This document shows, in pieces, positions 1 to 64,000 of a stretch of 64,000 nucleotides of DNA. The stretch covers positions 806,001 through 870,000 of the forward strand of contig NZ_FORV01000001.1 of NCBI RefSeq assembly GCF_900114095.1, written 5' to 3'. Source of the DNA: Sphingomonas sp. NFR04. GTDB lineage: Bacteria > Pseudomonadota > Alphaproteobacteria > Sphingomonadales > Sphingomonadaceae. The translations under genes and the position numbers were made by a program. The notes under the pieces are model-generated. The model was not told where the DNA came from, did no database searches, and worked only from the letters and a program-made list of their open reading frames with translations. Each line of letters begins with the position of its first letter. Position 1 is the first letter of the stretch.

Positions 1-73
1 CAAGATCTTCGTGATCCCGGTCGAAACCGCGCTGCGCATCCGCACCGGGGAGCGGAACGAAAACGCCGTTTGA
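1..73 (+). CDS. glnB: PII nitrogen regulatory protein, C-terminal fragment
   Basis: Only the last 23 codons lie in the window, read from base 2 to the TGA at 71-73. They encode [17 protein letters not shown] followed by a short tail, which matches the conserved C-terminus of PII signal proteins (a GKIFV.PVE..IRIRTGE pattern). PII trimers bind 2-oxoglutarate and ATP/ADP and control glutamine synthetase adenylylation and the NtrB kinase in the cytoplasm. The glutamine synthetase gene starts 92 bp downstream on the same strand, the usual glnB-glnA order in alphaproteobacteria, so co-transcription is likely. The T-loop lies outside the window. Confidence 0.9.
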
Positions 74-165
74 CGCAGCGTAAGGCGGGGGCGATGAGGC
101 CGCCGCACGAGAAATTTTATTGCCCGATTCGTCGGGCACACGAAAGAGAGCGAAAGGGCATTACG

Positions 166-1578
166 ATGGCGAATTCGGCCAGTGACATCCTGAAGATGGT
201 GAAGGATCAGGAGATCGAGTGGATCGACCTGCGCTTTACCGACCCCAAGGGCAAGTGGCAGCACCTGACCATGGTCGCGTCGGTCCTCGGTGAGGACGAG
301 CTGACCGACGGCCTGATGTTCGACGGTTCGTCGATCGAAGGCTGGAAGGCCATCAACGAGTCCGACATGATCCTGAAGCCGGATCTGGACGCGGTGTGGA
401 TCGATCCGTTCTCGGCCACCCCGATGCTGATCCTGGTCTGCGACATCGTCGAGCCGTCGACCGGCGAGCTCTATGCCCGCGACCCGCGCTCGACCGCGAA
501 GCGGGCCGAGAGCTATCTGAAGACCACCGGCATCGGCGACACCATCTATGTCGGTCCCGAAGCCGAGTTCTTCATGTTCGACGACGTGCGGTTCGAGAAC
601 AGCTACTCGACCAGCTACTACAAGATCGACGACATCGAGCTGCCGGGCAATTCGGGCCGCGAATATGAAGCCGGCAACCTCGGCCACCGTCCGCGCGCCA
701 AGGGCGGCTATTTCCCGGTCGCGCCGGTCGACAGCGCCGTCGACATCCGCGGCGAGATGGTCTCGACCATGCTCGAAATGGGCCTGCCCTGCGACAAGCA
801 TCACCACGAGGTCGCCGCCGCGCAGCACGAGCTGGGCCTGACCTTCGGCACGCTGGTGACCACCGCCGATCGCATGCAGATCTACAAGTATGTCGTGCAC
901 CAGGTCGCCCAGGCCTATGGCAAGACCGCGACCTTCATGCCGAAGCCGATCAAGGAAGATAACGGCTCGGGCATGCACACCCACATGTCGATCTGGGAAA
1001 AGGGCAACCCGCTGTTCGCCGGCAACGGCTATGCGGGCCTGAGCGACACCTGCCTCTACTTCATCGGCGGCGTGATCAAGCACGCCAAGGCGCTCAACGC
1101 CTTCACCAACCCGTCGACCAACAGCTACAAGCGTCTGGTCCCGGGCTATGAGGCGCCGGTGCTGCTCGCCTATTCGAGCCGCAACCGCTCGGCCTCGTGC
1201 CGCATCCCGTACGGCACCGGCAGCAAGGCGAAGCGCGTCGAGTTCCGCTTCCCGGACGCGCTGGCCAACCCGTATCTCTGCTATTCGGCGCTGCTGATGG
1301 CGGGCCTGGACGGCATCCAGAACAAGATCCACCCGGGCGACCCGATGGACAAGAACCTGTACGATCTGCCCCCGGCAGAACTGGCCGAAGTGCCGACCGT
1401 GTGCGGTTCGCTCCGCGAGGCGCTGGACAGCCTGGAAGCCGATTTCGACTTCCTGCTGAAGGGCGACGTGTTCTCGAAGGACCAGATCGAGGCCTATATC
1501 GAGATCAAGCGTGCCGACGTTGCCCGTTGGGAAATGACCCCGAGCCCGGTCGAGTACGACATGTACTATTCGAGCTGA
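166..1578 (+). CDS. glnA: Type I glutamine synthetase
   Basis: Makes glutamine from glutamate, ammonia and ATP; a cytoplasmic dodecamer. At 470 residues it has the normal length for bacterial GSI-beta. The ATG at 166 is chosen because [14 protein letters not shown] is the standard N-terminus; the reading frame stays open upstream but those codons do not look like protein. Visible signatures include the beta-grasp segment FDGSSIEGW, the metal-binding EAEFF, the ATP-site stretch NGSGMHTH and the adenylylation loop NLYDLPP, with the target tyrosine at about residue 399. That tyrosine means the enzyme should be controlled by GlnE. It follows glnB and ends at a strong terminator. Confidence 0.98.
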
Positions 1579-1602
1579 TCCTTTCAGGATCGGCTGAAGA
1601 AG

Positions 1603-1636
1603 GGGCGTCCGGAGCGATCCGGGCGCCCTTTTCTTT
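1603..1636 (+). terminator. Rho-independent terminator of glnA
   Basis: An 11-bp stem (GGGCGTCCGGA pairing with TCCGGGCGCCC, one G-T pair) around a GCGA loop is followed by TTTTCTTTT. It lies 24 bp after the glnA stop. Confidence 0.9.
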
Positions 1637-1678
1637 TGCGCGTGTGGCAGCGCTGCTGCGAGAACATTGCCACCATGC

Positions 1679-1776
1679 CGTCATCCCCGCAAAGGCGGGG
1701 ATCCATCGGCGCTGGTGCTGCGGTTCTTTCCCCCCACCGCACTGGCGAATGGATCCCCGCCTCCGCGGGGATGACG
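1679..1776. repeat. 97-bp palindromic repeat, family A, copy 1
   Basis: The ends are inverted repeats, CGTCATCCCCGC.AAGGCGGGGATCC against GGATCCCCGCC..CGCGGGGATGACG, around an asymmetric core containing GGCGCTG and CTGGC.AATGGA. Four more copies occur at about 13.2, 20.8, 27.9 and 29.1 kb. All five are intergenic. The rest of the 307-bp gap between glnA and the peptidase gene shows nothing else recognisable. Confidence 0.9.
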
Positions 1777-1885
1777 ATAGTGTTTGAAAACCCTCGTTTC
1801 GCGAAGCCGCAACGTCGCGAGAGACGATTGAGCGCGCCCGATCACCGTGCTAGCCAGCTATATCACCCAGAAGGACTCCGCCTCC

Positions 1886-3913
1886 ATGCGTCTTCCGCGT
1901 CTCGCAGCGCTGCTGCTCGGCACTTCGCTGCTCGCTTCCCCTGCCCTTGCCCAGACCGCCGCGACGGCCAAGTACGGCCCCTGGGGCGTCGATCTCACCA
2001 CCATGGATCGCAGCGTGAAGCCGGGCGACGACTTCTATGCCTATGCGCTGGGCAGCTGGCTGCGCGACGCGCCGATCGCGCCGGACAAGGCGCGGATCGG
2101 CTATAATTACGACCTGCCCGACGAGACCGAGGTCGAGGTGCGCAAGCTGATCGAGGATGCCGGCACGGCGCCCAGCGATCCGGTGCTGCGCCAGGTCGCC
2201 ACCTACTATCACGCCTTCATGGATGAGGCGGGCATCGAAGCGCGCGGCACCGCGCCGCTCAAGCCCTATCTCGCCCGCATCGACGCCGTGCAGGACCGGC
2301 GCGCGCTGGAGCTGCTGATGGCCGACCAGGGCTATGCCAGCCCGATCGGCATCGGTATCTCGGCCGACGAGAAGGACCCGACCCGCTACACCGTGATGGC
2401 GGGACAGGCCGGGCTCGGACTGCCGACCCGCGACTATTATCTGCTGCCCGGCGAGAAGTACGAGACGATCCGCAAGGCGTACCGCGCCTATATCGTCAAG
2501 ATCCAGCAGCTGGCCGGCATCCCCGATGCCGAGGCCAAGGCGGATGCGATCCTCGCGCTCGAGACCAGCCTCGCCAAGGACCAGTGGACACCCGAGGCGC
2601 GCCGCGACCCGCAGAAGACCTATAACCCGATGGATCGTGCTCAGCTCGCCAAGCTGGCGCCCGAGTTCGACTGGGATGCGGTGCTCGCGCATATGGGTCT
2701 GGCCAAGATGCCCACCGTCGTCGTGCGCGAGACGACCGCGGTCACGGCTGCCGCCAAGCGCCTCGGCGATGTGCCGCTCGCCACCTGGAAGGACTGGCTG
2801 CGCTTCCGCTTCATCAGCGATCATGCCGCGGTGCTGCCGAAGGCGTTCGACGCCGCGCAGTTCGATTTCTACGGCCATACGCTGCGCGACGTGCAGGCAC
2901 AGTCGGAGCGCTGGAAGCGCGGCGTGCGCGTGGTGAACGGCGCACTGGGCGAGGCGATCGGCAAGATCTACGCCGAGCGCCACTGGGGTCCTGCCGCCGA
3001 GGCGCTGTCCAAGGAACTGGTCGAGGATCTGCGCGCCGCCTATGCGGACAAGATCAAGGCGGCGGTCTGGATGGACGAACCCACCCGCAAGGAAGCGCTC
3101 GCCAAGCTGGCCGCCTTCGACCCACGCATCGGCCATCCGGAGAAATATATCGACTATGCGTCGATGCCGGTCAGCGCCACTGATCCGCTGGCCAACGATC
3201 TCGCCTCGGACGAGTTCGAATGGAAGCTGCAGCTCTCGCGGCTCGGCAAGCGGGTCGACCGTACCCTGTGGGACATGACCCCGCAGACGGTGAACGCCTA
3301 TTACGATCCGGTGATGAACCAAGTGACCTTCCCGGCCGCCCAGCTCTCCCCGCCCTTCTTCGACCCCGCCGCCGATCCGGCGGTGAACTATGGCGAGACG
3401 GGTGCCACGATCGGCCACGAGATGGGCCATGGCTTCGACGACGAAGGCCGCCAGTTCGACGCCGGCGGCAAGCTGCGGGACTGGTGGACGGCGCAATCGG
3501 CCGAGCGCTACACCGCGCACGCCCAGGCGCTGGTCAAGCAGTTCGACGCCTATGAGCCGATCCCCGGCGTCCACATCAAGGGCCAGCTGACCCTCGGCGA
3601 GAACCTCGCCGATCTGGGCGGGCTCGAAGTCGCCTATGCCGCCTATCGCCGCTATGTCGCCCGCCACGGCGAGCCCAAGGTGCTGGACGGCCTGACCGGC
3701 GACCAGCGCTTCTTCCTCGCCTATGCCGCCAGCTGGCAGGGCAAGGCGCGCGAAGGCGCGGTGCGGGCGCAGCTGCTGTCCGATCCGCACAGCCCGGACA
3801 AGTACCGGGTCAACGGCATCGTCCGGAACATGGACGCATGGTACAAGGCGTTCGGCGTCAAGCCGGGCGACGCGCTGTACCTCGCGCCCGAAGCGCGGGT
3901 GCACGTCTGGTAA
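1886..3913 (+). CDS. Secreted M13-family zinc metallopeptidase (neprilysin/PepO type)
   Basis: A 675-residue endopeptidase expected in the periplasm or envelope. Residues 1-23 form a Sec signal peptide (hydrophobic LAALLLGTSLLA, cleavage after ALAQ). The mature N-terminus DRSVKPGDDFYAYALGSW is the family's conserved start. The zinc site is HEMGH at residues 511-515, with the third ligand Glu572 in ENLADLGG; the substrate-binding NAYY motif is also present. The ATG at 1886 is preferred because AGAAGGA lies about 10 bases upstream and the signal peptide begins there. The family usually cleaves peptides of less than about 40 residues. No partner gene is visible. Confidence 0.95.
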   Translation: MRLPRLAALLLGTSLLASPALAQTAATAKYGPWGVDLTTMDRSVKPGDDFYAYALGSWLRDAPIAPDKARIGYNYDLPDETEVEVRKLIEDAGTAPSDPVLRQVATYYHAFMDEAGIEARGTAPLKPYLARIDAVQDRRALELLMADQGYASPIGIGISADEKDPTRYTVMAGQAGLGLPTRDYYLLPGEKYETIRKAYRAYIVKIQQLAGIPDAEAKADAILALETSLAKDQWTPEARRDPQKTYNPMDRAQLAKLAPEFDWDAVLAHMGLAKMPTVVVRETTAVTAAAKRLGDVPLATWKDWLRFRFISDHAAVLPKAFDAAQFDFYGHTLRDVQAQSERWKRGVRVVNGALGEAIGKIYAERHWGPAAEALSKELVEDLRAAYADKIKAAVWMDEPTRKEALAKLAAFDPRIGHPEKYIDYASMPVSATDPLANDLASDEFEWKLQLSRLGKRVDRTLWDMTPQTVNAYYDPVMNQVTFPAAQLSPPFFDPAADPAVNYGETGATIGHEMGHGFDDEGRQFDAGGKLRDWWTAQSAERYTAHAQALVKQFDAYEPIPGVHIKGQLTLGENLADLGGLEVAYAAYRRYVARHGEPKVLDGLTGDQRFFLAYAASWQGKAREGAVRAQLLSDPHSPDKYRVNGIVRNMDAWYKAFGVKPGDALYLAPEARVHVW

Positions 3914-3919
3914 GAGGGA

Positions 3920-3941
3920 GCCGGGGGTGACCGCCCCCGGC
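3920..3941. terminator. Hairpin between convergent genes
   Basis: A GCCGGGGG..CCCCCGGC stem-loop sits in the 29-bp gap between the convergent peptidase and methyltransferase genes. There is no T-run, so a bidirectional terminator role is inferred from position. Confidence 0.5.
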
Positions 3942-3942
3942 C

Positions 3943-4563
3943 TCACCCGGCGCGATAGGCGAATACCCCCGCGGGCTTGGCCATGCCGGTTTCGGCGACG
4001 TCGTAGCGCGCCAGCAGCGTCAGCCGTTCGACCGGCAGCGGCGATCGCCAGGGATCGCCGACCAGCACCTCCAGGCCCGCCGCTACACAGCGATCGAGGA
4101 AGGCGGTAACGCGCGCCGCTACCTCGGGCGCGTAGAACACGTCTCCGACGAGCAGCAGATCGGCGTCGGGCGCTGGGCCGTCCGTGATGTCGCCGACAAT
4201 CCCTGCCAGCGTGACCTGATTGACTGCCGCGTTGAGCGCGATGGCGGCGCGCGCATGCGGGTCGATCTCGGAAGCCATTACGCTGCCCGCGCCGGCCCGC
4301 GCAGCCGCGATTCCGATCAGCCCCGAACCTGCGCCGAGATCGACCACACGGCGCCCCACGACCTGCGCGGGATGGTCCAGCACATGCCGCGCCAGCGCCA
4401 GCCCGCCGCCCCACCAATAGGCCCAATAGGGAGCCGCGTCGCCCAGCCGGCCGACGCCGCTCGCGGGCCCTGCCTTGTGCAGCCGCAGCTCCGGCACGCC
4501 GGGTACCGCAACGACCGGCAGATGCTCCCGGATGAACGCGGCAATGTGCGCGTCCGCGCTCAC
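3943..4563 (-). CDS. Class I SAM-dependent methyltransferase, ETF-beta lysine methyltransferase-like
   Basis: 206 residues with one Rossmann methyltransferase domain. Motif I is VVDLGAGSGLIGIAA (about residues 68-82), motif II/acidic loop SEIDPHA, and a later DLLLVGDVFY. The preceding PYWAYWWGGGLALARHVLD segment is typical of the PRMT/ETFB-KMT/nicotinamide-methyltransferase-like group (COG3897), whose members methylate lysines of proteins such as ETF-beta. The substrate here cannot be told from sequence. The start is a GTG that overlaps the TGA of the S24-repressor gene (GTGA), indicating translational coupling and one transcript. Confidence 0.8.
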   Translation of the reverse strand: MSADAHIAAFIREHLPVVAVPGVPELRLHKAGPASGVGRLGDAAPYWAYWWGGGLALARHVLDHPAQVVGRRVVDLGAGSGLIGIAAARAGAGSVMASEIDPHARAAIALNAAVNQVTLAGIVGDITDGPAPDADLLLVGDVFYAPEVAARVTAFLDRCVAAGLEVLVGDPWRSPLPVERLTLLARYDVAETGMAKPAGVFAYRAG

Positions 4564-5177
4564 AACGCGCGCCCGAGCCAGGCGACCCGCCCAATCAGCT
4601 GGAAGCGCCCGGCACGCGCGAGCCGCACCGGATAGGCCGGATTGTCGCTCACCAGCTCCACCCCGCCCACCGCGGGCCGCAGTCGCTTGACCAGCAGTTC
4701 ACCCTCCACCCGCAGCACGAAGATGCCGCGCGCATCGATCCGGCAGCGATCGCGGTCGACCAGGATCTCGTCGCCGTCGTTCAGCGTCGGCGCCATCGAA
4801 TCGCCCGCGACGCGCACCATCGATGCCGCCTCGGGGCGAACGCCAAGCTGGCGCAGCAGCAGCGGCGGGAAGGCAAAGGGAGCCTGCAAGGTTTCCTCCT
4901 CCGCCCAGCCGCCCGGCCCCGCCGACGCGCCCAGGTCGATCCGCGGCACCTTCACCAGCTCCGCCTGCGGACGGCCGCCCAGCAGCGTCTCGTCGACGCC
5001 CAGATATTCGGCCAGCCGCGCGCGGTCGCGCTCGGGCAATTCGCGCGGCGAACCGCGCATCAGATATTGCTGCAGATAGGCCGGGTTGCGCCCCAGCACG
5101 CGCGACAGGGTGGCAAGGCGAACCCCTTTCGCGGCCACCAGCTTCGCAAAATTTGCCCTTTGTACATCGGCTTCCAT
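4560..5177 (-). CDS. LexA-like S24 repressor/peptidase with HTH domain
   Basis: 205 residues from the ATG at 5177, which has AAAGGGGGT just upstream; an in-frame start 36 bp earlier is less likely. The N-terminal half (residues 5-60) is a helix-turn-helix with AYLQQYLMRGSPRELPERDR. The C-terminal half is an S24 (LexA/CI/UmuD) domain with nucleophile Ser127 in VAGDSMAPTLNDGD and general base Lys164 in GELLVKRL. Such proteins are cytoplasmic repressors that may self-cleave with RecA, though no clear Ala-Gly cleavage site before Ser127 is evident. There is no prophage nearby, so it looks like a resident sphingomonad regulator. It is co-transcribed with the methyltransferase. Confidence 0.85.
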   Translation of the reverse strand: MEADVQRANFAKLVAAKGVRLATLSRVLGRNPAYLQQYLMRGSPRELPERDRARLAEYLGVDETLLGGRPQAELVKVPRIDLGASAGPGGWAEEETLQAPFAFPPLLLRQLGVRPEAASMVRVAGDSMAPTLNDGDEILVDRDRCRIDARGIFVLRVEGELLVKRLRPAVGGVELVSDNPAYPVRLARAGRFQLIGRVAWLGRAL

Positions 5178-5220
5178 ACCCCCTTTCCTACACTTAGGAT
5201 TTTTCCTACGCAAGACTCAG

Positions 5221-5496
5221 ATGAGAACATATCGTGATCATCCGAGTCGAAGGAGGAGGACATGGGTGTCCTTGCATGGGGAAATCGAAGCGTTCCTGGT
5301 ACGGACGCGAATGCCGGCGACGCGGTTCGGGCGTCTGGCGGCGGGGGATCCGCGACTGGTCGGCGATCTGCGGCAGGGCCGCGTACCGGGGCCGGACCTG
5401 ACGGCGCGGCTGCGCGCCTTCCTCGCCGCCCCGCCGGCCTGGACGCCCGGGCGGCGCGGCGGCGCGACGTCGGGTCGCGGCTCGAACGGGCGCTGA
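5221..5496 (+). CDS. Small basic protein of unknown function, possible DNA-binding
   Basis: 91 residues from the ATG at 5221, divergent from the S24 gene with 43 bp between the two starts. The core LHGEIEAFLVRTRMPATRFGRLAAGDPRLVGDL resembles short sphingomonad proteins predicted to fold as a helix-turn-helix (ATRFGRLAAGDPRLV as the turn). The last 20 residues are low-complexity Pro/Gly/Arg. The divergent arrangement suggests regulation by, or together with, the S24 repressor. No domain family can be named with confidence. The next reading frame begins where this one ends, so the two may once have been one gene. Confidence 0.55.
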   Translation: MRTYRDHPSRRRRTWVSLHGEIEAFLVRTRMPATRFGRLAAGDPRLVGDLRQGRVPGPDLTARLRAFLAAPPAWTPGRRGGATSGRGSNGR

Positions 5497-5765
5497 TCGC
5501 CGCGGCGGCCGCGGAAAGCTGCTCGCTGCGGATCGTCGAAGCACGCTGGGTGCCATGGGCGAGCGTCACCTTCAGCGGTGCGCGGCATCATCTGGTGCTG
5601 GAGCTGGATGCGAGCGTCGTCGCCCAGGCCTGGTTCGTCGCGCTGCCCGATCTGGAGTTGCCGATCAGCGGCCATCTCGTCGCGGATCTGCAGGTGGCGA
5701 CGGTGGAGACGGTGGACGGCGTGCTGCGTGCTGCGATCGAGGCGCTGACCGTCGAGGAGTGCTGA
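5493..5765 (+). CDS. Hypothetical protein, start codon uncertain
   Basis: The reading frame ending at 5765 encodes about 90 convincing residues (LIAAAAAESCSLRIVEARWVP through to AIEALTVEEC) with alternating hydrophobic strands typical of a small alpha-beta fold. I do not recognise the family. No good ATG, GTG or TTG lies at the right place: upstream in this frame the coding strand is the shadow of the preceding gene, and the candidate at 5493 is a CTG overlapping that gene's TGA. Either it is translated by coupling from an unusual start, or it is the C-terminal part of the upstream gene separated by a frameshift. Confidence 0.45.
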   Translation: MIAAAAAESCSLRIVEARWVPWASVTFSGARHHLVLELDASVVAQAWFVALPDLELPISGHLVADLQVATVETVDGVLRAAIEALTVEEC

Positions 5766-5773
5766 GGCGGCGC

Positions 5774-6487
5774 TCAGGCCTGGCGGGCGAGGCTGCGCAA
5801 TGCAGCGAGCGCGTCATCCAGCCCGCGATCGGTGCGCACCCGCCCGCGCACCGGCGACGCCTGGTTGCGGCGGACCACGCCGCGCTCCAGCCGTTCGAGC
5901 AACGCGTGCACCGAAGCGTCGGTTTCGGGGCGGACCAGCCGGTCGCCGGGGTCGCGGCTCGCCGGCGTCCGCTGGGCGGGGCTCGCCGCCCGCTCGCGGC
6001 GCGGCGGGACGGGGGGCGGCAGCGGCACCGCAGGGATCGCCTGGGGATCGAAGGCGGCGAGCGGCTGGTCGAGATCGACGGGCAGGTCGCATTCGACTGC
6101 CGCCGCTTCCTGCTCCACCGGCACCTTGGGCAGCGCCCAGGCAGGCATGTCGAGATCGTGGCTCGCGCGCAGCGGTGGGCGCGGGCGCGCGTCGGGATGG
6201 GCATCGGCGCGACGAATGATCGGGGCCGGCAGGGAATCCAGATCTCCCGGCGAAGCGACGACAGGATCGCGTCGCGTGAACCAGCGCGCGGCCAGCGCTC
6301 CCGTGCCCGCCCCGATCGTACCGGCCGCGACCGCAAACAGAAGCGTGGAAAAACCGGTCAGCTGGGGCGTTGCGCCCGCCGCTTCGATCGTCGGCAGATG
6401 CAGGTCCGCCGCCGGCAGGGCGGCCACGGCCAGAGCCGATACGCCGCCGAGCAAAAGGGCGGCAAAGGGGACGAGCGGCACCGTCAT
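5774..6487 (-). CDS. Hypothetical membrane protein with proline-rich cytoplasmic tail
   Basis: 237 residues from the ATG at 6487 (GGGTGA upstream; an earlier in-frame ATG at 6514 is possible). Two hydrophobic segments near the N-terminus (VPFAALLLGGVSALAVAAL and STLLFAVAAGTIGAGTGALAA) form a membrane hairpin, followed by an ARWFTRRD positive stop. The remainder is soluble, Pro/Arg/Asp-rich and largely disordered, with a final amphipathic helix (DDALAALRSLARQA). No catalytic motif is visible and I cannot assign a family. It lies next to the exosortase-associated glycosyltransferase on the same strand (34-bp gap), so it may share its transcript. Confidence 0.6.
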   Translation of the reverse strand: MTVPLVPFAALLLGGVSALAVAALPAADLHLPTIEAAGATPQLTGFSTLLFAVAAGTIGAGTGALAARWFTRRDPVVASPGDLDSLPAPIIRRADAHPDARPRPPLRASHDLDMPAWALPKVPVEQEAAAVECDLPVDLDQPLAAFDPQAIPAVPLPPPVPPRRERAASPAQRTPASRDPGDRLVRPETDASVHALLERLERGVVRRNQASPVRGRVRTDRGLDDALAALRSLARQA

Positions 6488-6521
6488 GCGTTCACCCGAT
6501 ACGTGTGCGACCACGTGGTTC

Positions 6522-7724
6522 TCATGCCATCTTTATGGCAAGGTTTTCATACAAACCGTCATAGACGGCAATATTTACAAACCAGTTGCGCTCGGCCTCG
6601 ATATACGCGCGGGCCTTTGTTTTGCGTACATCCCATTGATTGCGCATGCAAAACAAATTTTCAAGCGCCGTTGCGAGCGCGGCCGGGTCATCTGCCGGAA
6701 ACAAAGTGCCGGTGACGCCGTCCTCGATCAGCTCGCGATGCCCTCCCACGTCGGACGCTGCGACCAGCCGTTGCTGGGCCATCGCCTCCAGCGGCTTGAG
6801 CGGCGTGACGAGATCGGTGAGCCGCATCTTCTTGCGCGGATAGACCAGGACGTCGATCAGGCTGTAGTAGCGCTCGACCATGTCGTGCGGCACGCGGCCG
6901 AGGAAATGGATATGGTCCGCCGCGGATGACGCAGCCGCCTGGGCGCGCAACGCAGGCTCGGCAGGACCGCCGCCGACCAGCAGCAACTGCATGGCGGGCC
7001 GTGCCGAGACGAGCGCCGGCATGGCTGCGATCAGCACGTCCAGCCCCTCATAGTCGTAGAAGCTGCCGATAAAGCCGATCGTCTCGGCCCCCGCCAGCTT
7101 GAGTTCCGCGGCCAGTGCGGCATCCTGGGGCAAGGGTTGGCCGAACAGTTCCATGTCGACACCGTTCGGCGAGACGGCGATCTTTGCCGGATCGATGCCC
7201 CGCGCGATCAGATCGCCGCGCAGGCCTTCGCAGATCACCGCGACTGCGTCCGCCTGGCGGACGGCGTGGGTCTCCAGCGCCTTGGTGACGCGGTAGCGCA
7301 AGCTCCCCTCACGCCCCGTGCCGTTGCCCACGGCCGCATCCTCCCAGAAGGCGCGGATCTCGTACAGCAGCGGTACCCCGCTCCACCGCCGCACCCGCAG
7401 GCCCGCCAGCGCGCAGAGCACCGGCGAATGGGCATGGAGCACGTCGGGGCGGAAGCTTTTCACCACCTGCTGCACCCGCTGCGCAAAGGCGTCGATCTCG
7501 CGCCACTCGCTCCAGCCTGGCAGCCGCGACGCGACCGGGCGCGTGCGGAAGAAACGCAGGCCGTCGACGATTTCCTCCTCGGCGGGTGCCGGGCCATGCC
7601 GCGGTCCCGTGACCGCCGCCACGTCCCAGCCACGCGCCAGCTCCGCCTTCAGGATCGCCCGGGTGCGGAACGCATAGCCGCTGTGGAGCGGCAGGCCATG
7701 ATCCAGAAGATGGAGGACTCGCAT
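6522..7724 (-). CDS. Exosortase A-associated GT4 glycosyltransferase (TIGR04063/Daro_2409-like)
   Basis: 400 residues of a GT-B fold glycosyltransferase family 4 enzyme acting at the cytoplasmic face of the membrane in exopolysaccharide assembly. The N-terminal RVLHLLDHGLPLHSGYAFRT and YEIRAFWEDAAVG are characteristic of the PEP-CTERM/exosortase-A associated family. The C-terminal nucleotide-sugar site includes SPNGVDMELF, GFIGSFYDYEGLD and the E.x7.E-type region KPLEAMAQQRLVAASDVGG. The ATG at 7724 is chosen over the one at 7736 because of an upstream AGGCGGG. It is divergent from the O-ligase group, supporting a shared polysaccharide role. Confidence 0.88.
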   Translation of the reverse strand: MRVLHLLDHGLPLHSGYAFRTRAILKAELARGWDVAAVTGPRHGPAPAEEEIVDGLRFFRTRPVASRLPGWSEWREIDAFAQRVQQVVKSFRPDVLHAHSPVLCALAGLRVRRWSGVPLLYEIRAFWEDAAVGNGTGREGSLRYRVTKALETHAVRQADAVAVICEGLRGDLIARGIDPAKIAVSPNGVDMELFGQPLPQDAALAAELKLAGAETIGFIGSFYDYEGLDVLIAAMPALVSARPAMQLLLVGGGPAEPALRAQAAASSAADHIHFLGRVPHDMVERYYSLIDVLVYPRKKMRLTDLVTPLKPLEAMAQQRLVAASDVGGHRELIEDGVTGTLFPADDPAALATALENLFCMRNQWDVRKTKARAYIEAERNWFVNIAVYDGLYENLAIKMA

Positions 7725-7806
7725 GCCCGCCTGCATGCCACGCTGCGCTTAACGGCACGTCAACTGCGCCTGCGCTAGGAGGGGCGCGGAAGGAACGGCC
7801 CGCCCG

Positions 7807-7950
7807 ATGATCGACAATCTCTCGCTTGCGCTCACCCATGGGCTGATGCTGCTCGCGGCCTTCCTGCTGCTCCGCCGACCGGATCTCGACCGCGAGGACG
7901 CCGCGCCCCGGGAAAAGAAGCGCGGGCGCTGGGGCAAGCCCGGTGCGTGA
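7807..7950 (+). CDS. Small membrane protein of the exosortase A cluster
   Basis: 47 residues starting MIDNLSLALTHGLMLLAAFL, with one predicted membrane helix (about residues 6-21) followed by a charged tail rich in Asp, Glu, Arg and Lys. It is followed directly by the O-ligase gene: its last codons overlap the ligase GTG start by 8 bp, which argues strongly that it is a translated, coupled gene. Its function is unknown. Upstream, GGAGGGGCGCGGAAGGAACG provides purine-rich sequence for ribosome binding. It is a likely cluster component missed by length cut-offs. Confidence 0.7.
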   Translation: MIDNLSLALTHGLMLLAAFLLLRRPDLDREDAAPREKKRGRWGKPGA

Positions 7951-9292
7951 CTATGTCTTCGTCCTGTTCCTGGCGACGCTGTTCGGCAGCGGCTTTCGCA
8001 AGCCGTTCCTGTTCGTGCTGGTCTATGCCTATATCGACATCGTCGCCCCCCAGCGGCTGACCTATCTCCTGCTCAATTCCCTGCCGATCTCGGCGATGGC
8101 GGCGGCGCTGGCGCTGGGCGGGTTCCTGCTGTTCGACGACAAGCGCGACGTGCGGGTGGCGCCCCGCCAGCTGCTGATCGTGGCGCTGATCGGCTATTGC
8201 GGCTTCACCACGCTGCACGCCGACTTCCCGGTCGAGGCCAGCGACAAATGGGACTGGGTGTGGAAGGCGCTGGCCTTCGCCGCCTTCCTGCCGCTTACCC
8301 TGCGCACCCGGCTGCGGATCGAGGCGCTGCTGCTGTTCATGGTGCTGTCGGCCAGCTCGATCATCATCGTCGGCGCGATCAAGACCATCATTTCCGGCGG
8401 CGGCTATGGCGAGCTGAACCTGATGGTATCGAACAATTCGGGGCTGTACGAGGGCAGCACCATCTCCACCGTCGCGATCGCCATCCTGCCGCTGATCCTG
8501 TGGTTCACCCGCCACGGCACGCTCTTCGCGCCCGACTGGCGGATGAAGGCCTTCGCCTATGCGCTGTGCTTCGCCTGCCTGCTGATCCCGATCGGCACCT
8601 CGACGCGCACCGGGCTGCTGTGCATCGGGCTGGTCGCGCTGCTGATGCTGCGGGACAGCCAGAAGAAGCTGCTGTATCTCGGCTGCGTGGGGGCGATGGC
8701 GCTGGCGGCCCTCCCCTTCCTGCCCTCCGCCTTCACCGAGCGGATGGGGACGATCAAGACCTATCAGGGCGATGCCTCCGCCTCCACGCGCCTCGCCGTG
8801 TGGCAATGGACGATGGACTATGCCCGCAGCCATCCGCTGGGCGGCGGGTTCGAGGCCTATCGCCAGAACCAGATCCGCTACGAGAAGGTGGCAGTGGAAG
8901 ACCAGGGTGGCGTGGCGGTGGTCGATCGCTCGCTGGAGGTCGACAAGGCGCGCGCTTATCACAGCGCCTATTTCGAGATGCTGGGCGAACAGGGCTATCC
9001 CGGCCTCGCGCTGTGGCTGCTGATCAACCTGTCCGGGCTGTTCCGCATGGAGGTGCTGCGCCGCCGCTATGCCCGCGCCGAGGGTGACGAGTCCTGGATC
9101 GCGCCGCTCGCCGCCGCGCTGCAGAACGGGCATATCGTCTACCTGCTCGGCGCGGCGTTCGTGGCGATCGCCTTTCAGCCCTTCATCTACATGCTGATCG
9201 GCGCGCAGATCGGGCTCGACACCTATTGCGCCCGCAAGCGTGCGGCGGCGGACTGGCGACCGCTGCGCCAGGCGCGCGCCGCCGCCGCATGA
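7943..9292 (+). CDS. Putative O-glycosylation/O-antigen ligase, exosortase A-associated (TIGR03097-like)
   Basis: 449 residues with about ten to twelve membrane helices and a large periplasmic loop, the Wzy/WaaL ligase layout. Family-type features are VYAYIDIVAPQRLTY near the N-terminus, TSTRTGLL, and the loop with RLAVWQWTMDYARSHPLGGGFEAYRQNQ and HSAYFEMLGEQGYPGLALWLL (conserved His and Gly). It is thought to attach or polymerise glycan at the periplasmic face in the PEP-CTERM/exosortase system. The start is the GTG at 7943 inside the end of the small upstream gene. Its TGA overlaps the next ATG. Confidence 0.88.
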   Translation: MRDYVFVLFLATLFGSGFRKPFLFVLVYAYIDIVAPQRLTYLLLNSLPISAMAAALALGGFLLFDDKRDVRVAPRQLLIVALIGYCGFTTLHADFPVEASDKWDWVWKALAFAAFLPLTLRTRLRIEALLLFMVLSASSIIIVGAIKTIISGGGYGELNLMVSNNSGLYEGSTISTVAIAILPLILWFTRHGTLFAPDWRMKAFAYALCFACLLIPIGTSTRTGLLCIGLVALLMLRDSQKKLLYLGCVGAMALAALPFLPSAFTERMGTIKTYQGDASASTRLAVWQWTMDYARSHPLGGGFEAYRQNQIRYEKVAVEDQGGVAVVDRSLEVDKARAYHSAYFEMLGEQGYPGLALWLLINLSGLFRMEVLRRRYARAEGDESWIAPLAAALQNGHIVYLLGAAFVAIAFQPFIYMLIGAQIGLDTYCARKRAAADWRPLRQARAAAA

Positions 9293-10377
9293 GCGGGCGG
9301 GCAGAGCTGCGTGCGCTTACCTCCGCGCGGGGCGTCGCTGCGTGGTGGGTGGTGCTCTACCACCTGCGCGGCGCGCTCGCCGACCTGCCCGCGGCAGCCC
9401 AGGCCCTGGTCGCCAAGGGCTATCTTGCGGTCGACTTCTTCTTTCTGCTGTCCGGCTTCGTGCTCGCCTTCGGTTATGGCGAGCGCCTGCACGGCGGTGG
9501 GCGCCCCGCCATTCTGGACTTCTTGCGGCGACGGATCGCGCGAATCTGGCCGCTCCACGCGGCGATGCTCGGGGTCGCGCTGCTGCTCGCCCTCCTGCTG
9601 CGAACCACCGGCCATGCCACGCAGCAGTTTCCGATGGCCGAGCTGCCCGCGCACCTGCTGCTAGTGCAAGCCTGGGGCTTCACCAACCCGCTTTGCTGGA
9701 ACGATCCCGCCTGGTCGATCTCCTGCGAGCTGATGGCCTATCTGCTCTTTCCGCTATGGGTCGTCACCATCGACTGGCGCCGCCGACGCGCCGTCACCCT
9801 GATCGCGATCCTCGCGGCGTTGTTCGCGCTGCTGCACGGCGTCTTCGTCCTGCGCGGTGCAACGGAGCTGGGCCAGGATCTTCAGAATGTCGGCCTGATC
9901 CGCTGCGTGCTGGAGTTCACGGCCGGTGCCATGTTGTATGCGCTGTGGAACCGCCAGCGGGCAGAGCGCCCCGGGCACAATGCCTTGGCTATAGCGGCGA
10001 TGCTTGCAGCCGCCTGGGCTGCCGGAATGCCGGAAACCGCGGTGGCACCGGCCCTGCTGGCGGCGATCTTATGGGCACTGGCAACCGCGTCCGGGCAGCG
10101 CGGCAATGCGCTGGAAGGCGCGCTGCTCCACCGCCTCGGCGAGATCAGCTACGCCACCTATCTCAGCCACTTCCTGCTGTGGTTCGCCTTCAAGCTCGCC
10201 TTTGTCCGCACCGCGACGATCGGCTGGCCACTCGCGGCGCTGTACTTGGTGCTGGTCCTCGCCGCGTCGGTGGCGCTCCACCGCTGGGTGGAGCGCCCCG
10301 CACAGCGCTGGATCAACGCCCTCGGGTTCAGGCCGGGGCGGTCACGTCTTCCAACGCGGCGATCACCGCGCGGTTGA
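9289..10377 (+). CDS. Acyltransferase family 3 membrane protein
   Basis: 362 residues, about ten membrane helices, the acyltransferase-3 (OafA/NodX) family that O-acylates surface sugars. Signatures are LRALTSARGVAAWWVVLYHLRG (with the conserved His), GYLAVDFFFLLSGFVLAF, RRRIARIWPLH and NPLCWNDPAWSISCELMAYLLFP. The ATG at 9289 overlaps the ligase TGA (ATGA), so the two are translationally coupled and this enzyme probably acetylates the same glycan. The last 50 bp run into the oppositely oriented PfpI-family gene; the terminal residues GRSRLPTRRSPRG look unconserved and may be read-through. Confidence 0.9.
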   Translation: MSGRAELRALTSARGVAAWWVVLYHLRGALADLPAAAQALVAKGYLAVDFFFLLSGFVLAFGYGERLHGGGRPAILDFLRRRIARIWPLHAAMLGVALLLALLLRTTGHATQQFPMAELPAHLLLVQAWGFTNPLCWNDPAWSISCELMAYLLFPLWVVTIDWRRRRAVTLIAILAALFALLHGVFVLRGATELGQDLQNVGLIRCVLEFTAGAMLYALWNRQRAERPGHNALAIAAMLAAAWAAGMPETAVAPALLAAILWALATASGQRGNALEGALLHRLGEISYATYLSHFLLWFAFKLAFVRTATIGWPLAALYLVLVLAASVALHRWVERPAQRWINALGFRPGRSRLPTRRSPRG

Positions 10378-10879
10378 AGGCGGGGATATCGTCGGGCTTG
10401 CGGCTGGTGATCAGGTTCCCGTCGCTCACCACTTCCTCGTCGACCACATCGGCGCCGGCGTTGGCAAGATCGGTGCGGATCGACGGCCAGCTGGTCAGCC
10501 GGCGCCCGGCGACCACATCGGCTTCGGCGAGCAGCCACGGCGCATGGCAGATCGCCGCGACCAGCCGCTTCGAATCCATGAAATTGCGGGCGATCTCGAC
10601 CGCCTTCTCGTTCATCCGCAGCTTGTCCGGATTGCCGACACCGCCCGGCAGCACCAGCGCGTCGAACTGATCGAGCTCGACCTGGTCGAGCGTCGTGTCC
10701 GGCGTGATGCTCTTGCCCTTCTCGCCGCCGCTTTCGCCGGTGATCGGATCGGTCTTGATCGAGGCGAGCGTCACCTGCGCGCCGGCATCGAGCAGCGCCT
10801 GGCGCGGTTCGAACAGCTCCGACTCCTCGAAGCCGTCGGTGGCGAGCATCAGCACCCGCGCATTCTGGAGATTGGCCAT
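10328..10879 (-). CDS. DJ-1/PfpI-family type 1 glutamine amidotransferase-like protein
   Basis: 183 residues from the ATG at 10879, preceded by GGAAAGGATG. The fold is shown by RVLMLATDGFEESEL, DALVLPGGVGNPD and the nucleophile elbow AAICHAPWLL with its cysteine, plus the following LTSWPSIRTDL. This is the PfpI/YhbO subgroup, cytoplasmic proteins linked to protein-glycation repair or chaperone activity and general stress. A promoter-like GGAAC/GGTT pair lies about 38 bp upstream, consistent with stress control by an EcfG-type sigma factor. It is convergent with, and overlaps, the acyltransferase gene. Confidence 0.92.
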   Translation of the reverse strand: MANLQNARVLMLATDGFEESELFEPRQALLDAGAQVTLASIKTDPITGESGGEKGKSITPDTTLDQVELDQFDALVLPGGVGNPDKLRMNEKAVEIARNFMDSKRLVAAICHAPWLLAEADVVAGRRLTSWPSIRTDLANAGADVVDEEVVSDGNLITSRKPDDIPAFNRAVIAALEDVTAPA

Positions 10880-10917
10880 GGGGGCATCCTTTCCCGTCAT
10901 TCGAATTATGCCTGGCC

Positions 10918-10943
10918 AACCCGGAGCCCCTGCCCCTTGTTCC
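10918..10943 (-). promoter_or_regulatory. Possible EcfG-type general stress promoter
   Basis: Read on the minus strand, GGAAC (10939-10943) is followed after 17 bases by GGTT (10918-10921). The alphaproteobacterial EcfG consensus is GGAAC-N16/17-CGTT, so one position differs. It faces the PfpI/DJ-1 gene. Confidence 0.4.
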
Positions 10944-10997
10944 GGAACGAATTGTTGCTGCGGCGCATTTGCCTAGGCTCTGCCCCAAGGAACCGCG

Positions 10998-12014
10998 ATG
11001 GACAGCGCCGACATCGTCTATGTCGAAGACCAGGCCCCCGGCATCACCCGGCGCAAGATGCGCCATGGCTGGGGCTATTTCGACGCGGACGGCACCCGCA
11101 TCACCGACCGCGACGAGATCGACCGGCTCAACGCCATCGGCCTGCCGCCCGCCTATGAGAACGCCTGGTTCTGCCCCGATCCGAACGGCCATATCCAGGC
11201 AACCGGCTATGACGTGAAGGGCCGCAAGCAATATCGCTACCACAATGGCTTTCGAGAGGCGCAGGAGGCGGCGAAGTACGATCGCTGCGGGATGTTCGGC
11301 GAGCGCCTGCCCCGCCTCCGTCGCAAGGTGGAGAGCGATCTCCGGCTGCGCGGGCTGTGCAAGGACAAGGCGGTGGCCGCCGTCGTCCGCCTGCTCGACC
11401 TCGGCTCGATCCGTGTCGGCAACGAGACCTATGCGCAGGAGAACAAGAGCTTCGGCGCCACCACGCTGCGCAAGCGCCACGTGAAGGTCGCCGGCGGCAC
11501 GCTCAAGCTCCAGTTCCGCGCCAAGTCCGGCAAGCTGCGGGTGATGACGGTGACCGACAAGTCGCTCAGCCGCTTCGTCAAGCGCTGCCAGGATCTGCCC
11601 GGCCAGAACCTGTTCCGCTGGATCGACGACGCGGGCGAGGCGCACCCCGTCACCTCCAGCGACGTGAACGCCTATATCCGCGAGGCGATGGGCGAGCATT
11701 TCAGCGCCAAGCATTTCCGCACCTGGGGGGCGAGCGTGATCGCCTTCCGCACGCTGGCGCAGGCCGAGGACTATGTCGGCCTGAAGACGCTGCTGGAACC
11801 GGTCACCGAGGCGCTGGGCAACACCCCCGCCATCGCCCGCAAATCCTATGTCCATCCGCGGCTGATCGAGCTTGCGCGCGACAAGCCGGGGCAGGCGCTG
11901 TTCCGTGCCGGCTTGCGCCTGCCCCGCACGACACAGTACCTCGACCGCTACGAACGCGGCCTGATCGTCTTCCTGGAGACCGATCCGGCCGAACAGCCCG
12001 CCAAGGCAGCCTGA
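10998..12014 (+). CDS. DNA topoisomerase IB (eukaryote-like)
   Basis: 338 residues, the normal size of bacterial topoisomerase IB, which relaxes positive and negative supercoils without ATP. The N-terminal domain has RKMRHGWGYFDADGTRI and LPPAYENAWFCPDPNGHIQATG; the catalytic domain has SIRVGNETYAQENKSFGA (catalytic Arg region), KHFRTWGAS (His/Arg) and the nucleophile Tyr284 in ARKSYVHP. AAGGAA precedes the ATG. The MscS-type channel gene begins 9 bp after its stop, so they form an operon. The family occurs patchily in bacteria and is often stress-associated. Confidence 0.96.
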   Translation: MDSADIVYVEDQAPGITRRKMRHGWGYFDADGTRITDRDEIDRLNAIGLPPAYENAWFCPDPNGHIQATGYDVKGRKQYRYHNGFREAQEAAKYDRCGMFGERLPRLRRKVESDLRLRGLCKDKAVAAVVRLLDLGSIRVGNETYAQENKSFGATTLRKRHVKVAGGTLKLQFRAKSGKLRVMTVTDKSLSRFVKRCQDLPGQNLFRWIDDAGEAHPVTSSDVNAYIREAMGEHFSAKHFRTWGASVIAFRTLAQAEDYVGLKTLLEPVTEALGNTPAIARKSYVHPRLIELARDKPGQALFRAGLRLPRTTQYLDRYERGLIVFLETDPAEQPAKAA

Positions 12015-12023
12015 CGAGACCCG

Positions 12024-13190
12024 ATGCTGATCACCGCACGCACCAAGCCGACCCATTTCGAAAGCCAGCTCAAGGCGTTCATCGGCGACACGCCCGACTG
12101 GATCGCCGATCACTGGCTGAGCATACTGGTCGCGATCGGCATCGCGGTCGGCATTGCGCTGTTCCTCCACACGCTGCGCTCCTGGGGCATGCGGCTGTGC
12201 CGGAACAGCGATGGCAACGGCGCCAACTGGTACACGATCTTTGGCCGCACGATTTCGCGGACCAACAATTTCTTCATCGTGATGACCGCGATCCGGCTCG
12301 TGGTGAACGTCGCCGAGACACCACCGCTGCTCGACAAGACGATCACCTTCCTGTTCACGATCGCGGTCACCTTCCAGGTCGCGATCTGGATCCGCGAGGT
12401 AATCTTCGGGCTAATCGAGCATCGCACCCGCGGCGATAGCCCCAGCGAAAGCCTGGCGAGCGCCGTCGGCATCATCCGCCTGCTCATCTCGATCGCGCTG
12501 TTCGCCATCGCGCTGGTGATGGTGCTCGGCAATGTCGGGGTGAACGTGACCGGCCTGATCGCCGGTCTGGGCGTCGGCGGCATCGCCATCGGTCTTGCCG
12601 CGCAAGGCATCTTCGGCGACCTGATCGCGGCGCTCTCAATCCTGTTCACCCGCCCCTTCCGCGTCGGCGACAACATCAAGTTCGACCAGACCAGCGGCAC
12701 GGTGGCCGAAATCGGCCTCAAGTCCACCCGTGTCCGCTCGTTCGACGGCGAGATGCACATCATCTCGAACCGTCAGCTGCTCGACAAGGAACTGCAGAAC
12801 CTCACCGATCGCACGCGCATCCGGCTGCCGTTCAAGATCGGCGTGGCGTACGAAACGCCGCCGGAGAAGCTGGAAAAGCTGCACGACATCTTCAAGGAGA
12901 TCGTCGAGGCGAACGGCGCGACCGCGGTGCGCAACGGCTTTTCGGGATTCGGCGACAGCTCGATCGATTATGAGCTGATTGCCGAGGTCGCGACCGGCAG
13001 CTGGGACGTTGGCCACCCCACTCGCGACCGCATCCTGATCGGCATCGTCCGCCGGCTGGCGGACGAGGGGATCAGCATCCCCTACCCGACCCAGACCACC
13101 TACACCGCGGCCCCCGACGGGCGGATCATCATGCCCTATCCGGAGGTGACGCCGGTGATGCGCGTCGACAAGGAAGACGGCGAGCGCTGA
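12024..13190 (+). CDS. MscS-family small-conductance mechanosensitive channel
   Basis: 388 residues: about four to five membrane helices in the first 200, then the MscS pore helix and cytosolic beta domain. The pore helix is GLIAGLGVGGIAIGLAAQ with the Gly/Ala packing pattern, followed by FGDLIAALSILFTRPFRVGDNI and TSGTVAEIGLKSTRVRSFDG. The final PYPTQTTY is the conserved channel tail. It releases solutes on hypo-osmotic shock. It lies 9 bp after the topoisomerase IB gene. The extra N-terminal helices exceed the three of E. coli MscS. Confidence 0.95.
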   Translation: MLITARTKPTHFESQLKAFIGDTPDWIADHWLSILVAIGIAVGIALFLHTLRSWGMRLCRNSDGNGANWYTIFGRTISRTNNFFIVMTAIRLVVNVAETPPLLDKTITFLFTIAVTFQVAIWIREVIFGLIEHRTRGDSPSESLASAVGIIRLLISIALFAIALVMVLGNVGVNVTGLIAGLGVGGIAIGLAAQGIFGDLIAALSILFTRPFRVGDNIKFDQTSGTVAEIGLKSTRVRSFDGEMHIISNRQLLDKELQNLTDRTRIRLPFKIGVAYETPPEKLEKLHDIFKEIVEANGATAVRNGFSGFGDSSIDYELIAEVATGSWDVGHPTRDRILIGIVRRLADEGISIPYPTQTTYTAAPDGRIIMPYPEVTPVMRVDKEDGER

Positions 13191-13213
13191 GGGGCCGCCC
13201 CTGCGCTATCCGC

Positions 13214-13310
13214 CGTCATCCCCGCGAAGGCGGGGATCCATTGGCGCTGAATCGTCGGTTCCAGCCCCCAGCGTCCTGGCAAATGGATTCCCGCCTTTGC
13301 GGGAATGACG
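13214..13310. repeat. 97-bp palindromic repeat, family A, copy 2
   Basis: Same orientation as the copy at 1.7 kb: CGTCATCCCCGCGAAGG at one end, CGGGAATGACG at the other, and a core with GGCGCTGAATCG and GTCCTGGCAAATGGATT. It lies between the mechanosensitive channel and the YkvA-family gene (convergent). Confidence 0.93.
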
Positions 13311-13338
13311 AAGTTGGAGGGATGAGGCGATCAAATCC

Positions 13339-13707
13339 TCAATCATACTTCGTCACCAGCCAGCTCCACACGCTCCACGCCAGCAGCGCCCATACCCCCA
13401 GCACGATGGCAATCCCGCCCCAGCTCACCGGTCGGTGGCTCGCTTCTTCGGCCGCCGCACGGTGCTCGGCGAACTGCTCGGCCGGGATCAGCCGCTCGAA
13501 CAGCCATACGCCCAGCGGGATCAGGATGGCGTCATCGACCAGCCCGAGCACGGGGATGAAATCGGGGATCAGGTCGATCGGCGACAACGCATATGCCGCG
13601 ACCAATATGCCAACGATCCGCGCAGCCAGGGGCGTACGCGGATCGCGGATGGCGAGCCATACGGCATGCGCCTCGGTGCGGACGCGGTGTGCGAGCGAAG
13701 GACCCAT
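13339..13707 (-). CDS. YkvA-family membrane protein (DUF1232)
   Basis: 122 residues. The DUF1232 signature AARIVGILVAAYALSPIDLIPDFIPVLGLVDDAIL occupies residues 28-62, and a C-terminal hydrophobic helix (GIAIVLGVWALLAWSVWSWLV) anchors it in the inner membrane. The family's function is unknown. It follows the FMN-binding stress-protein gene on the same strand with a 41-bp gap. Confidence 0.88.
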   Translation of the reverse strand: MGPSLAHRVRTEAHAVWLAIRDPRTPLAARIVGILVAAYALSPIDLIPDFIPVLGLVDDAILIPLGVWLFERLIPAEQFAEHRAAAEEASHRPVSWGGIAIVLGVWALLAWSVWSWLVTKYD

Positions 13708-13748
13708 GTCCCTGAATCGCGCGGCCGCGTCCGCAGGTCAATGTGGGT

Positions 13749-14228
13749 TCAGCGCTCCGCGGTCGTCTCGACCTTGGCGTGGCTGCCGGTCTCGTCCGAC
13801 TTGATCGTGCCGCCAAACAGCATCTTCACCTTCCCGGTGAGCGACATATCGGTCTCCCACAGCTCGGCATCGTCGATGTCGACGCGGAGCAGCGCGAGAT
13901 TCGGGTCCTGCTTGCCGCCCGGAAACCAGGCCTCGACCTGGCTGTTCCACAGCTTGTCGATCATCGCGAAGTCGTTGTCGACGCGCGCGGTGCCGGAGAG
14001 GCAGGCGAAGAAGTCATGCCCCTTGGACACGAACTGGAGCATCGCCTTGCCGCCCTGGGCCATGCGATTGTCCTTGCCGATGAAGAAGAAGATCGTGTCG
14101 ACCTGATCCTCGTCAAGCTGCGCGGTCAGCGGTTCGCTGTGCTGGCCGTCCTGCAGGCCCGCCATCATGAAGGGGCTGTCCGCCAGCTTGGACCAGAAAT
14201 GCTTCTTCAGTTCGACCTTGTCGGCCAT
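13749..14228 (-). CDS. Pyridoxamine 5'-phosphate oxidase-like general stress protein (GSP26-like)
   Basis: 159 residues forming a split-barrel FMN-binding domain. LADSPFMMAGLQDG, PLTAQLDEDQVDTIFFFIGKDN and DFFACLSGTARVDND match the general stress protein 26 branch of the PPOX family. The C-terminal WFPGGKQDPNLALLRVDIDDAELWE is typical of the group. Members bind flavin and are induced under stress; the reaction is not established. GGGAGA lies 7 bp before the ATG. A sphingomonad-like YkvA gene follows. Confidence 0.88.
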   Translation of the reverse strand: MADKVELKKHFWSKLADSPFMMAGLQDGQHSEPLTAQLDEDQVDTIFFFIGKDNRMAQGGKAMLQFVSKGHDFFACLSGTARVDNDFAMIDKLWNSQVEAWFPGGKQDPNLALLRVDIDDAELWETDMSLTGKVKMLFGGTIKSDETGSHAKVETTAER

Positions 14229-14274
14229 GATCGTCTCCCGAGTTTGGATACCTGCGGGTAACGTGCAGGTCCGC

Positions 14275-15225
14275 TCAGGCGTTCCGGATCGCAGCGGCGG
14301 CGCCGATCAGTTCGAGGTCGGCGCGGTTGACCAGTGCCACCGGGGTTTCGGCAAGCTGGCGGCGAAAGGCGGTGCGCGCCTCCATCCGCCTGCGGAAGCC
14401 CGGCTGCTTCAGTTGCGGCTCCAGCGCGCGGGCGATCGCGCCGGTGAGGAACACGCCGTCCCACGCATCGAAGGTCAGCGCCAGATCGCCGACGAACGCG
14501 CCGAGATGCTCGACGAACATGCGCACCACCGCGCCGGCGATCGGATCTCGGCCGGCATTGCGGGTCACATCCTCGGGCGCGGGCAGCCGCTTGCCGCCGG
14601 ACAGCGCCTCATAGGCCAGCAGCAGCCCGTTGGCGCTGAGCAGCGTCTCGACCTCGACCAGCCCGCCGCGCGCCTTGCAGAAGGTGGCGAACCGCTCCTC
14701 GTCGCCGTTCTGGGGCGCGAAGCCGATATGCCCTGCCTCGCTCTGCACAGGCACATGGCGGCCATCGGCGCTGATCAGCGCCGCGACGCCGAGGCCGGTG
14801 CCGACGCCGATAACGGCGTAATTGCCGCCCGGGGTGATCGGCTTGGGCGCCGCACCGGGGAGCGCAGTAAACGTTGTCGGCGGCAACCGCGTGAGCGCAA
14901 GCGCATTGGCGGCGCATTCGTTGAGCGCGACCGGCTTTTCGCGCAGCACCGCCTCCACGCCCGCCAGCGAGATGTACCAGCGGCTGCCGGTGAGATTGAT
15001 CAGGTCGCCCCGCACCGCGCCTGCGACTGCGAGCACGCTGGGCAGTCGCGCATCGCGCAGGCCCACGCCGGAAAGATACGCCACCAGGGCGCTGGTAAAG
15101 GTCTGATGGTCGGCGTTGGAAAAGCGCTTGATCTCGCGCGGCTCGGCGTCGTCGCCGCCGCCGGTCAGGCCGAAGCGAACCGATTGTCGGCCGATATCGG
15201 CCACCAGCGCCACGCCATCTTCCAT
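14275..15225 (-). CDS. Glucokinase-family protein with altered catalytic motifs
   Basis: 316 residues from the ATG at 15225, preceded by GGAGAGAGGG. The overall pattern is that of the group A glucokinase (Glk) family: GVGTGLGVAAL at 141-150, EAGHIGFAPQ, VFLTGAIAR and LIGAAAA. However, the phosphate-1 loop normally reading DIGGTN is DIGRQS (residues 10-15), and the catalytic Asp of the N-D-F motif is replaced in LNECAANALAL (Glu103). The gene is intact. It could be a kinase with changed specificity or a non-catalytic sugar sensor. I infer that it is a paralogue, not the main Entner-Doudoroff glucokinase. Confidence 0.75.
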   Translation of the reverse strand: MEDGVALVADIGRQSVRFGLTGGGDDAEPREIKRFSNADHQTFTSALVAYLSGVGLRDARLPSVLAVAGAVRGDLINLTGSRWYISLAGVEAVLREKPVALNECAANALALTRLPPTTFTALPGAAPKPITPGGNYAVIGVGTGLGVAALISADGRHVPVQSEAGHIGFAPQNGDEERFATFCKARGGLVEVETLLSANGLLLAYEALSGGKRLPAPEDVTRNAGRDPIAGAVVRMFVEHLGAFVGDLALTFDAWDGVFLTGAIARALEPQLKQPGFRRRMEARTAFRRQLAETPVALVNRADLELIGAAAAIRNA

Positions 15226-15337
15226 CGAGCCCTCTCTCCCCTGCCGGCTTCTTCTCGAAACTCGGACAGGCGATATCGCTAACAATGGTTACCGTAGCAA
15301 TAAATAAGCGACGATTAGTGTGCTTTACGCACCCATT

Positions 15338-15829
15338 TCACGCGGCGCGCGGGTCCGCACCGAAACGATTGGCGCCGATCGCCGGGGACCAATAGAGCGC
15401 GACTGCCAGGATCGCGAGCGCGACTTGCCCCGCCAGCGGCAGCATCGGCACGCCGGGATGCAGGCCGATCGCCACCTGGGTGCGGTCCAGATCCCCCGCC
15501 ACGCCGATCGCCGCGAGCAGCAACCCGGGGATCGCCGGCAGACCGACATCGTGCAGCCGCCGCACGATCAGCCCGATCAGCGGCACGAACAGCAGCAGCG
15601 CCAGCGCCTCCTCCACCGCCACGCGGCGCCAGAAGACGGTGACGCCCAGCGCCGTCGGCGGATGGAGGAAATGGAAGCCGAGGAACAGCAGCAGCTCGCC
15701 GATCGCAATCAGGATCAGCGCGCTGGTCAGCTCGCTGCGGGTCGAGCGGCCGTGGAACACGAAGCTCTGGCCGATGGCGCGGAGGCCGTTCCGCAGCGAC
15801 ACCCCGTCGCGATAGCTGGCTGCTGTCAT
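15338..15829 (-). CDS. DUF805-family membrane protein
   Basis: 163 residues from the ATG at 15829. DUF805 signatures are SFVFHGRSTRSELTSALIL near the N-terminus and the RLHDVGLPAIPGLLL motif, with four membrane helices. The family is of unknown function. No Shine-Dalgarno is close to the ATG; a strong hairpin containing GGAGGG lies just upstream, between this gene and the thiolase gene on the same strand. Translation may therefore be inefficient or start elsewhere. Confidence 0.82.
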   Translation of the reverse strand: MTAASYRDGVSLRNGLRAIGQSFVFHGRSTRSELTSALILIAIGELLLFLGFHFLHPPTALGVTVFWRRVAVEEALALLLFVPLIGLIVRRLHDVGLPAIPGLLLAAIGVAGDLDRTQVAIGLHPGVPMLPLAGQVALAILAVALYWSPAIGANRFGADPRAA

Positions 15830-15833
15830 GGAG

Positions 15834-15859
15834 GGAGGGTGCAGCGCGCCGCACCCTCC
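15834..15859 (-). terminator. GC-rich hairpin between thiolase and DUF805 genes
   Basis: A 9-bp perfect stem, GGAGGGTGC pairing with GCACCCTCC, lies between two same-strand genes. No T-run follows on the minus strand, so it may be a weak terminator or an mRNA stabiliser for the thiolase transcript. Confidence 0.5.
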
Positions 15860-15869
15860 GGTCAAGTAG

Positions 15870-17045
15870 TTACAGCGTCTCGAAAAGACCCGCTGCACCC
15901 ATGCCGCCGCCGATGCACATGGTGACGACGACGTACTTCGCGCCGCGGCGCTTGCCTTCGATCAGTGCATGGCCGGTCATCCGCGCGCCCGACATGCCAT
16001 AGGGATGGCCGATCGAGATTGCCCCGCCGTTGACGTTGAGCAGCTCGTTGGGGATGCCCAGCTTGTCGCGGCAGTAGAGCACCTGCACCGCGAACGCCTC
16101 GTTGAGCTCCCACAGGCCGATATCGTCCATCTTCAGATTGAAGCGCTCGAGCAGCTTGGGGATGGCATAGACCGGGCCGATGCCCATCTCGTCGGGCTTG
16201 GTGCCCGCCACCGCCATGCCGATATAGCGGCCCAGCGGCGTGAGCCCGCGCTTCTCGGCGAGCTTCTCCTCCATCAGCACCGCGGCCGAAGAACCGTCCG
16301 ACAGCTGGCTGGCATTGCCCGCGGTGACGGTGCCGTTCGGGACCACCGGCTGCAGCGCCTGCAGGCCTTCCAGCGTCGTCTCGGGGCGATTGCCCTCGTC
16401 CTTGGAAAGCGTGATCTCCTTCTGCGAGACTTCCTTGGTCTCCTTGTTGACCAGGTTCATCGTCGCGGTGACGGGCACGATCTCGTCGTCGAACTTGCCC
16501 GCTGCCTGCGCGGCGGCGGTGCGCTGCTGCGACTGGAGCGCATAGGCGTCGCATGCGTCACGGCCGATGCCGTAGCGCGCGGCGACCACTTCGGCGGTCT
16601 GGAGCATCGGCACATAGGTATCGTTGTGCATCGCGATCAGCGAGCGATCGGGTTCGACGCGCATCTGCGGGGTTTGGACGATGCTGATCGATTCCACGCC
16701 GCCGCCCAGGGTGATGTCCATATTGTCGACGACGATCTGCTTGGCGGCGGTGGCGATCGCCATCAGGCCGGAGGCGCACTGGCGGTCGATCGACATGCCC
16801 GGCACTTCCACCGGAAGGCCGGCGCGGAGCAGCGCAAGGCGGGCGATGTTGGGCGCCTGGCTGCCCTGCTGGAGCGCGGCACCGAACACGACGTCGTCGA
16901 CCTGGCCCGGCTCGATGCCCGCCCGCTCGACCGCGGCGCGGATCGCGTGCGCGCCCAGCGTCGGGGCCGGCGTGGCGTTGAACGCCCCGCGATAGGCCCG
17001 GCCGATGCCCGTGCGGGCGGTGGAAACGATGACTGCGGAGCGCAT
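15870..17045 (-). CDS. Acetyl-CoA C-acyltransferase (thiolase)
   Basis: 391 residues, the standard thiolase length. It joins two acyl-CoAs or cleaves 3-ketoacyl-CoA in fatty-acid or PHA metabolism. Nucleophile Cys90 is in DRQCASGLM; the second catalytic loops are [18 protein letters not shown] and the acid/base cysteine in [17 protein letters not shown] precedes the ATG. Sequence alone does not separate degradative FadA-type from biosynthetic PhaA-type; the neighbouring MaoC hydratase and the PHA depolymerase at 21 kb make acyl-CoA/PHA metabolism plausible. A palindromic repeat lies upstream. Confidence 0.95.
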
Positions 17046-17069
17046 AGGGTTCCTCTCTTCTGAATTCTT

Positions 17070-17180
17070 AAGCCCCTCCCCTTCAGGGGAGGAGTTTGGG
17101 GTGGGGCACTTTCTAACAGCGAAGGGCTGGCGGATCGCTCATCCCCCACCCCCAACCCCTCCCCTGAAGGGGAGGGGCTA
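17070..17180. repeat. 111-bp palindromic repeat, family B, copy 1
   Basis: Ends AAGCCCCTCCCCTTCAGGGG and CCCCTGAAGGGGAGGGGCT are inverted repeats; each also folds on itself. The inner parts read GTTTGGGGTGGGGC and CCCCACCCCCAACCCC around a unique core. It lies between the thiolase and MaoC genes. A homologous copy lies inside putA. Confidence 0.92.
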
Positions 17181-17187
17181 CGTTGCG

Positions 17188-17649
17188 TTACGTGTACACC
17201 AGCGCGATCCACTCGGCGATTACCGCCGGCTTCTCCTCGCCTTCGATCTCGAGCTGATATTCCTGCACCTGTTCCCAGACGCCGGGCTGCCGCTCGACGA
17301 ACTTCTTCAGCGTGAACCGCCCGCGCACCCGTTTGCCCGAGCGAACCGGGGTGAGGAACCGCACCTTGTTCCCCCCATAGTTCACGCCCATCCGCGCGCC
17401 TTCGATGGCGGGCGCATCGGTGCGCGCCGCCAGCACCGGCATCAACGACAGCGAGAGGAAGCCATGCGCGATCGTGCCGCCGAACGGTGTCTCGGCCGCG
17501 CGCACGGGATCGACATGGATGAACTGGTGGTCGCCCGTCGCTTCCGCGAACTGGTCGATCATCGCCTGGGTGACCTCCACCCAGTCCGAGACATGCTCGG
17601 CGCCGATCCGTTCGGCCATCGCCTGCGGGGTGAGGGTCGCCGCCAACAC
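17188..17649 (-). CDS. MaoC-family (R)-specific enoyl-CoA hydratase
   Basis: 153 residues with a single hot-dog fold. The hydratase-2 motif is DQFAEATGDHQFIHVDPVRAAETPFGGTIAHGFL, containing the catalytic Asp and His. These enzymes hydrate trans-2-enoyl-CoA to (R)-3-hydroxyacyl-CoA, feeding PHA synthesis or a modified beta-oxidation. The start is the GTG at 17649, supported by GAGAGGAT immediately upstream; an ATG at 17619 is an alternative that would remove ten residues. It lies upstream of the thiolase on the same strand with a palindromic repeat between. Confidence 0.92.
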   Translation of the reverse strand: MLAATLTPQAMAERIGAEHVSDWVEVTQAMIDQFAEATGDHQFIHVDPVRAAETPFGGTIAHGFLSLSLMPVLAARTDAPAIEGARMGVNYGGNKVRFLTPVRSGKRVRGRFTLKKFVERQPGVWEQVQEYQLEIEGEEKPAVIAEWIALVYT

Positions 17650-17740
17650 TATCCTCTCGCGTAATTATCTTTCATAGGCACGCCATATCTAGTGGGGCCA
17701 CCCGCCTCCCTGCAAGCTTTAGCCGACCGGAAACTGGAAA

Positions 17741-20700
17741 ATGCCGACTGCCGTACCGTCACACCACCGCGAATTGATGGCCAAGCTGCACCGCGCGGCC
17801 GAACCCGATGTTCTAAAACCGCTTCTGGAGCGCGCGCGACTCACGCCCGATTCGCGCGAGCGGGTGATGGATCATGCCCTGGCGGCGCTGGCGGACCTGC
17901 GCGCGGCGCAGACCCGCGGCTGGGTGAACCAGTTCCTCCAGGAATATCGGCTCAACTCGTCCGAGGGCGTCGCGCTGCTCAGCCTCGCCGAGGCTTTCCT
18001 GCGCGTCCCCGATCCCGAGACCGCCGACCTGCTGATCGCCGACAAGCTGGGCGATGCCGACTGGAAGGCGCATTCGGGCAAGTCGAACTCGGTGCTGGTG
18101 AACTCCGCCACCTGGGGCCTGATGCTCGGCCGCGCGCTGGTCGGCGACGAGAAGACCGGGGCGCTCCGCCGGCTGATCTCGCGCGCCGGCGAGCCCTTCG
18201 TCCGCCAGGCGGTGGGCGCGGCGATGAAGCGAATGGGCGAGGTCTTCGTGATGGGTCGCACCATCGACGAGGCGATGAAGCGGATGAAGAAGCCGGAGAA
18301 TAAGGGCTTCACCGCCAGCTTCGACATGCTGGGCGAGGCGGCGCGGACCAAGGCCGATGCCGAACGCTATTTCCAGGCCTATTTCGAGGCGATCCGCGCG
18401 GTCGGCCGCGATCCCAAGGCGGGGCATTCGATCTCGGTGAAGCTCTCCGCGCTCCACCCGCGCTACGAAGTCGCGCAATATGATCGCTGCGTGCCGGAAC
18501 TCACCGACATGCTGGCGCAGCTGGCCTCGGAATCGGCGGCGCAGGGCATCCCGCTCACCGTCGACGCCGAGGAGAGCGAGCGGCTGGAGATGAGCCTCGA
18601 CATCATCGGCTCGGTCGCGCGGCGGCCGGAGCTGAAGGGCTGGAACGGCTTCGGCATGGCGGTGCAGGCCTATGGCAAGCGCGCCCGCGCGGTGATCGGC
18701 TGGGCCGACGATCTCGGCCGCCCGATGCACGTCCGGCTGGTCAAGGGCGCCTATTGGGACAGCGAGATCAAGCGCACCCAGGTGGAAGGCCTGTCCGACT
18801 ATCCGCTGTTCACCCGCAAGGCGGCGACCGACGTCTCCTACCTTGCCTGCGCGCGCGACATGCTTGCGGCGGAAAACATCGTGCCGGCCTTCGCGAGCCA
18901 TAATGCGCTGACCGTCGCCACCATCCTCGACTGGGCCGGCAACAGCCGCGACTTCGAGTTCCAGCGCCTCCACGGCATGGGCGAAGGCCTGTACGAGCGG
19001 CTGGTCAACGAACAAGGCTATCACTGCCGCATCTACGCGCCGGTGGGCGGGCATCGCGACCTGCTGGCCTATCTCGTCCGCCGCCTGCTCGAGAATGGCG
19101 CGAACTCCAGCTTCGTCCACCAGCTTGCCGACGAGCAGCTGAGCGAAGCGGAACTGCTCGCCGATCCGGTGGAGAAGATCGCGGCGGTGGGCGGCACGCG
19201 GCACCCGAGCATTCCGTTGCCGGTGGAATTGTTTGGTGCGTGGAAGAATTCGGGCGGGATCGATCTCGCCGAGCGGACGGTGCTGGCGGATACCGCGATG
19301 GCCATCCAGCAAAAGCCCCTCCCCTTCAGGGGAGGGGTTGGGGTGGGGCCTGTAGCCTCAAGCGAAGGACTCGCTCCCAGCTCAGCCCCCACCCCCAACT
19401 CCTCCCCTGAAGGGGAGGGGCTTGTACGTGGTGCCATCGACCGCGCAACCGCCGCCTTCCCCGGCTGGTCCGCCACCCCGCTCGCCACCCGCGCCGCGAT
19501 CCTCGAGCGCCTTGCCGACCTGCTCGAGGAGAACCGCATCGAGCTGATGGCGCTGGCCGTGAAGGAGGCCTTCAAGACCCTCCCCGACGCGCTCGGCGAA
19601 GTCCGCGAAGTTGCCGATTTCTGCCGCTACTACGCCCTCCAGGCCCGCACCGGCCTCGCCCCGATCACCCTTCCCGGGCCGACGGGCGAGCGCAACGAAC
19701 TGCGCATGGAAGGTCGCGGCGTCTGGGCGACGATCGCGCCGTGGAACTTCCCGCTGGCGATCTTCCTCGGCCAGACCGCGGCGGCGCTCGTCGCGGGCAA
19801 CGCCGTGGTCGCCAAGCCCGCGCCGCAGACGCCGGAGATCGCCCGCGCCGCCGTGCGCCTCGCGCATCAGGCGGGCGTGCCGGAGGACGCGCTGGTGCTG
19901 GTGACCGGCGGGCCGGAAGTAGGCGCCGCGCTCACGTCCGATCCGCGCATCGCCGGCGTGGCGTTCACCGGCTCGACGCCGACCGCCAAGAAGATCGCTG
20001 CGTCGCTGCTCGAAGGCGAGGATCGCCCGCTGGTGCCGCTGATTGCGGAGACCGGCGGCATCAACGCGATGGTCGTCGATTCCACCGCGCTGCCCGAACA
20101 GGTGGTGGCCGACGTGCTCACCTCGGCCTTCCGCTCGGCGGGGCAGCGCTGCTCGGCGCTGCGCCTGCTGCTGCTGCAGGAGGAGATCGCCGAGGGCGTG
20201 ATCGAGATGCTGCGCGGCGCGATGGAATTGCTGATCCTCGGCGACCCCGCCGATCCGCGCACCGATATCGGCCCGGTGATCGACCAGGCGGCCTATGACA
20301 AGCTGATGGCCTATCGCGACAGCGCCAAGGCCCAGTGGATCAAGACCGTGCCGGTGCCTGCCACCGGGCTGTTCGTGCCGCCGACGATGATCCGCATCGA
20401 CCGCCCGGAAGACCTGACCCGCGAATGGTTCGGCCCGATCCTCCACGTCGCCACCTGGAAGGCGGGCACGCTGGGCGAGACGGTGGCACGGGTGAACGCC
20501 AAGGGCTTCGGCCTTACCATGGGCCTGCACAGCCGCATCGCGCGCTCGGCCGAGCTGGTTGAGGCGGAGGCGCGCGTCGGCAACCTGTACATCAACCGCT
20601 CGATGATCGGCGCGGTAGTAGGCTCGCAGCCCTTTGGCGGCGAGGGCCTATCGGGCACCGGCCCCAAGGCGGGCGGCCCGCACTATCTGCACCGCTTCTG

Positions 20701-20782
20701 CGCGGAGCGGGCGGTGTCGGTGGATACCACCAGCGCCGGCGGCAACGCGACGCTGCTCAGCCTGGACGAAGGGGGGATTTGA
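17741..20782 (+). CDS. putA: Bifunctional proline dehydrogenase / delta-1-pyrroline-5-carboxylate dehydrogenase
   Basis: 1013 residues; oxidises proline to glutamate in two steps with substrate channelling at the inner membrane face. Residues about 130-480 form the FAD proline-dehydrogenase barrel (SVKLSALHPRYE, KGAYWDSEIKRTQ, FASHNALT). Residues about 560-1000 form the aldehyde dehydrogenase, with APWNFPLAIF, FTGSTPTAK, Glu770 in ETGGIN and nucleophile Cys804 in SAGQRCSALR. No N-terminal ribbon-helix-helix domain is present, so it should not self-repress. Residues 525-561 are encoded by an inserted 111-bp palindromic repeat in the interdomain linker, in frame and without a stop codon. Confidence 0.96.
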   Translation: MPTAVPSHHRELMAKLHRAAEPDVLKPLLERARLTPDSRERVMDHALAALADLRAAQTRGWVNQFLQEYRLNSSEGVALLSLAEAFLRVPDPETADLLIADKLGDADWKAHSGKSNSVLVNSATWGLMLGRALVGDEKTGALRRLISRAGEPFVRQAVGAAMKRMGEVFVMGRTIDEAMKRMKKPENKGFTASFDMLGEAARTKADAERYFQAYFEAIRAVGRDPKAGHSISVKLSALHPRYEVAQYDRCVPELTDMLAQLASESAAQGIPLTVDAEESERLEMSLDIIGSVARRPELKGWNGFGMAVQAYGKRARAVIGWADDLGRPMHVRLVKGAYWDSEIKRTQVEGLSDYPLFTRKAATDVSYLACARDMLAAENIVPAFASHNALTVATILDWAGNSRDFEFQRLHGMGEGLYERLVNEQGYHCRIYAPVGGHRDLLAYLVRRLLENGANSSFVHQLADEQLSEAELLADPVEKIAAVGGTRHPSIPLPVELFGAWKNSGGIDLAERTVLADTAMAIQQKPLPFRGGVGVGPVASSEGLAPSSAPTPNSSPEGEGLVRGAIDRATAAFPGWSATPLATRAAILERLADLLEENRIELMALAVKEAFKTLPDALGEVREVADFCRYYALQARTGLAPITLPGPTGERNELRMEGRGVWATIAPWNFPLAIFLGQTAAALVAGNAVVAKPAPQTPEIARAAVRLAHQAGVPEDALVLVTGGPEVGAALTSDPRIAGVAFTGSTPTAKKIAASLLEGEDRPLVPLIAETGGINAMVVDSTALPEQVVADVLTSAFRSAGQRCSALRLLLLQEEIAEGVIEMLRGAMELLILGDPADPRTDIGPVIDQAAYDKLMAYRDSAKAQWIKTVPVPATGLFVPPTMIRIDRPEDLTREWFGPILHVATWKAGTLGETVARVNAKGFGLTMGLHSRIARSAELVEAEARVGNLYINRSMIGAVVGSQPFGGEGLSGTGPKAGGPHYLHRFCAERAVSVDTTSAGGNATLLSLDEGGI
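19313..19423. repeat. 111-bp palindromic repeat, family B, copy 2, inside putA
   Basis: It begins AAGCCCCTCCCCTTCAGGGG and ends CCCCTGAAGGGGAGGGGCTT, with GTTGGGGTGGGGCCTG and CCCCCACCCCCAACTCC inside, matching the intergenic copy at 17.07 kb. The length is exactly 37 codons and the phase is open, so it adds the Pro/Gly/Ser-rich segment running from Lys525 (KPLPFRGG) to Leu561 of PutA. No target duplication is obvious. Confidence 0.92.
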
Positions 20783-20839
20783 GGCCGCCGATCCCATCCT
20801 CCCTCGTGGGGGGATGGGGCAGACCGCCCACACATCAAC

Positions 20840-20936
20840 CGTCATTCCCGCGAAGGCGGGAATCCATTTGCCAGGACGTTCGGGGAAAGAACCGCGGCTT
20901 CAGCGCCAATAGATCCCCGCCTTCGCGGGGATGACG
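20840..20936. repeat. 97-bp palindromic repeat, family A, copy 3 (reverse orientation)
   Basis: The ends match the other copies, but the core reads CATTTGCCAGGACG then GCTTCAGCGCCAAT, the reverse complement of the core at 1.7, 13.2 and 29.1 kb. It lies between the convergent putA and phaZ genes. Confidence 0.93.
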
Positions 20937-20959
20937 GTGTATTTTCTGGGTAGCTACGG

Positions 20960-20982
20960 CCCTCTCCCCGGTGGGGAGAGGG
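20960..20982. terminator. Hairpin downstream of phaZ
   Basis: A perfect 10-bp stem, CCCTCTCCCC with GGGGAGAGGG, lies 12 bp beyond the phaZ stop. No T-run follows on the minus strand, so it is a likely but unproven transcript end. Confidence 0.5.
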
Positions 20983-20994
20983 TTGGCAATCGGC

Positions 20995-22227
20995 TCACCC
21001 GCCGTGCGTGGCCATCCACTGCTCGACGACCGGCGCGATGCGGTTGCGCCACTTGGAGCCGTTGAAGATGCCATAATGGCCAACGCCTTCGGCCAGATGA
21101 TATTGCTTGTGCGATTCCGGCAGCTTGGTCGCGATGGTCAGCGCCGCCTTGGTCTGGCCGATGCCGGAGATGTCGTCGCGCTCGCCCTCGATCGCGAGGA
21201 TGCCGATGTCGGTGATCGCTGCCGGATCGACCTTGCGGCCGCGATGCAGCATCTCGCCCTTGGGCAGCGCATGCGTCTGGAACACGGTGGCGATCGTCTG
21301 AAGGTAGAATTCGGCGGTCATGTCGCAGACCGAGCGATATTCCTCGTAGAACTTCATCGTGGAATCGGCGCTCTCGTCGTCGCCCTGGACGAGATGCTTG
21401 AACATCTCCCAGTGCGAAATGAGATGGTTGCCGAGGTTCATCGTCATGAAGCCGGCGAGCTGCAGGAAGCCCGGATACACCTTCCGGCCCGCGCCCGCGT
21501 AGGTCATCGGCACCGTGGCGATGACGTTGTGCTCGAACCAGCTGTACGGCCGCTCGGTCGCCAGCGTGTTGACCGCGGTCGGCGCCTCGCGCGTATCGAT
21601 CGGGCCGCCCATCATGGTGAGCGTCGCCGGGCGATTGGGATGGTTGTCCGCGCTCATCACCGCCGCGGCGGCATAGCAGGGCACCGAGGGCTGGCACACC
21701 GCCAGCATGTGCGGACGCGGTGCGCCCTCGGCGCCGATATGCGCCAGGAAGTCGATCACGTAATCGACATAGTCGTCGAGGTCGAAGCGGCCCTCGCTGG
21801 TCGGCACCAGCTTCGCATCACGCCAGTCGGTGATGTAGACGTCGGCCACCGGCAGCATCCGCTGCACCGTGCCGCGCAGCAGCGTGGCATAGTGGCCGGA
21901 CATCGGCGCGACGATCAGCAGCTTCGGGCCGCCCTCGACGCCGTCGCGCACGAAGCGCTTGAGCTGGCCGAACGGCTTGCGCAGCACGATCTCTTCGCGC
22001 ACCTCCACCCGGCGGCCGTCGATCTCGGTGAAGTCGAGCGCGAAGTCCGGCTTGCCGCGCGGCGCCGAGGCGTGCGCGAACACTTCCAGCGCGGAGGCCA
22101 TCACTGGTCCGCCGCCAAAATAGGCAAACGGATTGGCCGGATTGTTGAGCAGGCCGGCGCCAAAATTGGCCAGAGCACTCGCGCCTGCGAGCATAGAACG
22201 TTGGAATTCGTAAGCGTCGTACAGCAT
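20995..22227 (-). CDS. phaZ: Intracellular polyhydroxyalkanoate depolymerase
   Basis: 410 residues of the intracellular PHB depolymerase family (PhaZ, TIGR01849 type), which mobilises stored polyester in native granules. Diagnostic segments are the N-terminal MLYDAYEFQRSML, PMSGHYATLLRGTV, YITDWRDAKLVP and the active-site region LAVCQPSVPCYAA, where the cysteine acts as nucleophile in this family. The C-terminal GIFNGSKWRNRIAPVVEQW is also typical. GGAAGGA precedes the ATG by 6 bases, excluding the longer upstream reading frame. A sigma70-like promoter is visible. No phaC lies in the window. Confidence 0.95.
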   Translation of the reverse strand: MLYDAYEFQRSMLAGASALANFGAGLLNNPANPFAYFGGGPVMASALEVFAHASAPRGKPDFALDFTEIDGRRVEVREEIVLRKPFGQLKRFVRDGVEGGPKLLIVAPMSGHYATLLRGTVQRMLPVADVYITDWRDAKLVPTSEGRFDLDDYVDYVIDFLAHIGAEGAPRPHMLAVCQPSVPCYAAAAVMSADNHPNRPATLTMMGGPIDTREAPTAVNTLATERPYSWFEHNVIATVPMTYAGAGRKVYPGFLQLAGFMTMNLGNHLISHWEMFKHLVQGDDESADSTMKFYEEYRSVCDMTAEFYLQTIATVFQTHALPKGEMLHRGRKVDPAAITDIGILAIEGERDDISGIGQTKAALTIATKLPESHKQYHLAEGVGHYGIFNGSKWRNRIAPVVEQWMATHGG

Positions 22228-22278
22228 AAAATTCCTTCCCCGTGCCCCGATCCCTGCAGCGGGGGTTGTCTTACCACT

Positions 22279-22307
22279 CATATAGACGGCGGCGTTGTGC
22301 GTCGCAA
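22279..22307 (-). promoter_or_regulatory. Sigma70-like promoter of phaZ
   Basis: On the minus strand TTGCGA (22302-22307) and TATATG (22279-22284) are separated by 17 bases, about 50 bp before the phaZ ATG. This is a sequence match only. Confidence 0.4.
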
Positions 22308-22321
22308 CGTCGTACCTATGC

Positions 22322-22346
22322 GGAACCGAGAGAAGCGGAGGTGGTT
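22322..22346 (+). promoter_or_regulatory. Possible EcfG-type promoter of the ABC exporter
   Basis: GGAAC at 22322-22326 is followed after 16 bases by GGTT at 22343-22346, one mismatch from the alphaproteobacterial general-stress consensus. The ABC gene starts 35 bp later. Confidence 0.35.
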
Positions 22347-22381
22347 CCCCTGCCCCGCGAACCGCGCTAGTCGCTGTTACC

Positions 22382-24157
<1,776 letters not shown>

Positions 24158-24176
24158 CCCACCAACACCATGAGCA

Positions 24177-24323
24177 TTTCCTCCCTCGCGAACCGGGGGA
24201 GGGGGACCGCCGCCGAAGGCGGTGGTGGAGGGGGCCGACCGCCGGCCGCGCCTAGCGGCGCGCCCCTTCCACCACGCCGCGGTGCGGCGCGGTCCCCCTC
24301 CCCCGGCACGCCGGGGGAGGAAA
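24177..24323. repeat. Long GC-rich palindromic intergenic element, family C
   Basis: The ends TTTCCTCCCTCGCG and CGGGGGAGGAAA are inverted, enclosing nested stems (ACCGCCGCCGAAGGCGGTGG and GCGCGCCCC). It fills the gap between the convergent ABC exporter and EAL-domain genes and may serve as a bidirectional terminator. A similar element lies at 56.9 kb. Confidence 0.75.
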
Positions 24324-24326
24324 CAC

Positions 24327-26090
24327 TCAAGCCGCAAGCGCCTTTCGCGCCGCGATCCACTCCGCGAAGGCCGCTACTTCCAGCGGCCGCGCGAACCAGT
24401 ATCCCTGCGCTTCCTCGCAGCCCATGCCCGCGAGAATCGCCGCGGCATCCTCGGTCTCCACGCCTTCCGCCACCACGCGGCGGCCGAGCTTGTGGAGCAG
24501 GCCGACCATCGTCTCGACCAGCACGTAATCGGCGCCCCAGGCGGCGGTGAGGCCGCGGACGAACGCCTGGTCGATCTTCACCACGTGCGCAGGCACCTGC
24601 TGCAGATAGGCCAGGCTGCTGTGTCCGGTACCGAAGTCGTCGATCGCCAGCGCGATGCCGGCCTCGGCCAGTTCGCGCAGCATCGCCAGCGCTTTTTCCG
24701 GCTGCGCCATCATCGCGCTTTCGGTGAGCTCGATCTCCAGTTGCGACGGGCGCAGCTGCCGCGTGATCAGCGCCAGCTGGATGCGCTGGATCAGATCGGC
24801 CTCCATCAGGTTGGCGGCCGAGATGTTGATCGAGAGCGTCAGGTCCAGCCCCGCAGCACTCCACGACGCGAGCTGGTCGAGCGCGTGCTCCACCACCCAT
24901 TGGGTGGCGGGGCGCGCCAGCGCGGTCTGTTCGATGATCGGGATGAACTCGGCGGGCGATATGTCGCCCAGCGTCGGGTGTCGCCAGCGGAGCAGCGTCT
25001 CCGCCCCTAGGCAGCGACCGGTCGCAAGGTCGACGCGGGGCTGGAAAACCAGTCGCAACTGGTCCCCCGACTCCAGCGCTGCGCCGAAATCCTGGAGCAG
25101 ATCATAATGGCGGCGCATCTCGTTGTCCCGCGCGGCGGAAAAGAGCGCGATCGCACCATCATTGCGCCGCGCGTCCTGCGCCGCACTGGCGGCGCCGCGC
25201 AGCACGTCCTCGGGCGGCACCTCGCCCAGCCGGAAGGGCCGCACCCCGATCGCGACGCTGGTCACGAACCGAACGCTGGAGGTGGCGCGGATCGCCGCAA
25301 AACCGCGTTCGAGCACGGCGACATAGGCCTGTACATCGACGTCCGGCGGGGAGAGGAAGGCGAACTGGGTGGTGCCGACATGATAGGCGGTGCGGTCTGC
25401 GCCCAATGCCGCCTGGATCGCATGCGCCGCCTCGCGCACCATTTCGTCCAGCCGCGCCGCGCCCATCGCGCCGACGATCTTGGCGATCTGATCGTCGCGC
25501 GCAAGATCGGCCACCACCGCGACATGCGCCTGGCCGGGGCAGTCGAGCGCGAGATCGGCGAGGTCGTCGCGGAACTGCGCGCGGGTCGGCAGTCCGCTGA
25601 TCGGGTCGATCCGGCCGAACGAATGCTGCAGCTCGATCTGCTCCATCACCATCGCGGCGAGATCGGTCAGCGCTGCCAGTTCCTCGGGCTTGGCGATGCG
25701 CGGCTCGGCACCCAGCACGCAGAGCGCGCCGAGCCCATAGCCGTCCTTGGTCACCAGCGGCGCCCCGGCATAGAAGCGCGTGCCATGCTCGGCAAGCAGG
25801 CTGTCGGAGTAGCAGGGATGCGTCGTGAAGTCCTCGATCACCACCAGGTCCCGCGCCTCGGCGACTTCCGAGCACGGCGCCTTGTCACGCGGGATGCTGT
25901 CATGTTCGACTCCGACACGCGACTTGAACCATTGCCGGTCCCTGTCGGTCAGCGACACCGCCGCGATCGGCAGGTCGAAAATCTGCGCCGCCATCCGAGT
26001 GATGCGATCGAAATGCTCGCTCGGCGGCGTGTCGAGCAGCTTCAGTTGATGCAGCGCGTCCAGTCGCGCGGCTTCGCGATAATCCTGCAC
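24327..26090 (-). CDS. GAF - degenerate GGDEF - EAL protein, probable c-di-GMP phosphodiesterase
   Basis: 587 residues. Residues about 15-165 are a GAF domain (LLDTPPSEHFDRITRMAAQIFDLPIAAVSL). Residues about 170-325 resemble GGDEF but carry VGTTQFAF at the signature, so cyclase activity is unlikely. Residues about 340-585 are an EAL domain: GAETLLRWRHP keeps the catalytic Glu (ETL variant), with IDDFGTGHSSL, VKIDQAFV, AEGVET and QGYWFARP. It should degrade c-di-GMP in the cytosol. The GTG at 26090, with GAAGGGAACG upstream, is preferred over the GTG at 26108, because a TATAAT hexamer lies directly before the latter. Confidence 0.88.
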   Translation of the reverse strand: MQDYREAARLDALHQLKLLDTPPSEHFDRITRMAAQIFDLPIAAVSLTDRDRQWFKSRVGVEHDSIPRDKAPCSEVAEARDLVVIEDFTTHPCYSDSLLAEHGTRFYAGAPLVTKDGYGLGALCVLGAEPRIAKPEELAALTDLAAMVMEQIELQHSFGRIDPISGLPTRAQFRDDLADLALDCPGQAHVAVVADLARDDQIAKIVGAMGAARLDEMVREAAHAIQAALGADRTAYHVGTTQFAFLSPPDVDVQAYVAVLERGFAAIRATSSVRFVTSVAIGVRPFRLGEVPPEDVLRGAASAAQDARRNDGAIALFSAARDNEMRRHYDLLQDFGAALESGDQLRLVFQPRVDLATGRCLGAETLLRWRHPTLGDISPAEFIPIIEQTALARPATQWVVEHALDQLASWSAAGLDLTLSINISAANLMEADLIQRIQLALITRQLRPSQLEIELTESAMMAQPEKALAMLRELAEAGIALAIDDFGTGHSSLAYLQQVPAHVVKIDQAFVRGLTAAWGADYVLVETMVGLLHKLGRRVVAEGVETEDAAAILAGMGCEEAQGYWFARPLEVAAFAEWIAARKALAA

Positions 26091-26110
26091 AATCGTTCCC
26101 TTCGCCACCC

Positions 26111-26116
26111 ATTATA
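26111..26116 (-). promoter_or_regulatory. Candidate -10 element of the EAL-protein gene
   Basis: TATAAT on the minus strand, 21 bases before the proposed GTG start. No convincing -35 is seen. Confidence 0.4.
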
Positions 26117-26160
26117 GACGCGGCGAAGTCACGATTTCTTATAAAGCCAAAATGCCGTGG

Positions 26161-27771
26161 TTAATCCGCCATGATGCTCTTCGCGACCGCCTCGGCAACC
26201 TTGATGCCGTCGATCGCTGCCGAAAGGATGCCGCCAGCATAGCCTGCCCCTTCGCCCGCCGGGAACAGCTGCGGCGTGTTGAGGCTCTGGAAATCCGGCC
26301 CCCGCGTGATCCGCAGCGGCGACGAGGTGCGCGTCTCCACGCCGGTCATCACTGCCTCGGGATGGTCGTAGCGGGCGATCTGGCGGCCGAATACCGGCAG
26401 CGCCTCGCGGAACGCCTCGATCACGAAGTCCGGCAGGCAGGCGGAAAGATCGGTGGGCGTTACCCCCGGCTTGTAGCTCGGCACCACCTGGCCCAGCGCC
26501 GTCGAGGGGCGCCCTGCGAGCAGGTCGCCGACCAGCTGCCCCGGCGCGTTGTAGTTGGAGCCGCCGGCGATAAAGGCCGCGTCCTCCCATTTCCGCTGGA
26601 GCTCGATGCCAGCCAGCGGACCGCCGGGATAGTCGCGCGCGGGATCGATCGCCACGACGAGGCCGGAATTGGCGTTGAACTCGGCGCGCGAATATTGGCT
26701 CATGCCGTTGGTGACGACGCGGCCCTCCTCGGAGGTCGCCGCCACCACCCGCCCGCCGGGGCACATGCAGAAGCTGTAGACGGTGCGGCCATTTGCGCAG
26801 TGGTGCGACAGCGCATAGGCGGCCGCGCCGAGGTCGGGATGCTTGGCGCACTTGCCGAACCGCGCCCGGTCGATCCAGCTCTGCGGATGCTCGATCCGAA
26901 CGCCGATCGAGAAGGGCTTAGCCTCCAGATGCACGCCCACCTGATGCAGCATCTCGAAGGTCGGCCGGGCGCTATGGCCCACCGCGAGGACGACGTGGGT
27001 CGCTTCCAGGAAGCTGCCGTCGTGCAAGTGCAGGCCGCGCATCTTGCGCTCGGCGTCGAGCTCGATTCGGTCGACGCGGGTCTGCCAGCGATATTCGCCG
27101 CCCAGTTCCTCGATCGTGCGGCGCATGCTCTCCACCATCGTGACGAGGCGGAAGGTGCCGATATGCGGGTGCGCCTGCCAGAGGATGTCGTCCGGCGCGC
27201 CGGCCTTCACGAACTCCTCCAGCACCTTGCGGCCGAGGAAGCGCGGGTCCTTGACCCGGCAATAGAGCTTGCCGTCGGAGAAGGTACCCGCCCCGCCCTC
27301 GCCGAACTGGACGTTCGACTCCGGGTTGAGCTCGGAGCGGCGCCACAGGCCCCAGGTGTCCTTGGTCCGCTCGCGCACGATCTTGCCGCGATCGACGATG
27401 ATCGGGCGGAAGCCCATCTGGGCGAGGATCAGGCCGGCGAACAGCCCGCAGGGGCCCGCGCCGATCACCACCGGGCGCAGGCCCTGCCAGCCTTGCGGCG
27501 CCTGGACCGGCGGGCGGTAGGTCATGTCCGGCGTCGGCCGCACGTCCTTGTCGCCCGCGAGGCGCACCAGCACTTCGGCTTCGTCAACAAGGTCGACGTC
27601 GACCGTGTAGACCAGCAGGATCGCGCTGCGCCGCCGCGCATCATTGCCGCGTTTAAATATGGTGAAGCCGCGCACGTCGGCCGGCGCCACGCCCAGCCGC
27701 GCCGCGATCGCCGGGGCCAGCGCATCGGCGGGATGGTCGAGGGGCAGGGAAAGTCCGGACAGGCGCAGCAT
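26161..27771 (-). CDS. FAD-dependent oxidoreductase of the COG2509 type
   Basis: 536 residues. An N-terminal domain of about 100 residues (LRLSGLSLPLDHPADAL, RGFTIFKRGNDARR) precedes the FAD Rossmann domain with VVIGAGPCGLFAGLILAQMG. Later family motifs are ESNVQFGEGGAGTFSDGKL, VLAVGHSARPTFEML, SFCMCPGGRVVAA and LFPAGEGAGYAGGI with the FAD-binding Gly/Asp region. This is the uncharacterised flavoprotein group widely found in bacteria; the reaction is unknown. The ATG at 27771 matches the normal N-terminus; the open upstream extension overlaps a repeat. It ends about 50 bp upstream of the EAL-protein gene on the same strand. Confidence 0.9.
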   Translation of the reverse strand: MLRLSGLSLPLDHPADALAPAIAARLGVAPADVRGFTIFKRGNDARRRSAILLVYTVDVDLVDEAEVLVRLAGDKDVRPTPDMTYRPPVQAPQGWQGLRPVVIGAGPCGLFAGLILAQMGFRPIIVDRGKIVRERTKDTWGLWRRSELNPESNVQFGEGGAGTFSDGKLYCRVKDPRFLGRKVLEEFVKAGAPDDILWQAHPHIGTFRLVTMVESMRRTIEELGGEYRWQTRVDRIELDAERKMRGLHLHDGSFLEATHVVLAVGHSARPTFEMLHQVGVHLEAKPFSIGVRIEHPQSWIDRARFGKCAKHPDLGAAAYALSHHCANGRTVYSFCMCPGGRVVAATSEEGRVVTNGMSQYSRAEFNANSGLVVAIDPARDYPGGPLAGIELQRKWEDAAFIAGGSNYNAPGQLVGDLLAGRPSTALGQVVPSYKPGVTPTDLSACLPDFVIEAFREALPVFGRQIARYDHPEAVMTGVETRTSSPLRITRGPDFQSLNTPQLFPAGEGAGYAGGILSAAIDGIKVAEAVAKSIMAD

Positions 27772-27879
27772 CGAAACGGGGGTTCCAGCAGATGTGGGGG
27801 GGGGGCGTGTTCGTCCCTTAGCGTGGTGGGACGGCGCAGCAAACCTGGGATCGCGTGCCAGCCGTACCACAAAATCCAT

Positions 27880-27976
27880 CGTCATTCCCGCGAAGGCGGG
27901 AATCCATTTGCCAGGACGCTTTGGAATAGAACCGCGGGTTCAGCGGCAATGGATCCCCGCCTTCGCGGGGATGACG
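27880..27976. repeat. 97-bp palindromic repeat, family A, copy 4 (reverse orientation)
   Basis: CGTCATTCCCGCGAAGGCGG opens it and CCTTCGCGGGGATGACG closes it; the core CATTTGCCAGGACG then GGGTTCAGCGGCAATGG matches the 20.8-kb copy. It lies between the FAD oxidoreductase start and the ohrR end. Confidence 0.93.
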
Positions 27977-28004
27977 GTGTAGGGTGCGAAGGGACTGGAG
28001 GCCC

Positions 28005-28436
28005 TCACGCCCGCGCCAGCGAGTCGCGCAGTGCCTGCGCCTCGCGGTTGAGCGCCGCCAGCCGCTCCAGCGTCAGGTCGGTCTTCTCCAGTATCGCCTC
28101 GCCCAGACAGCCGCACTCCTCGCGAATCGCGCGGCCCTGGTCGGTGAGGAACACCTGGACCTGGCGCTCGTCCTCCGGGTTGCGCTTGCGCTCGACCAGC
28201 CCGGCGGCCTCCAGCCGCTTCACCAGCGGGGTGATCGTGCTCGATTCGAGCGCCAGCCGCTCGCCGATAGCGCCCACCGTGCGGCCGTCCTGTTCCCACA
28301 GTGCGTGGAGCACCAGATATTGCGGATAGGTGATCCCCAGCCGATCGAGGATCGGCTTGTAGACGCGCGTGATCGCCATGCTCGCGCTGTAGAGCGAGAA
28401 GCAGAGCTGGCCGTCGAGCGGAAGCGGGGCTGGCAT
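28005..28436 (-). CDS. ohrR: MarR-family organic hydroperoxide sensor repressor
   Basis: 143 residues of a winged-helix MarR protein. The reactive cysteine is Cys12 in GQLCFSLYSASMAITR, the position used by OhrR to sense organic peroxides. Cys108 and Cys110 (REECGCLG) are candidate resolving residues, pointing to the two-cysteine Xanthomonas-type mechanism. The recognition region is VGAIGERLALESSTITPLVKRLEAAGL. The ATG at 28436 follows GGGGAGGAG. It is divergent from ohr, and the shared 141-bp region contains repeated TATCGCGATA palindromes, so it should repress both genes until oxidised. Confidence 0.94.
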   Translation of the reverse strand: MPAPLPLDGQLCFSLYSASMAITRVYKPILDRLGITYPQYLVLHALWEQDGRTVGAIGERLALESSTITPLVKRLEAAGLVERKRNPEDERQVQVFLTDQGRAIREECGCLGEAILEKTDLTLERLAALNREAQALRDSLARA

Positions 28437-28481
28437 GGGCAGAAACTCCTCCCCGCCGGACAGCGGCGGGACAAAATCATA

Positions 28482-28561
28482 TATCGCGATAACGAATCCG
28501 CTGGACAAGGGGCTCGGCCTCACCTATTTGGTCTTTATCGCGATAAGGATTATCGCAGTAA
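28482..28561. promoter_or_regulatory. OhrR operators in the ohrR-ohr intergenic region
   Basis: TATCGCGATA at 28482-28491 and TTATCGCGATAA at 28535-28546 are perfect palindromes. TTATCGCAGTAA at 28550-28561 is a near-repeat, lying just before the ohr ribosome-binding site GAAGGAG. Their spacing fits one operator at each divergent promoter plus a secondary site at ohr. Confidence 0.85.
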
Positions 28562-28577
28562 CTGAAGGAGACACCCG

Positions 28578-29003
28578 ATGTCGGTCGATGTGAAGTACAC
28601 CACCAAGGCAACTGCAACCGGCGGCCGTGACGGCAGCGCACGCTCGGAAGACGGCGTTCTGGCAGTGAAGCTGTCGACCCCGAAGGAACTGGGCGGCGCC
28701 GGCGGCGACGGTACCAATCCCGAGCAGCTGTTCGCCGCTGGCTATTCGGCCTGCTTCATCGGCGCGCTCAAGGCTGTCGGTGCGGGCATGAAGATCAAGG
28801 TTCCGGCCGAGACGACGGTTACCGCGACGGTGGGTATCGGCCCGCGTTCGGAAGGCGGCTTCGGCATCACCGCCGATCTGCTGGTCACCCTGCCCGGCCT
28901 GGACCGCGAAGAAGCGCAGAAGCTGGTCGACGCCGCCCACCAGGTCTGCCCCTATTCGAACGCGACCCGCGGCAACGTCAATGTCGGCCTGACTCTGGCC
29001 TGA
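28578..29003 (+). CDS. ohr: Organic hydroperoxide resistance peroxiredoxin-like protein
   Basis: 141 residues, the standard Ohr length. It reduces organic hydroperoxides using the catalytic pair Cys59 (GYSACFIGAL) and Cys124 (HQVCPYSNATRGN), with reducing power normally from lipoylated proteins. The dimer is cytoplasmic. The N-terminal KYTTKATATGGRDG and LSTPKELGGAGG are typical of Ohr rather than OsmC. A GAAGGAG site precedes the ATG. Control by the divergent OhrR is indicated by the palindromes directly upstream. Confidence 0.97.
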   Translation: MSVDVKYTTKATATGGRDGSARSEDGVLAVKLSTPKELGGAGGDGTNPEQLFAAGYSACFIGALKAVGAGMKIKVPAETTVTATVGIGPRSEGGFGITADLLVTLPGLDREEAQKLVDAAHQVCPYSNATRGNVNVGLTLA

Positions 29004-29060
29004 AGGCGGGCAGCCCCTCCCCCTCCGGGGAGAGGGGCATCCCCCACAGCACTATATCCT

Positions 29061-29155
29061 GTCATTCCCGCGAAGGCGGGAATCCATTGGCGCTGATGGC
29101 GCGGTTCTACCCGCAACATCCTGGCAAATGGATTCTCGCCTTCGCGGGAATGACG
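29061..29155. repeat. 97-bp palindromic repeat, family A, copy 5
   Basis: GTCATTCCCGCGAAGGCGGG opens it and CCTTCGCGGGAATGACG closes it, with the core in the same orientation as the 1.7 and 13.2 kb copies (TTGGCGCTGATGGCGC, CATCCTGGCAAATGG). It is preceded at 29.01-29.04 kb by a short CCCCTCC..GGAGAGGGG hairpin after ohr. Confidence 0.92.
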
Positions 29156-29184
29156 ATTCCTTCAGGGAAGCGGGCCGTACCTCT

Positions 29185-29601
29185 TCAGACCCGCATGTCC
29201 AGCAGCGAACCCATCATCTGGTCGTCGGTCTTGATCACCGAGAGGTTCGCGCGGAACGAGAAGAGCGCCTTGCGCTGCTCGACATCCTCGCTCGCGAAAT
29301 CGACGTCGGGCGCCTCGATGTTCCCATCCGCATCGGCATCCTCCGATTCCGGATCGTAGCGGGGGCCCGTGCCCGGCACCGCCGGCACCGGCTTGGCATT
29401 GACGCCGCCCGCGGCAGCGGCCGCCTGGTAGATCGCGATCGGCTGATAGGCATGGTTGACCGTCTTGCCGATCGCATTCGCCGCCGTCACCGCCTTGACG
29501 GTCTCGCCGGTGGTGTTGGCGTTGGCTACGTTCTGCGCGCTGACGTTGATCCGCGCGACGCTGGCCTGGACCCCGGTAAGGGCAATGTTGGTGGCGATCA
29601 T
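29185..29601 (-). CDS. Orphan flagellar basal-body rod (FlgC)-like protein
   Basis: 138 residues. The N-terminal IALTGVQASVARINVSAQNVANANT is the conserved flagellar rod/hook signature (a helix ending in ANANT), and the C-terminal LSVIKTDDQMMGSLLDMRV matches the matching C-terminal helix of FlgC-type rods. The middle is short, Ala/Pro/Asp-rich and unlike FlgC proper. Such proteins are normally exported through the flagellar type III apparatus and form the proximal rod. No other flagellar gene lies in this window, so this is either a remote member of a flagellar regulon or a repurposed paralogue. Convergent with nothing, it follows the hydrolase gene across a terminator. Confidence 0.7.
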   Translation of the reverse strand: MIATNIALTGVQASVARINVSAQNVANANTTGETVKAVTAANAIGKTVNHAYQPIAIYQAAAAAGGVNAKPVPAVPGTGPRYDPESEDADADGNIEAPDVDFASEDVEQRKALFSFRANLSVIKTDDQMMGSLLDMRV

Positions 29602-29679
29602 GGCGCTACTCCGATGCGCCAGTGTCGCAGCCAGGTGTGAACGAGCGGTTGCCGAACATGCTTAACCGTCCGCACACGC

Positions 29680-29717
29680 AAAAAGGGCCGCGCCTGCCGA
29701 TGGAGCAGGCGCGGCCC
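29680..29717 (-). terminator. Rho-independent terminator of the alpha/beta hydrolase gene
   Basis: A 13-bp perfect stem (GGGCCGCGCCTGC with GCAGGCGCGGCCC) is followed on the minus strand by TTTTT, 14 bp beyond the hydrolase stop. Confidence 0.92.
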
Positions 29718-29730
29718 TGCTGTCAGCGCA

Positions 29731-30699
29731 TCACTTGCGAATGAACGCCAGCAGATCGGGGTTCAGCACATCGGCGTGCGTGGTCAGCATGCCGTGCGGG
29801 AAGCCCTTGTAGACTTTCAGCTCGCCATTCTTGACCAGCTTCACGCCCAGCATCGCCGAATCCGCGATCGGCACGATCTGGTCGTCGTCGCCGTGCATGA
29901 AGAGCACCGGCACCTGGATCTTCTTCAGATCCTCGGTCTGATCGGTCTCCGAGAAGGCCTTGATGCAGTCATACTGCGCCTTGGCGCCGCCGATCATGCC
30001 CTGGCGCCACCAATTCTGGATCACGCCCTGCGAGACCTTCGCACCCGGACGGTTGAAGCCGTAGAACGGGCCCGACGGCACATCGAGGTAGAATTGCGCG
30101 CGGTTGGCGGCAAGGGCGGCGCGGAAGCCGTCGAACACCTCGATCGGCAGGCCGCCGGGGTTGTTGGCGGTCTTGAGCATGATCGGCGGGATCGCGCCGA
30201 CCAGCACCGCCTTGGCGACACGGCCCGGCTTGGAACGCGCGACATAGGCCGCGACTTCGCCGCCCCCGGTCGAGTGGCCGATATGCACGGCGTTCTTGAG
30301 GTCGAGCGCCTCGGCCAGTTCCAGAACGTCGGACGCATAGGTCGCCATGTCGTTGCCGGTGTCGGTCTGGGTCGAGCGGCCATGGCCGCGGCGATCATGC
30401 GCGATCACGCGGAAGCCCTGCTGCAGGAAGTACAGCATCTGCGCGTCCCAGTCGTCCGCGCTCAGCGGCCAGCCATGGTGGAACACGATCGGCTGGGCGG
30501 TCTTGGGCCCCCAGTCCTTGTAGAAGATCGTCGTGCCGTCCTTGACCGTGATCGTCGCCATGTTCGTATCTCCATGATGTGAATGGCCCTGCGCCATCGC
30601 CTGCGCCGCCGGCGCGAGCGCCGCGACAGCACCCACCGCCAGCGCGCCTTCCAGCAGTTCGCGGCGCGTGACGCCCAGCATAGTCTCGATTCCGCTCAT
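29731..30699 (-). CDS. Tat-exported alpha/beta hydrolase, non-haem chloroperoxidase/arylesterase type
   Basis: 322 residues. The N-terminus carries a twin-arginine signal, [20 protein letters not shown], ending near AQAMA, so the full product should be periplasmic. The enzyme core starts [17 protein letters not shown]; the triad is Ser in GHSTGGGE, Asp in GDDDQIVP and His in GFPHGM, with the oxyanion [12 protein letters not shown]. Related enzymes hydrolyse esters and show cofactor-free haloperoxidase activity. GGAGGAG lies 8 bases before the ATG at 30699. A second in-frame ATG at 30561 also has a good GGAGA site and would give the usual cytosolic form. Confidence 0.9.
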
Positions 30700-30857
30700 C
30701 CCCGCGCTCCTCCGAACCAATGCCGATCCGGCAGCGCACGCAGCGCGCCCGATCGATCGCTACGAGTTTTGGCAGGGTTGATACGGCGGCGAAATCGAAC
30801 GCTGGTATAGGCTCTCTCACCCCGCGGTTGGGGCCAAGTAGGTGCGCCTGTCGCGGT

Positions 30858-31751
30858 TCAGCCATCGAGGAACGCGGCGAGTTCCTCCGGCGTGCCATTC
30901 GGGAACGCCGCCTTCAGATAGTCGAGAAAGGCCGAAACGCGCGCGCTGAGCAGCCGCCGCGACGGGTAGAGCGCCCACAAGGCCACCGCCGCCCCGGCAA
31001 GATCGCCCCAAAGCACCAGCCGACCGCTGGCGATGTCGCCGCTCACCAGCGACAGCGGCAGCCGCGCCGCGCCGACCCCCATCCGCACCGCGTCGCGCAG
31101 CATCATGTTCGATGACATGGCGAGCACCGGCATGACCGGCAACCCGACGAGGCCGTCCGGCGTGTCGAGGTTCCACAGATCCGCCCCGCCCAGCGCCCCG
31201 CGCACCAGCGCCGGCACCGTCTCCCCCGCCGCCGGCAGCGCCAGCCCGGGCGCGGCGACCACCACCTGCCGGTCGTGGAGGAAGGCGCGGCCGACGAGGC
31301 TGACGTCGGGCCGCGGGTTGACCCGGATCACCAGATCATAGGCTTCCTCGATCATGTCGACCGGGCGATCCTCGACGATGATCTCCGGTCGCACCTCGGG
31401 ATAGGCCAGCGCGAAGCCCGCCGCGATCTTGCCCATCGCCGCCTGCGAGAAGAGCAGGGGCGCGCTGATCCGCAGCCGTCCGCGCGGACGATCGCCGCCC
31501 GAGGCGATGGCCGCCGCCGTCTCCTCCAGTTCGGTGAGCAACTGGCCGGTGCGCGCGAATAACGCCCTGCCCTCCTCGGTCAGCTGGAGAGTGCGCGCGC
31601 CGCGCTCGAACAGCCGGAGGTTCAACGCTGCCTCCAGCTCGGCGACGCGGCGCGACAGCGTCGCCTTGGGCCGGCCGGTCGCCCGCGCTGCCTTTCCGAA
31701 TCCGCCATGCCGGGCGACGAGGTTGAAATCGGCTAGCGCCAGCAGGTCCAT
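30858..31751 (-). CDS. LysR-family transcriptional regulator
   Basis: 297 residues from the ATG at 31751; a GTG three codons earlier is possible. The N-terminal HTH reads FNLVARHGGFGKAARATGRPKATLSRRVAELEAALNLRLFERG, a LysR domain of the type that regulates neighbouring oxidoreductases. The effector domain (about residues 90-295) contains RLRISAPLLFSQAAMGKI. It is divergent from the DUF1857/Old Yellow Enzyme/cupin genes with a 105-bp gap that contains ATAGCGGCTAT (31783-31793), a possible half of its operator. It probably controls those genes in response to an electrophile. Confidence 0.92.
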   Translation of the reverse strand: MDLLALADFNLVARHGGFGKAARATGRPKATLSRRVAELEAALNLRLFERGARTLQLTEEGRALFARTGQLLTELEETAAAIASGGDRPRGRLRISAPLLFSQAAMGKIAAGFALAYPEVRPEIIVEDRPVDMIEEAYDLVIRVNPRPDVSLVGRAFLHDRQVVVAAPGLALPAAGETVPALVRGALGGADLWNLDTPDGLVGLPVMPVLAMSSNMMLRDAVRMGVGAARLPLSLVSGDIASGRLVLWGDLAGAAVALWALYPSRRLLSARVSAFLDYLKAAFPNGTPEELAAFLDG

Positions 31752-31856
31752 TCGTTCCACCCATGAGACGGCGCGTCCAGATATAGCGGCTATTGGATCG
31801 CCTGTGGATCACTAATTTCGGGGTCAGCCAATCAAGGCCAGCCAAGGACCTCCGCC

Positions 31857-32330
31857 ATGATCTACTCGACCGCCACCGTCCCCGTGAACGCCGCCGGCGA
31901 AACCCCGCTCACCCGCGACCAGGTCTGGAAGGGACTCGAAGCCAAGGCACGCGATGCCCGGCTGTTCCTCCCCGAGGGCCTTTGCACGCGCTGCGACGTG
32001 ACCGAGGAAAGCGCCACCCACTTCGTCCGCGAGGCAACCATCGCCGGCGCCGATCTGCGCGAGATCATCACACTGGAGCCGCAGCGCAAGGTCACCTTCT
32101 TCCAGGCGAAGGGTCCGCGCGAAGGTGCTATCGTCAACGAACTGTTCGAGGACGAAGCGGGCGCACTGCAGCTCCGCTTCTATTGCTATCTCGGCCTGCG
32201 CGACAAGGCGCCGGGCAGTCCCGAGGAACAGGCCGAGCAGGCCAGCTTCGACAGCGACCGCGGCTACAAGGCCGCGCTGCTCTCCACGCTCAAGCGCACC
32301 CGCGAACTGCTGGCCGACGGCCGCCTTTGA
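31857..32330 (+). CDS. DUF1857/AtaL-like SRPBCC protein
   Basis: 157 residues. MIYSTATVPVNA, LTRDQVWKGLEAKARDARLFLP and VTEESATHFVREATIAG match the DUF1857 (AtaL-like) family, a START/SRPBCC ligand-binding fold also found in fungi. No catalytic role is established; members usually bind a hydrophobic molecule. It is the first gene of a group with the Old Yellow Enzyme (26-bp gap) and faces the LysR regulator, so involvement in handling an unsaturated electrophile is inferred. Confidence 0.82.
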   Translation: MIYSTATVPVNAAGETPLTRDQVWKGLEAKARDARLFLPEGLCTRCDVTEESATHFVREATIAGADLREIITLEPQRKVTFFQAKGPREGAIVNELFEDEAGALQLRFYCYLGLRDKAPGSPEEQAEQASFDSDRGYKAALLSTLKRTRELLADGRL

Positions 32331-32356
32331 TCCCCACATCCCCCAGGAGACGTATC

Positions 32357-33427
32357 ATGACCGACATCTGGACTCCGCTCGCCACCGACACGCTGCAACT
32401 CCCGCACCGGCTCGCCATGGCGCCGATGACTCGCAGCCGCGCCAAGCCCGACGGCACGCCGGGCGACCTCGCCGCACTCTACTATACCCAGCGCGCCGGC
32501 ATGGGCCTGCTGATCACCGAAGGCACCCAGCCCTCGGACGACGGCCAGGGTTATCTCGCCACGCCGGGCATCTACACCGACGCGCATGTTGCCGGCTGGC
32601 GCAAGGTGACCGATGCCGTGCACGATGCCGGCGGGCGTCTGTTCCTCCAGCTGATGCATGTCGGCCGCCGCGCGCATCCTGACAACACGCCGCATCACCG
32701 CCAACCCGTCGCGCCCTCGGCGATCGCTCCGGGGGACGACATGTTCACGATGACGGGGATGCAGCCGGTGCCGGAACCGCGCGCGCTCACCCCTGCCGAG
32801 GTGGAGCAGACGGTCGCGGATTTCGCCCATGCCGCGCGGCGCGCGATCGAAGCGGGTGCGGACGGCGTCGAGATCCACGGGGCCAATGGCTATCTGGTGC
32901 ACCAGTTCCTGGCACCGAACGCCAACCATCGCACCGACCAATATGGCGGTTCGATGGAGAATCGCGCGCGCTTCGCGATCGAGGTGGTCCGCGCCGTAGC
33001 GGATGCCATCGGTCCGGAGCGCACTGCCATCCGCCTCTCGCCTGGCGTGCCGACCGGCGGCATCGCCGAGGGCACCGACAATGACGATCTCTACCGCTAC
33101 CTCGCGACAGCATTCGGCACGATGGGCCTTGCCTATCTGCACCTACTGTTCGTGCGGGGCGAGGATCCGCTGCTCGGCGACCTGCGCGGGCTCTTCCGCG
33201 GCACCCTCGTCCTCAATCGCCCCGGCCGCCAGCGTGAGCAGATCGGTGCCGACGTGGCAGCGGGCCTCGCCGATATCGAAGCGCTGGGCATGATGGCGCT
33301 GGCAAACCCCGATCTGACAGCGCGGCTGAAGACGGGCGCCCCCCTGAACGCGGCGCGGCCCGCACTATTCTACGCAGGCGGCGGCGCGGAGGGCTATACC
33401 GACTATCCAACGCTCGATGCTGCATGA
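32357..33427 (+). CDS. Alkene reductase of the Old Yellow Enzyme family
   Basis: 356 residues, an FMN TIM barrel that reduces activated C=C bonds of enones or nitro compounds with NAD(P)H. PLATDTLQLPHRLAMAPMTRSRA forms the FMN-binding start, LMHVGRRAHPDN the conserved HxGR segment, and HGANGYLVHQFLAPNANHRTDQYGG the substrate-binding His-Asn pair and the following signature. The ATG at 32357 has CAGGAGACG upstream; longer in-frame versions overlap the DUF1857 gene and are rejected. It resembles NemA/xenobiotic reductases. Confidence 0.94.
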   Translation: MTDIWTPLATDTLQLPHRLAMAPMTRSRAKPDGTPGDLAALYYTQRAGMGLLITEGTQPSDDGQGYLATPGIYTDAHVAGWRKVTDAVHDAGGRLFLQLMHVGRRAHPDNTPHHRQPVAPSAIAPGDDMFTMTGMQPVPEPRALTPAEVEQTVADFAHAARRAIEAGADGVEIHGANGYLVHQFLAPNANHRTDQYGGSMENRARFAIEVVRAVADAIGPERTAIRLSPGVPTGGIAEGTDNDDLYRYLATAFGTMGLAYLHLLFVRGEDPLLGDLRGLFRGTLVLNRPGRQREQIGADVAAGLADIEALGMMALANPDLTARLKTGAPLNAARPALFYAGGGAEGYTDYPTLDAA

Positions 33428-33434
33428 CAATGCG

Positions 33435-33458
33435 GCGGGTGGCATCCTTGCCACCCGC
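33435..33458 (+). terminator. Hairpin after the Old Yellow Enzyme gene
   Basis: A 10-bp stem, GCGGGTGGCA with TGCCACCCGC, around TCCT lies 8 bp after the stop. No T-run, so termination may be partial and the cupin gene could still be co-transcribed. Confidence 0.5.
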
Positions 33459-33551
33459 CCGTCCCCGCGCGCGCACCGGAATTGGCGCCGCCACGGCGAT
33501 GGATTAGGCCGGCCGCATCGCCAACCGCCCGATCGGCAGAAAGAACCACCC

Positions 33552-33917
33552 ATGTTGCCTGCTGCAAATCTCGTCGAAGCGTTTGAACGCGTGACCGAAT
33601 ACTGGTCCCCCAAGGTGATCGGCCGCGTGAATGACCAGCTGCTCAAGGCCGCCAAGCTGAAGGGCGAGCTCGTCTGGCATGCACATGATGCGGAGGACGA
33701 GCTGTTCTACGTCGTGAAGGGCACGCTGCGCATCGAGTTCGAGGATGGCGCGACGACGCTGCGGCAGGGCGACTTCCTCACCGTCCCGAAGGGCGTACGG
33801 CACAATCCGGTTGCGGACGAGGAATGCTGGATCCTGCTGATCGAGCCTGCCTCGACCCTGCACACCGGCGCCGAGACGACCGATCGCACCCGCAGCCTGG
33901 AGGAGCAGCTCCGCTAG
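33552..33917 (+). CDS. Cupin-domain protein
   Basis: 121 residues with one cupin barrel. Motif 1 reads LVWHAHDAEDELFYVVKGTLRIEF (His, His and Glu metal ligands) and motif 2 reads GDFLTVPKGVRHNP (final His ligand), so a bound metal is expected. Similar small cupins occur beside LysR/oxidoreductase groups. The enzymatic role is unknown. The ATG at 33552 is preceded by AGAAAGAA; the open frame upstream of it does not look coding. It lies 124 bp after the alkene reductase gene, on the same strand. Confidence 0.85.
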   Translation: MLPAANLVEAFERVTEYWSPKVIGRVNDQLLKAAKLKGELVWHAHDAEDELFYVVKGTLRIEFEDGATTLRQGDFLTVPKGVRHNPVADEECWILLIEPASTLHTGAETTDRTRSLEEQLR

Positions 33918-33999
33918 GCTATGCGCACTCTCATTCTGTGTGGAAAGGATCGATCTCGCCGATCCGACGCCCGGCCTAGCCAGGAAATTCCGGGGGAAA

Positions 34000-34075
34000 T
34001 GGTGGAGCCGAGGGGGATCGAACCCCTGACCTTCGCAATGCCATTGCGACGCTCTCCCAGCTGAGCTACGGCCCC
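34000..34075 (-). tRNA. tRNA-Ala (GGC)
   Basis: Read on the minus strand it begins GGGGCCGTAGCTCAGC and ends GGCTCCACCA, 76 nt with CCA encoded. The cloverleaf pairs throughout: acceptor GGGGCCG/CGGCTCC with G-T, D-arm, anticodon loop ATGGCAT giving GGC, and the T-arm GGTTCGATCC. GGC reads GCC/GCU codons. Confidence 0.97.
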
Positions 34076-34118
34076 ATTCCCCGGGAAGGCGGCCCCTCTA
34101 TAAGGGCCTCGCGGGGTT

Positions 34119-34152
34119 GGCAAGCGCCTTTTTCGCGCTTGCCAGATTTTTT
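34119..34152 (+). terminator. Rho-independent terminator-like hairpin
   Basis: A 9-bp stem, GGCAAGCGC with GCGCTTGCC, is followed by AGATTTTTT on the plus strand. It lies between tRNA-Ala and the TIGR02300 gene end. It could end plus-strand read-through from the cupin gene, or serve as a transcript end on the other strand. Confidence 0.6.
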
Positions 34153-34157
34153 CGAAC

Positions 34158-34484
34158 TTACTGCTCGTCGTCGTCGTTGACGGTCTCCACGCCCAGGTCG
34201 TCGTCGCCGCCCAGATCGACGTCGTCGTCCGGCGATGGCTCCTCGTCGTCCGCACCGATGTCCAGATCGTCATCGCCCACCAGATCGGAATCTTCCGCTT
34301 CCGGCTTGTCGGGATTGGCCTTCACTGCCTCGAACGGCAGCGGCTGCTTCGACTTCAGGATGGGCTCGGGCTCCCAGGCGAAACCGCAGTTGATGCAGGT
34401 GACCGGCTCGTCCTTGGTCAGATCGTAGAAGCGCGTACCGCACTTCGGGCAGCTGCGCTTGGTGCCCCATTCCGGCTTCACCAT
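34158..34484 (-). CDS. TIGR02300 family protein (FYDLN acid domain)
   Basis: 108 residues from the ATG at 34484. The first 35 residues carry MVKPEWGTKRSCPKCGTRFYDLTKDEP and CINCGFAWEPE: a four-cysteine zinc-ribbon and the FYDLN motif that defines the family. The remaining half is very acidic, alternating Asp/Glu and Gly, with no fold. The family is confined to alphaproteobacteria and uncharacterised; a zinc-ribbon with acidic tail suggests a nucleic-acid or protein binder. It is divergent from aroA with 104 bp between starts, a conserved arrangement in the order. Confidence 0.93.
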   Translation of the reverse strand: MVKPEWGTKRSCPKCGTRFYDLTKDEPVTCINCGFAWEPEPILKSKQPLPFEAVKANPDKPEAEDSDLVGDDDLDIGADDEEPSPDDDVDLGGDDDLGVETVNDDDEQ

Positions 34485-34588
34485 GTGTTGCCTCTTCGCC
34501 TTTCGCTGTGTTCGGAGATTTCGGGATGTGATCCCGGAAAGTGGGGCGCGCCTTGCCATGCTGCAAGCCGCCTGTCAAAGCCGCGCCC

Positions 34589-35917
34589 ATGTCGAACACC
34601 GATCCCCGCCCTCTCACCCTCTCCGCCCGCGGCCCGCTGCGCGGCACCGTTACCGTCCCCGGCGACAAATCGATCAGCCACCGCGCGATCATGTTTTCCG
34701 CGCTTGCGGTCGGCGAAAGCCGCATCGAAGGCCTGTTGGAGGGCGAGGACGTGCTCGCCACCGCCGCGGCCATGCGGGCGATGGGCGCACAGGTGGAGCG
34801 CGGCGAGGACGGCACCTGGCGCGTCCACGGCGTCGGCGTCGGCGGGCTGCAGCAGCCGGCCCAGGCGCTCGACATGGGCAATAGCGGCACCTCGACCCGC
34901 CTGCTGATGGGCCTGGTCGCCAGCCATGGCATCACCGCGACGTTCACCGGCGACGCATCGCTCTCGGGCCGCCCGATGGGCCGCGTGATCGAGCCGCTTG
35001 CCCGCATGGGCGCCGAGATCACCGCCAGCCCGGGCGGTCGCCTGCCGCTGATGCTCCGTGGCATGTGCCCGGCGGTGCCGATCGAATATACCCTGCCCGT
35101 CGCCTCGGCGCAGGTGAAGTCGGCGGTGCTGCTGGCCGGCCTCAACACGCCCGGCATCACCCGCGTGATCGAGCCCGTCCCCACCCGTGACCATAGCGAG
35201 CGGATGCTGCGCGGCTTCGGCGCCGAGCTGACCGTGGAGGACTCTCCCGAAGGCAAGATCATCTCGATCACCGGCGAGGCCGAGTTGAAGCCGCAGGATA
35301 TCGTCGTGCCGGGCGATCCCTCCTCGGCCGGCTTCTGGATGGTCGCGGCTTCGATCGTGCCGGGCTCGGAAATCACCATCGCCAATGTCTGCATGAACCC
35401 CACGCGCACCGGCCTGATTACCGCGCTTCGGCTGATGGGCGCCGACATCGAAGAGACCAACGCCCGTACCGTCGGCGGCGAGCCGGTAGCCGACCTGGTC
35501 GTGCGCCACGCGCCGCTCAAGGCGATCGACGTGCCCGCCGATCTGGCGCCGAGCATGATCGACGAATATCCGGTGCTGTTCGTCGCCGCCTCGCTCGCCG
35601 AGGGCCGCACCGTCGCCCGCGGCGCGCACGAGCTGCGGGTGAAGGAATCGGATCGGATCGCCGCGATGCGCACCGCGCTCGAAGCCTGCGGCGTGGTGAC
35701 CGAGGAGTTTGAGGACGGACTCGCCATCCAGGGTTCGGCCGGCAAGCCGCTCGCCGGCGGCGGCAAGGTCGCGACGCTGCTCGACCATCGCATCGCGATG
35801 AGCATGACCGTCGCCGCGCTTGCCGCCGAACAGCCGATCGCGATCGACGACGTCGCGCCGGTCGCCACCAGCTATCCGAACTTCTTCGCCACGCTGGACG
35901 CACTGACCAACAGCTGA
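34589..35917 (+). CDS. aroA: 3-phosphoshikimate 1-carboxyvinyltransferase (EPSP synthase)
   Basis: 442 residues. Transfers the enolpyruvyl group from PEP to shikimate-3-phosphate. Active-site segments are PGDKSISHRAIMF, GNSGTSTRLLMGLV, DASLSGRPMGRVIEPL, RDHSERMLRGFGAEL, and PSMIDEYPVL with ELRVKESDRIAAM. The overall pattern (GLLEGEDV, NTPGITRVIEP, MNPTRTGLI) is the class II type known from Agrobacterium CP4, but the residue equivalent to the CP4 resistance alanine is Gly here (NSGTS). The ATG at 34589 aligns with the family start. It leads an aroA-cmk-rpsA block. Confidence 0.96.
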   Translation: MSNTDPRPLTLSARGPLRGTVTVPGDKSISHRAIMFSALAVGESRIEGLLEGEDVLATAAAMRAMGAQVERGEDGTWRVHGVGVGGLQQPAQALDMGNSGTSTRLLMGLVASHGITATFTGDASLSGRPMGRVIEPLARMGAEITASPGGRLPLMLRGMCPAVPIEYTLPVASAQVKSAVLLAGLNTPGITRVIEPVPTRDHSERMLRGFGAELTVEDSPEGKIISITGEAELKPQDIVVPGDPSSAGFWMVAASIVPGSEITIANVCMNPTRTGLITALRLMGADIEETNARTVGGEPVADLVVRHAPLKAIDVPADLAPSMIDEYPVLFVAASLAEGRTVARGAHELRVKESDRIAAMRTALEACGVVTEEFEDGLAIQGSAGKPLAGGGKVATLLDHRIAMSMTVAALAAEQPIAIDDVAPVATSYPNFFATLDALTNS

Positions 35918-35975
35918 TGCGACAAGTTCACGGCAAGTCCCTTGACGCGCGGCGCCGGTCTCGCGAGGGAACCGC

Positions 35976-36602
35976 ATGATTATCGCAGTCGACGGCCCGG
36001 CAGCTTCGGGCAAGGGCACCATCGCACGCGCCCTCGCCCGCCAGTACAACTTGCCGCATCTTGATACCGGCCTGCTCTATCGTGCCGTTGCCGCAACGGT
36101 ACTGCGCGAAGGGTTGGACCCTGCCAAGGAAGCCGACGCGGTCGCCGCCTGCAGCTTCGACGACTCGCTGCTGGCCGATCCGTTCCTGCGCACCGACGAG
36201 GTGGGCCAGACCGCCTCGATCGTCTCGGCGCATCCGCTGGTGCGCGCCGCGCTGCTCGCCCGGCAGAAGCGCTTCGCCCAGCAGCCCGGCGGCGCGCTGC
36301 TCGACGGCCGCGACATCGGCACGGTGATCGCGCCCGATGCGGACGTGAAGCTGTTCGTGAAGGCCACCCCGATGATCCGCGCCCAGCGCCGGCACCTGGA
36401 GCTGCGCAAGAACGGCATCAACGTCAGCCTCGACAAGGTGCTGGCAGACATCCGCGCCCGCGACGAGCGCGACTCGAAGCGCAGCGAGGCGCCGCTGGTG
36501 CAGGCGGTGGACGCAGTGACGCTGGATACCAGCTTCCTGTCGATCGACGCGGCGGTGCAGCGGGCGATCGAGATCGTCGAGAAGCGGAAGGTAGCGGGCT
36601 GA
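35976..36602 (+). CDS. cmk: Cytidylate kinase
   Basis: 208 residues. Phosphorylates CMP and dCMP with ATP. The P-loop is [18 protein letters not shown] at the N-terminus; [11 protein letters not shown], the lid region [14 protein letters not shown] and the [19 protein letters not shown] segment are all typical. It lies 58 bp after aroA and precedes rpsA, the order conserved in many proteobacteria. No oddities. Confidence 0.97.
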
Positions 36603-36609
36603 GCCTTCT

Positions 36610-36722
36610 AAGCCCCTCCCCTTCAGGGGAGGGGAGGGGGTGGGGCAGTGTCTCGCAGAGACCAACCTCTGTTCTGGAATCCCTCCACCCCCCAACCCCT
36701 CCTCCAAGGAGGAGGGGCTAAG
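36610..36722. repeat. Palindromic repeat, family B, copy 3
   Basis: AAGCCCCTCCCCTTCAGGGG opens it and CCTCCAAGGAGGAGGGGCTA closes it. The core GGGGCAGTGTCTCGCAGAG and TTCTGGAATCCCTCCA is shared with the 44.4-kb copy but not with those at 17.1 and 19.3 kb, so two subfamilies exist. It lies between cmk and rpsA. Confidence 0.92.
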
Positions 36723-36989
36723 AAGGTGTCCCACCCCCGAAAACCTTGCGTTTCCACCCCATCCGCAGTAAGGCGCGCGCATCCTGCGGGCGGGTGCTCG
36801 TGGGGGATGGCGCTGGAAGCCGTGCTTCCATGCGCCCTTTTCGCGTTTCGACGCGACTTGCTCGTCCTCCACTGGAACCCGCGCAAGGGATGTCGCGAAC
36901 GGCATTCGGCCGCCGCGGCGATTCTGGCCCTCAAGACCGCCGGATCCAACCGGCTGGCCGGAAAAACGAACGTTAGGAACCTCTTTTCT
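36723..36989 (+). promoter_or_regulatory. rpsA upstream region / 5' leader
   Basis: Some 265 bp without a credible gene separate the repeat from rpsA. The ribosome-binding match is weak (TTAGGAACC about 10 bases before the ATG), as is common for S1 genes that are autoregulated. A short CCGGCTGGCCGG stem lies at about 36.95 kb. I cannot place the promoter. Confidence 0.4.
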
Positions 36990-38702
<1,713 letters not shown>

Positions 38703-38719
38703 TTTTGCGACCTGAAGAG

Positions 38720-38762
38720 GGGCTCGGGCGCCGCGAAAGCGGTTCCCGGGCCCTTCTTTTTT
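38720..38762 (+). terminator. Rho-independent terminator of rpsA
   Basis: A 15-bp stem with minor mismatches (GGGCTCGGGCGCCGC with GCGGTTCCCGGGCCC) around GAAA, followed by TTCTTTTTT. Confidence 0.93.
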
Positions 38763-38886
38763 GATTTTAGGACAGCATCAACCACATCTTCTGGTTGCTG
38801 CAGATTGGGAAAAAGCGCTAAGGTTTCCTTGGGGATAGCCGTTGCGCGGCCATTGGGGGGCGCGTTTCGCCAAGGGAGGGGCCCGG

Positions 38887-39165
38887 ATGATCCGGTCTGA
38901 GTTGGTTCAATTGCTGGTACAGGAAAATCCGGGTCTTTCGATCCGGGAAGTCGAAAAGATCGTCTCGATCTTCTTCGACGAGATTGTCGGCCGGCTGAGT
39001 GAAGATGGGCGCGTGGAGCTTCGCGGCTTCGGCGCATTCTCGACGCGGGCGCGCGATGCGCGCACGGGTCGCAACCCGCGGACGGGCGAGTCCGTGGAAG
39101 TGGACGCCAAGCGCGTCCCCTATTTCAAGCCGGGCAAGGAGATGCGCATCCGCCTCAACATGTGA
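38887..39165 (+). CDS. ihfB: Integration host factor subunit beta
   Basis: 92 residues. [33 protein letters not shown] and [27 protein letters not shown] (the beta-arm with the conserved Pro) are diagnostic, as is the C-terminal [15 protein letters not shown]. It pairs with IhfA to bend DNA sharply in promoters and replication origins. The ATG at 38887 is preceded by AGGGAGGGGCCCGG. The rpsA-ihfB order is conserved across proteobacteria. Confidence 0.97.
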
Positions 39166-39212
39166 TGCGCGCTTGACACGCGGCGTGCGGCAGCGTCTTG
39201 CCTGCCGCCCAC

Positions 39213-39299
39213 GCGGACGTGGCGGAACCGGTAGACGCCGGAGACTTAAAATCTTCTGCCTTTCGAGGCGTGCGGGTTCGAGTCCCGCCGTCCGCACCA
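39213..39299 (+). tRNA. tRNA-Leu (TAA)
   Basis: 87 nt from GCGGACGTGGCGGAACC to CCGTCCGCACCA, CCA encoded. It has the long class II variable arm, the anticodon loop CTTAAAA giving TAA, and the T-arm GGTTCGAGTCC. It reads UUA/UUG. It lies 47 bp after ihfB; nothing suggests an integrated element at its 3' end. Confidence 0.97.
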
Positions 39300-39321
39300 G
39301 CATGGCGTTGATTCCACGCTG

Positions 39322-39363
39322 AAAAGGCCCGGGTATCGGCATCGACGCCGACACCCGGGCCTT
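39322..39363 (-). terminator. Terminator of the B12-regulated TonB receptor gene
   Basis: An AGGCCCGGGT...ACCCGGGCCT stem with an inner TCGGCATCGACGCCGA hairpin; on the minus strand it ends in TTTT, 15 bp past the receptor stop. It may also end the tRNA-Leu transcript on the plus strand. Confidence 0.8.
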
Positions 39364-39378
39364 GTCGCATCCCGGCCC

Positions 39379-41379
39379 CTAGAAGCGCACGCGCGCGCCA
39401 AGCCGCAACGTCCGCGGCTCGACGAGGCGGCTCAGCCGCCCCTCCACCGGGCCGCCGCGATCGACCGCGGGCAGGTAGGATTCGTAATAATAGGCGATAT
39501 CCTTGTCGCGGCTGTCGAGCAGGTTGAGCAGCTCGCCATAGAGCTGGAGCCGGCCCAGCGACCGCGCCGCGCGCAGGTTGACCACCGTGCTGCCCTTGTC
39601 CCGCGCGCTATCGTCCTCGATCAGCGGATAAGGGCCGAGGTGGCGGACGCGGAGGCTCGCCTCCCAGCCGCCCCGCACCACCGCCACGCCGGCGGATGCC
39701 GCATTCTCGAAGGCGTTGGGAATACGATCGCCATTGTCGTAGCGAGAATGGCTGGCGGCGATGTTGCCGTCGATCGCCAGCCAAGACGCAGGCCGCCAGA
39801 AGGCGACCAGTTCATAGCCGCGCCGCCGGCTCGCACCCGTCGGCTCGACCGCATTGGAATCGCCGACGAAGCGCAGCTCACTGCCCACCGCCAGCCACCA
39901 GTAGCTGCCGGTGAGCGTCAGCCCGCCGCGCTGCCAGCGCGCGCCGAGCTCCTTGCCGGTGCCGCGGACCAGCACCGGCACGGGCGTCTCGACGTTAACC
40001 GCGCCGCGCACGTCGTTGGAATGGAAGCCCCGCCCCCAATTGCCGTACAGCTCCAGATGCGGGGTGAGCGCATAGGCGAGCGACGCCTTGGGCGAGACGA
40101 TGCCGTCGCTTCCCGTGCCCGTCCCCAGCGCCGCCGCCTCGGCATCGCGTGCGCGGACGGCGTAACGGTAACCATCGCCGCGCAAGCCCGCGATCAGCCG
40201 CAGCCCGGCCAGCGGCGTCCAGCGCGCCTCGCCATAGATCGCGGCCGAGCTTTCCTCGACATGATAGCGGCCGAGCGAGAAGAGCGGCCTCCGCTGGTCG
40301 GTCCGCGCCACCCCGACATCGCCGATATGGTCGTACTGCCCCTCGCCGCCGACCGACAGCGCCAGCGCCGACGCGAGCTGCCAGCGTTTCTCGCCGCGTC
40401 CGCCCAGAATGCACCGCGTGTCGAACTGGCGGATCTGTGCACTGGTGCCGTCCGGATCGGCATAGGTCGGGTTCGACGTCATCGACCAGTCGTAGAACTG
40501 GCCATAGACATTGCCGTCCCAGCCCTGCTGGCGGATCGCGACATTGCCGATCAGCCGCGTCGTCCGGCCCCGCGCGCTCGGATCGGGCGAACAGAACACG
40601 TCCGGGCAGGCCGGGGTGCCGATCGCGCGCTCGGGAATCTGCTCGGTCGGGCGCCAGCTGGCGTGATAGGCGTGCAGTGTCGCGGCGATCGTGCCGGTGC
40701 CCAGCGGCGCCGCATAGCTGGCAAAGCCCGAGGCGTGGCGGAGATGCTCGGGCGCCTGCCACGGCCCGTCATAGGCGCGCAGCTGGCCGACCAGGGTGAG
40801 CGTGCCAGCGCCCACGCCCTTCGCCGAACCCCCGGCCGCGATGCGACGATAGCCATAGGAACCGCCCTCCACCGACAGCCAGGGCCGTTCGAACCCCGTG
40901 ATCGTGGCCATCGCCGCTGCCCCTGCCAGCGCGAAATCGCCGCCCTCGGCGCGATACGGCCCTTTGCCGAAGTCCTCACGCCCGACGATTTCCGGAATCA
41001 GGCCGTTGAGATCGAGATAGCCCTGGCCATGGCCATGCGAGCGCAGGTTCATCGGCACGCCGTCCACCAGCGTGGTGAAATCGGTACCGTGGTCGAGGTT
41101 GAAGCCACGCAGGAAATATTGGTTGGCCTTGCCGCTGCCCGAATGCTGGGCCGCGATGATGCCGGGCACCGCCTCGAGCAGTTCGGCGACGCGCAGCAGC
41201 GGCCGCACCAGCAGGTCCGCGCCGGAAACCGTGCCCTCGCTCGCCGCCTGGGCGACGCCGACCTTGGTCTCGCCGCGCCCGAAGACGAGGATGTCTTCGC
41301 CCTCCGCCTCTTGCGCGAATGCCGGGGTGGCAAGGCCCGCGGATGCCACCGCCAGGCTGGAAAATAGCAATGCTCTCAA
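39379..41379 (-). CDS. TonB-dependent receptor under a cobalamin riboswitch, probable cobamide importer
   Basis: 666 residues. The start is a TTG at 41379: it has GGAGAAG six bases upstream and opens a clean signal peptide (RALLFSSLAVASAGLATPAFAQ). The plug domain contains LLRVAELLEAVPGIIAAQHSGSG, NQYFLRGFNLDHGTDFTTLVDGVPMN and VGREDFGKGPYRAEGGDFALAGA; the barrel ends in LRLGARVRF with the terminal Phe. The sequence is not close enough to BtuB to name the ligand, but the B12 riboswitch 190 bp upstream implies outer-membrane uptake of cobalamin or a related cobamide. No btuF/CD genes are nearby. Confidence 0.9.
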   Translation of the reverse strand: MRALLFSSLAVASAGLATPAFAQEAEGEDILVFGRGETKVGVAQAASEGTVSGADLLVRPLLRVAELLEAVPGIIAAQHSGSGKANQYFLRGFNLDHGTDFTTLVDGVPMNLRSHGHGQGYLDLNGLIPEIVGREDFGKGPYRAEGGDFALAGAAAMATITGFERPWLSVEGGSYGYRRIAAGGSAKGVGAGTLTLVGQLRAYDGPWQAPEHLRHASGFASYAAPLGTGTIAATLHAYHASWRPTEQIPERAIGTPACPDVFCSPDPSARGRTTRLIGNVAIRQQGWDGNVYGQFYDWSMTSNPTYADPDGTSAQIRQFDTRCILGGRGEKRWQLASALALSVGGEGQYDHIGDVGVARTDQRRPLFSLGRYHVEESSAAIYGEARWTPLAGLRLIAGLRGDGYRYAVRARDAEAAALGTGTGSDGIVSPKASLAYALTPHLELYGNWGRGFHSNDVRGAVNVETPVPVLVRGTGKELGARWQRGGLTLTGSYWWLAVGSELRFVGDSNAVEPTGASRRRGYELVAFWRPASWLAIDGNIAASHSRYDNGDRIPNAFENAASAGVAVVRGGWEASLRVRHLGPYPLIEDDSARDKGSTVVNLRAARSLGRLQLYGELLNLLDSRDKDIAYYYESYLPAVDRGGPVEGRLSRLVEPRTLRLGARVRF

Positions 41380-41567
41380 GCGTCTTCTCCGGGCGTCGTG
41401 CGACACGCGGCGGAGTCCTGCCGTTCGCGAACGGCCGGCACGCCTCGGGCGCAGACGCCGGGGAGCGCCACGAGACGAACCGATGCGGCCTCCACCGCTC
41501 GTTCGTCGCTCAGACGGAGAACCGTGCCACGGCCATCCCCTGGGCCAGGGCAAGAGCGACCTCTCGC
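41380..41567 (-). other. Leader between riboswitch and receptor start
   Basis: About 185 bases with no gene. It contains the palindrome GCCGTTCGCGAACGGC (41420-41435) and other GC-rich stems close to the receptor start that may form the expression platform, hiding or freeing the TTG ribosome-binding site. Confidence 0.5.
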
Positions 41568-41752
41568 TGGCAGGTCTCCTGGCTTACGGGTCGTCGCTCG
41601 ATGCACGCCTTCCCAGGCTCGGGGCCCAGTGGCTGCTTCCGTAAAAGGAAGCCCGCGCATCTCGCTCGCCGCTTACAGTTGCAGGGACAGCCTCGGCTTC
41701 GGGCGCAAGCGCCCATACCGCGTTCCCTTTTAAGCCCCTCTCAGGGCACCAG
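41568..41752 (-). ncRNA. Cobalamin (adenosylcobalamin-type) riboswitch
   Basis: Read on the minus strand, the landmarks occur in the correct order: TTAAAAGGGAACGCGGT, GAGGCTGTCCCTGCAACTGT then AAGCGGCGAG, GCCACTGG, CCTGGGAAGGCG, and the B12-box region GACGACCCGTAAGCCAGG followed by AGACCTGCC. This is the full class I cobalamin core. Binding of the cofactor should switch off the TonB receptor gene downstream. Confidence 0.95.
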
Positions 41753-41840
41753 CGCGATCATGGTTCGGCTGCGGACGAAGTCCGTAGCCGAATGTGCGCC
41801 GGGTAGTCCGCGAACGCCAGCCTGGCAAGCGGGAGGCGCG

Positions 41841-42344
41841 TTACCAGTCCGTCGCAACCGGGCGTCGCTCGCGCCATTCGGCGAGGCGGCGGACGGTGCC
41901 GGTGGTGACGTCCGCGGGCAGCGCATCCAGGTCGAAGGCGCGCGCCTCCACAATCTCCAGCGACGGCCGAAAGGCGAACGAGACCTGCTCGACCAGCGCG
42001 ATCGTCACGGTGTCGCGCCGGAAATTGGGGCGATGCTGCAACGTGCCGAGCACGCGCACCGCGCCATGCGACACCATGCCGGCTTCCTCGCGGAGCTCGC
42101 GCAGCACCGCCTGCTCGGCGGTCTCGCCGGCCTCTTGGCCGCCGCCCGGCAGATGCCAGCCTGGGATATAGCTGTGCCGGACGAGGATCACCTGCCCTGC
42201 CGGTGTCAGCGCGATCGCCCGCACGCCGCGCGTCTGCGGGCGGGTGACGAACCAGCCGACCGTCCGGACCGCCAGATAGCTGCGTAGCGCGAGCGTGATC
42301 GCCGACGCGACGACCGGGTTCGAATGGAGCCGATTCGATGCCAT
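41841..42344 (-). CDS. Nudix hydrolase
   Basis: 167 residues. The Nudix box is GGGQEAGETAEQAVLRELREEAGM (residues about 75-98), with the full GX5EX7REUXEEXGU pattern, so magnesium-dependent pyrophosphatase activity on a nucleoside diphosphate derivative is expected. The preceding VRAIALTPAGQVILVRHSYIPGWHLPG is typical of the NUDIX fold. The ATG at 42344 gives MASNRLHSN; an upstream start is open but less likely. The first 30 residues may form a membrane-associated helix. The substrate is unknown. Confidence 0.9.
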   Translation of the reverse strand: MASNRLHSNPVVASAITLALRSYLAVRTVGWFVTRPQTRGVRAIALTPAGQVILVRHSYIPGWHLPGGGQEAGETAEQAVLRELREEAGMVSHGAVRVLGTLQHRPNFRRDTVTIALVEQVSFAFRPSLEIVEARAFDLDALPADVTTGTVRRLAEWRERRPVATDW

Positions 42345-42445
42345 GTCAGCCTGATAGGCGGCGAAGTGCGCCCGCGGAACCCACCGGGGTTGGCAGCATG
42401 GGCCCACTCCCATAGAGCTTGGGTTTCACCGCCAGGGACCCGCCG

Positions 42446-43906
42446 ATGCCACGCCTGTGCCTGCCCGTGATCGCCCTGCTGCTCACCGCCACCGCGTGCG
42501 GGGGGCCTGCGGGGCAGCGCAAGGACACGACGCCGGTGGTCGTCAGCGCGATTGGCAGCGATCGGCTGCTGGTCGATCCCAGCATCACCGCGATCGATAC
42601 GGCGCAGGCCGTCGCACTGGCCGCAACCGCAGAGGGCCTGGTCCGCTTCGATCACAACGGCCAAATCGAGCCGGCGCTGGCCGAGCGCTGGGCGGTGTTC
42701 GACGATGCGCGCAGCTATATCTTCCGCCTGGGCGAGGCGGCGTGGCCCGATGGCCAGCCGGTCACCGCCGGTGAGATTGTGCGGGTGCTGCGCCGCGCGA
42801 TCGCGGCCAACAGCAAGAGCCGCCTCTCGCCCTATCTCGCGGTGATCGACGAGATCGTGGAAATGACCCCGCAGGTGATCGAGGTGCGGTTGAAGAGCCC
42901 CCGCCCCGACCTGCTCAACCTGTTTGCCCAGCCCGAAATGGCGGTGTTCCGCGGGCGCAATTTCGCCGGATCGGGGCCGTTCCGCATCGTGGCGGGCAAG
43001 CGCGATGGGCTGTTGCTCCGCCCGGCAGAGGAGCCCGGTGACGACCCCAAGGTCACGCCCGCCCCGCAGGAATATGTCCGGCTGCGCGGCGAGCGCGCGG
43101 CGGCGGCCATCGCCCGGTTCCGCGCGGGCGCGTCCGACTTGGTGCTCGGCGGGTCGCTGGTCGACTGGCCGATCATCGAGGCGGCGGGGATCGCGCCGGA
43201 GAATGTCCGGGTCGATGCCGCGGTCGGCCTGTTCGGACTGGCGGTGCTCCACCGCGACGGCTTTCTCTCCACCCCGCAGAACCGCGCGGCCATCGCCATG
43301 GCGATCGATCGCAATGCCCTCACCTCGGCCATCGCCCCCGATTGGGCACCCGCCGAGACGATCCTCCCCGCGCAGATGGATTCGGCAGCACCCCCTGCCC
43401 CCGGCAGCTGGATGACGGTCGCGCCCGACCAGCGCCGCGCGCTCGCCAGCCAGCGGGTGCGCGAATGGCAGGCGGTGCATCGCGGGCCGGTGGACATCAC
43501 CCTCGCCTTGCCCTCCGGCGCAGGCGCGACGCTGCTCTGGGGCCATCTGGCTTCCTCGATGATCGCCATCGGGCTCACCCCGCACCGCGTGGGACTGGGC
43601 GATCCGCGCGCCGATCTCGAGCTGGTCGACGACGTGGCGCCCTATGACAGCGGCCGCTGGTATCTGGCGAACGCCTGCCGCGCCTGCTCCGACGACACCG
43701 CGACGCTGATCGCGGCAGCGCGCGACGCGCCCGATCTCTACAACCGCACCCATCGCATCGCCGAGGCCGATGCGATGCTGGCGAGCGACGTTGCCTTCCT
43801 CCCGATCGCGCGCCCGCTGCGCTGGTCGATCGTCGCGCTGCGCCTGTCCAACTGGCAGGGGAACGCGCGCGCCTGGCACCCGTTGAATCACCTGCGCAAG
43901 CAGTGA
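42446..43906 (+). CDS. Extracellular solute-binding lipoprotein, family 5 (DppA/OppA-like)
   Basis: 486 residues. A lipoprotein signal ends LLTATAC with Cys18 as the lipidation site. The body resembles ABC-transporter family 5 binding proteins: TAEGLVRFDHNGQIEPALAERWAVFDDARSYIFRLG is the conserved early segment, and the C-terminal DDTATLIAAARDAPDLYNRTHRIAEADAML and LPIARPLRWSIV are also typical. These bind peptides, nickel or opines in the periplasm. No permease or ATPase gene is adjacent, so the ligand and partners are unknown. A DUF4112 gene follows 9 bp later. Confidence 0.82.
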   Translation: MPRLCLPVIALLLTATACGGPAGQRKDTTPVVVSAIGSDRLLVDPSITAIDTAQAVALAATAEGLVRFDHNGQIEPALAERWAVFDDARSYIFRLGEAAWPDGQPVTAGEIVRVLRRAIAANSKSRLSPYLAVIDEIVEMTPQVIEVRLKSPRPDLLNLFAQPEMAVFRGRNFAGSGPFRIVAGKRDGLLLRPAEEPGDDPKVTPAPQEYVRLRGERAAAAIARFRAGASDLVLGGSLVDWPIIEAAGIAPENVRVDAAVGLFGLAVLHRDGFLSTPQNRAAIAMAIDRNALTSAIAPDWAPAETILPAQMDSAAPPAPGSWMTVAPDQRRALASQRVREWQAVHRGPVDITLALPSGAGATLLWGHLASSMIAIGLTPHRVGLGDPRADLELVDDVAPYDSGRWYLANACRACSDDTATLIAAARDAPDLYNRTHRIAEADAMLASDVAFLPIARPLRWSIVALRLSNWQGNARAWHPLNHLRKQ

Positions 43907-43915
43907 GGTCAGGGA

Positions 43916-44335
43916 ATGGCACGGGCAACGAGATTGAATGAGGGTTTCGCACAGCGGCTGCCGATCGGCACCGATGCCGTGGCGGTGCGCCAGCGGATCG
44001 AGGCGATGGAGCATCTGCTGGAAGGCCTGGTGACCATTCCGGGGACCCGCCGCAAGCTGGGGCTGGACGTGCTGCTCGACTTCGTGCCGGCGGTGGGCCC
44101 CAGCGTGGCGGCGGCGATGGGTGCCTATCTGGCCTGGGAAGCGCGCAATCTGGGCATGCCCAAGCGCACGATCGCGCGAATGGCGGGCAATATCGGCGTC
44201 GACTGGGCGCTGGGGATGATCCCGTTCGTCGGCGCGGTGCCCGACTTCTTCTTCCGCTCGAACACCCGCAACGTGCGGCTGATCAAGCGCTATCTGGACA
44301 AGCACCATCCCGCGAGCGTGGTGATCGAGGGCTAG
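43916..44335 (+). CDS. DUF4112 protein
   Basis: 139 residues. RIEAMEHLLEGLVTIPGTRRKLGLDVLLDFVPAVGPSVAAAMGAYLAWEARNLGMPKRTIARMAGNIGVDWALGMIPFVGAVPDFFFRSNTRN is the DUF4112 signature, shown here for identification only by its key parts: LDFVPAVGP, NIGVDWALG and PDFFFRSN. Two short membrane segments are predicted. The function is unknown. It sits 9 bp after the solute-binding lipoprotein gene, so the two are probably co-transcribed. Confidence 0.85.
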   Translation: MARATRLNEGFAQRLPIGTDAVAVRQRIEAMEHLLEGLVTIPGTRRKLGLDVLLDFVPAVGPSVAAAMGAYLAWEARNLGMPKRTIARMAGNIGVDWALGMIPFVGAVPDFFFRSNTRNVRLIKRYLDKHHPASVVIEG

Positions 44336-44347
44336 TTCTACCTATTC

Positions 44348-44518
44348 TAGCCCCTTTCCTTCAGGCGCATCAGGTCAGCGCTGCCCCCGGCAGCGCCTGA
44401 ACAGCGCGAGGCGCTGTTCACCTGATGCGGGGTTGGGGTGGGGCAGTGTCTCGCAGAGACCGACCGACGTTCTGGAATCCCTCCATCCCCTACCCCTCCT
44501 CCAAGGAGGAGGGGCTTA
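44348..44518. repeat. Palindromic repeat, family B, copy 4, carrying a nested palindrome
   Basis: It begins AGCCCCTTTCCTTCAG and continues, after a 65-bp interruption, with GGGTTGGGGTGGGGCAGTG through TCTGGAATCCCTCCATCC to CTCCAAGGAGGAGGGGCTT. Apart from the interruption it matches the 36.6-kb copy closely. It lies between the DUF4112 and RNase T2 genes (convergent). Confidence 0.9.
44365..44429. repeat. 65-bp palindrome nested inside family B copy 4
   Basis: The termini CGCATCAGGT and ACCTGATGCG are perfect 10-bp inverted repeats. Inside are GCGCTG.CCCCCGG.CAGCGC and AACAGCGCGAGGCGCTGTT stems. It splits the TTCAG/GGGG junction that is continuous in the three other copies. Confidence 0.85.
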
Positions 44519-44529
44519 GACGTTTTGCC

Positions 44530-45240
44530 TTACCGCCCGCGCCAGATCTTCAGCGCCGCATCGTCCGCAGCCCCGCCGGTCCCGGCCTCACAGCGATCGT
44601 AGCGGAAGCGGGTGTCGAGGCAGAGCCACAGCTCGTCGAGCCAGCCCTCCCGGGTCGTCGTCACCCGAATCGCGCTCGCCGGGATCGCGCGGTTCTTCGC
44701 GGCGAAGGCCTGCTTGAAGTCGCCCACGGTAACGGCGCCGCGCGATAGCGCCTCCATGTCGGGATAGCGGATCGCCCGGTACAGGCTGGTGGAGCGCTGG
44801 AAATAGGCCTCGGGCGTCGTCTGCATGCAGGTGCCGTGTTTGGCCCATTCGTGCTGGATCAGCTGCTCGGAAGGCGTGGCGCACATCGTCTTGCGGATCA
44901 AGGCGGGCGGCAGGATCGGGGTGGCCTTGCAATATTGCGGCCACAGCTTGCCACGTCCGTCGGGCCACAGCCCGTGTAGCGTGAAGCCGAAGTGGTTGTT
45001 GCCGCCACACTGGAAGGCCTTGCCGGGCTCGTCGCCATGCGCGCGGCAGAAGCCCGGCGCCCAGGTCAGCGCCAGCGTGTAGCTGCCGATCGGCAGGATG
45101 CGCTGCGGCTCCTTGGCGCTGGGCAGGTCGGGCAGCGGCCGCTCGACCTTGCTCGGCGCCATGCACATCTGCGCCTGTGCCAGCGCCGCTCCCGGCAACA
45201 GCGCCGCGAGGCCGACCACGCTTCCCAATACCGCCTTCAT
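44530..45240 (-). CDS. Secreted ribonuclease T2 family protein
   Basis: 236 residues. A signal peptide (GSVVGLAALLPGAALAQA) precedes the mature enzyme. Catalytic segment CAS1 is FGFTLHGLWPDG and CAS2 is HEWAKHGTC, so both active histidines and the Glu/Lys are present; several cysteines suit a disulphide-bonded periplasmic enzyme. It cleaves RNA through 2',3'-cyclic phosphates. The ATG at 45240 has GGGAG six bases upstream. It lies 11 bp after nadC on the same strand, so the two share a transcript. Confidence 0.93.
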   Translation of the reverse strand: MKAVLGSVVGLAALLPGAALAQAQMCMAPSKVERPLPDLPSAKEPQRILPIGSYTLALTWAPGFCRAHGDEPGKAFQCGGNNHFGFTLHGLWPDGRGKLWPQYCKATPILPPALIRKTMCATPSEQLIQHEWAKHGTCMQTTPEAYFQRSTSLYRAIRYPDMEALSRGAVTVGDFKQAFAAKNRAIPASAIRVTTTREGWLDELWLCLDTRFRYDRCEAGTGGAADDAALKIWRGR

Positions 45241-45251
45241 GCCCATCTCCC

Positions 45252-46097
45252 TCACACGCTCGCGAAATCGAGGCCGATATCGGCTGCCGGGGCCGACTGG
45301 GTCAGCCGGCCGACGCTGACATAGGTGACGCCGCTCTCGGCGATCGCCCGGATCGTATCGAGCCGCACCCCGCCCGAGGCCTCGGTCGGCACCGGCCCGG
45401 CGACCAGCGCCACCGCCTCGCGCAGCATCGCCGGACCCATATTGTCGAGCAGCAGATGCGTCGCGCCGGCGCCGAGCGCGGGCTCGATCTGGTCGAGCCG
45501 ATCGACTTCGACGATGATTCGTTCGATTCCTGCCGCGACCGCGCGCGCCACCGCCGCCTCCACCGATCCGGCGATGGCGACATGGTTGTCCTTGATCATC
45601 GCCGCGTCCCACAGGCCCATGCGATGGTTGGTCGCGCCGCCCATGCGGGTGGCGTATTTCTCGAGCACGCGCAGGCCCGGCAGCGTCTTGCGGGTGTCGA
45701 GCAGCGTCGCGCCGGTGCCGGCGATCGCATCGACATAGGTCCGCGTCATCGTCGCGATGCCGCTGAGATGCTGGACGGTGTTGAGCGCCGACCGCTCGGC
45801 GGTGAGCATCGCCCGCGCCTTGCCCCGCAGCCGCAGCAGCGCGGTGCCGGGGGCGACCTGCGCGCCGTCCTCGACCAGCCGTTCGAGCGCGACGTCGGGA
45901 TCCAGCGCGCGGAAGAACGCCTCGGCGATCGGCAGCCCGGCGACGGTGATCGGGTCGCGGCTGTCCATCACGCCTTCGAAGCGTGCCTCAGCGGGGATCA
46001 CCGCCGCAGCGGTGATGTCGCCGCCGCTGCCGAGATCCTCGGCCAGCGTGGCGCGGACGAACGAGTCGCAATCGAAACCGGGGAGCGCGAAGGTCAT
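45252..46097 (-). CDS. nadC: Nicotinate-nucleotide pyrophosphorylase (quinolinate phosphoribosyltransferase)
   Basis: 281 residues. Converts quinolinate and PRPP to nicotinate mononucleotide in de novo NAD synthesis. AEDLGSGGDITAAAVIP, the RSALNTVQHLSGIATMTRTYV helix, DTRKTLPGLRVLEKYATRMGGATNHRMGLWD and AMIKDNH are canonical, as are LLLDNMGP and EASGGVRLDTIRAIAESGVTYVSVG. The ATG at 46097 aligns with the family. It is followed by RNase T2 and preceded by a two-HTH regulator on the same strand (32 bp). nadA lies 1.6 kb away; nadB is not in the window. Confidence 0.97.
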   Translation of the reverse strand: MTFALPGFDCDSFVRATLAEDLGSGGDITAAAVIPAEARFEGVMDSRDPITVAGLPIAEAFFRALDPDVALERLVEDGAQVAPGTALLRLRGKARAMLTAERSALNTVQHLSGIATMTRTYVDAIAGTGATLLDTRKTLPGLRVLEKYATRMGGATNHRMGLWDAAMIKDNHVAIAGSVEAAVARAVAAGIERIIVEVDRLDQIEPALGAGATHLLLDNMGPAMLREAVALVAGPVPTEASGGVRLDTIRAIAESGVTYVSVGRLTQSAPAADIGLDFASV

Positions 46098-46129
46098 GGC
46101 CGGGCTGTAGAATCCCCGGCCGCGCGCGT

Positions 46130-47101
46130 CTACGCGATCTGCAGCGGCGCGGGGCGCCCGTCGAGATAGTTGGCGGCGGGCTGGTCGAAGCGGAAGCCGC
46201 CGGCCGCCAGGCGGATCAGGATCTGGCGGACGTGCAGCATGCTCGTCCGGTGTTCCTCGATCCGCTCGGGGTCGGTCATCGCCCTTTCGGTGAGCACCAC
46301 GCCGCGCGACCGGCGGGCGAGGCAGCCGCTCTCGATCATTGCGGCGACGCGGCGGTGTGCGGTCGACGGGGGGAGGCCCAGCGCCCGCGCGACCGATCCG
46401 GTCGAGACCGGCTGGCACAGGCCGTCGGGCGGCGCGGTGCCGAACTCGGCATAGGCGAGCGCAAGATCGCGATTCTCGACGAGCGGGCGCGCATTGGCGC
46501 ACAGGATCGCGTTGGCCAGCACCAGATCGGTCCAGGACTGGAAGCGATGCGCGTGGAACTCGATGCCGGTCAGCAGCACGTCGTGCGCGGCGGCGAGCCC
46601 GGTGTGCCAGTCATAGCAGACGTGCGCACGCGTCTCCGGCAGCGTCACGCCGAAGCTGCGCATGTCCTCGATCATCGCCACCAGCGCATCGTGGTTGCCG
46701 CGGAACAGCGTGACGATCTCGGGGCGCGCATGTACCGCCTCGGGCACCGTCACCCCGGCAGGGCCACGCTCGCACAGGCCTGCCGCGCACAGCGCATGAA
46801 TGTGCCGCCGCATCGTCTCGAACGGGCGCCCGAGCGACGCTGCGAGGGCGTTGATGCTGATCGCCTTGGCGCCGCGCCCGTCGCGGCGGGCATGGCCGGC
46901 ACCGTGCGGCGACAGCATCTCGCTCGCGCGTGCCACCACCATGAAAATGATCGCCCGATCCAGATCGCCGTCCAGCGCCCGAACGCCCGCCGCGACCATC
47001 GACGTCTCCAGCGCCGCGATCAGCCGAACGATCAGCCGCCCGTGTGGCATCGCCATGTGCTTGCGATCGACGACAGGCGCGGATCGGATCATATCCTGCA
47101 T
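46130..47101 (-). CDS. Putative transcriptional regulator with two winged HTH domains
   Basis: 323 residues if started at the ATG at 47101; starts at 47092 or 47056 are also possible, none with a strong Shine-Dalgarno. Two HTH segments are visible: AISINALAASLGRPFETMRRHIHALCAAGLCE (about residues 80-110) and VSTGSVARALGLPPSTAHRRVAAMIESGCL (about 235-265). Between them is a region of about 120 residues with DWHTGLAAAHDVLLTGIEFHAHRFQSW that looks like a helical or ligand domain. I do not recognise the family. It sits 32 bp upstream of nadC on the same strand, so it may control it. Confidence 0.65.
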   Translation of the reverse strand: MQDMIRSAPVVDRKHMAMPHGRLIVRLIAALETSMVAAGVRALDGDLDRAIIFMVVARASEMLSPHGAGHARRDGRGAKAISINALAASLGRPFETMRRHIHALCAAGLCERGPAGVTVPEAVHARPEIVTLFRGNHDALVAMIEDMRSFGVTLPETRAHVCYDWHTGLAAAHDVLLTGIEFHAHRFQSWTDLVLANAILCANARPLVENRDLALAYAEFGTAPPDGLCQPVSTGSVARALGLPPSTAHRRVAAMIESGCLARRSRGVVLTERAMTDPERIEEHRTSMLHVRQILIRLAAGGFRFDQPAANYLDGRPAPLQIA

Positions 47102-47237
47102 CGGCAAAATCGGCCCCAGCGGGAAAAATAACACAAGTACTCATTCGCCCCACCCAGAATGAGTACCCCGGAAATTGCGAATCGTTACTAGCCCATATCA
47201 ATGCGCTGGTCGACGTAGCTGAGGTCGCTGTATCAAA

Positions 47238-47639
47238 ATGACACAGGCAATGCTGTCGGAAAATGGGGCCGCAAGCTGGCCCGAAAGCTGGGCTGTTGCC
47301 GCCGCCGCGCTGCGCGACCGACGCGAAGCGTTGGGCTGGTCGCTCGAACAGCTCGCCGACCGCACCTGCATTGGCTGTAACCACCTGATCGCGCTTGAAT
47401 CCGCGCGGTTCGACCGCTGTGGGGCCCCGGTATACGCGATCGGCTTTGCCCGCGCGGCGGCGCGGGCGATGGAAATGGCCGAAGCACCGATCCTCGTCGC
47501 GATCCGGGACGGTCATGCGGCGCGGCGCCCTGTCGCCCCGACAGCGGCTTCCATCCCGCGACGCCGCCGGATCCCGAATCTCGGCATTGCCAGCACGGCA
47601 GCGCGGCTCGGCGCACTGCTTTCCGACGGTCGTGCCTAG
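47238..47639 (+). CDS. RodZ-like HTH protein without membrane domain
   Basis: 133 residues. The HTH_25 region reads ALRDRREALGWSLEQLADRTCIGCNHLIALESARFDRCGAPVYAIGFARAAARAM: the pattern found in RodZ and related XRE-type proteins (ALESARFDR..PVYAIGF). The membrane helix and periplasmic domain of RodZ are absent; the tail is basic (PRRRRIPN). Probably a cytosolic DNA-binding protein. It is divergent from the two-HTH regulator with 136 bp between starts. An ATG at 47250 is an alternative start. Given for identification, not as proof of function. Confidence 0.7.
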   Translation: MTQAMLSENGAASWPESWAVAAAALRDRREALGWSLEQLADRTCIGCNHLIALESARFDRCGAPVYAIGFARAAARAMEMAEAPILVAIRDGHAARRPVAPTAASIPRRRRIPNLGIASTAARLGALLSDGRA

Positions 47640-47667
47640 AGCGTTTTCACCTCGGGTGAAGACGCTC
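47639..47667. terminator. Hairpin after the RodZ-like gene
   Basis: GAGCGTTTTCACC pairs with GGTGAAGACGCTC around TCG, beginning in the stop codon of the plus-strand gene. No T-run. It lies between convergent genes and may end both transcripts. Confidence 0.55.
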
Positions 47668-47697
47668 CAGGTTTTCAGGTGCCGCATTTTCCGAGTC

Positions 47698-47717
47698 GTT
47701 GACCGTAAACGGTCAAC
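47698..47717. terminator. Second hairpin, downstream of nadA
   Basis: A perfect 9-bp stem, GTTGACCGT with ACGGTCAAC, 20 bp beyond the nadA stop; AAGTTGACC continues on the minus strand. Possible nadA terminator. Confidence 0.45.
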
Positions 47718-47736
47718 TTGAAACTGCGCCAGGCGA

Positions 47737-48738
47737 TCAGGCGGGCACCGGTCCCAGATCGCCCTGCCCCACCGTGCCGCTGGCCAGTTCCAGCATGCGG
47801 TCGAGGCTCTTCTTCGCCTGTACCCGCAGGCCTTCCTCGATCTCGATCCGGGGGCTGAGGTCGCGCAGCGCGAGGTAGAGCTTCTCCATGGTGTTGAGCG
47901 CCATGTAGGGGCAGATGTTGCAGTTGCAGTTGCCGTCGGCGCCGGGCGCGCCGATGAAGTTCTTCTCCGGCATCACCTTCTGCATCTGGTGGATGATGTG
48001 CGGCTCGGTCGCGACGATCAGCGTGTCGCCGGGCATCGTCTTGGAGAAATCGAGAATGCCCTTGGTCGAGCCGACATAATCGGCGTGGTCCAGGATATAG
48101 GCCGGGCATTCGGGGTGCGCGGCGATCGGCGCACCGGGATGCTCGGCCTTGAGCTTGAGCAGTTCGGTCTCGCTGAACGCCTCGTGGACGATGCACACGC
48201 CGGGCCACAGCAGCATGTCGCGGCCGGTCTTGCGCTGGAGATAGCCGCCCAGGTTGCGATCGGGGCCGAAGATGATCTTCTGGTCCGCCGGAATCTGCGC
48301 GAGGATCTTCTCGGCCGAGGAGCTGGTGACGATGATGTCGCTCAGCGCCTTCACCTCGGTCGAGCAGTTGATATAGGTCAGCGCGATGTGATCGGGATGC
48401 TGCGCGCGGAAGGCGGCGAACTGGTCGGGCGGGCAGCTGTCTTCCAGGCTGCAGCCCGCGTCCATGTCGGGCAGCACGACGATCTTGTCGGGCGAGAGGA
48501 TCTTGGCGGTCTCCGCCATGAAGCGCACGCCGCAGAACGCGATCACGTCCGCGTCGGTCTCCGCCGCCTTGCGGCTGAGGTCGAGGCTGTCGCCGACGAA
48601 ATCGGCGAGATCCTGCAGCTCGGGCTTCTGGTAGTAATGCGCGAGGATCACCGCGTTGCGCTCCTTGCGCAGCCGCTCGATCTCGGCGCGGAGATCGAGT
48701 CCGCTGAGGCTGCCGCCGATGCCGTTGCGCGCGTCCAT
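47737..48738 (-). CDS. nadA: Quinolinate synthase A
   Basis: 333 residues. Condenses iminoaspartate with dihydroxyacetone phosphate using an oxygen-sensitive [4Fe-4S] cluster. Cluster cysteines lie in [23 protein letters not shown] and [40 protein letters not shown] and VYFCG-like [16 protein letters not shown] match the substrate half. The ATG at 48738 aligns with the family. A membrane protein gene lies 51 bp upstream on the same strand. Confidence 0.97.
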
Positions 48739-48789
48739 TCCCTAAACTCCCGTTGTGCGCCCGCCACATGGCCCGGTCGGGCCGCGGGA

Positions 48790-49548
48790 TCAAGGGAAGG
48801 CGGGCGTGATCGGGCGATGGCTGCCGGCGGTGCCGGCCATGACGCTGCGCGTGAAGGCGGTGCCCGCCGGGCTGAACGCGATCGCGTCGGCGGTCAGCTG
48901 CACCGCCAGGATGAGGCCGATGCCCCAGAGCCACGCCGGGTGGACGCGGCCCGCGCGGCGCTGGTCGGCAACCGCGCCGATCACCGGCAGCACCAGCACC
49001 GCCACCACCGTCACCCACCAGGCATAGGGCATGAACAGCGGCATCGGCAGCAGCCGCCCCAGCCCCGGTCCGGCAAGAATGGCCATGCCGCAATACATCA
49101 GCCGGCGATGCCAGCTGGTCTGACGCCGCAGCATCAGCGCGGCGCCGACGAAGCCGGCGAACAGCAGCAGTTGCAACGGGTTGCTGATCAGGAATTCGCG
49201 AACATCGAAGAAGAAGGGCGCGCCGCGCTGCACCGAGAGCACGGTCATCACCGTGCCCAGCAGCACCATCAGGGGCACCCAGAACAGCGCCACCCAGCCC
49301 AGCCGGCGATGCAGCGCGACGGAACCGCCGTCGACCAGCAGATTCTGGGTGATGTACAGCGCGATCCAGCCGAAAAAGACGAAGGCATGGACGTGGAAGA
49401 TCAGCGGCACCGCGAAACTGGACCGCCCCGCCGCCAGATTGAGCGAGAATCCGGCGACATCGATCGCGCCCATCACGAACGCCATCACCAGAAAGAATCG
49501 TGAGTCCCCGGCGCGCGCACGTGGCGACGCCTGCACAATCGTTGCCAT
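48790..49548 (-). CDS. Uncharacterised seven-helix membrane protein
   Basis: 252 residues with about seven membrane helices. Histidines occur at helix ends (IFHVHAFVFFGWIALYITQNLL, ALHRRLGWVALFWVPLMVLLG, QTSWHRRLMYCGMAILAG), a spacing seen in haem-binding DUF2306-like/DUF420-like membrane proteins. I cannot assign a family with confidence. The ATG at 49548 gives MATIVQASPRARAGDS. It precedes nadA on the same strand, but a 51-bp gap with CGCCACATGG and the absence of overlap leave co-transcription open. Confidence 0.65.
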   Translation of the reverse strand: MATIVQASPRARAGDSRFFLVMAFVMGAIDVAGFSLNLAAGRSSFAVPLIFHVHAFVFFGWIALYITQNLLVDGGSVALHRRLGWVALFWVPLMVLLGTVMTVLSVQRGAPFFFDVREFLISNPLQLLLFAGFVGAALMLRRQTSWHRRLMYCGMAILAGPGLGRLLPMPLFMPYAWWVTVVAVLVLPVIGAVADQRRAGRVHPAWLWGIGLILAVQLTADAIAFSPAGTAFTRSVMAGTAGSHRPITPAFP

Positions 49549-49636
49549 TTCCCCACCCCTCCAATTTGGGCAGGGTATAGCTCTACTTTGGAGATTCTAC
49601 AATCATGAGCATTTCTACTATACCCGTTTCGGATCG

Positions 49637-50503
49637 TTACTCGGGCAGCAGCCGCCAAGTGTCCGTCGCGCTTGCTACCCGGCCGCGTGCCTGCAAGTCG
49701 AGCAGATGGGCGAGCACCGAACGCCCGGCCGCGCCGTGCAACTGCGGATCGAGCCCGACATACATGCGCGGGACCATCGCCGGCACCGTGTCCACGCCCT
49801 CCGCCAGCAGCCGCAATATCTGCCCCTCGCGCTGCTTACGGTGCCCGGCCAGCCCGCGCACGAAGCGCTGCGGGCGCTCGATGGGGTCGCCGTGCGCGGG
49901 ATAATAGATCCGGTCCTGCTCGCGCGCCATCAGCGTCTCCAGGCTGGCCATATAGGCCGCCATGTTGCCGTCCGGCGGGGCGACCACGGTGGTGGACCAG
50001 CCCATCACATGGTCGCCGGTGAACAGCGCGCCGCTTTCCTCGAGTGCGAAGCAGAGATGGTTGGAGGTGTGGCCGGGTGTCGCCACCGCGGTGAGCGTCC
50101 AGCCCTGCCCCGCTACCTGCTCGCCGTCCGCCAGCACGGTGTCCGGGGCATAGCCGGTATCGAACGAGGCGTCCGCGCGGGGGCCCGCATCGTCGAGCAC
50201 CAGCGGCGCGCAGCCGATGATCGGCGCGCCCGTGGCCGCCTTCAGCGCCGGCGCGGCCGGGCTGTGGTCGCGATGGGTATGGGTGCACAGGATCGCCCGC
50301 ACCGGCCGCCCGCCGATCGCCGCCAGCAGCGCGGCGAGGTGCTCGGCATCGTCGGGGCCGGGATCGATCACCGCGACGTCGGTGGTGCCCACCAGATAGG
50401 TCTGGGTGCCGGTGTTGGTGAAGGGCGAGGGATTGTTAGCCAGCACCCGCGTCACCAGCGGTTCGAGCGGCATCGCAAGGCCCGTGGGCGCATCATCGGT
50501 CAT
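49637..50503 (-). CDS. MBL-fold metallo-hydrolase (LACTB2-like)
   Basis: 288 residues. The metal-binding motif is CTHTHRDHSPAAPAL (HxHxDH), followed by the ligands in TPGHTSNHLCF, LFTGDHVMGW and PAHGDPI. The C-terminal helical segment (AGHRKQREGQILRLLAEG, HGAAGRSVLAHLLDLQARGRV) is the winged domain seen in the LACTB2/RNase-like and CPSF-like hydrolases. It is a cytosolic hydrolase, perhaps of nucleic acids or thioesters. Start choice is uncertain: ATG at 50503 or at 50521, neither with a strong Shine-Dalgarno. Its neighbour on the right is the BlaR1-like gene. Confidence 0.88.
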   Translation of the reverse strand: MTDDAPTGLAMPLEPLVTRVLANNPSPFTNTGTQTYLVGTTDVAVIDPGPDDAEHLAALLAAIGGRPVRAILCTHTHRDHSPAAPALKAATGAPIIGCAPLVLDDAGPRADASFDTGYAPDTVLADGEQVAGQGWTLTAVATPGHTSNHLCFALEESGALFTGDHVMGWSTTVVAPPDGNMAAYMASLETLMAREQDRIYYPAHGDPIERPQRFVRGLAGHRKQREGQILRLLAEGVDTVPAMVPRMYVGLDPQLHGAAGRSVLAHLLDLQARGRVASATDTWRLLPE

Positions 50504-50549
50504 CGTAGGGCATTTGGGCATTCACCGCCCAAGAGCAAGACGCAGGGGA

Positions 50550-50584
50550 GCGGGACCGGCCCCGAAGGAGTAGGCCGGTCCCGC
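50550..50584 (-). terminator. Hairpin downstream of the blaR1/blaI-type operon
   Basis: A perfect 12-bp stem, GCGGGACCGGCC with GGCCGGTCCCGC, about 40 bp beyond the peptidase stop on the minus strand. No T-run. It is the probable transcript end. Confidence 0.65.
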
Positions 50585-50624
50585 CGAGCACGCCGCCGTG
50601 AGACGTTGCGGCGGCGCGCTACAC

Positions 50625-52298
50625 TCAATCGTCGCTATCGTCCTTGGCGTCGTCGCGCAGTTCGGCGAGCGCCTCGTCGATGCCCTTCAGCGCTTCGGCG
50701 CGCTGCTGCGGGCTGAGGCTCGACTGCGCCTCGATCGTGCGGCGGGCGTGCTGCAGGCTCATCAGCGCGCTGTTCATCGCCATCGCCTTGCTGTTCGCGG
50801 CCATGGCCGCGGCGTGATCGGCGTTGAATGCCGCCATCTTGCTGGCATTCATGCTCATCGCGGCCATGCGATCGCTGCAGATGATCATCACCTGCTTGTT
50901 GCCCTCGGTGCGGTGCTCGACGGTGGGCGCAGTGCCCTTGCCGCACTTGGCGCTACGAATCTCCGGGATGCTCGCCTGGATCGCCGCCATGTCGGGCATG
51001 GTGATTTCCTGGCGCTTCCCGTCGCGCTGGATGATCACCATCTTCTTGATGCTCTTGCCGTCGCTGATCGTCTGATCGGTGCGAACGATATGGTGCTTGC
51101 CCGCAGGTCCTTCGGGGATGGCAGGCGCAGCCGGTGCCGGCGGCGCCACCGGTGCAGGCGCGGCCTGCGGTGCGGCAGGAGCACGCGGGGCGACGGCGGC
51201 CTGCGGCTCGACCGGTGCCGCCGGCGCGGCGGGGGTGACCGGCACGTCCTGGCCGTGCACGGCGGCATTCACGCTGGTGCGGATTCGCTCGGCGGCCTGG
51301 CTGCCCGAGGCGGTCAGCGCCAGCGCGGCGAGCGAAATGGTAGAGATACCGGCCAGCCCCGCGGCGATGCGGGTGGGGGAAAGCTTCCGGTGGATCGAGA
51401 GCATGCGCAATCTCCCTTTGACGTCGTTTATGGTGTGGAGGTGACAAGCCGCCGAGACCGCGCCCCCATGCGCGGACTTGACGATCGCACGGCCATAGGC
51501 ATGGCGCAGTGCCTGGGCGCGGCCGGCGAGCACCAGGGCGTCGCAGGCCATTTCCTGGTCGGCGCGGAAGGCGCGGAACGCCCGCCATGCGACCGGATTG
51601 AACCAATGGGCGGCCAGCACGATCAGCGCGGCCCAGTTGGCGACCAGGTCGCCGCGCAGATGGTGGCCGAGTTCATGGGCGAGCGCGAGATCGCGTTCGA
51701 TCTCGTCATAGCGCTCGGAAAAGTCGCGCGGAAAGGCGACGTATTTGCGGAAGATGCCGAAGGCGAGCGGCCCGTGCGCAGCATCGGTCTCGATCACCCG
51801 CACCCGGCCCTGCGCCACGGTGCGATCCACCCGCGCCCGCGAGAGTAGGTGGCGGCAGAAGCGGCGATGCGCGACCAGATGATAGCCAAGGAAGATCAGC
51901 GCGCCCGCGCCCCATAGCGCCAGCAGCAGCAGCGTGACGTTCAGCCCCTCCGCCACCGGCGTCGGCGCCACCATTGCGACGGGAAGGTGATGGCTGCCCG
52001 CGCTCAGGTCGATGGTGAGCACCGCGCCTTGGTCGACGCTCGCCGGAAGCCTCTCGGGATTGAGCACGGCCATCGCCGCCGCCGGCGCCTCGACCGCTTT
52101 CCGCGTGAGCGGCGCGAGCCAATGGCTGAGATGCCACTGCCCCGGCAGCGGCGGCAGCAACATCCGCACGGCGGGCAGCACCCACAGCGCATAGGCGAGC
52201 TGCGGTCCGAAGGCGCGCCGCACGGGCGCGCGCAAGGCAAGCGCCAGCAGCATCAGCAGCGTGCTCGCGAGCAGGGTCTCGATCCACCAGCCGGTCAT
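50625..52298 (-). CDS. M56-family membrane metallopeptidase, BlaR1-like sensor
   Basis: 557 residues. Four membrane helices frame a cytosolic zinc protease loop with HELGHH at 208-213 (zinc ligands) and the downstream Glu in ADQEMACDALVLAGR. The C-terminal periplasmic part is not a penicillin-binding domain: after a Pro/Ala-rich linker it has a MPDMAAIQASIPEIRSAKCGKG segment and a long Met/Ala/Lys-rich helix ending in acidic residues (AELRDDAKDDSDD). It probably cleaves the BlaI-type repressor on sensing an envelope signal. It is translationally coupled to that repressor's gene (ATGA). Confidence 0.9.
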   Translation of the reverse strand: MTGWWIETLLASTLLMLLALALRAPVRRAFGPQLAYALWVLPAVRMLLPPLPGQWHLSHWLAPLTRKAVEAPAAAMAVLNPERLPASVDQGAVLTIDLSAGSHHLPVAMVAPTPVAEGLNVTLLLLALWGAGALIFLGYHLVAHRRFCRHLLSRARVDRTVAQGRVRVIETDAAHGPLAFGIFRKYVAFPRDFSERYDEIERDLALAHELGHHLRGDLVANWAALIVLAAHWFNPVAWRAFRAFRADQEMACDALVLAGRAQALRHAYGRAIVKSAHGGAVSAACHLHTINDVKGRLRMLSIHRKLSPTRIAAGLAGISTISLAALALTASGSQAAERIRTSVNAAVHGQDVPVTPAAPAAPVEPQAAVAPRAPAAPQAAPAPVAPPAPAAPAIPEGPAGKHHIVRTDQTISDGKSIKKMVIIQRDGKRQEITMPDMAAIQASIPEIRSAKCGKGTAPTVEHRTEGNKQVMIICSDRMAAMSMNASKMAAFNADHAAAMAANSKAMAMNSALMSLQHARRTIEAQSSLSPQQRAEALKGIDEALAELRDDAKDDSDD

Positions 52299-52663
52299 TG
52301 CTTCAGCTCCTTCAGGAGAGCCTCGATCTCGGCGATGTCCTGGTCGGTGATGGCGTCGCGCTCGGCGAGGTGCGCCACCAGCGGCGTCAGCCGGCCGCCG
52401 AACAGCCGGTCGATCAGCTTGCGCGATTCCCCTACCACATAATCGCCCCGCGCGACGAGCGGGCGATAGCGGTAGCGCCGCCCCTCTTCCTCATGCGCGA
52501 TCACATTCTTGGCGAGCAGCCGCCCGAGCAGCGTCTTGACCGTGTTGGCGCTCCAGTCGCGATCGACGGGCACGCGCTCGGCAACCTCCTGCGCAGTGAG
52601 CGGCGACTCTTCCCAGAGCACTTCCATCACTGCATGTTCGGCTTCGCTGATTCGTTCGGTCAT
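52295..52663 (-). CDS. BlaI/MecI/CopY-family transcriptional repressor
   Basis: 122 residues from the ATG at 52663. The winged helix reads ISEAEHAVMEVLWEESPLTAQEVAERVPVDRDWSANTVKTLLGRLLAKNVIAHEEEGRRYRYRPLVAR, the BlaI/MecI pattern; the C-terminal dimerisation helices follow (LVAHLAERDAITDQDIAEIEALLKELK). A dyad lies just upstream of the start, so it should repress its own operon until cleaved by the M56 protease. No beta-lactamase gene is adjacent. Given for identification by motif. Confidence 0.95.
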   Translation of the reverse strand: MTERISEAEHAVMEVLWEESPLTAQEVAERVPVDRDWSANTVKTLLGRLLAKNVIAHEEEGRRYRYRPLVARGDYVVGESRKLIDRLFGGRLTPLVAHLAERDAITDQDIAEIEALLKELKQ

Positions 52664-52675
52664 ACACCCCTCACT

Positions 52676-52712
52676 GACTACGCATGTAATCGCTCCGTTT
52701 ACGTCTGTAGTC
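52676..52712. promoter_or_regulatory. BlaI-type operator of the repressor-sensor operon
   Basis: GACTACGCATGTAA (52676-52689) and TTACGTCTGTAGTC (52699-52712) are inverted repeats with a 9-base spacer and four mismatches. The inner TGTA/TTAC halves resemble the TACA-N2-TGTA core of BlaI/MecI operators. It sits 13 bp upstream of the repressor start. Confidence 0.7.
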
Positions 52713-53054
52713 AAGCTGCTGAATACGGGATGAACTGGAGGCCGCGCCGCAAAACCGTCGGTGGAATTTACACCCGCACCGCGGGGTTAACGGCGCTTCA
52801 CCATCGCATGCCGCGGAATATCGTGCATCCCCGAAACTGGCACGCGCCCTGCAGCGTGGAGGGCACCCGGAGCATTCCCCAAAAATGCTCCAGCGTCCCC
52901 CAAAGACGCTTCAGGGCGGGTCGATGGTTCACCGGCATGGCCATCGACCCGCCCGCACCGGGATCAGCATGCGACCAAGTGCAGGTCGCGCCGGTGAACG
53001 GCAGAAAATGTCCCGAAAGCTTGCATCCGCGCACGATTCGACTAGATCGCGCGC
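52713..53054. other. Intergenic region between the repressor and leuC genes
   Basis: About 340 bases with no credible gene. It holds a GGAGCATT..AATGCTCC hairpin near 52.87-52.89 kb, followed by CCAGCGTCCCCCAAAGACGC. The leuC promoter should be here, but I see no convincing -35/-10 pair. Confidence 0.5.
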
Positions 53055-54497
53055 ATGTCGAGTGAACCGCGCACCCTGTACGAGAAGATCTGGGCCGACC
53101 ATGTGGTCGAGCGCCGGGACGATGGCACCTGCCTGATCTATATCGATCGGCACCTCGTCCACGAAGTCACCAGCCCGCAGGCCTTTGCCGGCCTTCGCGC
53201 GGCGGATCGCACGGTGCGCCGCCCCGACCTTACCCTCGCGGTGCCCGATCACAACCTGCCGACCACCCCGCGCGTCGACGCCGCCGGCAACCCGCTGCCG
53301 ATCGCCGATCCGGCCAGCGCCGGTCAGCTCTCCGCCCTGCGCGGCAACGTTGCCGAGTTCGGCGTGCCCTATATCGACGCGCTCGATGCGCGGCAGGGGA
53401 TCGTCCATGTCGTCGGGCCCGAACAGGGCTTCACCCTGCCCGGCACCACGCTCGTCTGCGGCGACAGCCACACCTCGGCGCATGGCGCGCTGGGGGCACT
53501 GGCCTTCGGCATCGGCACCAGCGAGGTCGAGCATGTGCTCGCCACCCAGACGCTGCTGCTCAAGCAATCCAAGACGATGGAAGTCCGGGTCGACGGCACG
53601 CTCGGCCACGGCGTCAGCGCCAAGGACGTGGTGCTGGCGATCATCGGCAAGATCGGCGCGGCCGGCGGCACCGGCTATGTCATCGAATTCACCGGCGAGG
53701 TGATCCGCAACCTCTCGATCGAGGGGCGGCTGACCATCTCCAACATGTCGATCGAGGGCGGCGCCCGCTCGGGCCTGATCGCGCCCGACGAGAAGACCTT
53801 CGCCTATCTCAAGGGCCGCCCGATGGCGCCGACCGGCGAGGCGTGGGACCGCGCCGTCGCCTATTGGAAGACGCTGCCGACCGACCAGGGTGCCGTCTAC
53901 GACAAGGTGGTGACGCTGGACGCGGCCGACATCGCGCCGTCGCTCACCTGGGGCACCAGCCCCGAGGACGTGGTGCCGATCACCGGCGTCGTGCCCGATC
54001 CGGAGAGCTTCGCCGATCCGTCGAAGCGCGCCGCCGCGCAGCGCTCGCTCGACTATATGGGCCTCACCCCCGGCACCGCGATGCAGGACATTCCGGTGGA
54101 GCATATCTTCATCGGCTCGTGCACCAACAGCCGGATCGAGGATCTGCGCGCCGCCGCCGCGGTGGTGCAGGGCCGCAAGGTCGCCGACCGCATCCGCCAG
54201 GCGCTGATCGTGCCGGGCTCGGGGCTGGTCAAGCGCCAGGCCGAGGAAGAGGGGCTCGACCGGATCTTCCTGGAAGCGGGCTTCCAGTGGCGCGAGCCGG
54301 GCTGCTCGATGTGCCTGGCGATGAACCCGGACAAGGTTCCCGCCGGAGAACGTTGTGCTTCCACTTCGAATCGCAATTTCGTAGGACGCCAGGGCCCGGG
54401 ATCCCGCACCCACCTCGTCTCGCCCGCGATGGCGGCGGCGGCGGCGGTTACGGGGCACCTGACGGACGTTCGCGAGTTGATGGCGAACAACGCGTAA
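53055..54497 (+). CDS. leuC: 3-isopropylmalate dehydratase large subunit
   Basis: 480 residues, aconitase family. Isomerises 2- and 3-isopropylmalate in leucine synthesis with the small subunit LeuD. Cluster cysteines are Cys356 (GSCTNSR), Cys417 and Cys420 ([13 protein letters not shown]). [28 protein letters not shown] and [13 protein letters not shown] with SPAMAAAAA are canonical. The ATG at 53055 gives [18 protein letters not shown], the usual start. A tiny exported-peptide gene and then leuD follow on the same strand. Confidence 0.98.
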
Positions 54498-54517
54498 TAG
54501 TTAAGGGGAGAGACGCC

Positions 54518-54658
54518 GTGAAAAAGGCGCTCGTCGCATTGATTGCCGGAACGATCCTGAGCGGTTTCGCCGCTGCCTATGCGGGTGCCTATCCGCGGCC
54601 GGAGACGCCGATCAAGACCATACCGGCGCTCGAGCGGGTGGTCGTCGCACCGCGCTGA
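54518..54658 (+). CDS. Tiny exported peptide between leuC and leuD
   Basis: 46 residues starting at the GTG at 54518, with GGGGAGAG seven bases upstream, a good ribosome-binding site. It reads MKKALVALIAGTILSGFAAA as a hydrophobic signal-like segment, then YAGAYPRPETPIKTIPALERVVVAPR. The positively charged start, hydrophobic core and small residues before the YAGAY suggest Sec export or membrane insertion. There is no lipobox cysteine. No family is recognised. It lies 20 bp after leuC and 98 bp before leuD. Confidence 0.6.
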   Translation: MKKALVALIAGTILSGFAAAYAGAYPRPETPIKTIPALERVVVAPR

Positions 54659-54756
54659 CGCGGGCGGCCGATTGCCGGAAATTGGGATGGCCGCCGGCCA
54701 TTCGTTAGGAAAGCTGTGTCCATGCATCTGAACACCGTGTCGGCGGAGCGCCGCTG

Positions 54757-55386
54757 ATGGAGCCGATCCAGCAGGTTTCGGGTCGCGCCTATCCTTGGGG
54801 CGCCAAGAACATCGATACGGATATCATCATCCCCGCGCACTGGCTGAAGACCACGACGCGCGAGGGGCTGGGCAAGGGCGCGTTCGAGAGCGTGCGCGCG
54901 GAGCCGGGCAATCTGTTCGACGATTCCCGCTATGCCGGCGCGCCGATCCTGGTGGCGGGCGAGAATTTCGGCTGCGGATCCAGCCGCGAGCATGCCGCCT
55001 GGGCGCTGGCCGATATGGGCATCCAGGCGGTGATCGCGCCGAGCTTCTCGGACATCTTCTCGGGCAACGCCTTCAAGAACGGCATCGTCACCGTGGTGCT
55101 GCCGCAGGAGGCGATCGACCGGCTGGTGCAGGTGGCGACCGCCAACAATATCACCGTCGACCTGGAGACGATGACCGTCACGACGGACTTCCAGGATCGC
55201 TTCGCCTTCGAGCTCGACCCCTTCCGCCGCGACTGCCTGATGCAGGGGCTGGACGAGATCGGCATGACGCTGGCACAAGATACCGCGATTTCGAAATTCG
55301 AATCCGCGGTTGCGCACGAACGCCCGTGGATCGCTGTAGGAGGCGGACATGAAGGCGTTGCTGTCGAAGGCATCGGGCGGACCTGA
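54757..55386 (+). CDS. leuD: 3-isopropylmalate dehydratase small subunit
   Basis: 209 residues. Partner of LeuC in the third step of leucine synthesis. [72 protein letters not shown] and the C-terminal [19 protein letters not shown] are conserved. The last 38 bp overlap the next gene (quinone oxidoreductase), which carries its own ribosome-binding site GGAGGC within leuD. The terminal [16 protein letters not shown] is therefore partly encoded over the downstream start. Confidence 0.97.
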
Positions 55387-56350
55387 TACTCTAAGCCTGG
55401 AGGATGTGGCCGACCCGCAAGTCGGCAAAGGCCAGGTGCTGGTTGGCGTGCGAGCCTGCGCGATCAACTATCCCGACGTGCTGATCATCGAGGATCGCTA
55501 CCAGTTCAAGCCGCCCCGGCCGTTCGCGCCCGGCGGCGAGATCGCCGGCGTGGTCGAAGCCGTCGGCGAAGGCGTGACCGACTGGGCGCCGGGCGACCGG
55601 GTGATCGCGGTGCCGGGCCATGGCGGGTTGGTCGAGAAGCTGGTGCTGAGCCCGGCGCAGCTCTACCGCCTGCCCGAGGGCCGTAGCTTCGAGGACGGCG
55701 CGGCGCTCCTGCTCACCTATGCGACGACGATCCATGCGCTGCTCGACCGGGGCAGGCTGAAGGCGGGGCAGACGCTGCTGGTGCTGGGCGCGGCCGGCGG
55801 CGTCGGGCTCGCGGCGATAGAGCTGGGCAAGGCATACGGCGCGACGGTAGTGGCGGCGGTCTCCTCCGAGGAGAAGGCTGAGGCCGCACGGGCGGCGGGC
55901 GCGGATGTGACGTTGGTCTATCCGCGCGGGCCGCTCGACAAGGAGGCGTCCAAGGCGCTGGCCGAGGCGTTCAAGGCAGCGGTCGGCCCCAAGGGCGCGG
56001 ACGTGATCTACGATCCCGTAGGCGGCGACTATGCCGAGCCGGCGCTGCGCGCGATCGGCTGGGAGGGGCGCTATCTGGTGGTCGGCTTCCCGGCGGGCAT
56101 CCCGAAGCTGCCGCTCAACCTGACGCTGCTCAAGAGCTGCGACGTGTGCGGCGTGTTCTGGGGGGCCTTCGCCGCGCGCGATCCCCAGGCCAACCGCGCG
56201 CATGTCGACACGCTGTTCCGGCTGTGGAGCGACGGCAAGATCGCGCCGCGAGTGACGGAGGTGTTCCCCTTCGCCGAGGGCGGCGCGGCGATCGCCAAGA
56301 TGGCGGCGCGGGCGGTGATCGGGAAAGTGGTGGTGCGGGTGGCGGGATAG
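55349..56350 (+). CDS. Zinc-free quinone oxidoreductase (MDR family)
   Basis: 333 residues. Medium-chain dehydrogenase/reductase lacking the zinc-binding cysteines; NADPH-binding motif [71 protein letters not shown] and [32 protein letters not shown] are family features. It reduces quinones or enoyl substrates with NADPH. It overlaps leuD by 38 bp, with GTAGGAGGCGGAC before the ATG, so translational coupling with leuD is likely, though the function is not linked to leucine. Confidence 0.93.
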
Positions 56351-56424
56351 ACCTCTCGGCACCGGACCTGTTGCTTGCGCGTCTGCCGGATCGGCATAAA
56401 CTCTCAGGACGAACGGGGGTCATC

Positions 56425-56709
56425 GTGTCGGTAGAAGCATTGATTCAGGTGTTGGCCGACACACGTGCCCTGCTTGCGTGCCCTTCCAACGACTTCGCGC
56501 GGTCGCGCTGGAGGAACACGGAGGCTGCGGTCGCCGAAATCGACGGGATCATCGGACGAATACACGCCGCTGATACGATCAAGCTGCTGGAGCTTGAGGC
56601 CTTGTATGGCCCCACAAGCTCGCTGCAGGAAGTCGGCATCGAAAGCGGCTGGGGCGATGCCTTCCTGCTGCTGGCCTCGCGTTTCGATGCCGCAATTGCA
56701 GACCTGTGA
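56425..56709 (+). CDS. Hypothetical small helical protein
   Basis: 94 residues from the GTG at 56425, preceded by ACGGGGGTC. The sequence (VEALIQVLADTRALLACPSND, RWRNTEAAVAEIDGIIGRIHA, KLLELEALYGPTSSLQEVGIESGWGDAFLLLASRFDAAI) is predicted all-helical with regular hydrophobic spacing and no signal peptide. I do not recognise the family. The reading frame is cleanly coding over its full length, which supports it being a real gene. It lies 74 bp after the quinone oxidoreductase gene. Confidence 0.6.
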   Translation: MSVEALIQVLADTRALLACPSNDFARSRWRNTEAAVAEIDGIIGRIHAADTIKLLELEALYGPTSSLQEVGIESGWGDAFLLLASRFDAAIADL

Positions 56710-56749
56710 TATGGATCGCTTGCTCTCACGTCGACGCGGCTGAACGTTC

Positions 56750-56902
56750 GTGACTGACGCGATCGAGATCGTTTTGCGGTTGTTTTGGGAGGGCGGCGTA
56801 GAGTTTGCCTACCATCGCTGGGGCTGGCCCGGCGCAATCGCAGCCATTCTCGCGCCGATCGCGATCGTCGTGGGGATGATCGCGATTTTCCGACACAGCT
56901 AA
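56750..56902 (+). CDS. Possible small single-pass membrane protein
   Basis: 50 residues from the GTG at 56750: a start TDAIEIVLRLFWEGGVEFAY, then HRWGWPG and a hydrophobic helix AIAAILAPIAIVVGMIAIF ending in RHS. The helix and the flanking charges look like a real small membrane protein. There is no clear Shine-Dalgarno (GCGGCTGAACGTTC lies upstream), so confidence is moderate. It sits between the preceding hypothetical gene and a palindromic repeat. Confidence 0.5.
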   Translation: MTDAIEIVLRLFWEGGVEFAYHRWGWPGAIAAILAPIAIVVGMIAIFRHS

Positions 56903-57028
56903 TCCTCCCCCGCCAGGGGGAGGTGGCGCGCGCAGCGCGACGGAGGGGGAGGACGCCAGAACCTCGCCTCTCGTGCTTCCTCCCCCTCCGTCAGGCTGCG
57001 CCTGACACCTCCCCCTGGCGGGGGAGGA
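56903..57028. repeat. GC-rich palindromic element, family C, second copy
   Basis: The ends TCCTCCCCCGCCAGGGGGAGG and CCTCCCCCTGGCGGGGGAGGA are inverted repeats. Inner CGCGCGCAGCGCGACGGAGG faces CCTCCGTCAGGCTGCGCCTG. It is related in layout to the element at 24.2 kb and lies between the small membrane gene and the zeta-inhibitor gene. Confidence 0.88.
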
Positions 57029-57118
57029 TCGATTGGGAGGCGCCATCCGGAACCACCCCCGTTGCCAGCGCGGCCCCTCCCTCCTATCTCGGTCCCGAGT
57101 TTAGGTAAGGGGCATATG

Positions 57119-57442
57119 ATGACCACATTCGACGATCGCGAACGGGCGTTCGAGGCGAAGTACGTGCGCGACGAGGATATGGCGTTCCGCGTCACCGCGC
57201 GTCGCAACAAGCTGCTCGGCCAGTGGGCCGCCGCCAAGATGGGCCTGACGCCCGAAGAGACCGACGCCTATGCCAAGGCCGTCGTCCAGGCCGATTTCGA
57301 GGAAGCCGGCGACGAGGACGTGATCCGCAAGCTGGTGGGCGACATGCTCGCTGCCAATGTCGAGATCGACGAGGCCACGGTGCGCAGCGCGATTGAGGAA
57401 AAGATGGTCGAGGCGCGCCGCCAGCTGATGGAATCCAAGTAA
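57119..57442 (+). CDS. F1-ATPase zeta-type inhibitor (DUF1476)
   Basis: 107 residues. TTFDDRERAFEAKYVRDEDMAFRVTARRNKLLGQWAAAKMGLT at the N-terminus and ATVRSAIEEKMVEARRQLMESK at the end are the DUF1476 signature. In Paracoccus and relatives this protein (zeta) binds the F1 catalytic head and inhibits ATP hydrolysis. The N-terminal helix is the inhibitory part. AAGGGG precedes the ATG at 57119; an ATG at 57116 is adjacent. It leads an operon with bolA and grxD. The family is restricted to alphaproteobacteria. Confidence 0.92.
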   Translation: MTTFDDRERAFEAKYVRDEDMAFRVTARRNKLLGQWAAAKMGLTPEETDAYAKAVVQADFEEAGDEDVIRKLVGDMLAANVEIDEATVRSAIEEKMVEARRQLMESK

Positions 57443-57443
57443 C

Positions 57444-57683
57444 ATGCCGATGCCCGCTGCCGAGATCGAGGCGCTGATCCGCGCCGGCATCCCCGACGCC
57501 CAGATCGAAATCACCGATCTGGCCGGCGATGGCGACCACTATGCAGCGCGGGTTGTCGCCCCCATGTTCCGGGGCATGCCGCGCGTGCGGCAGCATCAAG
57601 CCGTCTATGCGGCGCTGGGTGGACGGATGGGCGGCGTGCTCCACGCGCTCCAGCTGACCACCGAAGCGACGCCCGAGGAGTAA
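57444..57683 (+). CDS. bolA: BolA-family protein
   Basis: 79 residues. AAEIEALIRAGIPDAQIEITDLAGDGDHYAARVVAPMFRGMPRVRQHQAVYAALGGRMGGVLHALQL has the class II KH-like BolA fold, with the conserved RQHQAVYAAL and the LHALQLTT end. BolA proteins form [2Fe-2S]-bridged heterodimers with monothiol glutaredoxins and take part in iron-sulphur handling. It starts 1 bp after the zeta gene and ends 3 bp before grxD, so the three form an operon. The partner is therefore next door. Confidence 0.94.
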   Translation: MPMPAAEIEALIRAGIPDAQIEITDLAGDGDHYAARVVAPMFRGMPRVRQHQAVYAALGGRMGGVLHALQLTTEATPEE

Positions 57684-57686
57684 GCA

Positions 57687-58019
57687 ATGACCGACGATAC
57701 CCAGGCCCGCATCCAGCAGCTGGTCGATGGCAGCGACGTGCTGCTGTTCATGAAGGGCAGCCCCCTGTTCCCCCAGTGCGGCTTTTCCAGCCGCGCCGTG
57801 GCGATCCTCAACCATCTCGGCGTCGAGTTCGACAGCGTCGACGTGCTGCAGGACCAGGGCGTCCGCCAGGGCATCAAGGCCTTTTCCGACTGGCCGACCA
57901 TCCCCCAGCTCTATGTGAAGGGCGAGTTCGTCGGCGGTTCGGACATCATGATGGAAATGTACGAAAGCGGCGAGCTGACCCAGCTGATGGCCGACAAGGG
58001 CGTCGCGGCTTCGGCCTGA
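57687..58019 (+). CDS. grxD: Monothiol glutaredoxin, Grx4 type
   Basis: 110 residues. The active site is CGFS in SPLFPQCGFSSRAVAILNHLG; VLLFMKGSP, WPTIPQLYVKGEFVGGSDIMMEMYESGEL complete the Grx4 pattern. It carries a [2Fe-2S] cluster in a homodimer or with BolA, not mainly for thiol reduction. BolA lies immediately upstream. The operon ends in a strong terminator 28 bp after the stop. Confidence 0.97.
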   Translation: MTDDTQARIQQLVDGSDVLLFMKGSPLFPQCGFSSRAVAILNHLGVEFDSVDVLQDQGVRQGIKAFSDWPTIPQLYVKGEFVGGSDIMMEMYESGELTQLMADKGVAASA

Positions 58020-58047
58020 CCCGCTCCCGTCGTACGGCACCGATCAA

Positions 58048-58077
58048 GGGCTCCTGCCGGTGGCGGGAGCCCTTTTT
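58048..58077 (+). terminator. Rho-independent terminator of the zeta-bolA-grxD operon
   Basis: GGGCTCCTGCC pairs with GGCGGGAGCCC (one mismatch) around GGT and is followed by TTTTT. Confidence 0.92.
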
Positions 58078-58085
58078 CGTTGCCA

Positions 58086-58110
58086 GGGGAGGCAGCGCCG
58101 CCGCCTCCCC
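58086..58110 (-). terminator. Hairpin at the end of the large TonB-receptor gene
   Basis: GGGGAGGC with GCCTCCCC around AGCGCCGCC; on the minus strand it lies 10 bp past the receptor stop, with no T-run. Confidence 0.55.
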
Positions 58111-58119
58111 TGCCCGCGC

Positions 58120-61080
58120 TCAGAACTTGAACCGCACGCCGGCGCGGTACACCCGGCCGATCTGGTCGTAGAGGGCCGGGTTGTTGAAGATGGTCGAGCG
58201 GGCCGGATCGCGATCGAACAGATTGTCGATCTTGCCGTAGAGCGTCACGTCCTTGATCACGTCGAAGGTCGCGCCGACGTCGAGGTAGAAGGACCCCGGT
58301 ATATAGTTGTTGTCGATCGTCGGCCGCTGGGTGGTCGAGGCCGGGCAACCGCTCTGGCAGACGACATATTGGTTGCCGATCGTGCCGGAGGTGAACCAGC
58401 GCTCCTGCACCAGCAGCGAGAAGCGGCCGCTGTCATAGGTCTGCACCGCCAGCCACTTCCACTTGGGCGTTGCGCCAAGGTTGTTGCCGGCATTGTCGAC
58501 CGGTATCGTGCCCGGCAGCCCGGTATCGGTGATGTTGTTGATCACATGCGTTGCCAGCGCGCGCAGCGTGAAGTTGCCCGGCAGCCCCAGCGGCCGCGCC
58601 CAGCGATAGCTCGCCTCGATGTCGAAGCCCTCGGTGCGGATTGAGGCGAGGTTGAACGCCTGGACGTTGATGAAATTGGGGCCGGCGGTGTTGCTGAGGT
58701 TGAACGCGCTGCACGTCTCCAGCAGCACCTTCTGGAAGCAGAGATTGACGATGTCGGTCGCCGCGAGGCTGGAGATCACTTCGTCGATCTTGATCTTGTA
58801 CCAGTCGAACGAGAGGTTCAGCCCCCGCGCCCAACCGGGATTGGCGAGGGTGATGCCGGCGGTGGTGTTGCGCGCGATCTCGGGCTTGAGCGCGGTGTTG
58901 CCGATCGAGTTCTGGATGACCAGCACGTTGATCTTGTTGAACGGGTCGAAGAAGTTCGGCAGCGTCGTCGTGACGGGGGCGGCGAACAGCTCGGACAAGT
59001 TGGGCGCGCGCACGTCGCGCGAGGTGACGCCGCGGATGCGCAGGCCGTCGATCGGCAGTTCCCAGGTGCCGCCGATCTTCCACGCCCAGACCGTGCCCGA
59101 GGTGGTGTAGTCGGTCACCCGCGCCGCGCCGTTCAGATTGGCATGGCCCAGCGTCTCCGAAGCGAGCAGCGGCAGGTTCGCCTCGACAAAGGCTTCCTTG
59201 ACGCTATAGGCGCCGGTGCCGTTCTTGTAGTTGCCGGCATACCAGTTGTTGCCGGTGGTGAGCAGCACCGGATCGTTCGGATAGTCGCCGCCCGGCGCGG
59301 TCGCCGCGAAGCCGGCGCCATAGGGATCGGCGCGCACCTTGTAATATTCGTGGCGATACTCGCCGCCGAACGCGATTGACAGCGGCCCCGCCCACAGGTC
59401 GAGCGGCGAGCCCGAGATGTTGATGCTCGCCACGTCCTGGGTCTGGCGGGTGCGCTGGAACGGCCCGTGCTCGGGCATGATGTAGGCCAGGGCCGCCGCC
59501 GAGGGGTTGCCGCCGATGATGTTGAGCGGCTGGCAGCCATTGGCCCGCGCGGCGGCGTCGCGGCAGACGATCGTGCCGTTCAGCGTCGTCGCATCGATCG
59601 CCTGGTTGAAGCGACGCGACAGCATGATGTTGCGCACGTCGATATCGGTATAGTTGGTGCCGTGCTCGCCATAGATGTCGTAGGTCCAAGGCGTGCCCGC
59701 GATTTCCACCTTGCCCTTGCCGCCGAGCACGAAGCGATATTGGCGGCGATCGGTATAGACGCGGGTGTTGCCCAGCGCGGCGTTGCTGGTGCCGTACTGG
59801 AAGCTGGTGATCCCCGCCGTCGTGCAGGCCTGCTGGACCAGCGCCGGCACATGGGGATTGGCGCATTGCAGCGTCAGGCCGGGCCGGTTCTGGCCGTTGA
59901 CCGGCTGGTTGTTGGTCTTCACCTGGCCGATATTGACGCTGAAATAGAGCTCGTTGTCCGGCGCGATGTCGAAGCCAGCGCGGCCATAACCGTTGATCCG
60001 CTCGATCGCCGATTTGAGCGAGCGGCCCGCATCGATATTGCCCGACAGATCGCCGCCCTGACAGAAGCCGGCGAAGCAGCCGAGGACCGTGCCCGCCTTG
60101 TCGCGTGCGGGCACGCCGTTCGAGCCATACTGGAACTGGAAGGGCTGGCCGCTCTGGTCGAAGGCGATGCCCTGCAGCGGCCCGGCGGTGATCAGGCCAT
60201 ATTTGGTGAAGGTGATCGACTGCGCCCAGTCGCGCACGACATATTGCGGCGATCCGTCGTTGAGCACGCCGCGATCGATCAGCGAGCGCTGGGTGAACCA
60301 GGTGCGGCCATTGGCGAGCCTGGTGCCGAACTCCCCGCCGCCGATGCCTTCCTCCTTGTCATATTCGGCGCTGCCGACGAGGTGGAGCCGGTCGCCCAGT
60401 GCACTGGTGCCCGCCGCCAGCTGGACGAGGCCGGTCGCATCGTCGCCATAGGTGGTGATGCCGCCCTGGATGTTGCCGCGGATGCCCTTGAAGCGGGTGT
60501 CGGTGATGAAGTTCACCACGCCGCCCACCGCGTCCGAGCCATAGGAAGCGGAAGCGCCGCCGTTGACGATGTCGACGCGCTTGACCAGCAGCTGCGGGAA
60601 CAGGCTGACATCGGGCACGCCTGTGACGTTGGCGCCGACCACCCGCTGGCCGTCGAGCAGCGTCAGCGTACGGATCGTGCCCAGGCCCCGCAGCGAAAAG
60701 GAGCTGAGCCCCTGTTGGCCGCTCGAGGTGCTGAAGGTGTTTACCTGCGTGCCCGACGAGCCCTGCAGCGACGGCAGCTGCGAAATGGTGGTGAAGACGT
60801 TGGGCTGCGCATTGGCGGCGATCTGCTCCTCGCCCAGCACGGTGGTGGGAGTCGGCGCGTTGAAGCCGCTTACCGCGATGCGCGAGCCGGTGACGATGAT
60901 CTCGCTATCCTGCGCTTCGGCCCGAGTCTGCGGGACCGTGTCCTCGCTCGCCGGCGGCCGCGGTGCAGGCGTGGTCTGCGCCAGCGCGGACAGCGGCACG
61001 AGGCACACCCCCGCGACGATCAGCCCAAGCGACGTGGTGCGCAGCAGCGCGCGACGGCGATCCCTCTTGTCGTAGAACAT
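58120..61080 (-). CDS. TonB-dependent receptor (large, Sphingomonas/Caulobacter OMR type)
   Basis: 986 residues. Signal peptide RRALLRTTSLGLIVAGVCLVPLSALAQ, then a TonB box (EIIVTGSR), plug domain with FTTISQLPSLQGSSGTQ, FSLRGLGTIRTLTLLDGQRVVG and YGSDAVGGVVNFITDTRFKG, and a 22-strand barrel ending in VYRAGVRFKF with the terminal Phe. Paired cysteines in extracellular loops (LGCFAGFCQ, LQCANPHVPALVQQAC, VVCQSGCP) are expected. The N-terminal layout is that of sphingomonad receptors for carbohydrates or peptides. GGGAGGTGAGG precedes the ATG. An upstream LacI-like dyad suggests catabolite control. Confidence 0.93.
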   Translation of the reverse strand: MFYDKRDRRRALLRTTSLGLIVAGVCLVPLSALAQTTPAPRPPASEDTVPQTRAEAQDSEIIVTGSRIAVSGFNAPTPTTVLGEEQIAANAQPNVFTTISQLPSLQGSSGTQVNTFSTSSGQQGLSSFSLRGLGTIRTLTLLDGQRVVGANVTGVPDVSLFPQLLVKRVDIVNGGASASYGSDAVGGVVNFITDTRFKGIRGNIQGGITTYGDDATGLVQLAAGTSALGDRLHLVGSAEYDKEEGIGGGEFGTRLANGRTWFTQRSLIDRGVLNDGSPQYVVRDWAQSITFTKYGLITAGPLQGIAFDQSGQPFQFQYGSNGVPARDKAGTVLGCFAGFCQGGDLSGNIDAGRSLKSAIERINGYGRAGFDIAPDNELYFSVNIGQVKTNNQPVNGQNRPGLTLQCANPHVPALVQQACTTAGITSFQYGTSNAALGNTRVYTDRRQYRFVLGGKGKVEIAGTPWTYDIYGEHGTNYTDIDVRNIMLSRRFNQAIDATTLNGTIVCRDAAARANGCQPLNIIGGNPSAAALAYIMPEHGPFQRTRQTQDVASINISGSPLDLWAGPLSIAFGGEYRHEYYKVRADPYGAGFAATAPGGDYPNDPVLLTTGNNWYAGNYKNGTGAYSVKEAFVEANLPLLASETLGHANLNGAARVTDYTTSGTVWAWKIGGTWELPIDGLRIRGVTSRDVRAPNLSELFAAPVTTTLPNFFDPFNKINVLVIQNSIGNTALKPEIARNTTAGITLANPGWARGLNLSFDWYKIKIDEVISSLAATDIVNLCFQKVLLETCSAFNLSNTAGPNFINVQAFNLASIRTEGFDIEASYRWARPLGLPGNFTLRALATHVINNITDTGLPGTIPVDNAGNNLGATPKWKWLAVQTYDSGRFSLLVQERWFTSGTIGNQYVVCQSGCPASTTQRPTIDNNYIPGSFYLDVGATFDVIKDVTLYGKIDNLFDRDPARSTIFNNPALYDQIGRVYRAGVRFKF

Positions 61081-61448
61081 CCTCACCTCCCTGATTCGGC
61101 GTCCGTTGTCCGGACCGGCGGGGAGGCGGCGGCGAATGCGCGGCGGGACGCGCCGAGCATGCCGACAACGCCAGGACGCACCATTCCTGTCGCGGTGCAG
61201 CAAGTGCACCACGGCTACCGATCGGCTCCTCTCCAGTCCAACGCCTTGGTTATCTTACGATTCGCGCGAAAGACTTGCCCGAGACACGCTAGTGCGCACC
61301 ACGGCCCCGCCCCAATCGAGCGATGTTCACGTTAACATCGCTACGCTATTGTTGACCGAAGGTGAAGTCAATAGTCCGTGTACATGGGGCTGCCCCGTTT
61401 GGGAGGCAGTGAAAACTCAGTCCAGCAGCGCGCTATCTTGGCGGGCGT
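61081..61448. other. Intergenic region upstream of the large TonB receptor
   Basis: About 370 bases without a gene. It holds the receptor's ribosome-binding site, the dyad at 61321-61340 and, near 61.35-61.38 kb, CTATTGTTGACC facing GTCAATAG. No promoter boxes are convincing, and no ORF here looks coding on either strand. Confidence 0.5.
61321..61340. promoter_or_regulatory. LacI/GntR-type operator candidate
   Basis: CGATGTTCACGTTAACATCG is a 20-bp palindrome with one mismatched pair and a central CG, the layout of LacI-family operators. It lies 240 bp upstream of the TonB-receptor start and 109 bp beyond the epimerase gene's end. Confidence 0.5.
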
Positions 61449-62405
61449 TCAGCCGAGCATTTCCTTCGGCGAGACATAACCGGGGTCATGCGCGAAGGGC
61501 AGCGGCGCGCCCGCGCGCAGTGCCGCCAGCACCGCAGCGAAGTCAGTCTCGCAGCGAAAGCCGAGCACGCGCTCGGCGAGGCTCGAATCATAGACACGGC
61601 CGATGCTGGCGGGCAGCGTCCAGCCGCGCGCTGCGTAGAGCGCCGGGGCATCCGGGAAGGCACGCGCGATCACCGCGGCGGCATCCCGCTTCAGCGCGGC
61701 GCAGTCGGCGCGGCCGAAGGGCGTCGGCGCGGAGATCACGAATACGCCGTGGCCGATCGCCGGCGCCCGTTCCAGCGCCACCAGATGCGCCCGCGCCGCA
61801 TCCTCCACCGTCAGGCGGCGATGGAGCAGCTCGTCGGCCTTGAGGTTCTCGCCCGAGGGCGTGGTATGGGTATCGTCGTCCTCGGGGAAGAAGCGGCTGG
61901 TGCGCAGCACGATCGTGGCGAGCCCCTGCTCTGCCCAGGCGATCCGGCACAGCCCCTCCGCGGCGAGTTTGGTGACGCCGTAGATGTTGCGCGGCGCGAG
62001 CGGCCCACTCGCCTCGTCGAGCCATATTGCCGAATCGCCTGCCTCGTCGCGGATCGCCTGGGAAATCATCAGCGAAGTGGTGGAGGTGAAGACGAACCGG
62101 TCATGCCCGGCGGCCTTCGCGCATTCGAGCAGGTTGAGCGTACCGGTCACATTGACGTCGACAAAGGTCTGCGCCGGGTACCGCACGATGTCCGGCTTGT
62201 GCAGCCCGCCGGCATGGATCACCGCCTCGATGCCATGGTCGGCAAAGACCTGCTCGACCAGCGCGCGATCGGCGACCGAGCCGAGCACGTCGGTATCGGC
62301 ACCCGGCGCGACGTCCAGTCCCACGACTGCATGCCCCGCCGCCCGCAGCATCGGCGCCAGGAAGCGCCCCAGCCAGCCCGACGATCCGGTGAGCAGCACC
62401 CGCAT
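61449..62405 (-). CDS. NAD(P)-dependent epimerase/dehydratase (extended SDR)
   Basis: 318 residues. Cofactor motif LLTGSSGWLGRFLAPML (GxxGxxG) at residues 4-20; the catalytic Tyr-Lys pair is in PRNIYGVTKLAAEGL and the Ser/Thr in FTSTTSLM. VIRTSRFFPEDDDTHTT-type VLRTSRFFPEDDD and FVISAPTPFGRAD mark substrate positions. It belongs to the COG0451 SDRs acting on nucleotide sugars or sugar acids; the substrate is unknown. The ATG overlaps the SBF transporter's TGA by one base, showing an operon. A sugar-acid role would fit the neighbouring TonB receptor. Confidence 0.85.
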   Translation of the reverse strand: MRVLLTGSSGWLGRFLAPMLRAAGHAVVGLDVAPGADTDVLGSVADRALVEQVFADHGIEAVIHAGGLHKPDIVRYPAQTFVDVNVTGTLNLLECAKAAGHDRFVFTSTTSLMISQAIRDEAGDSAIWLDEASGPLAPRNIYGVTKLAAEGLCRIAWAEQGLATIVLRTSRFFPEDDDTHTTPSGENLKADELLHRRLTVEDAARAHLVALERAPAIGHGVFVISAPTPFGRADCAALKRDAAAVIARAFPDAPALYAARGWTLPASIGRVYDSSLAERVLGFRCETDFAAVLAALRAGAPLPFAHDPGYVSPKEMLG

Positions 62406-63367
62406 CAGTCGCGCGCGCCATATTTGCGCGCCAGCACCGCGCAGACGAACAGCTGGAGCTGGTGGAAGATCATCAGCGGCAGCACGATCAGGCTCACCGC
62501 GCCGCCGGGAAACAGGATCGTCGCCATCGGGATGCCGCTCGCCATGCTCTTCTTCGATCCGCAGAAGACGATGGCGATCTCGTCCTCCTTGCTGAAGCCC
62601 AGCTTGCGGCTGCCGAACATCGTCACCGCGATGACGATGCCGAGCAGCACCGCGTTGAACGCCAGCACCAGTGCCAGGTCCCCCAGCGACACCCGGCCCC
62701 ATACGCCCGCCACCATGCCCTCGCTGAACGCGGCATAGACCACGAGCAGGATCGAGCCGCGATCGACCACCATGGTCAGCAGCCTGTGCTTGAGGATGAA
62801 GCCACCGATCAGCGGCCGCGCTGCCTGCCCCGCCGCGAAGGGCAGCAGGATCTGCATCGCGATCGATTCCAGCTGGGACAGCGAGAAGCCCGCACCGCTG
62901 TTGCTAGGCAATAGCAACGCCACGAGCAGCGGCGTGATGATCACGCCGATCAGATTGGAGAGCGAGGCGCTGCACAAGGCGGCCGGCACGTTGCCGCGTG
63001 CGATCGAGGTGAAGGCGATCGACGACTGCACGGTCGACGGCAACAGGCAGAGGAACAGGATGCCCAGCGCGATCCCGCCCGGCAGCACATGACCGGCCAG
63101 TGCATAGGCGCCGAGCCCGAGGATCGGGAAGAACAGGAAGGTGCTGAGGAACACGGTCAGCTGGAGCTGCCAGTTGGTCAGCCCCGCCCAGATCGCCGAA
63201 GGGGCCAGCCGCGCACCATAGAGGAAGAACAGCAGCGCCACCGCGATCGTCACCGCCTCGTCCGAAATGCTCGCCCACATGCCCCGCGCGGGAAACAGCG
63301 CGGCAAGGCCGACCGTGCCGAGCAGCATCAGCAGATAGGGATCGATCCAGCGACGAAGGGCAGCCAT
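62405..63367 (-). CDS. SBF-like (bile acid:sodium symporter) family transporter
   Basis: 320 residues with about nine or ten membrane helices. LFFLYGARLAPSAI, FLCLLPSTVQSSIAFTSIARGN and FCGSKKSMASGIPMATILFPG are characteristic of the SBF-like (YfeH/P7-type) group rather than classical bile-acid symporters. The inner-membrane substrate is unknown; sodium-coupled organic anion transport is the family norm. The ATG at 63367 opens the usual WIDPYLLMLLGTVGLAALFP. It is coupled to the epimerase gene downstream, and a ferritin-like gene lies 64 bp upstream on the same strand. Confidence 0.9.
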   Translation of the reverse strand: MAALRRWIDPYLLMLLGTVGLAALFPARGMWASISDEAVTIAVALLFFLYGARLAPSAIWAGLTNWQLQLTVFLSTFLFFPILGLGAYALAGHVLPGGIALGILFLCLLPSTVQSSIAFTSIARGNVPAALCSASLSNLIGVIITPLLVALLLPSNSGAGFSLSQLESIAMQILLPFAAGQAARPLIGGFILKHRLLTMVVDRGSILLVVYAAFSEGMVAGVWGRVSLGDLALVLAFNAVLLGIVIAVTMFGSRKLGFSKEDEIAIVFCGSKKSMASGIPMATILFPGGAVSLIVLPLMIFHQLQLFVCAVLARKYGARD

Positions 63368-63431
63368 GCGGGTACTCGCACCATGGAAACTGCGGTGCCC
63401 CATGCGCGCGCCTGCACGCCCGCGCAAGCGC

Positions 63432-64000
63432 TTAGGCCGCAGCCGCCGCCTGCATCGGATGCAATCCTTCGCCCGCATCCGCCCAGTCGGTGCGGCGGCG
63501 CACGAAGGGATTGAGGAACAGGAAGGGCAGCTTCACGAACAGCAGTTCGGAGTGGATGAACGTATCGACCGCCCGCTCCCACCAGCGCGGTTCGCGCTTC
63601 CCGTGCGCGCGCAGCCAGCCGTCATAGGGGGCCCAATGGCTCGGCTCGTCCTTCTCGATGATCCGGAAGATGCGGGTCAGCACCTTGTCGCTCAGCACCG
63701 CCGGATGGTTCAGCAGGATATGGACCTGGCGGTGGCCGCGCTGTTCGGTCAGCGAGATCACCCGGCAGAGCTTCTCGAACTGCGCATCGTCCTCGATCAG
63801 CTTCTGCGTATCGAGCGCGTCGATGGGGCGACGGAACATGATCTCGACGAACCGGTCGATATGCCCGCAGGTCCGGTCCACCGTCAGCGGCATCCGCCCC
63901 TGCAGCTCGAACCAGCGCTTGAACATCTGGTAATGCTTGCGCTCGTCGGCGCGGTGCTTCTCGATCGCGGCGATCAGCGCGTGGTCGTCCGGCGCGCGCA
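63432..64000 (-). CDS. Ferritin-like/diiron protein, N-terminus outside the window
   Basis: 188 codons are visible up to the window edge. The sequence contains ALIAAIEKHRADERKHYQMFKRWF and IIEKDEPSHWAPYDGWLRAHG: two E-x2-H pairs (DERKH and EPSH) that would ligate a diiron centre in a ferritin-like four-helix bundle, as in COQ7/MiaE-type hydroxylases. The C-terminal stretch has a hydrophobic VKLPFLFLNPFVRRRTDW. Its role is unknown. The first ligand region is missing because the gene continues beyond base 64000. Confidence 0.7.
   Translation of the reverse strand, partial: RAPDDHALIAAIEKHRADERKHYQMFKRWFELQGRMPLTVDRTCGHIDRFVEIMFRRPIDALDTQKLIEDDAQFEKLCRVISLTEQRGHRQVHILLNHPAVLSDKVLTRIFRIIEKDEPSHWAPYDGWLRAHGKREPRWWERAVDTFIHSELLFVKLPFLFLNPFVRRRTDWADAGEGLHPMQAAAAA

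Follow-up and report, generated by a model that had tools for sequence, protein, structure and literature searches.

A 64-bp Y-shaped DNA cassette that replaces four to five base pairs of REPIN-like repeats in Sphingomonas, and the DUF559 genes that such repeats bracket

Introduction

A short unit of DNA without a gene of its own, here termed the Y cassette, lies within a larger GC-rich repeat (the host) in Sphingomonas sp. NFR04, and comparison with cassette-free sites shows that it is acquired by replacement of CTCC/GGAG in the host rather than by plain insertion. The copy from which we started is a 64-bp unit at 44366–44429 of the window, by which we mean the whole 64 000-nucleotide stretch that was analysed. 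Related cassettes occur throughout the genus, their base pairing is maintained in DNA, and palindromes of the host type bracket genes of the DUF559 family.

Palindromes inside palindromes are already known (PMC2670323, PMC4478555, PMC3733652 and PMC1525189, each consulted in part). As in the REP/REPIN–RAYT systems (compare PMC3116915 and PMC2817692), the repeats reported here form inverted palindrome pairs, bracket a mobility-type gene and have gene-less derivatives in tens of copies. Unlike in those systems, the bracketed gene is the endonuclease-like DUF559; the Y1 transposase that takes this role elsewhere is missing from 9/9 close genomes. The host also resembles the intrastrand triplex motif TM_ECO (Holder et al., 2015; PMC4666352, in part) in its succession of C-rich stem, loop, purine stem, short loop and second purine stem. 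By sequence alone, the host form CCCTCTCCC-GCTTGC-GGGAGAGGG-TT-GGGTGAGGG nearly fits the published CCCTCNCCC-N3-6-GGGNGAGGG-N3-GGGNGAGGG. There are distinguishable differences from TM_ECO as given in that part of the source: the host contains an inserted cassette, its second loop is mostly 2 nt long and its motifs occur in inverted pairs.

Three further groups of elements bear comparison. The CGTC-tagged REPs of alphaproteobacteria (PMC3733652, in part) are likewise palindromes without a known dedicated transposase, and some of their dimers are located inside other palindromes, but their sequence is unrelated to that of the Y cassette or its host; the same part of that source calls the spread of such RAYT-less repeats an open question. 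Yeast mitochondrial GC clusters (PMC4478555, in part) and Volvox organelle palindromes (PMC2670323, in part) are short palindromes that merge or nest. The flanking bases of the GC42 cluster vary with its presence or absence, which has been read as co-conversion, and the nested palindromes of Volvox occur in both orientations, as the Y cassette does. In contrast to the Y cassette, these elements are organellar and unrelated in sequence, and the parts of the accounts consulted describe no fixed 4-bp replacement within one host architecture. Finally, REP-targeting insertion sequences (PMC1525189, in part) are mobile DNA inside palindromic repeats; unlike the Y cassette, which has neither gene nor duplication, they are coding and have direct repeats. 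We found no description of the Y cassette or of Sphingomonas REPINs in the open-licence literature.

Results and discussion

The Y cassette and its host in the window

The sequence-only reading of this DNA had described a 65-bp sequence with perfect 10-bp inverted termini. Both arms, CGCATCAGGT (44366–44375) and ACCTGATGCG (44420–44429), are indeed exact, and the unit measures 64 bp. Folded as single-stranded DNA, it forms a three-way junction in which these arms, as the outer stem, enclose two hairpins with 3-nt loops. Inner hairpin 1 (44377–44397) has the loop CCC (44386–44388) and inner hairpin 2 (44399–44419) the loop GAG (44408–44410), both hairpins being drawn from fold and covariation and lying, like the arms, on the plus strand. 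Sequence, fold and copy alignment assign the window copy to subtype A, with GAG in the second loop where the family has GGG. The folding energy is −30.5 kcal/mol compared with −12.95 ± 2.04 kcal/mol in 200 shuffles, none of which equals it (z = −8.6), whereas the terminal 10-mer by itself is near chance (nine matches at no more than one mismatch, 7.0 expected). The above-chance feature of the Y cassette is its structure, rather than the terminal 10-mer. In its terminal inverted repeats, its shortness and the absence of a gene of its own, the cassette resembles a miniature inverted-repeat transposable element (MITE).

The host (44348–44518, plus strand) is a composite repeat in which GC-rich palindromes form an inverted, REPIN-like pair. 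It lies between convergent genes, of which that for a DUF4112 protein ends at 44335 and that for a ribonuclease T2 homologue at 44530. The composite has the two inverted REPs around a spacer that characterize a REPIN, whereas no RAYT gene accompanies it in the genome. Along the plus strand it consists of a degenerate C-rich stem CCCCTTTCC (44351–44359, from sequence and triplex frame), the bases GG that remain of the first purine stem on its left side (44364–44365), the cassette in place of the middle GGAG of that stem, the right remnant GGG (44430–44432), the second purine stem GGGGTGGGG (44435–44443, triplex frame) and, at the host centre, a hypervariable tetranucleotide that reads CGAC here (44465–44468). 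The triplex frame also picks out three uninterrupted motifs of the host type in the window: CCCCTCCCCTTCAGGGGAGGGGTTGGGGTGGGG at 19316–19348 (plus strand), one at 17143–17177 (minus strand) and a variant at 36613–36645 (plus strand), with which the window copy had previously been compared.

Cassette-free members of the host family read TTCAGG-GGAG-GGGTTGGGG, the window reads TTCAGG-(64 bp)-GGGTTGGGG, and the 36.6-kb copy is a variant of the cassette-free form, TTCAGG-GGAG-GGGAGGGGGTGGGG. The continuity with the 36.6-kb copy that had been claimed for the host holds to the right of the cassette, where the two are 86–87% identical; to the left, the 17 bases AGCCCCTTTCCTTCAGG differ from that copy at two places. 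The break point that had been placed at a TTCAG/GGGG hairpin tip needs one correction: the flanks do not rejoin cleanly, four bases being missing relative to the cassette-free members.

Other elements of the window may be recorded here. A second repeat family has CGTCATTCCCGCGAAGGCGGGAATCC cores in inverted pairs at 1660–1777, 13195–13315, 20834–20941, 27874–27981 and 29041–29156, and looks like the CGTC-tagged REPs in the part of PMC3733652 consulted. A long inverted repeat at 56902–57029 has 55-nt arms, 89% complementary and 18 nt apart, and a cobalamin riboswitch (RF00174, 107.5 bits) lies at 41552–41768 on the minus strand.

Distribution of the Y cassette

The prediction that the element has other copies is borne out. 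Within the NFR04 genome, BLAST finds two close copies (89 and 87% identity), and a covariance model built from 22 copies finds five places, the window copy included. Across the genus, the model matches 213/295 Sphingomonas genomes at E ≤ 0.001, with 17 matches in the top genome, numbers per genome being matches scored by the model. In an order-wide sample, scanned with strict filters that lose weak matches, the cassette occurs in 54/396 genomes, all 54 of them within the same family, and in 9/84 genera; two genomes outside the family (G056 and G060) gave weak partial BLAST matches that are not counted as Y cassettes. The core pattern is present in at least 120 stretches, mostly from Sphingomonas but also from Sphingobium, Sphingosinicella, Allosphingosinicella, Sphingopyxis and one entry labelled Bacillus, and 80 of 120 such stretches (all but L228–L267) were covered by the covariance-model scan.

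We gathered 136 distinct copies, 135 of them with both flanks. The 64-bp core is present in 123/135; many host families carry the cassette, and both orientations occur. One divergent copy of 65 nt (L047) has no recognised host and stands outside the 135-copy set.

Architecture of the hosts

The usual host runs from a C-rich arm through a loop into two G-rich arms in succession, and the same base, G in host orientation, stands on both sides of the cassette in 132/135 copies. When the 4 nt in the middle of stem two, which the cassette replaces, are treated as open, 51/135 hosts fit the 9+9+9 triplex frame perfectly, 79/135 within two mismatches and 118/135 within five; at 5000 random positions in the same loci, the corresponding numbers were 0, 5 and 41. 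A C-rich stem and two purine stems of matching length are thus found, and the host architecture, as judged from these motifs, is of the putative G/C-rich intrastrand-triplex type. Among the 17/135 copies outside the frame at five mismatches are some whose host has a long second loop, as well as four (L152, L160, L162 and L187) that adjoin a different kind of palindrome. A regular expression for C-rich and G-rich arms within 45 nt matched 98/135 copies compared with 84/20000 controls. The duplex energy between one flank and the other fell below the 5% quantile of the controls in 11/135 copies, and this weak separation argues against one long stem around every copy.

The host centre has the form CAAC-NNNN-GTTC, with 16 distinct tetranucleotides in 21 copies of the NFR04 genome and an entropy of 1.47–1.66 bits per position compared with at most 0.55 beside it; the tetranucleotide is common to some orthologous loci and changed at others. 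At two intergenic sites (L299/L315 and L272/L290), two species each carry the host in opposite orientations at the same place, which shows turnover.

Cassette subtypes track host class: in the close group, the nearest relative belongs to the same class in 38.3/42 cases, ties being shared. This fits spread together with the host or exchange inside a host family.

Replacement of 4–5 bp

Among the DNA fetched, exact cassette-free counterparts exist for 57/132 filled junctions. In the 121 distinct counterparts the length at the place of the cassette is 4 bp in 94, 5 bp in 23, 3 bp in two, and 7 and 9 bp in one each, and is never zero; the bases are GGAG in 84 and AGAG in seven of the 121, counts that span about 11 host contexts and are non-independent, many coming from one family. 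In purine stems like GG-GGAG-GGG, the cassette occupies the place of the middle four bases. When the counterparts were checked for overlap between the two flanks, none of the 121 showed a duplication at the junctions. Insertion with target duplication, as expected of a MITE, was therefore rejected, 3–9 bp being replaced in 121/121 counterparts. Six copies of the form GGGAGGG-Y-GGGAGGGG have flanks that share seven bases and so resemble a 7-bp duplication. At two junctions, which account for three of the six, the counterparts hold 5 bp in between; since the right test sequence enters unique DNA, a duplication may still be present in these six.

A classical MITE that inserted once into the host would account for the inverted termini, the nesting and the existence of empty sites, but the loss of 4–5 bp without duplication and the strong host bias speak against it. 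We consider this reading barely credible, and in its simple form it is refuted by the empty sites. The uniformity of the exchange could instead suggest a dedicated recombinase other than DUF559, specific for the Y structure, that would put the cassette in either orientation in place of about 4 bp of the first purine stem; the same replacement in about 11 host contexts, the 64-bp core in 123/135 copies and the two orientations would all suit such an enzyme. No candidate was found, however, in a transposase search that covered PF01797 (0/9 close genomes, 33/295 of the genus), and we regard this explanation as improbable.

Orthologous filled and empty sites

Orthologous pairs of filled and empty sites, a comparison that the sequence-only reading had called for, were obtained at two loci. 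At the first, five species carry the host repeat at the same place and in the same orientation (10/11 genomes aligned, G074 being left out because its left anchor was unmapped). The empty hosts of NFR04 itself (G000), G312 and G164 read CCC-CTCC-CCTGAAGG, whereas G213 has a 64-bp cassette and G002 a decayed 62-bp cassette, each in place of CTCC. These two cassettes are of different subtypes and opposite inner orientation. The tetranucleotide at the host centre is common to G213 and G002, and the three empty hosts carry others; since the centres differ between empty and filled hosts, it is possible that the whole host was replaced at this locus. The other five aligned genomes carry another repeat or none.

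The second locus (L268, 1814–2362; contig C10 of G000) is a GC-rich repeat that lies in frame in a small gene in 11 species and is degenerate in some. In NFR04 the gene encodes 182 amino acids, with the Y cassette read in frame, and a Pfam search of the protein at E 0.01 gave no match. The cassette is confined here to G000 and G213, where it amounts to a net 60 bp or 20 codons. Nine species are without it: G295, G002, G074, G164 and G312 read CCC-CTCC-CGCAAGCGG, G146 retains CTCC but differs at the following base, and the sequences of G303, G023 and G256 are divergent. The frame is open in all 11, with lengths of 158–186 amino acids. The two cassettes differ by a single nucleotide in a region that is 88% identical between G000 and G213; on the 3′ side, identity to G000 is 92% for G295 and G002, both of them empty.

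At the locus of the window, the relatives compared offer no clean empty orthologue. G295 has an uninterrupted host repeat in the opposite orientation; in the remaining eight relatives shown, the site holds a single hairpin, a different repeat or no repeat.

The nesting of one repeat family inside another, as first proposed, is thus supported, two families being involved. Plain insertion is not, as 4–5 bp are replaced and no duplication was detected, and the hoped-for insertion order of the two families does not follow, because the cassette occurs in many hosts and in both orientations and differs in subtype at one orthologous host.

Conservation of base pairs in DNA

In an alignment of 22 gap-free copies (A1, which excludes the 65-nt L047, L058, missed by the boundary regular expression, and the partial matches L048, L049 and L051–L055), 98.0% of pair cells form. 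Double changes occur at 18/28 pairs (72 cells) compared with 8.4 ± 1.5 pairs in shuffles, slid control structures show only two to three such pairs, and one-sided changes are confined to two cells. None of 500 shuffles, which ignore kinship, reaches any of five covariation measures. The loops CCC and GGG occur together in 36/41 distinct copies not chosen by loop pattern, although the model that found those 41 was itself built with CCC/GGG loops; loop conservation is quoted from them because the loop bases were fixed in the pattern-picked copies.

The 118 distinct 66-mers comprise 3304 pair cells: 3216 Watson–Crick, 26 G–T, 32 A–C and 30 other. An RNA is expected to accept G–U more readily than A–C. 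As G–T is no commoner than A–C, the structure is kept in DNA and not in RNA; that is, the Y cassette is maintained at the DNA level. The pattern of a structured RNA, with pairs kept and G–U tolerated, was not found, and no Rfam family matches the cassette at gathering thresholds in the window and five other loci. These results bear directly on whether the unit could be a structured RNA or a 3′-end signal of the flanking genes, as its very stable fold and the position of the window copy between convergent genes might suggest. With G–T at 26 not above A–C at 32, no Rfam match from six sources, copies in both orientations and one copy inside a coding sequence, we judge this very unlikely.

Covariation could also arise through mutation without mobility or selection, if template switching during replication made the cassette and keeps it paired. 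Template switching homogenises inverted arms and inverts spacers (PMC8604942, PMC8794818, in part), and double changes without wobble intermediates are what such homogenisation gives. Spacer inversion would account for the two orientations, and one copy (L176, 4389–4454) has the mirror-image host flanks CTTCAGG-Y-CCTGAAG. Yet template switching by itself cannot explain why unrelated loci in many species carry a cassette of one core, one length and one set of loops, and as a full explanation we hold it to be quite unlikely; it may well act as a helper process.

DUF559 genes between host-type palindromes

Two loci (L286 and L287) have close pairs of cassettes, each pair enclosing a DUF559 gene. 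This family, which its Pfam entry describes as a protein of unknown function, matches the solved 'Endonuclease-Like Protein' 3hrl (E = 1.5e-17) and is present in 273/295 genomes of the genus. At a distance of up to 250 bp, host-type palindromes flank the gene on both sides at 47/84 DUF559 loci, on one side at 16 and on neither at 21. The 84 loci (55 from 11 genomes, namely the 30 best and 25 more, out of 58 rows of which three weak or partial ones were unused, and 29 best of the genus) are non-independent, many bracketed ones being orthologous and the 29 genus-wide ones being the best-scoring. Among control genes, both-side bracketing was found at 0/38 loci, comprising 27 DUF4112 genes (one bracketed on one side, 26 on neither) and 11 Y1 transposase genes (all on neither), with L069 and L086 (DUF4112) and L382 (Y1), cut by contig ends, left uncounted. 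Of 10 000 random positions, none had palindromes on both sides, 209 on one and 9791 on neither. Under a stricter motif with a single orientation per side, 26 pairs around DUF559 face inwards and three are parallel. A gene bracketed by repeats, as in a REPtron, is thereby found for DUF559.

Two of the seven DUF559 genes of the NFR04 genome are bracketed on both sides (L413 at G000:C13:272418 and L422 at G000:C9:1188080), one on one side and four on neither. At L422, the gene lies between two inverted copies of the window's host palindrome CCCCTCCCCTTCAGGGGAGGGGTTGGGGTGGGG, and its reading frame extends into the flanking palindrome. The palindromes around DUF559 genes resemble the REPs around RAYT genes.

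A Y cassette lies within 135 bp of the DUF559 gene at 7/84 loci, namely L401 and L447 (both sides), L404, L411 and L414 (orthologous), L456 and L463, compared with none of 29 DUF4112 loci. The cassettes at L401 and L447 sit inside host palindromes, which bracket DUF559 without cassettes too. As to the transposase with matching termini for which a search had been advised, we identified no element that combines a gene with the ends of the 64-bp unit itself, and Y1/RAYT transposases (PF01797) are absent from 9/9 close genomes and present in 33/295 of the genus, but DUF559 is bracketed by host-type palindromes at 47/84 loci, two of them with a cassette on both sides.

Cassettes are present in 4/20 listed DUF559-less genomes compared with 209/275 others (Fisher, 7e-7, kinship ignored; two unlisted DUF559-less genomes are counted among the 275). 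This correlation may simply follow phylogeny or genome size. G280 has six cassettes and no DUF559 match, and DUF559 is therefore not needed for the presence of cassettes; in G023, which has five cassettes, the one DUF559 gene is flanked by a palindrome on just one side.

An alternative is that host repeats exchange through ordinary recombination or by gene conversion, with no part for DUF559, whose genes would merely lie in repeat-rich regions. The arms that hosts have in common, the different subtypes at one orthologous host, the recorded instability of triplex motifs (PMC4666352, in part) and the cassettes in four of the 20 listed DUF559-less genomes are all consistent with it. A repeat-rich context, however, would hardly explain bracketing at 47/84 DUF559 loci against 0/38 controls, and there is little homology between host families. 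On balance we think this account unlikely, although it deserves serious consideration.

Proposed mechanism

The mechanism that we favour is a break triggered by DUF559, the repair of which from another copy would spread both the host and the Y cassette. The host repeat would descend, by loss of the gene, from a small element in which two palindromes face inwards on either side of DUF559. The enzyme, a putative endonuclease, would break host palindromes, and repair from another copy through the common C-rich and G-rich arms would carry the cassette along, in a manner similar to homing. Template switching within the palindrome could invert the cassette and keep its arms complementary, and the cassette would be a passenger without a known function. 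We hold this proposal with confidence and doubt in equal measure because DUF559 activity is something that we infer; to our knowledge, no activity of DUF559 on these repeats has been described. No exchange between an identified donor and recipient was caught among our comparisons, and the association of DUF559 with the repeats does not by itself equal mobilisation. Beside the cassette, host families have only short G runs in common, which offer little homology for repair between families.

A wider proposal, which we advance more tentatively, is that of a second REP mobility system, in which DUF559 genes would spread the inward-facing triplex-type palindromes that bracket them, and the gene-less pairs of these, through Sphingomonas genomes, and the Y cassette would be a parasite of the palindromic ends that homes into the middle of the first purine stem once the enzyme has broken it.

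Conclusion

The filled and empty orthologues present a repeat that is overwritten at a fixed step while the neighbouring genes are unmoved, and the cassette thereby provides a natural marker inside repeats. Its strong covariation without wobble pairs is a caution against labelling every covarying bacterial repeat an RNA. The bracketing by palindromes suggests a testable function for DUF559. If the wider proposal is true, the Y cassette would disable the putative triplex of its host and would occasionally lengthen a protein in frame.
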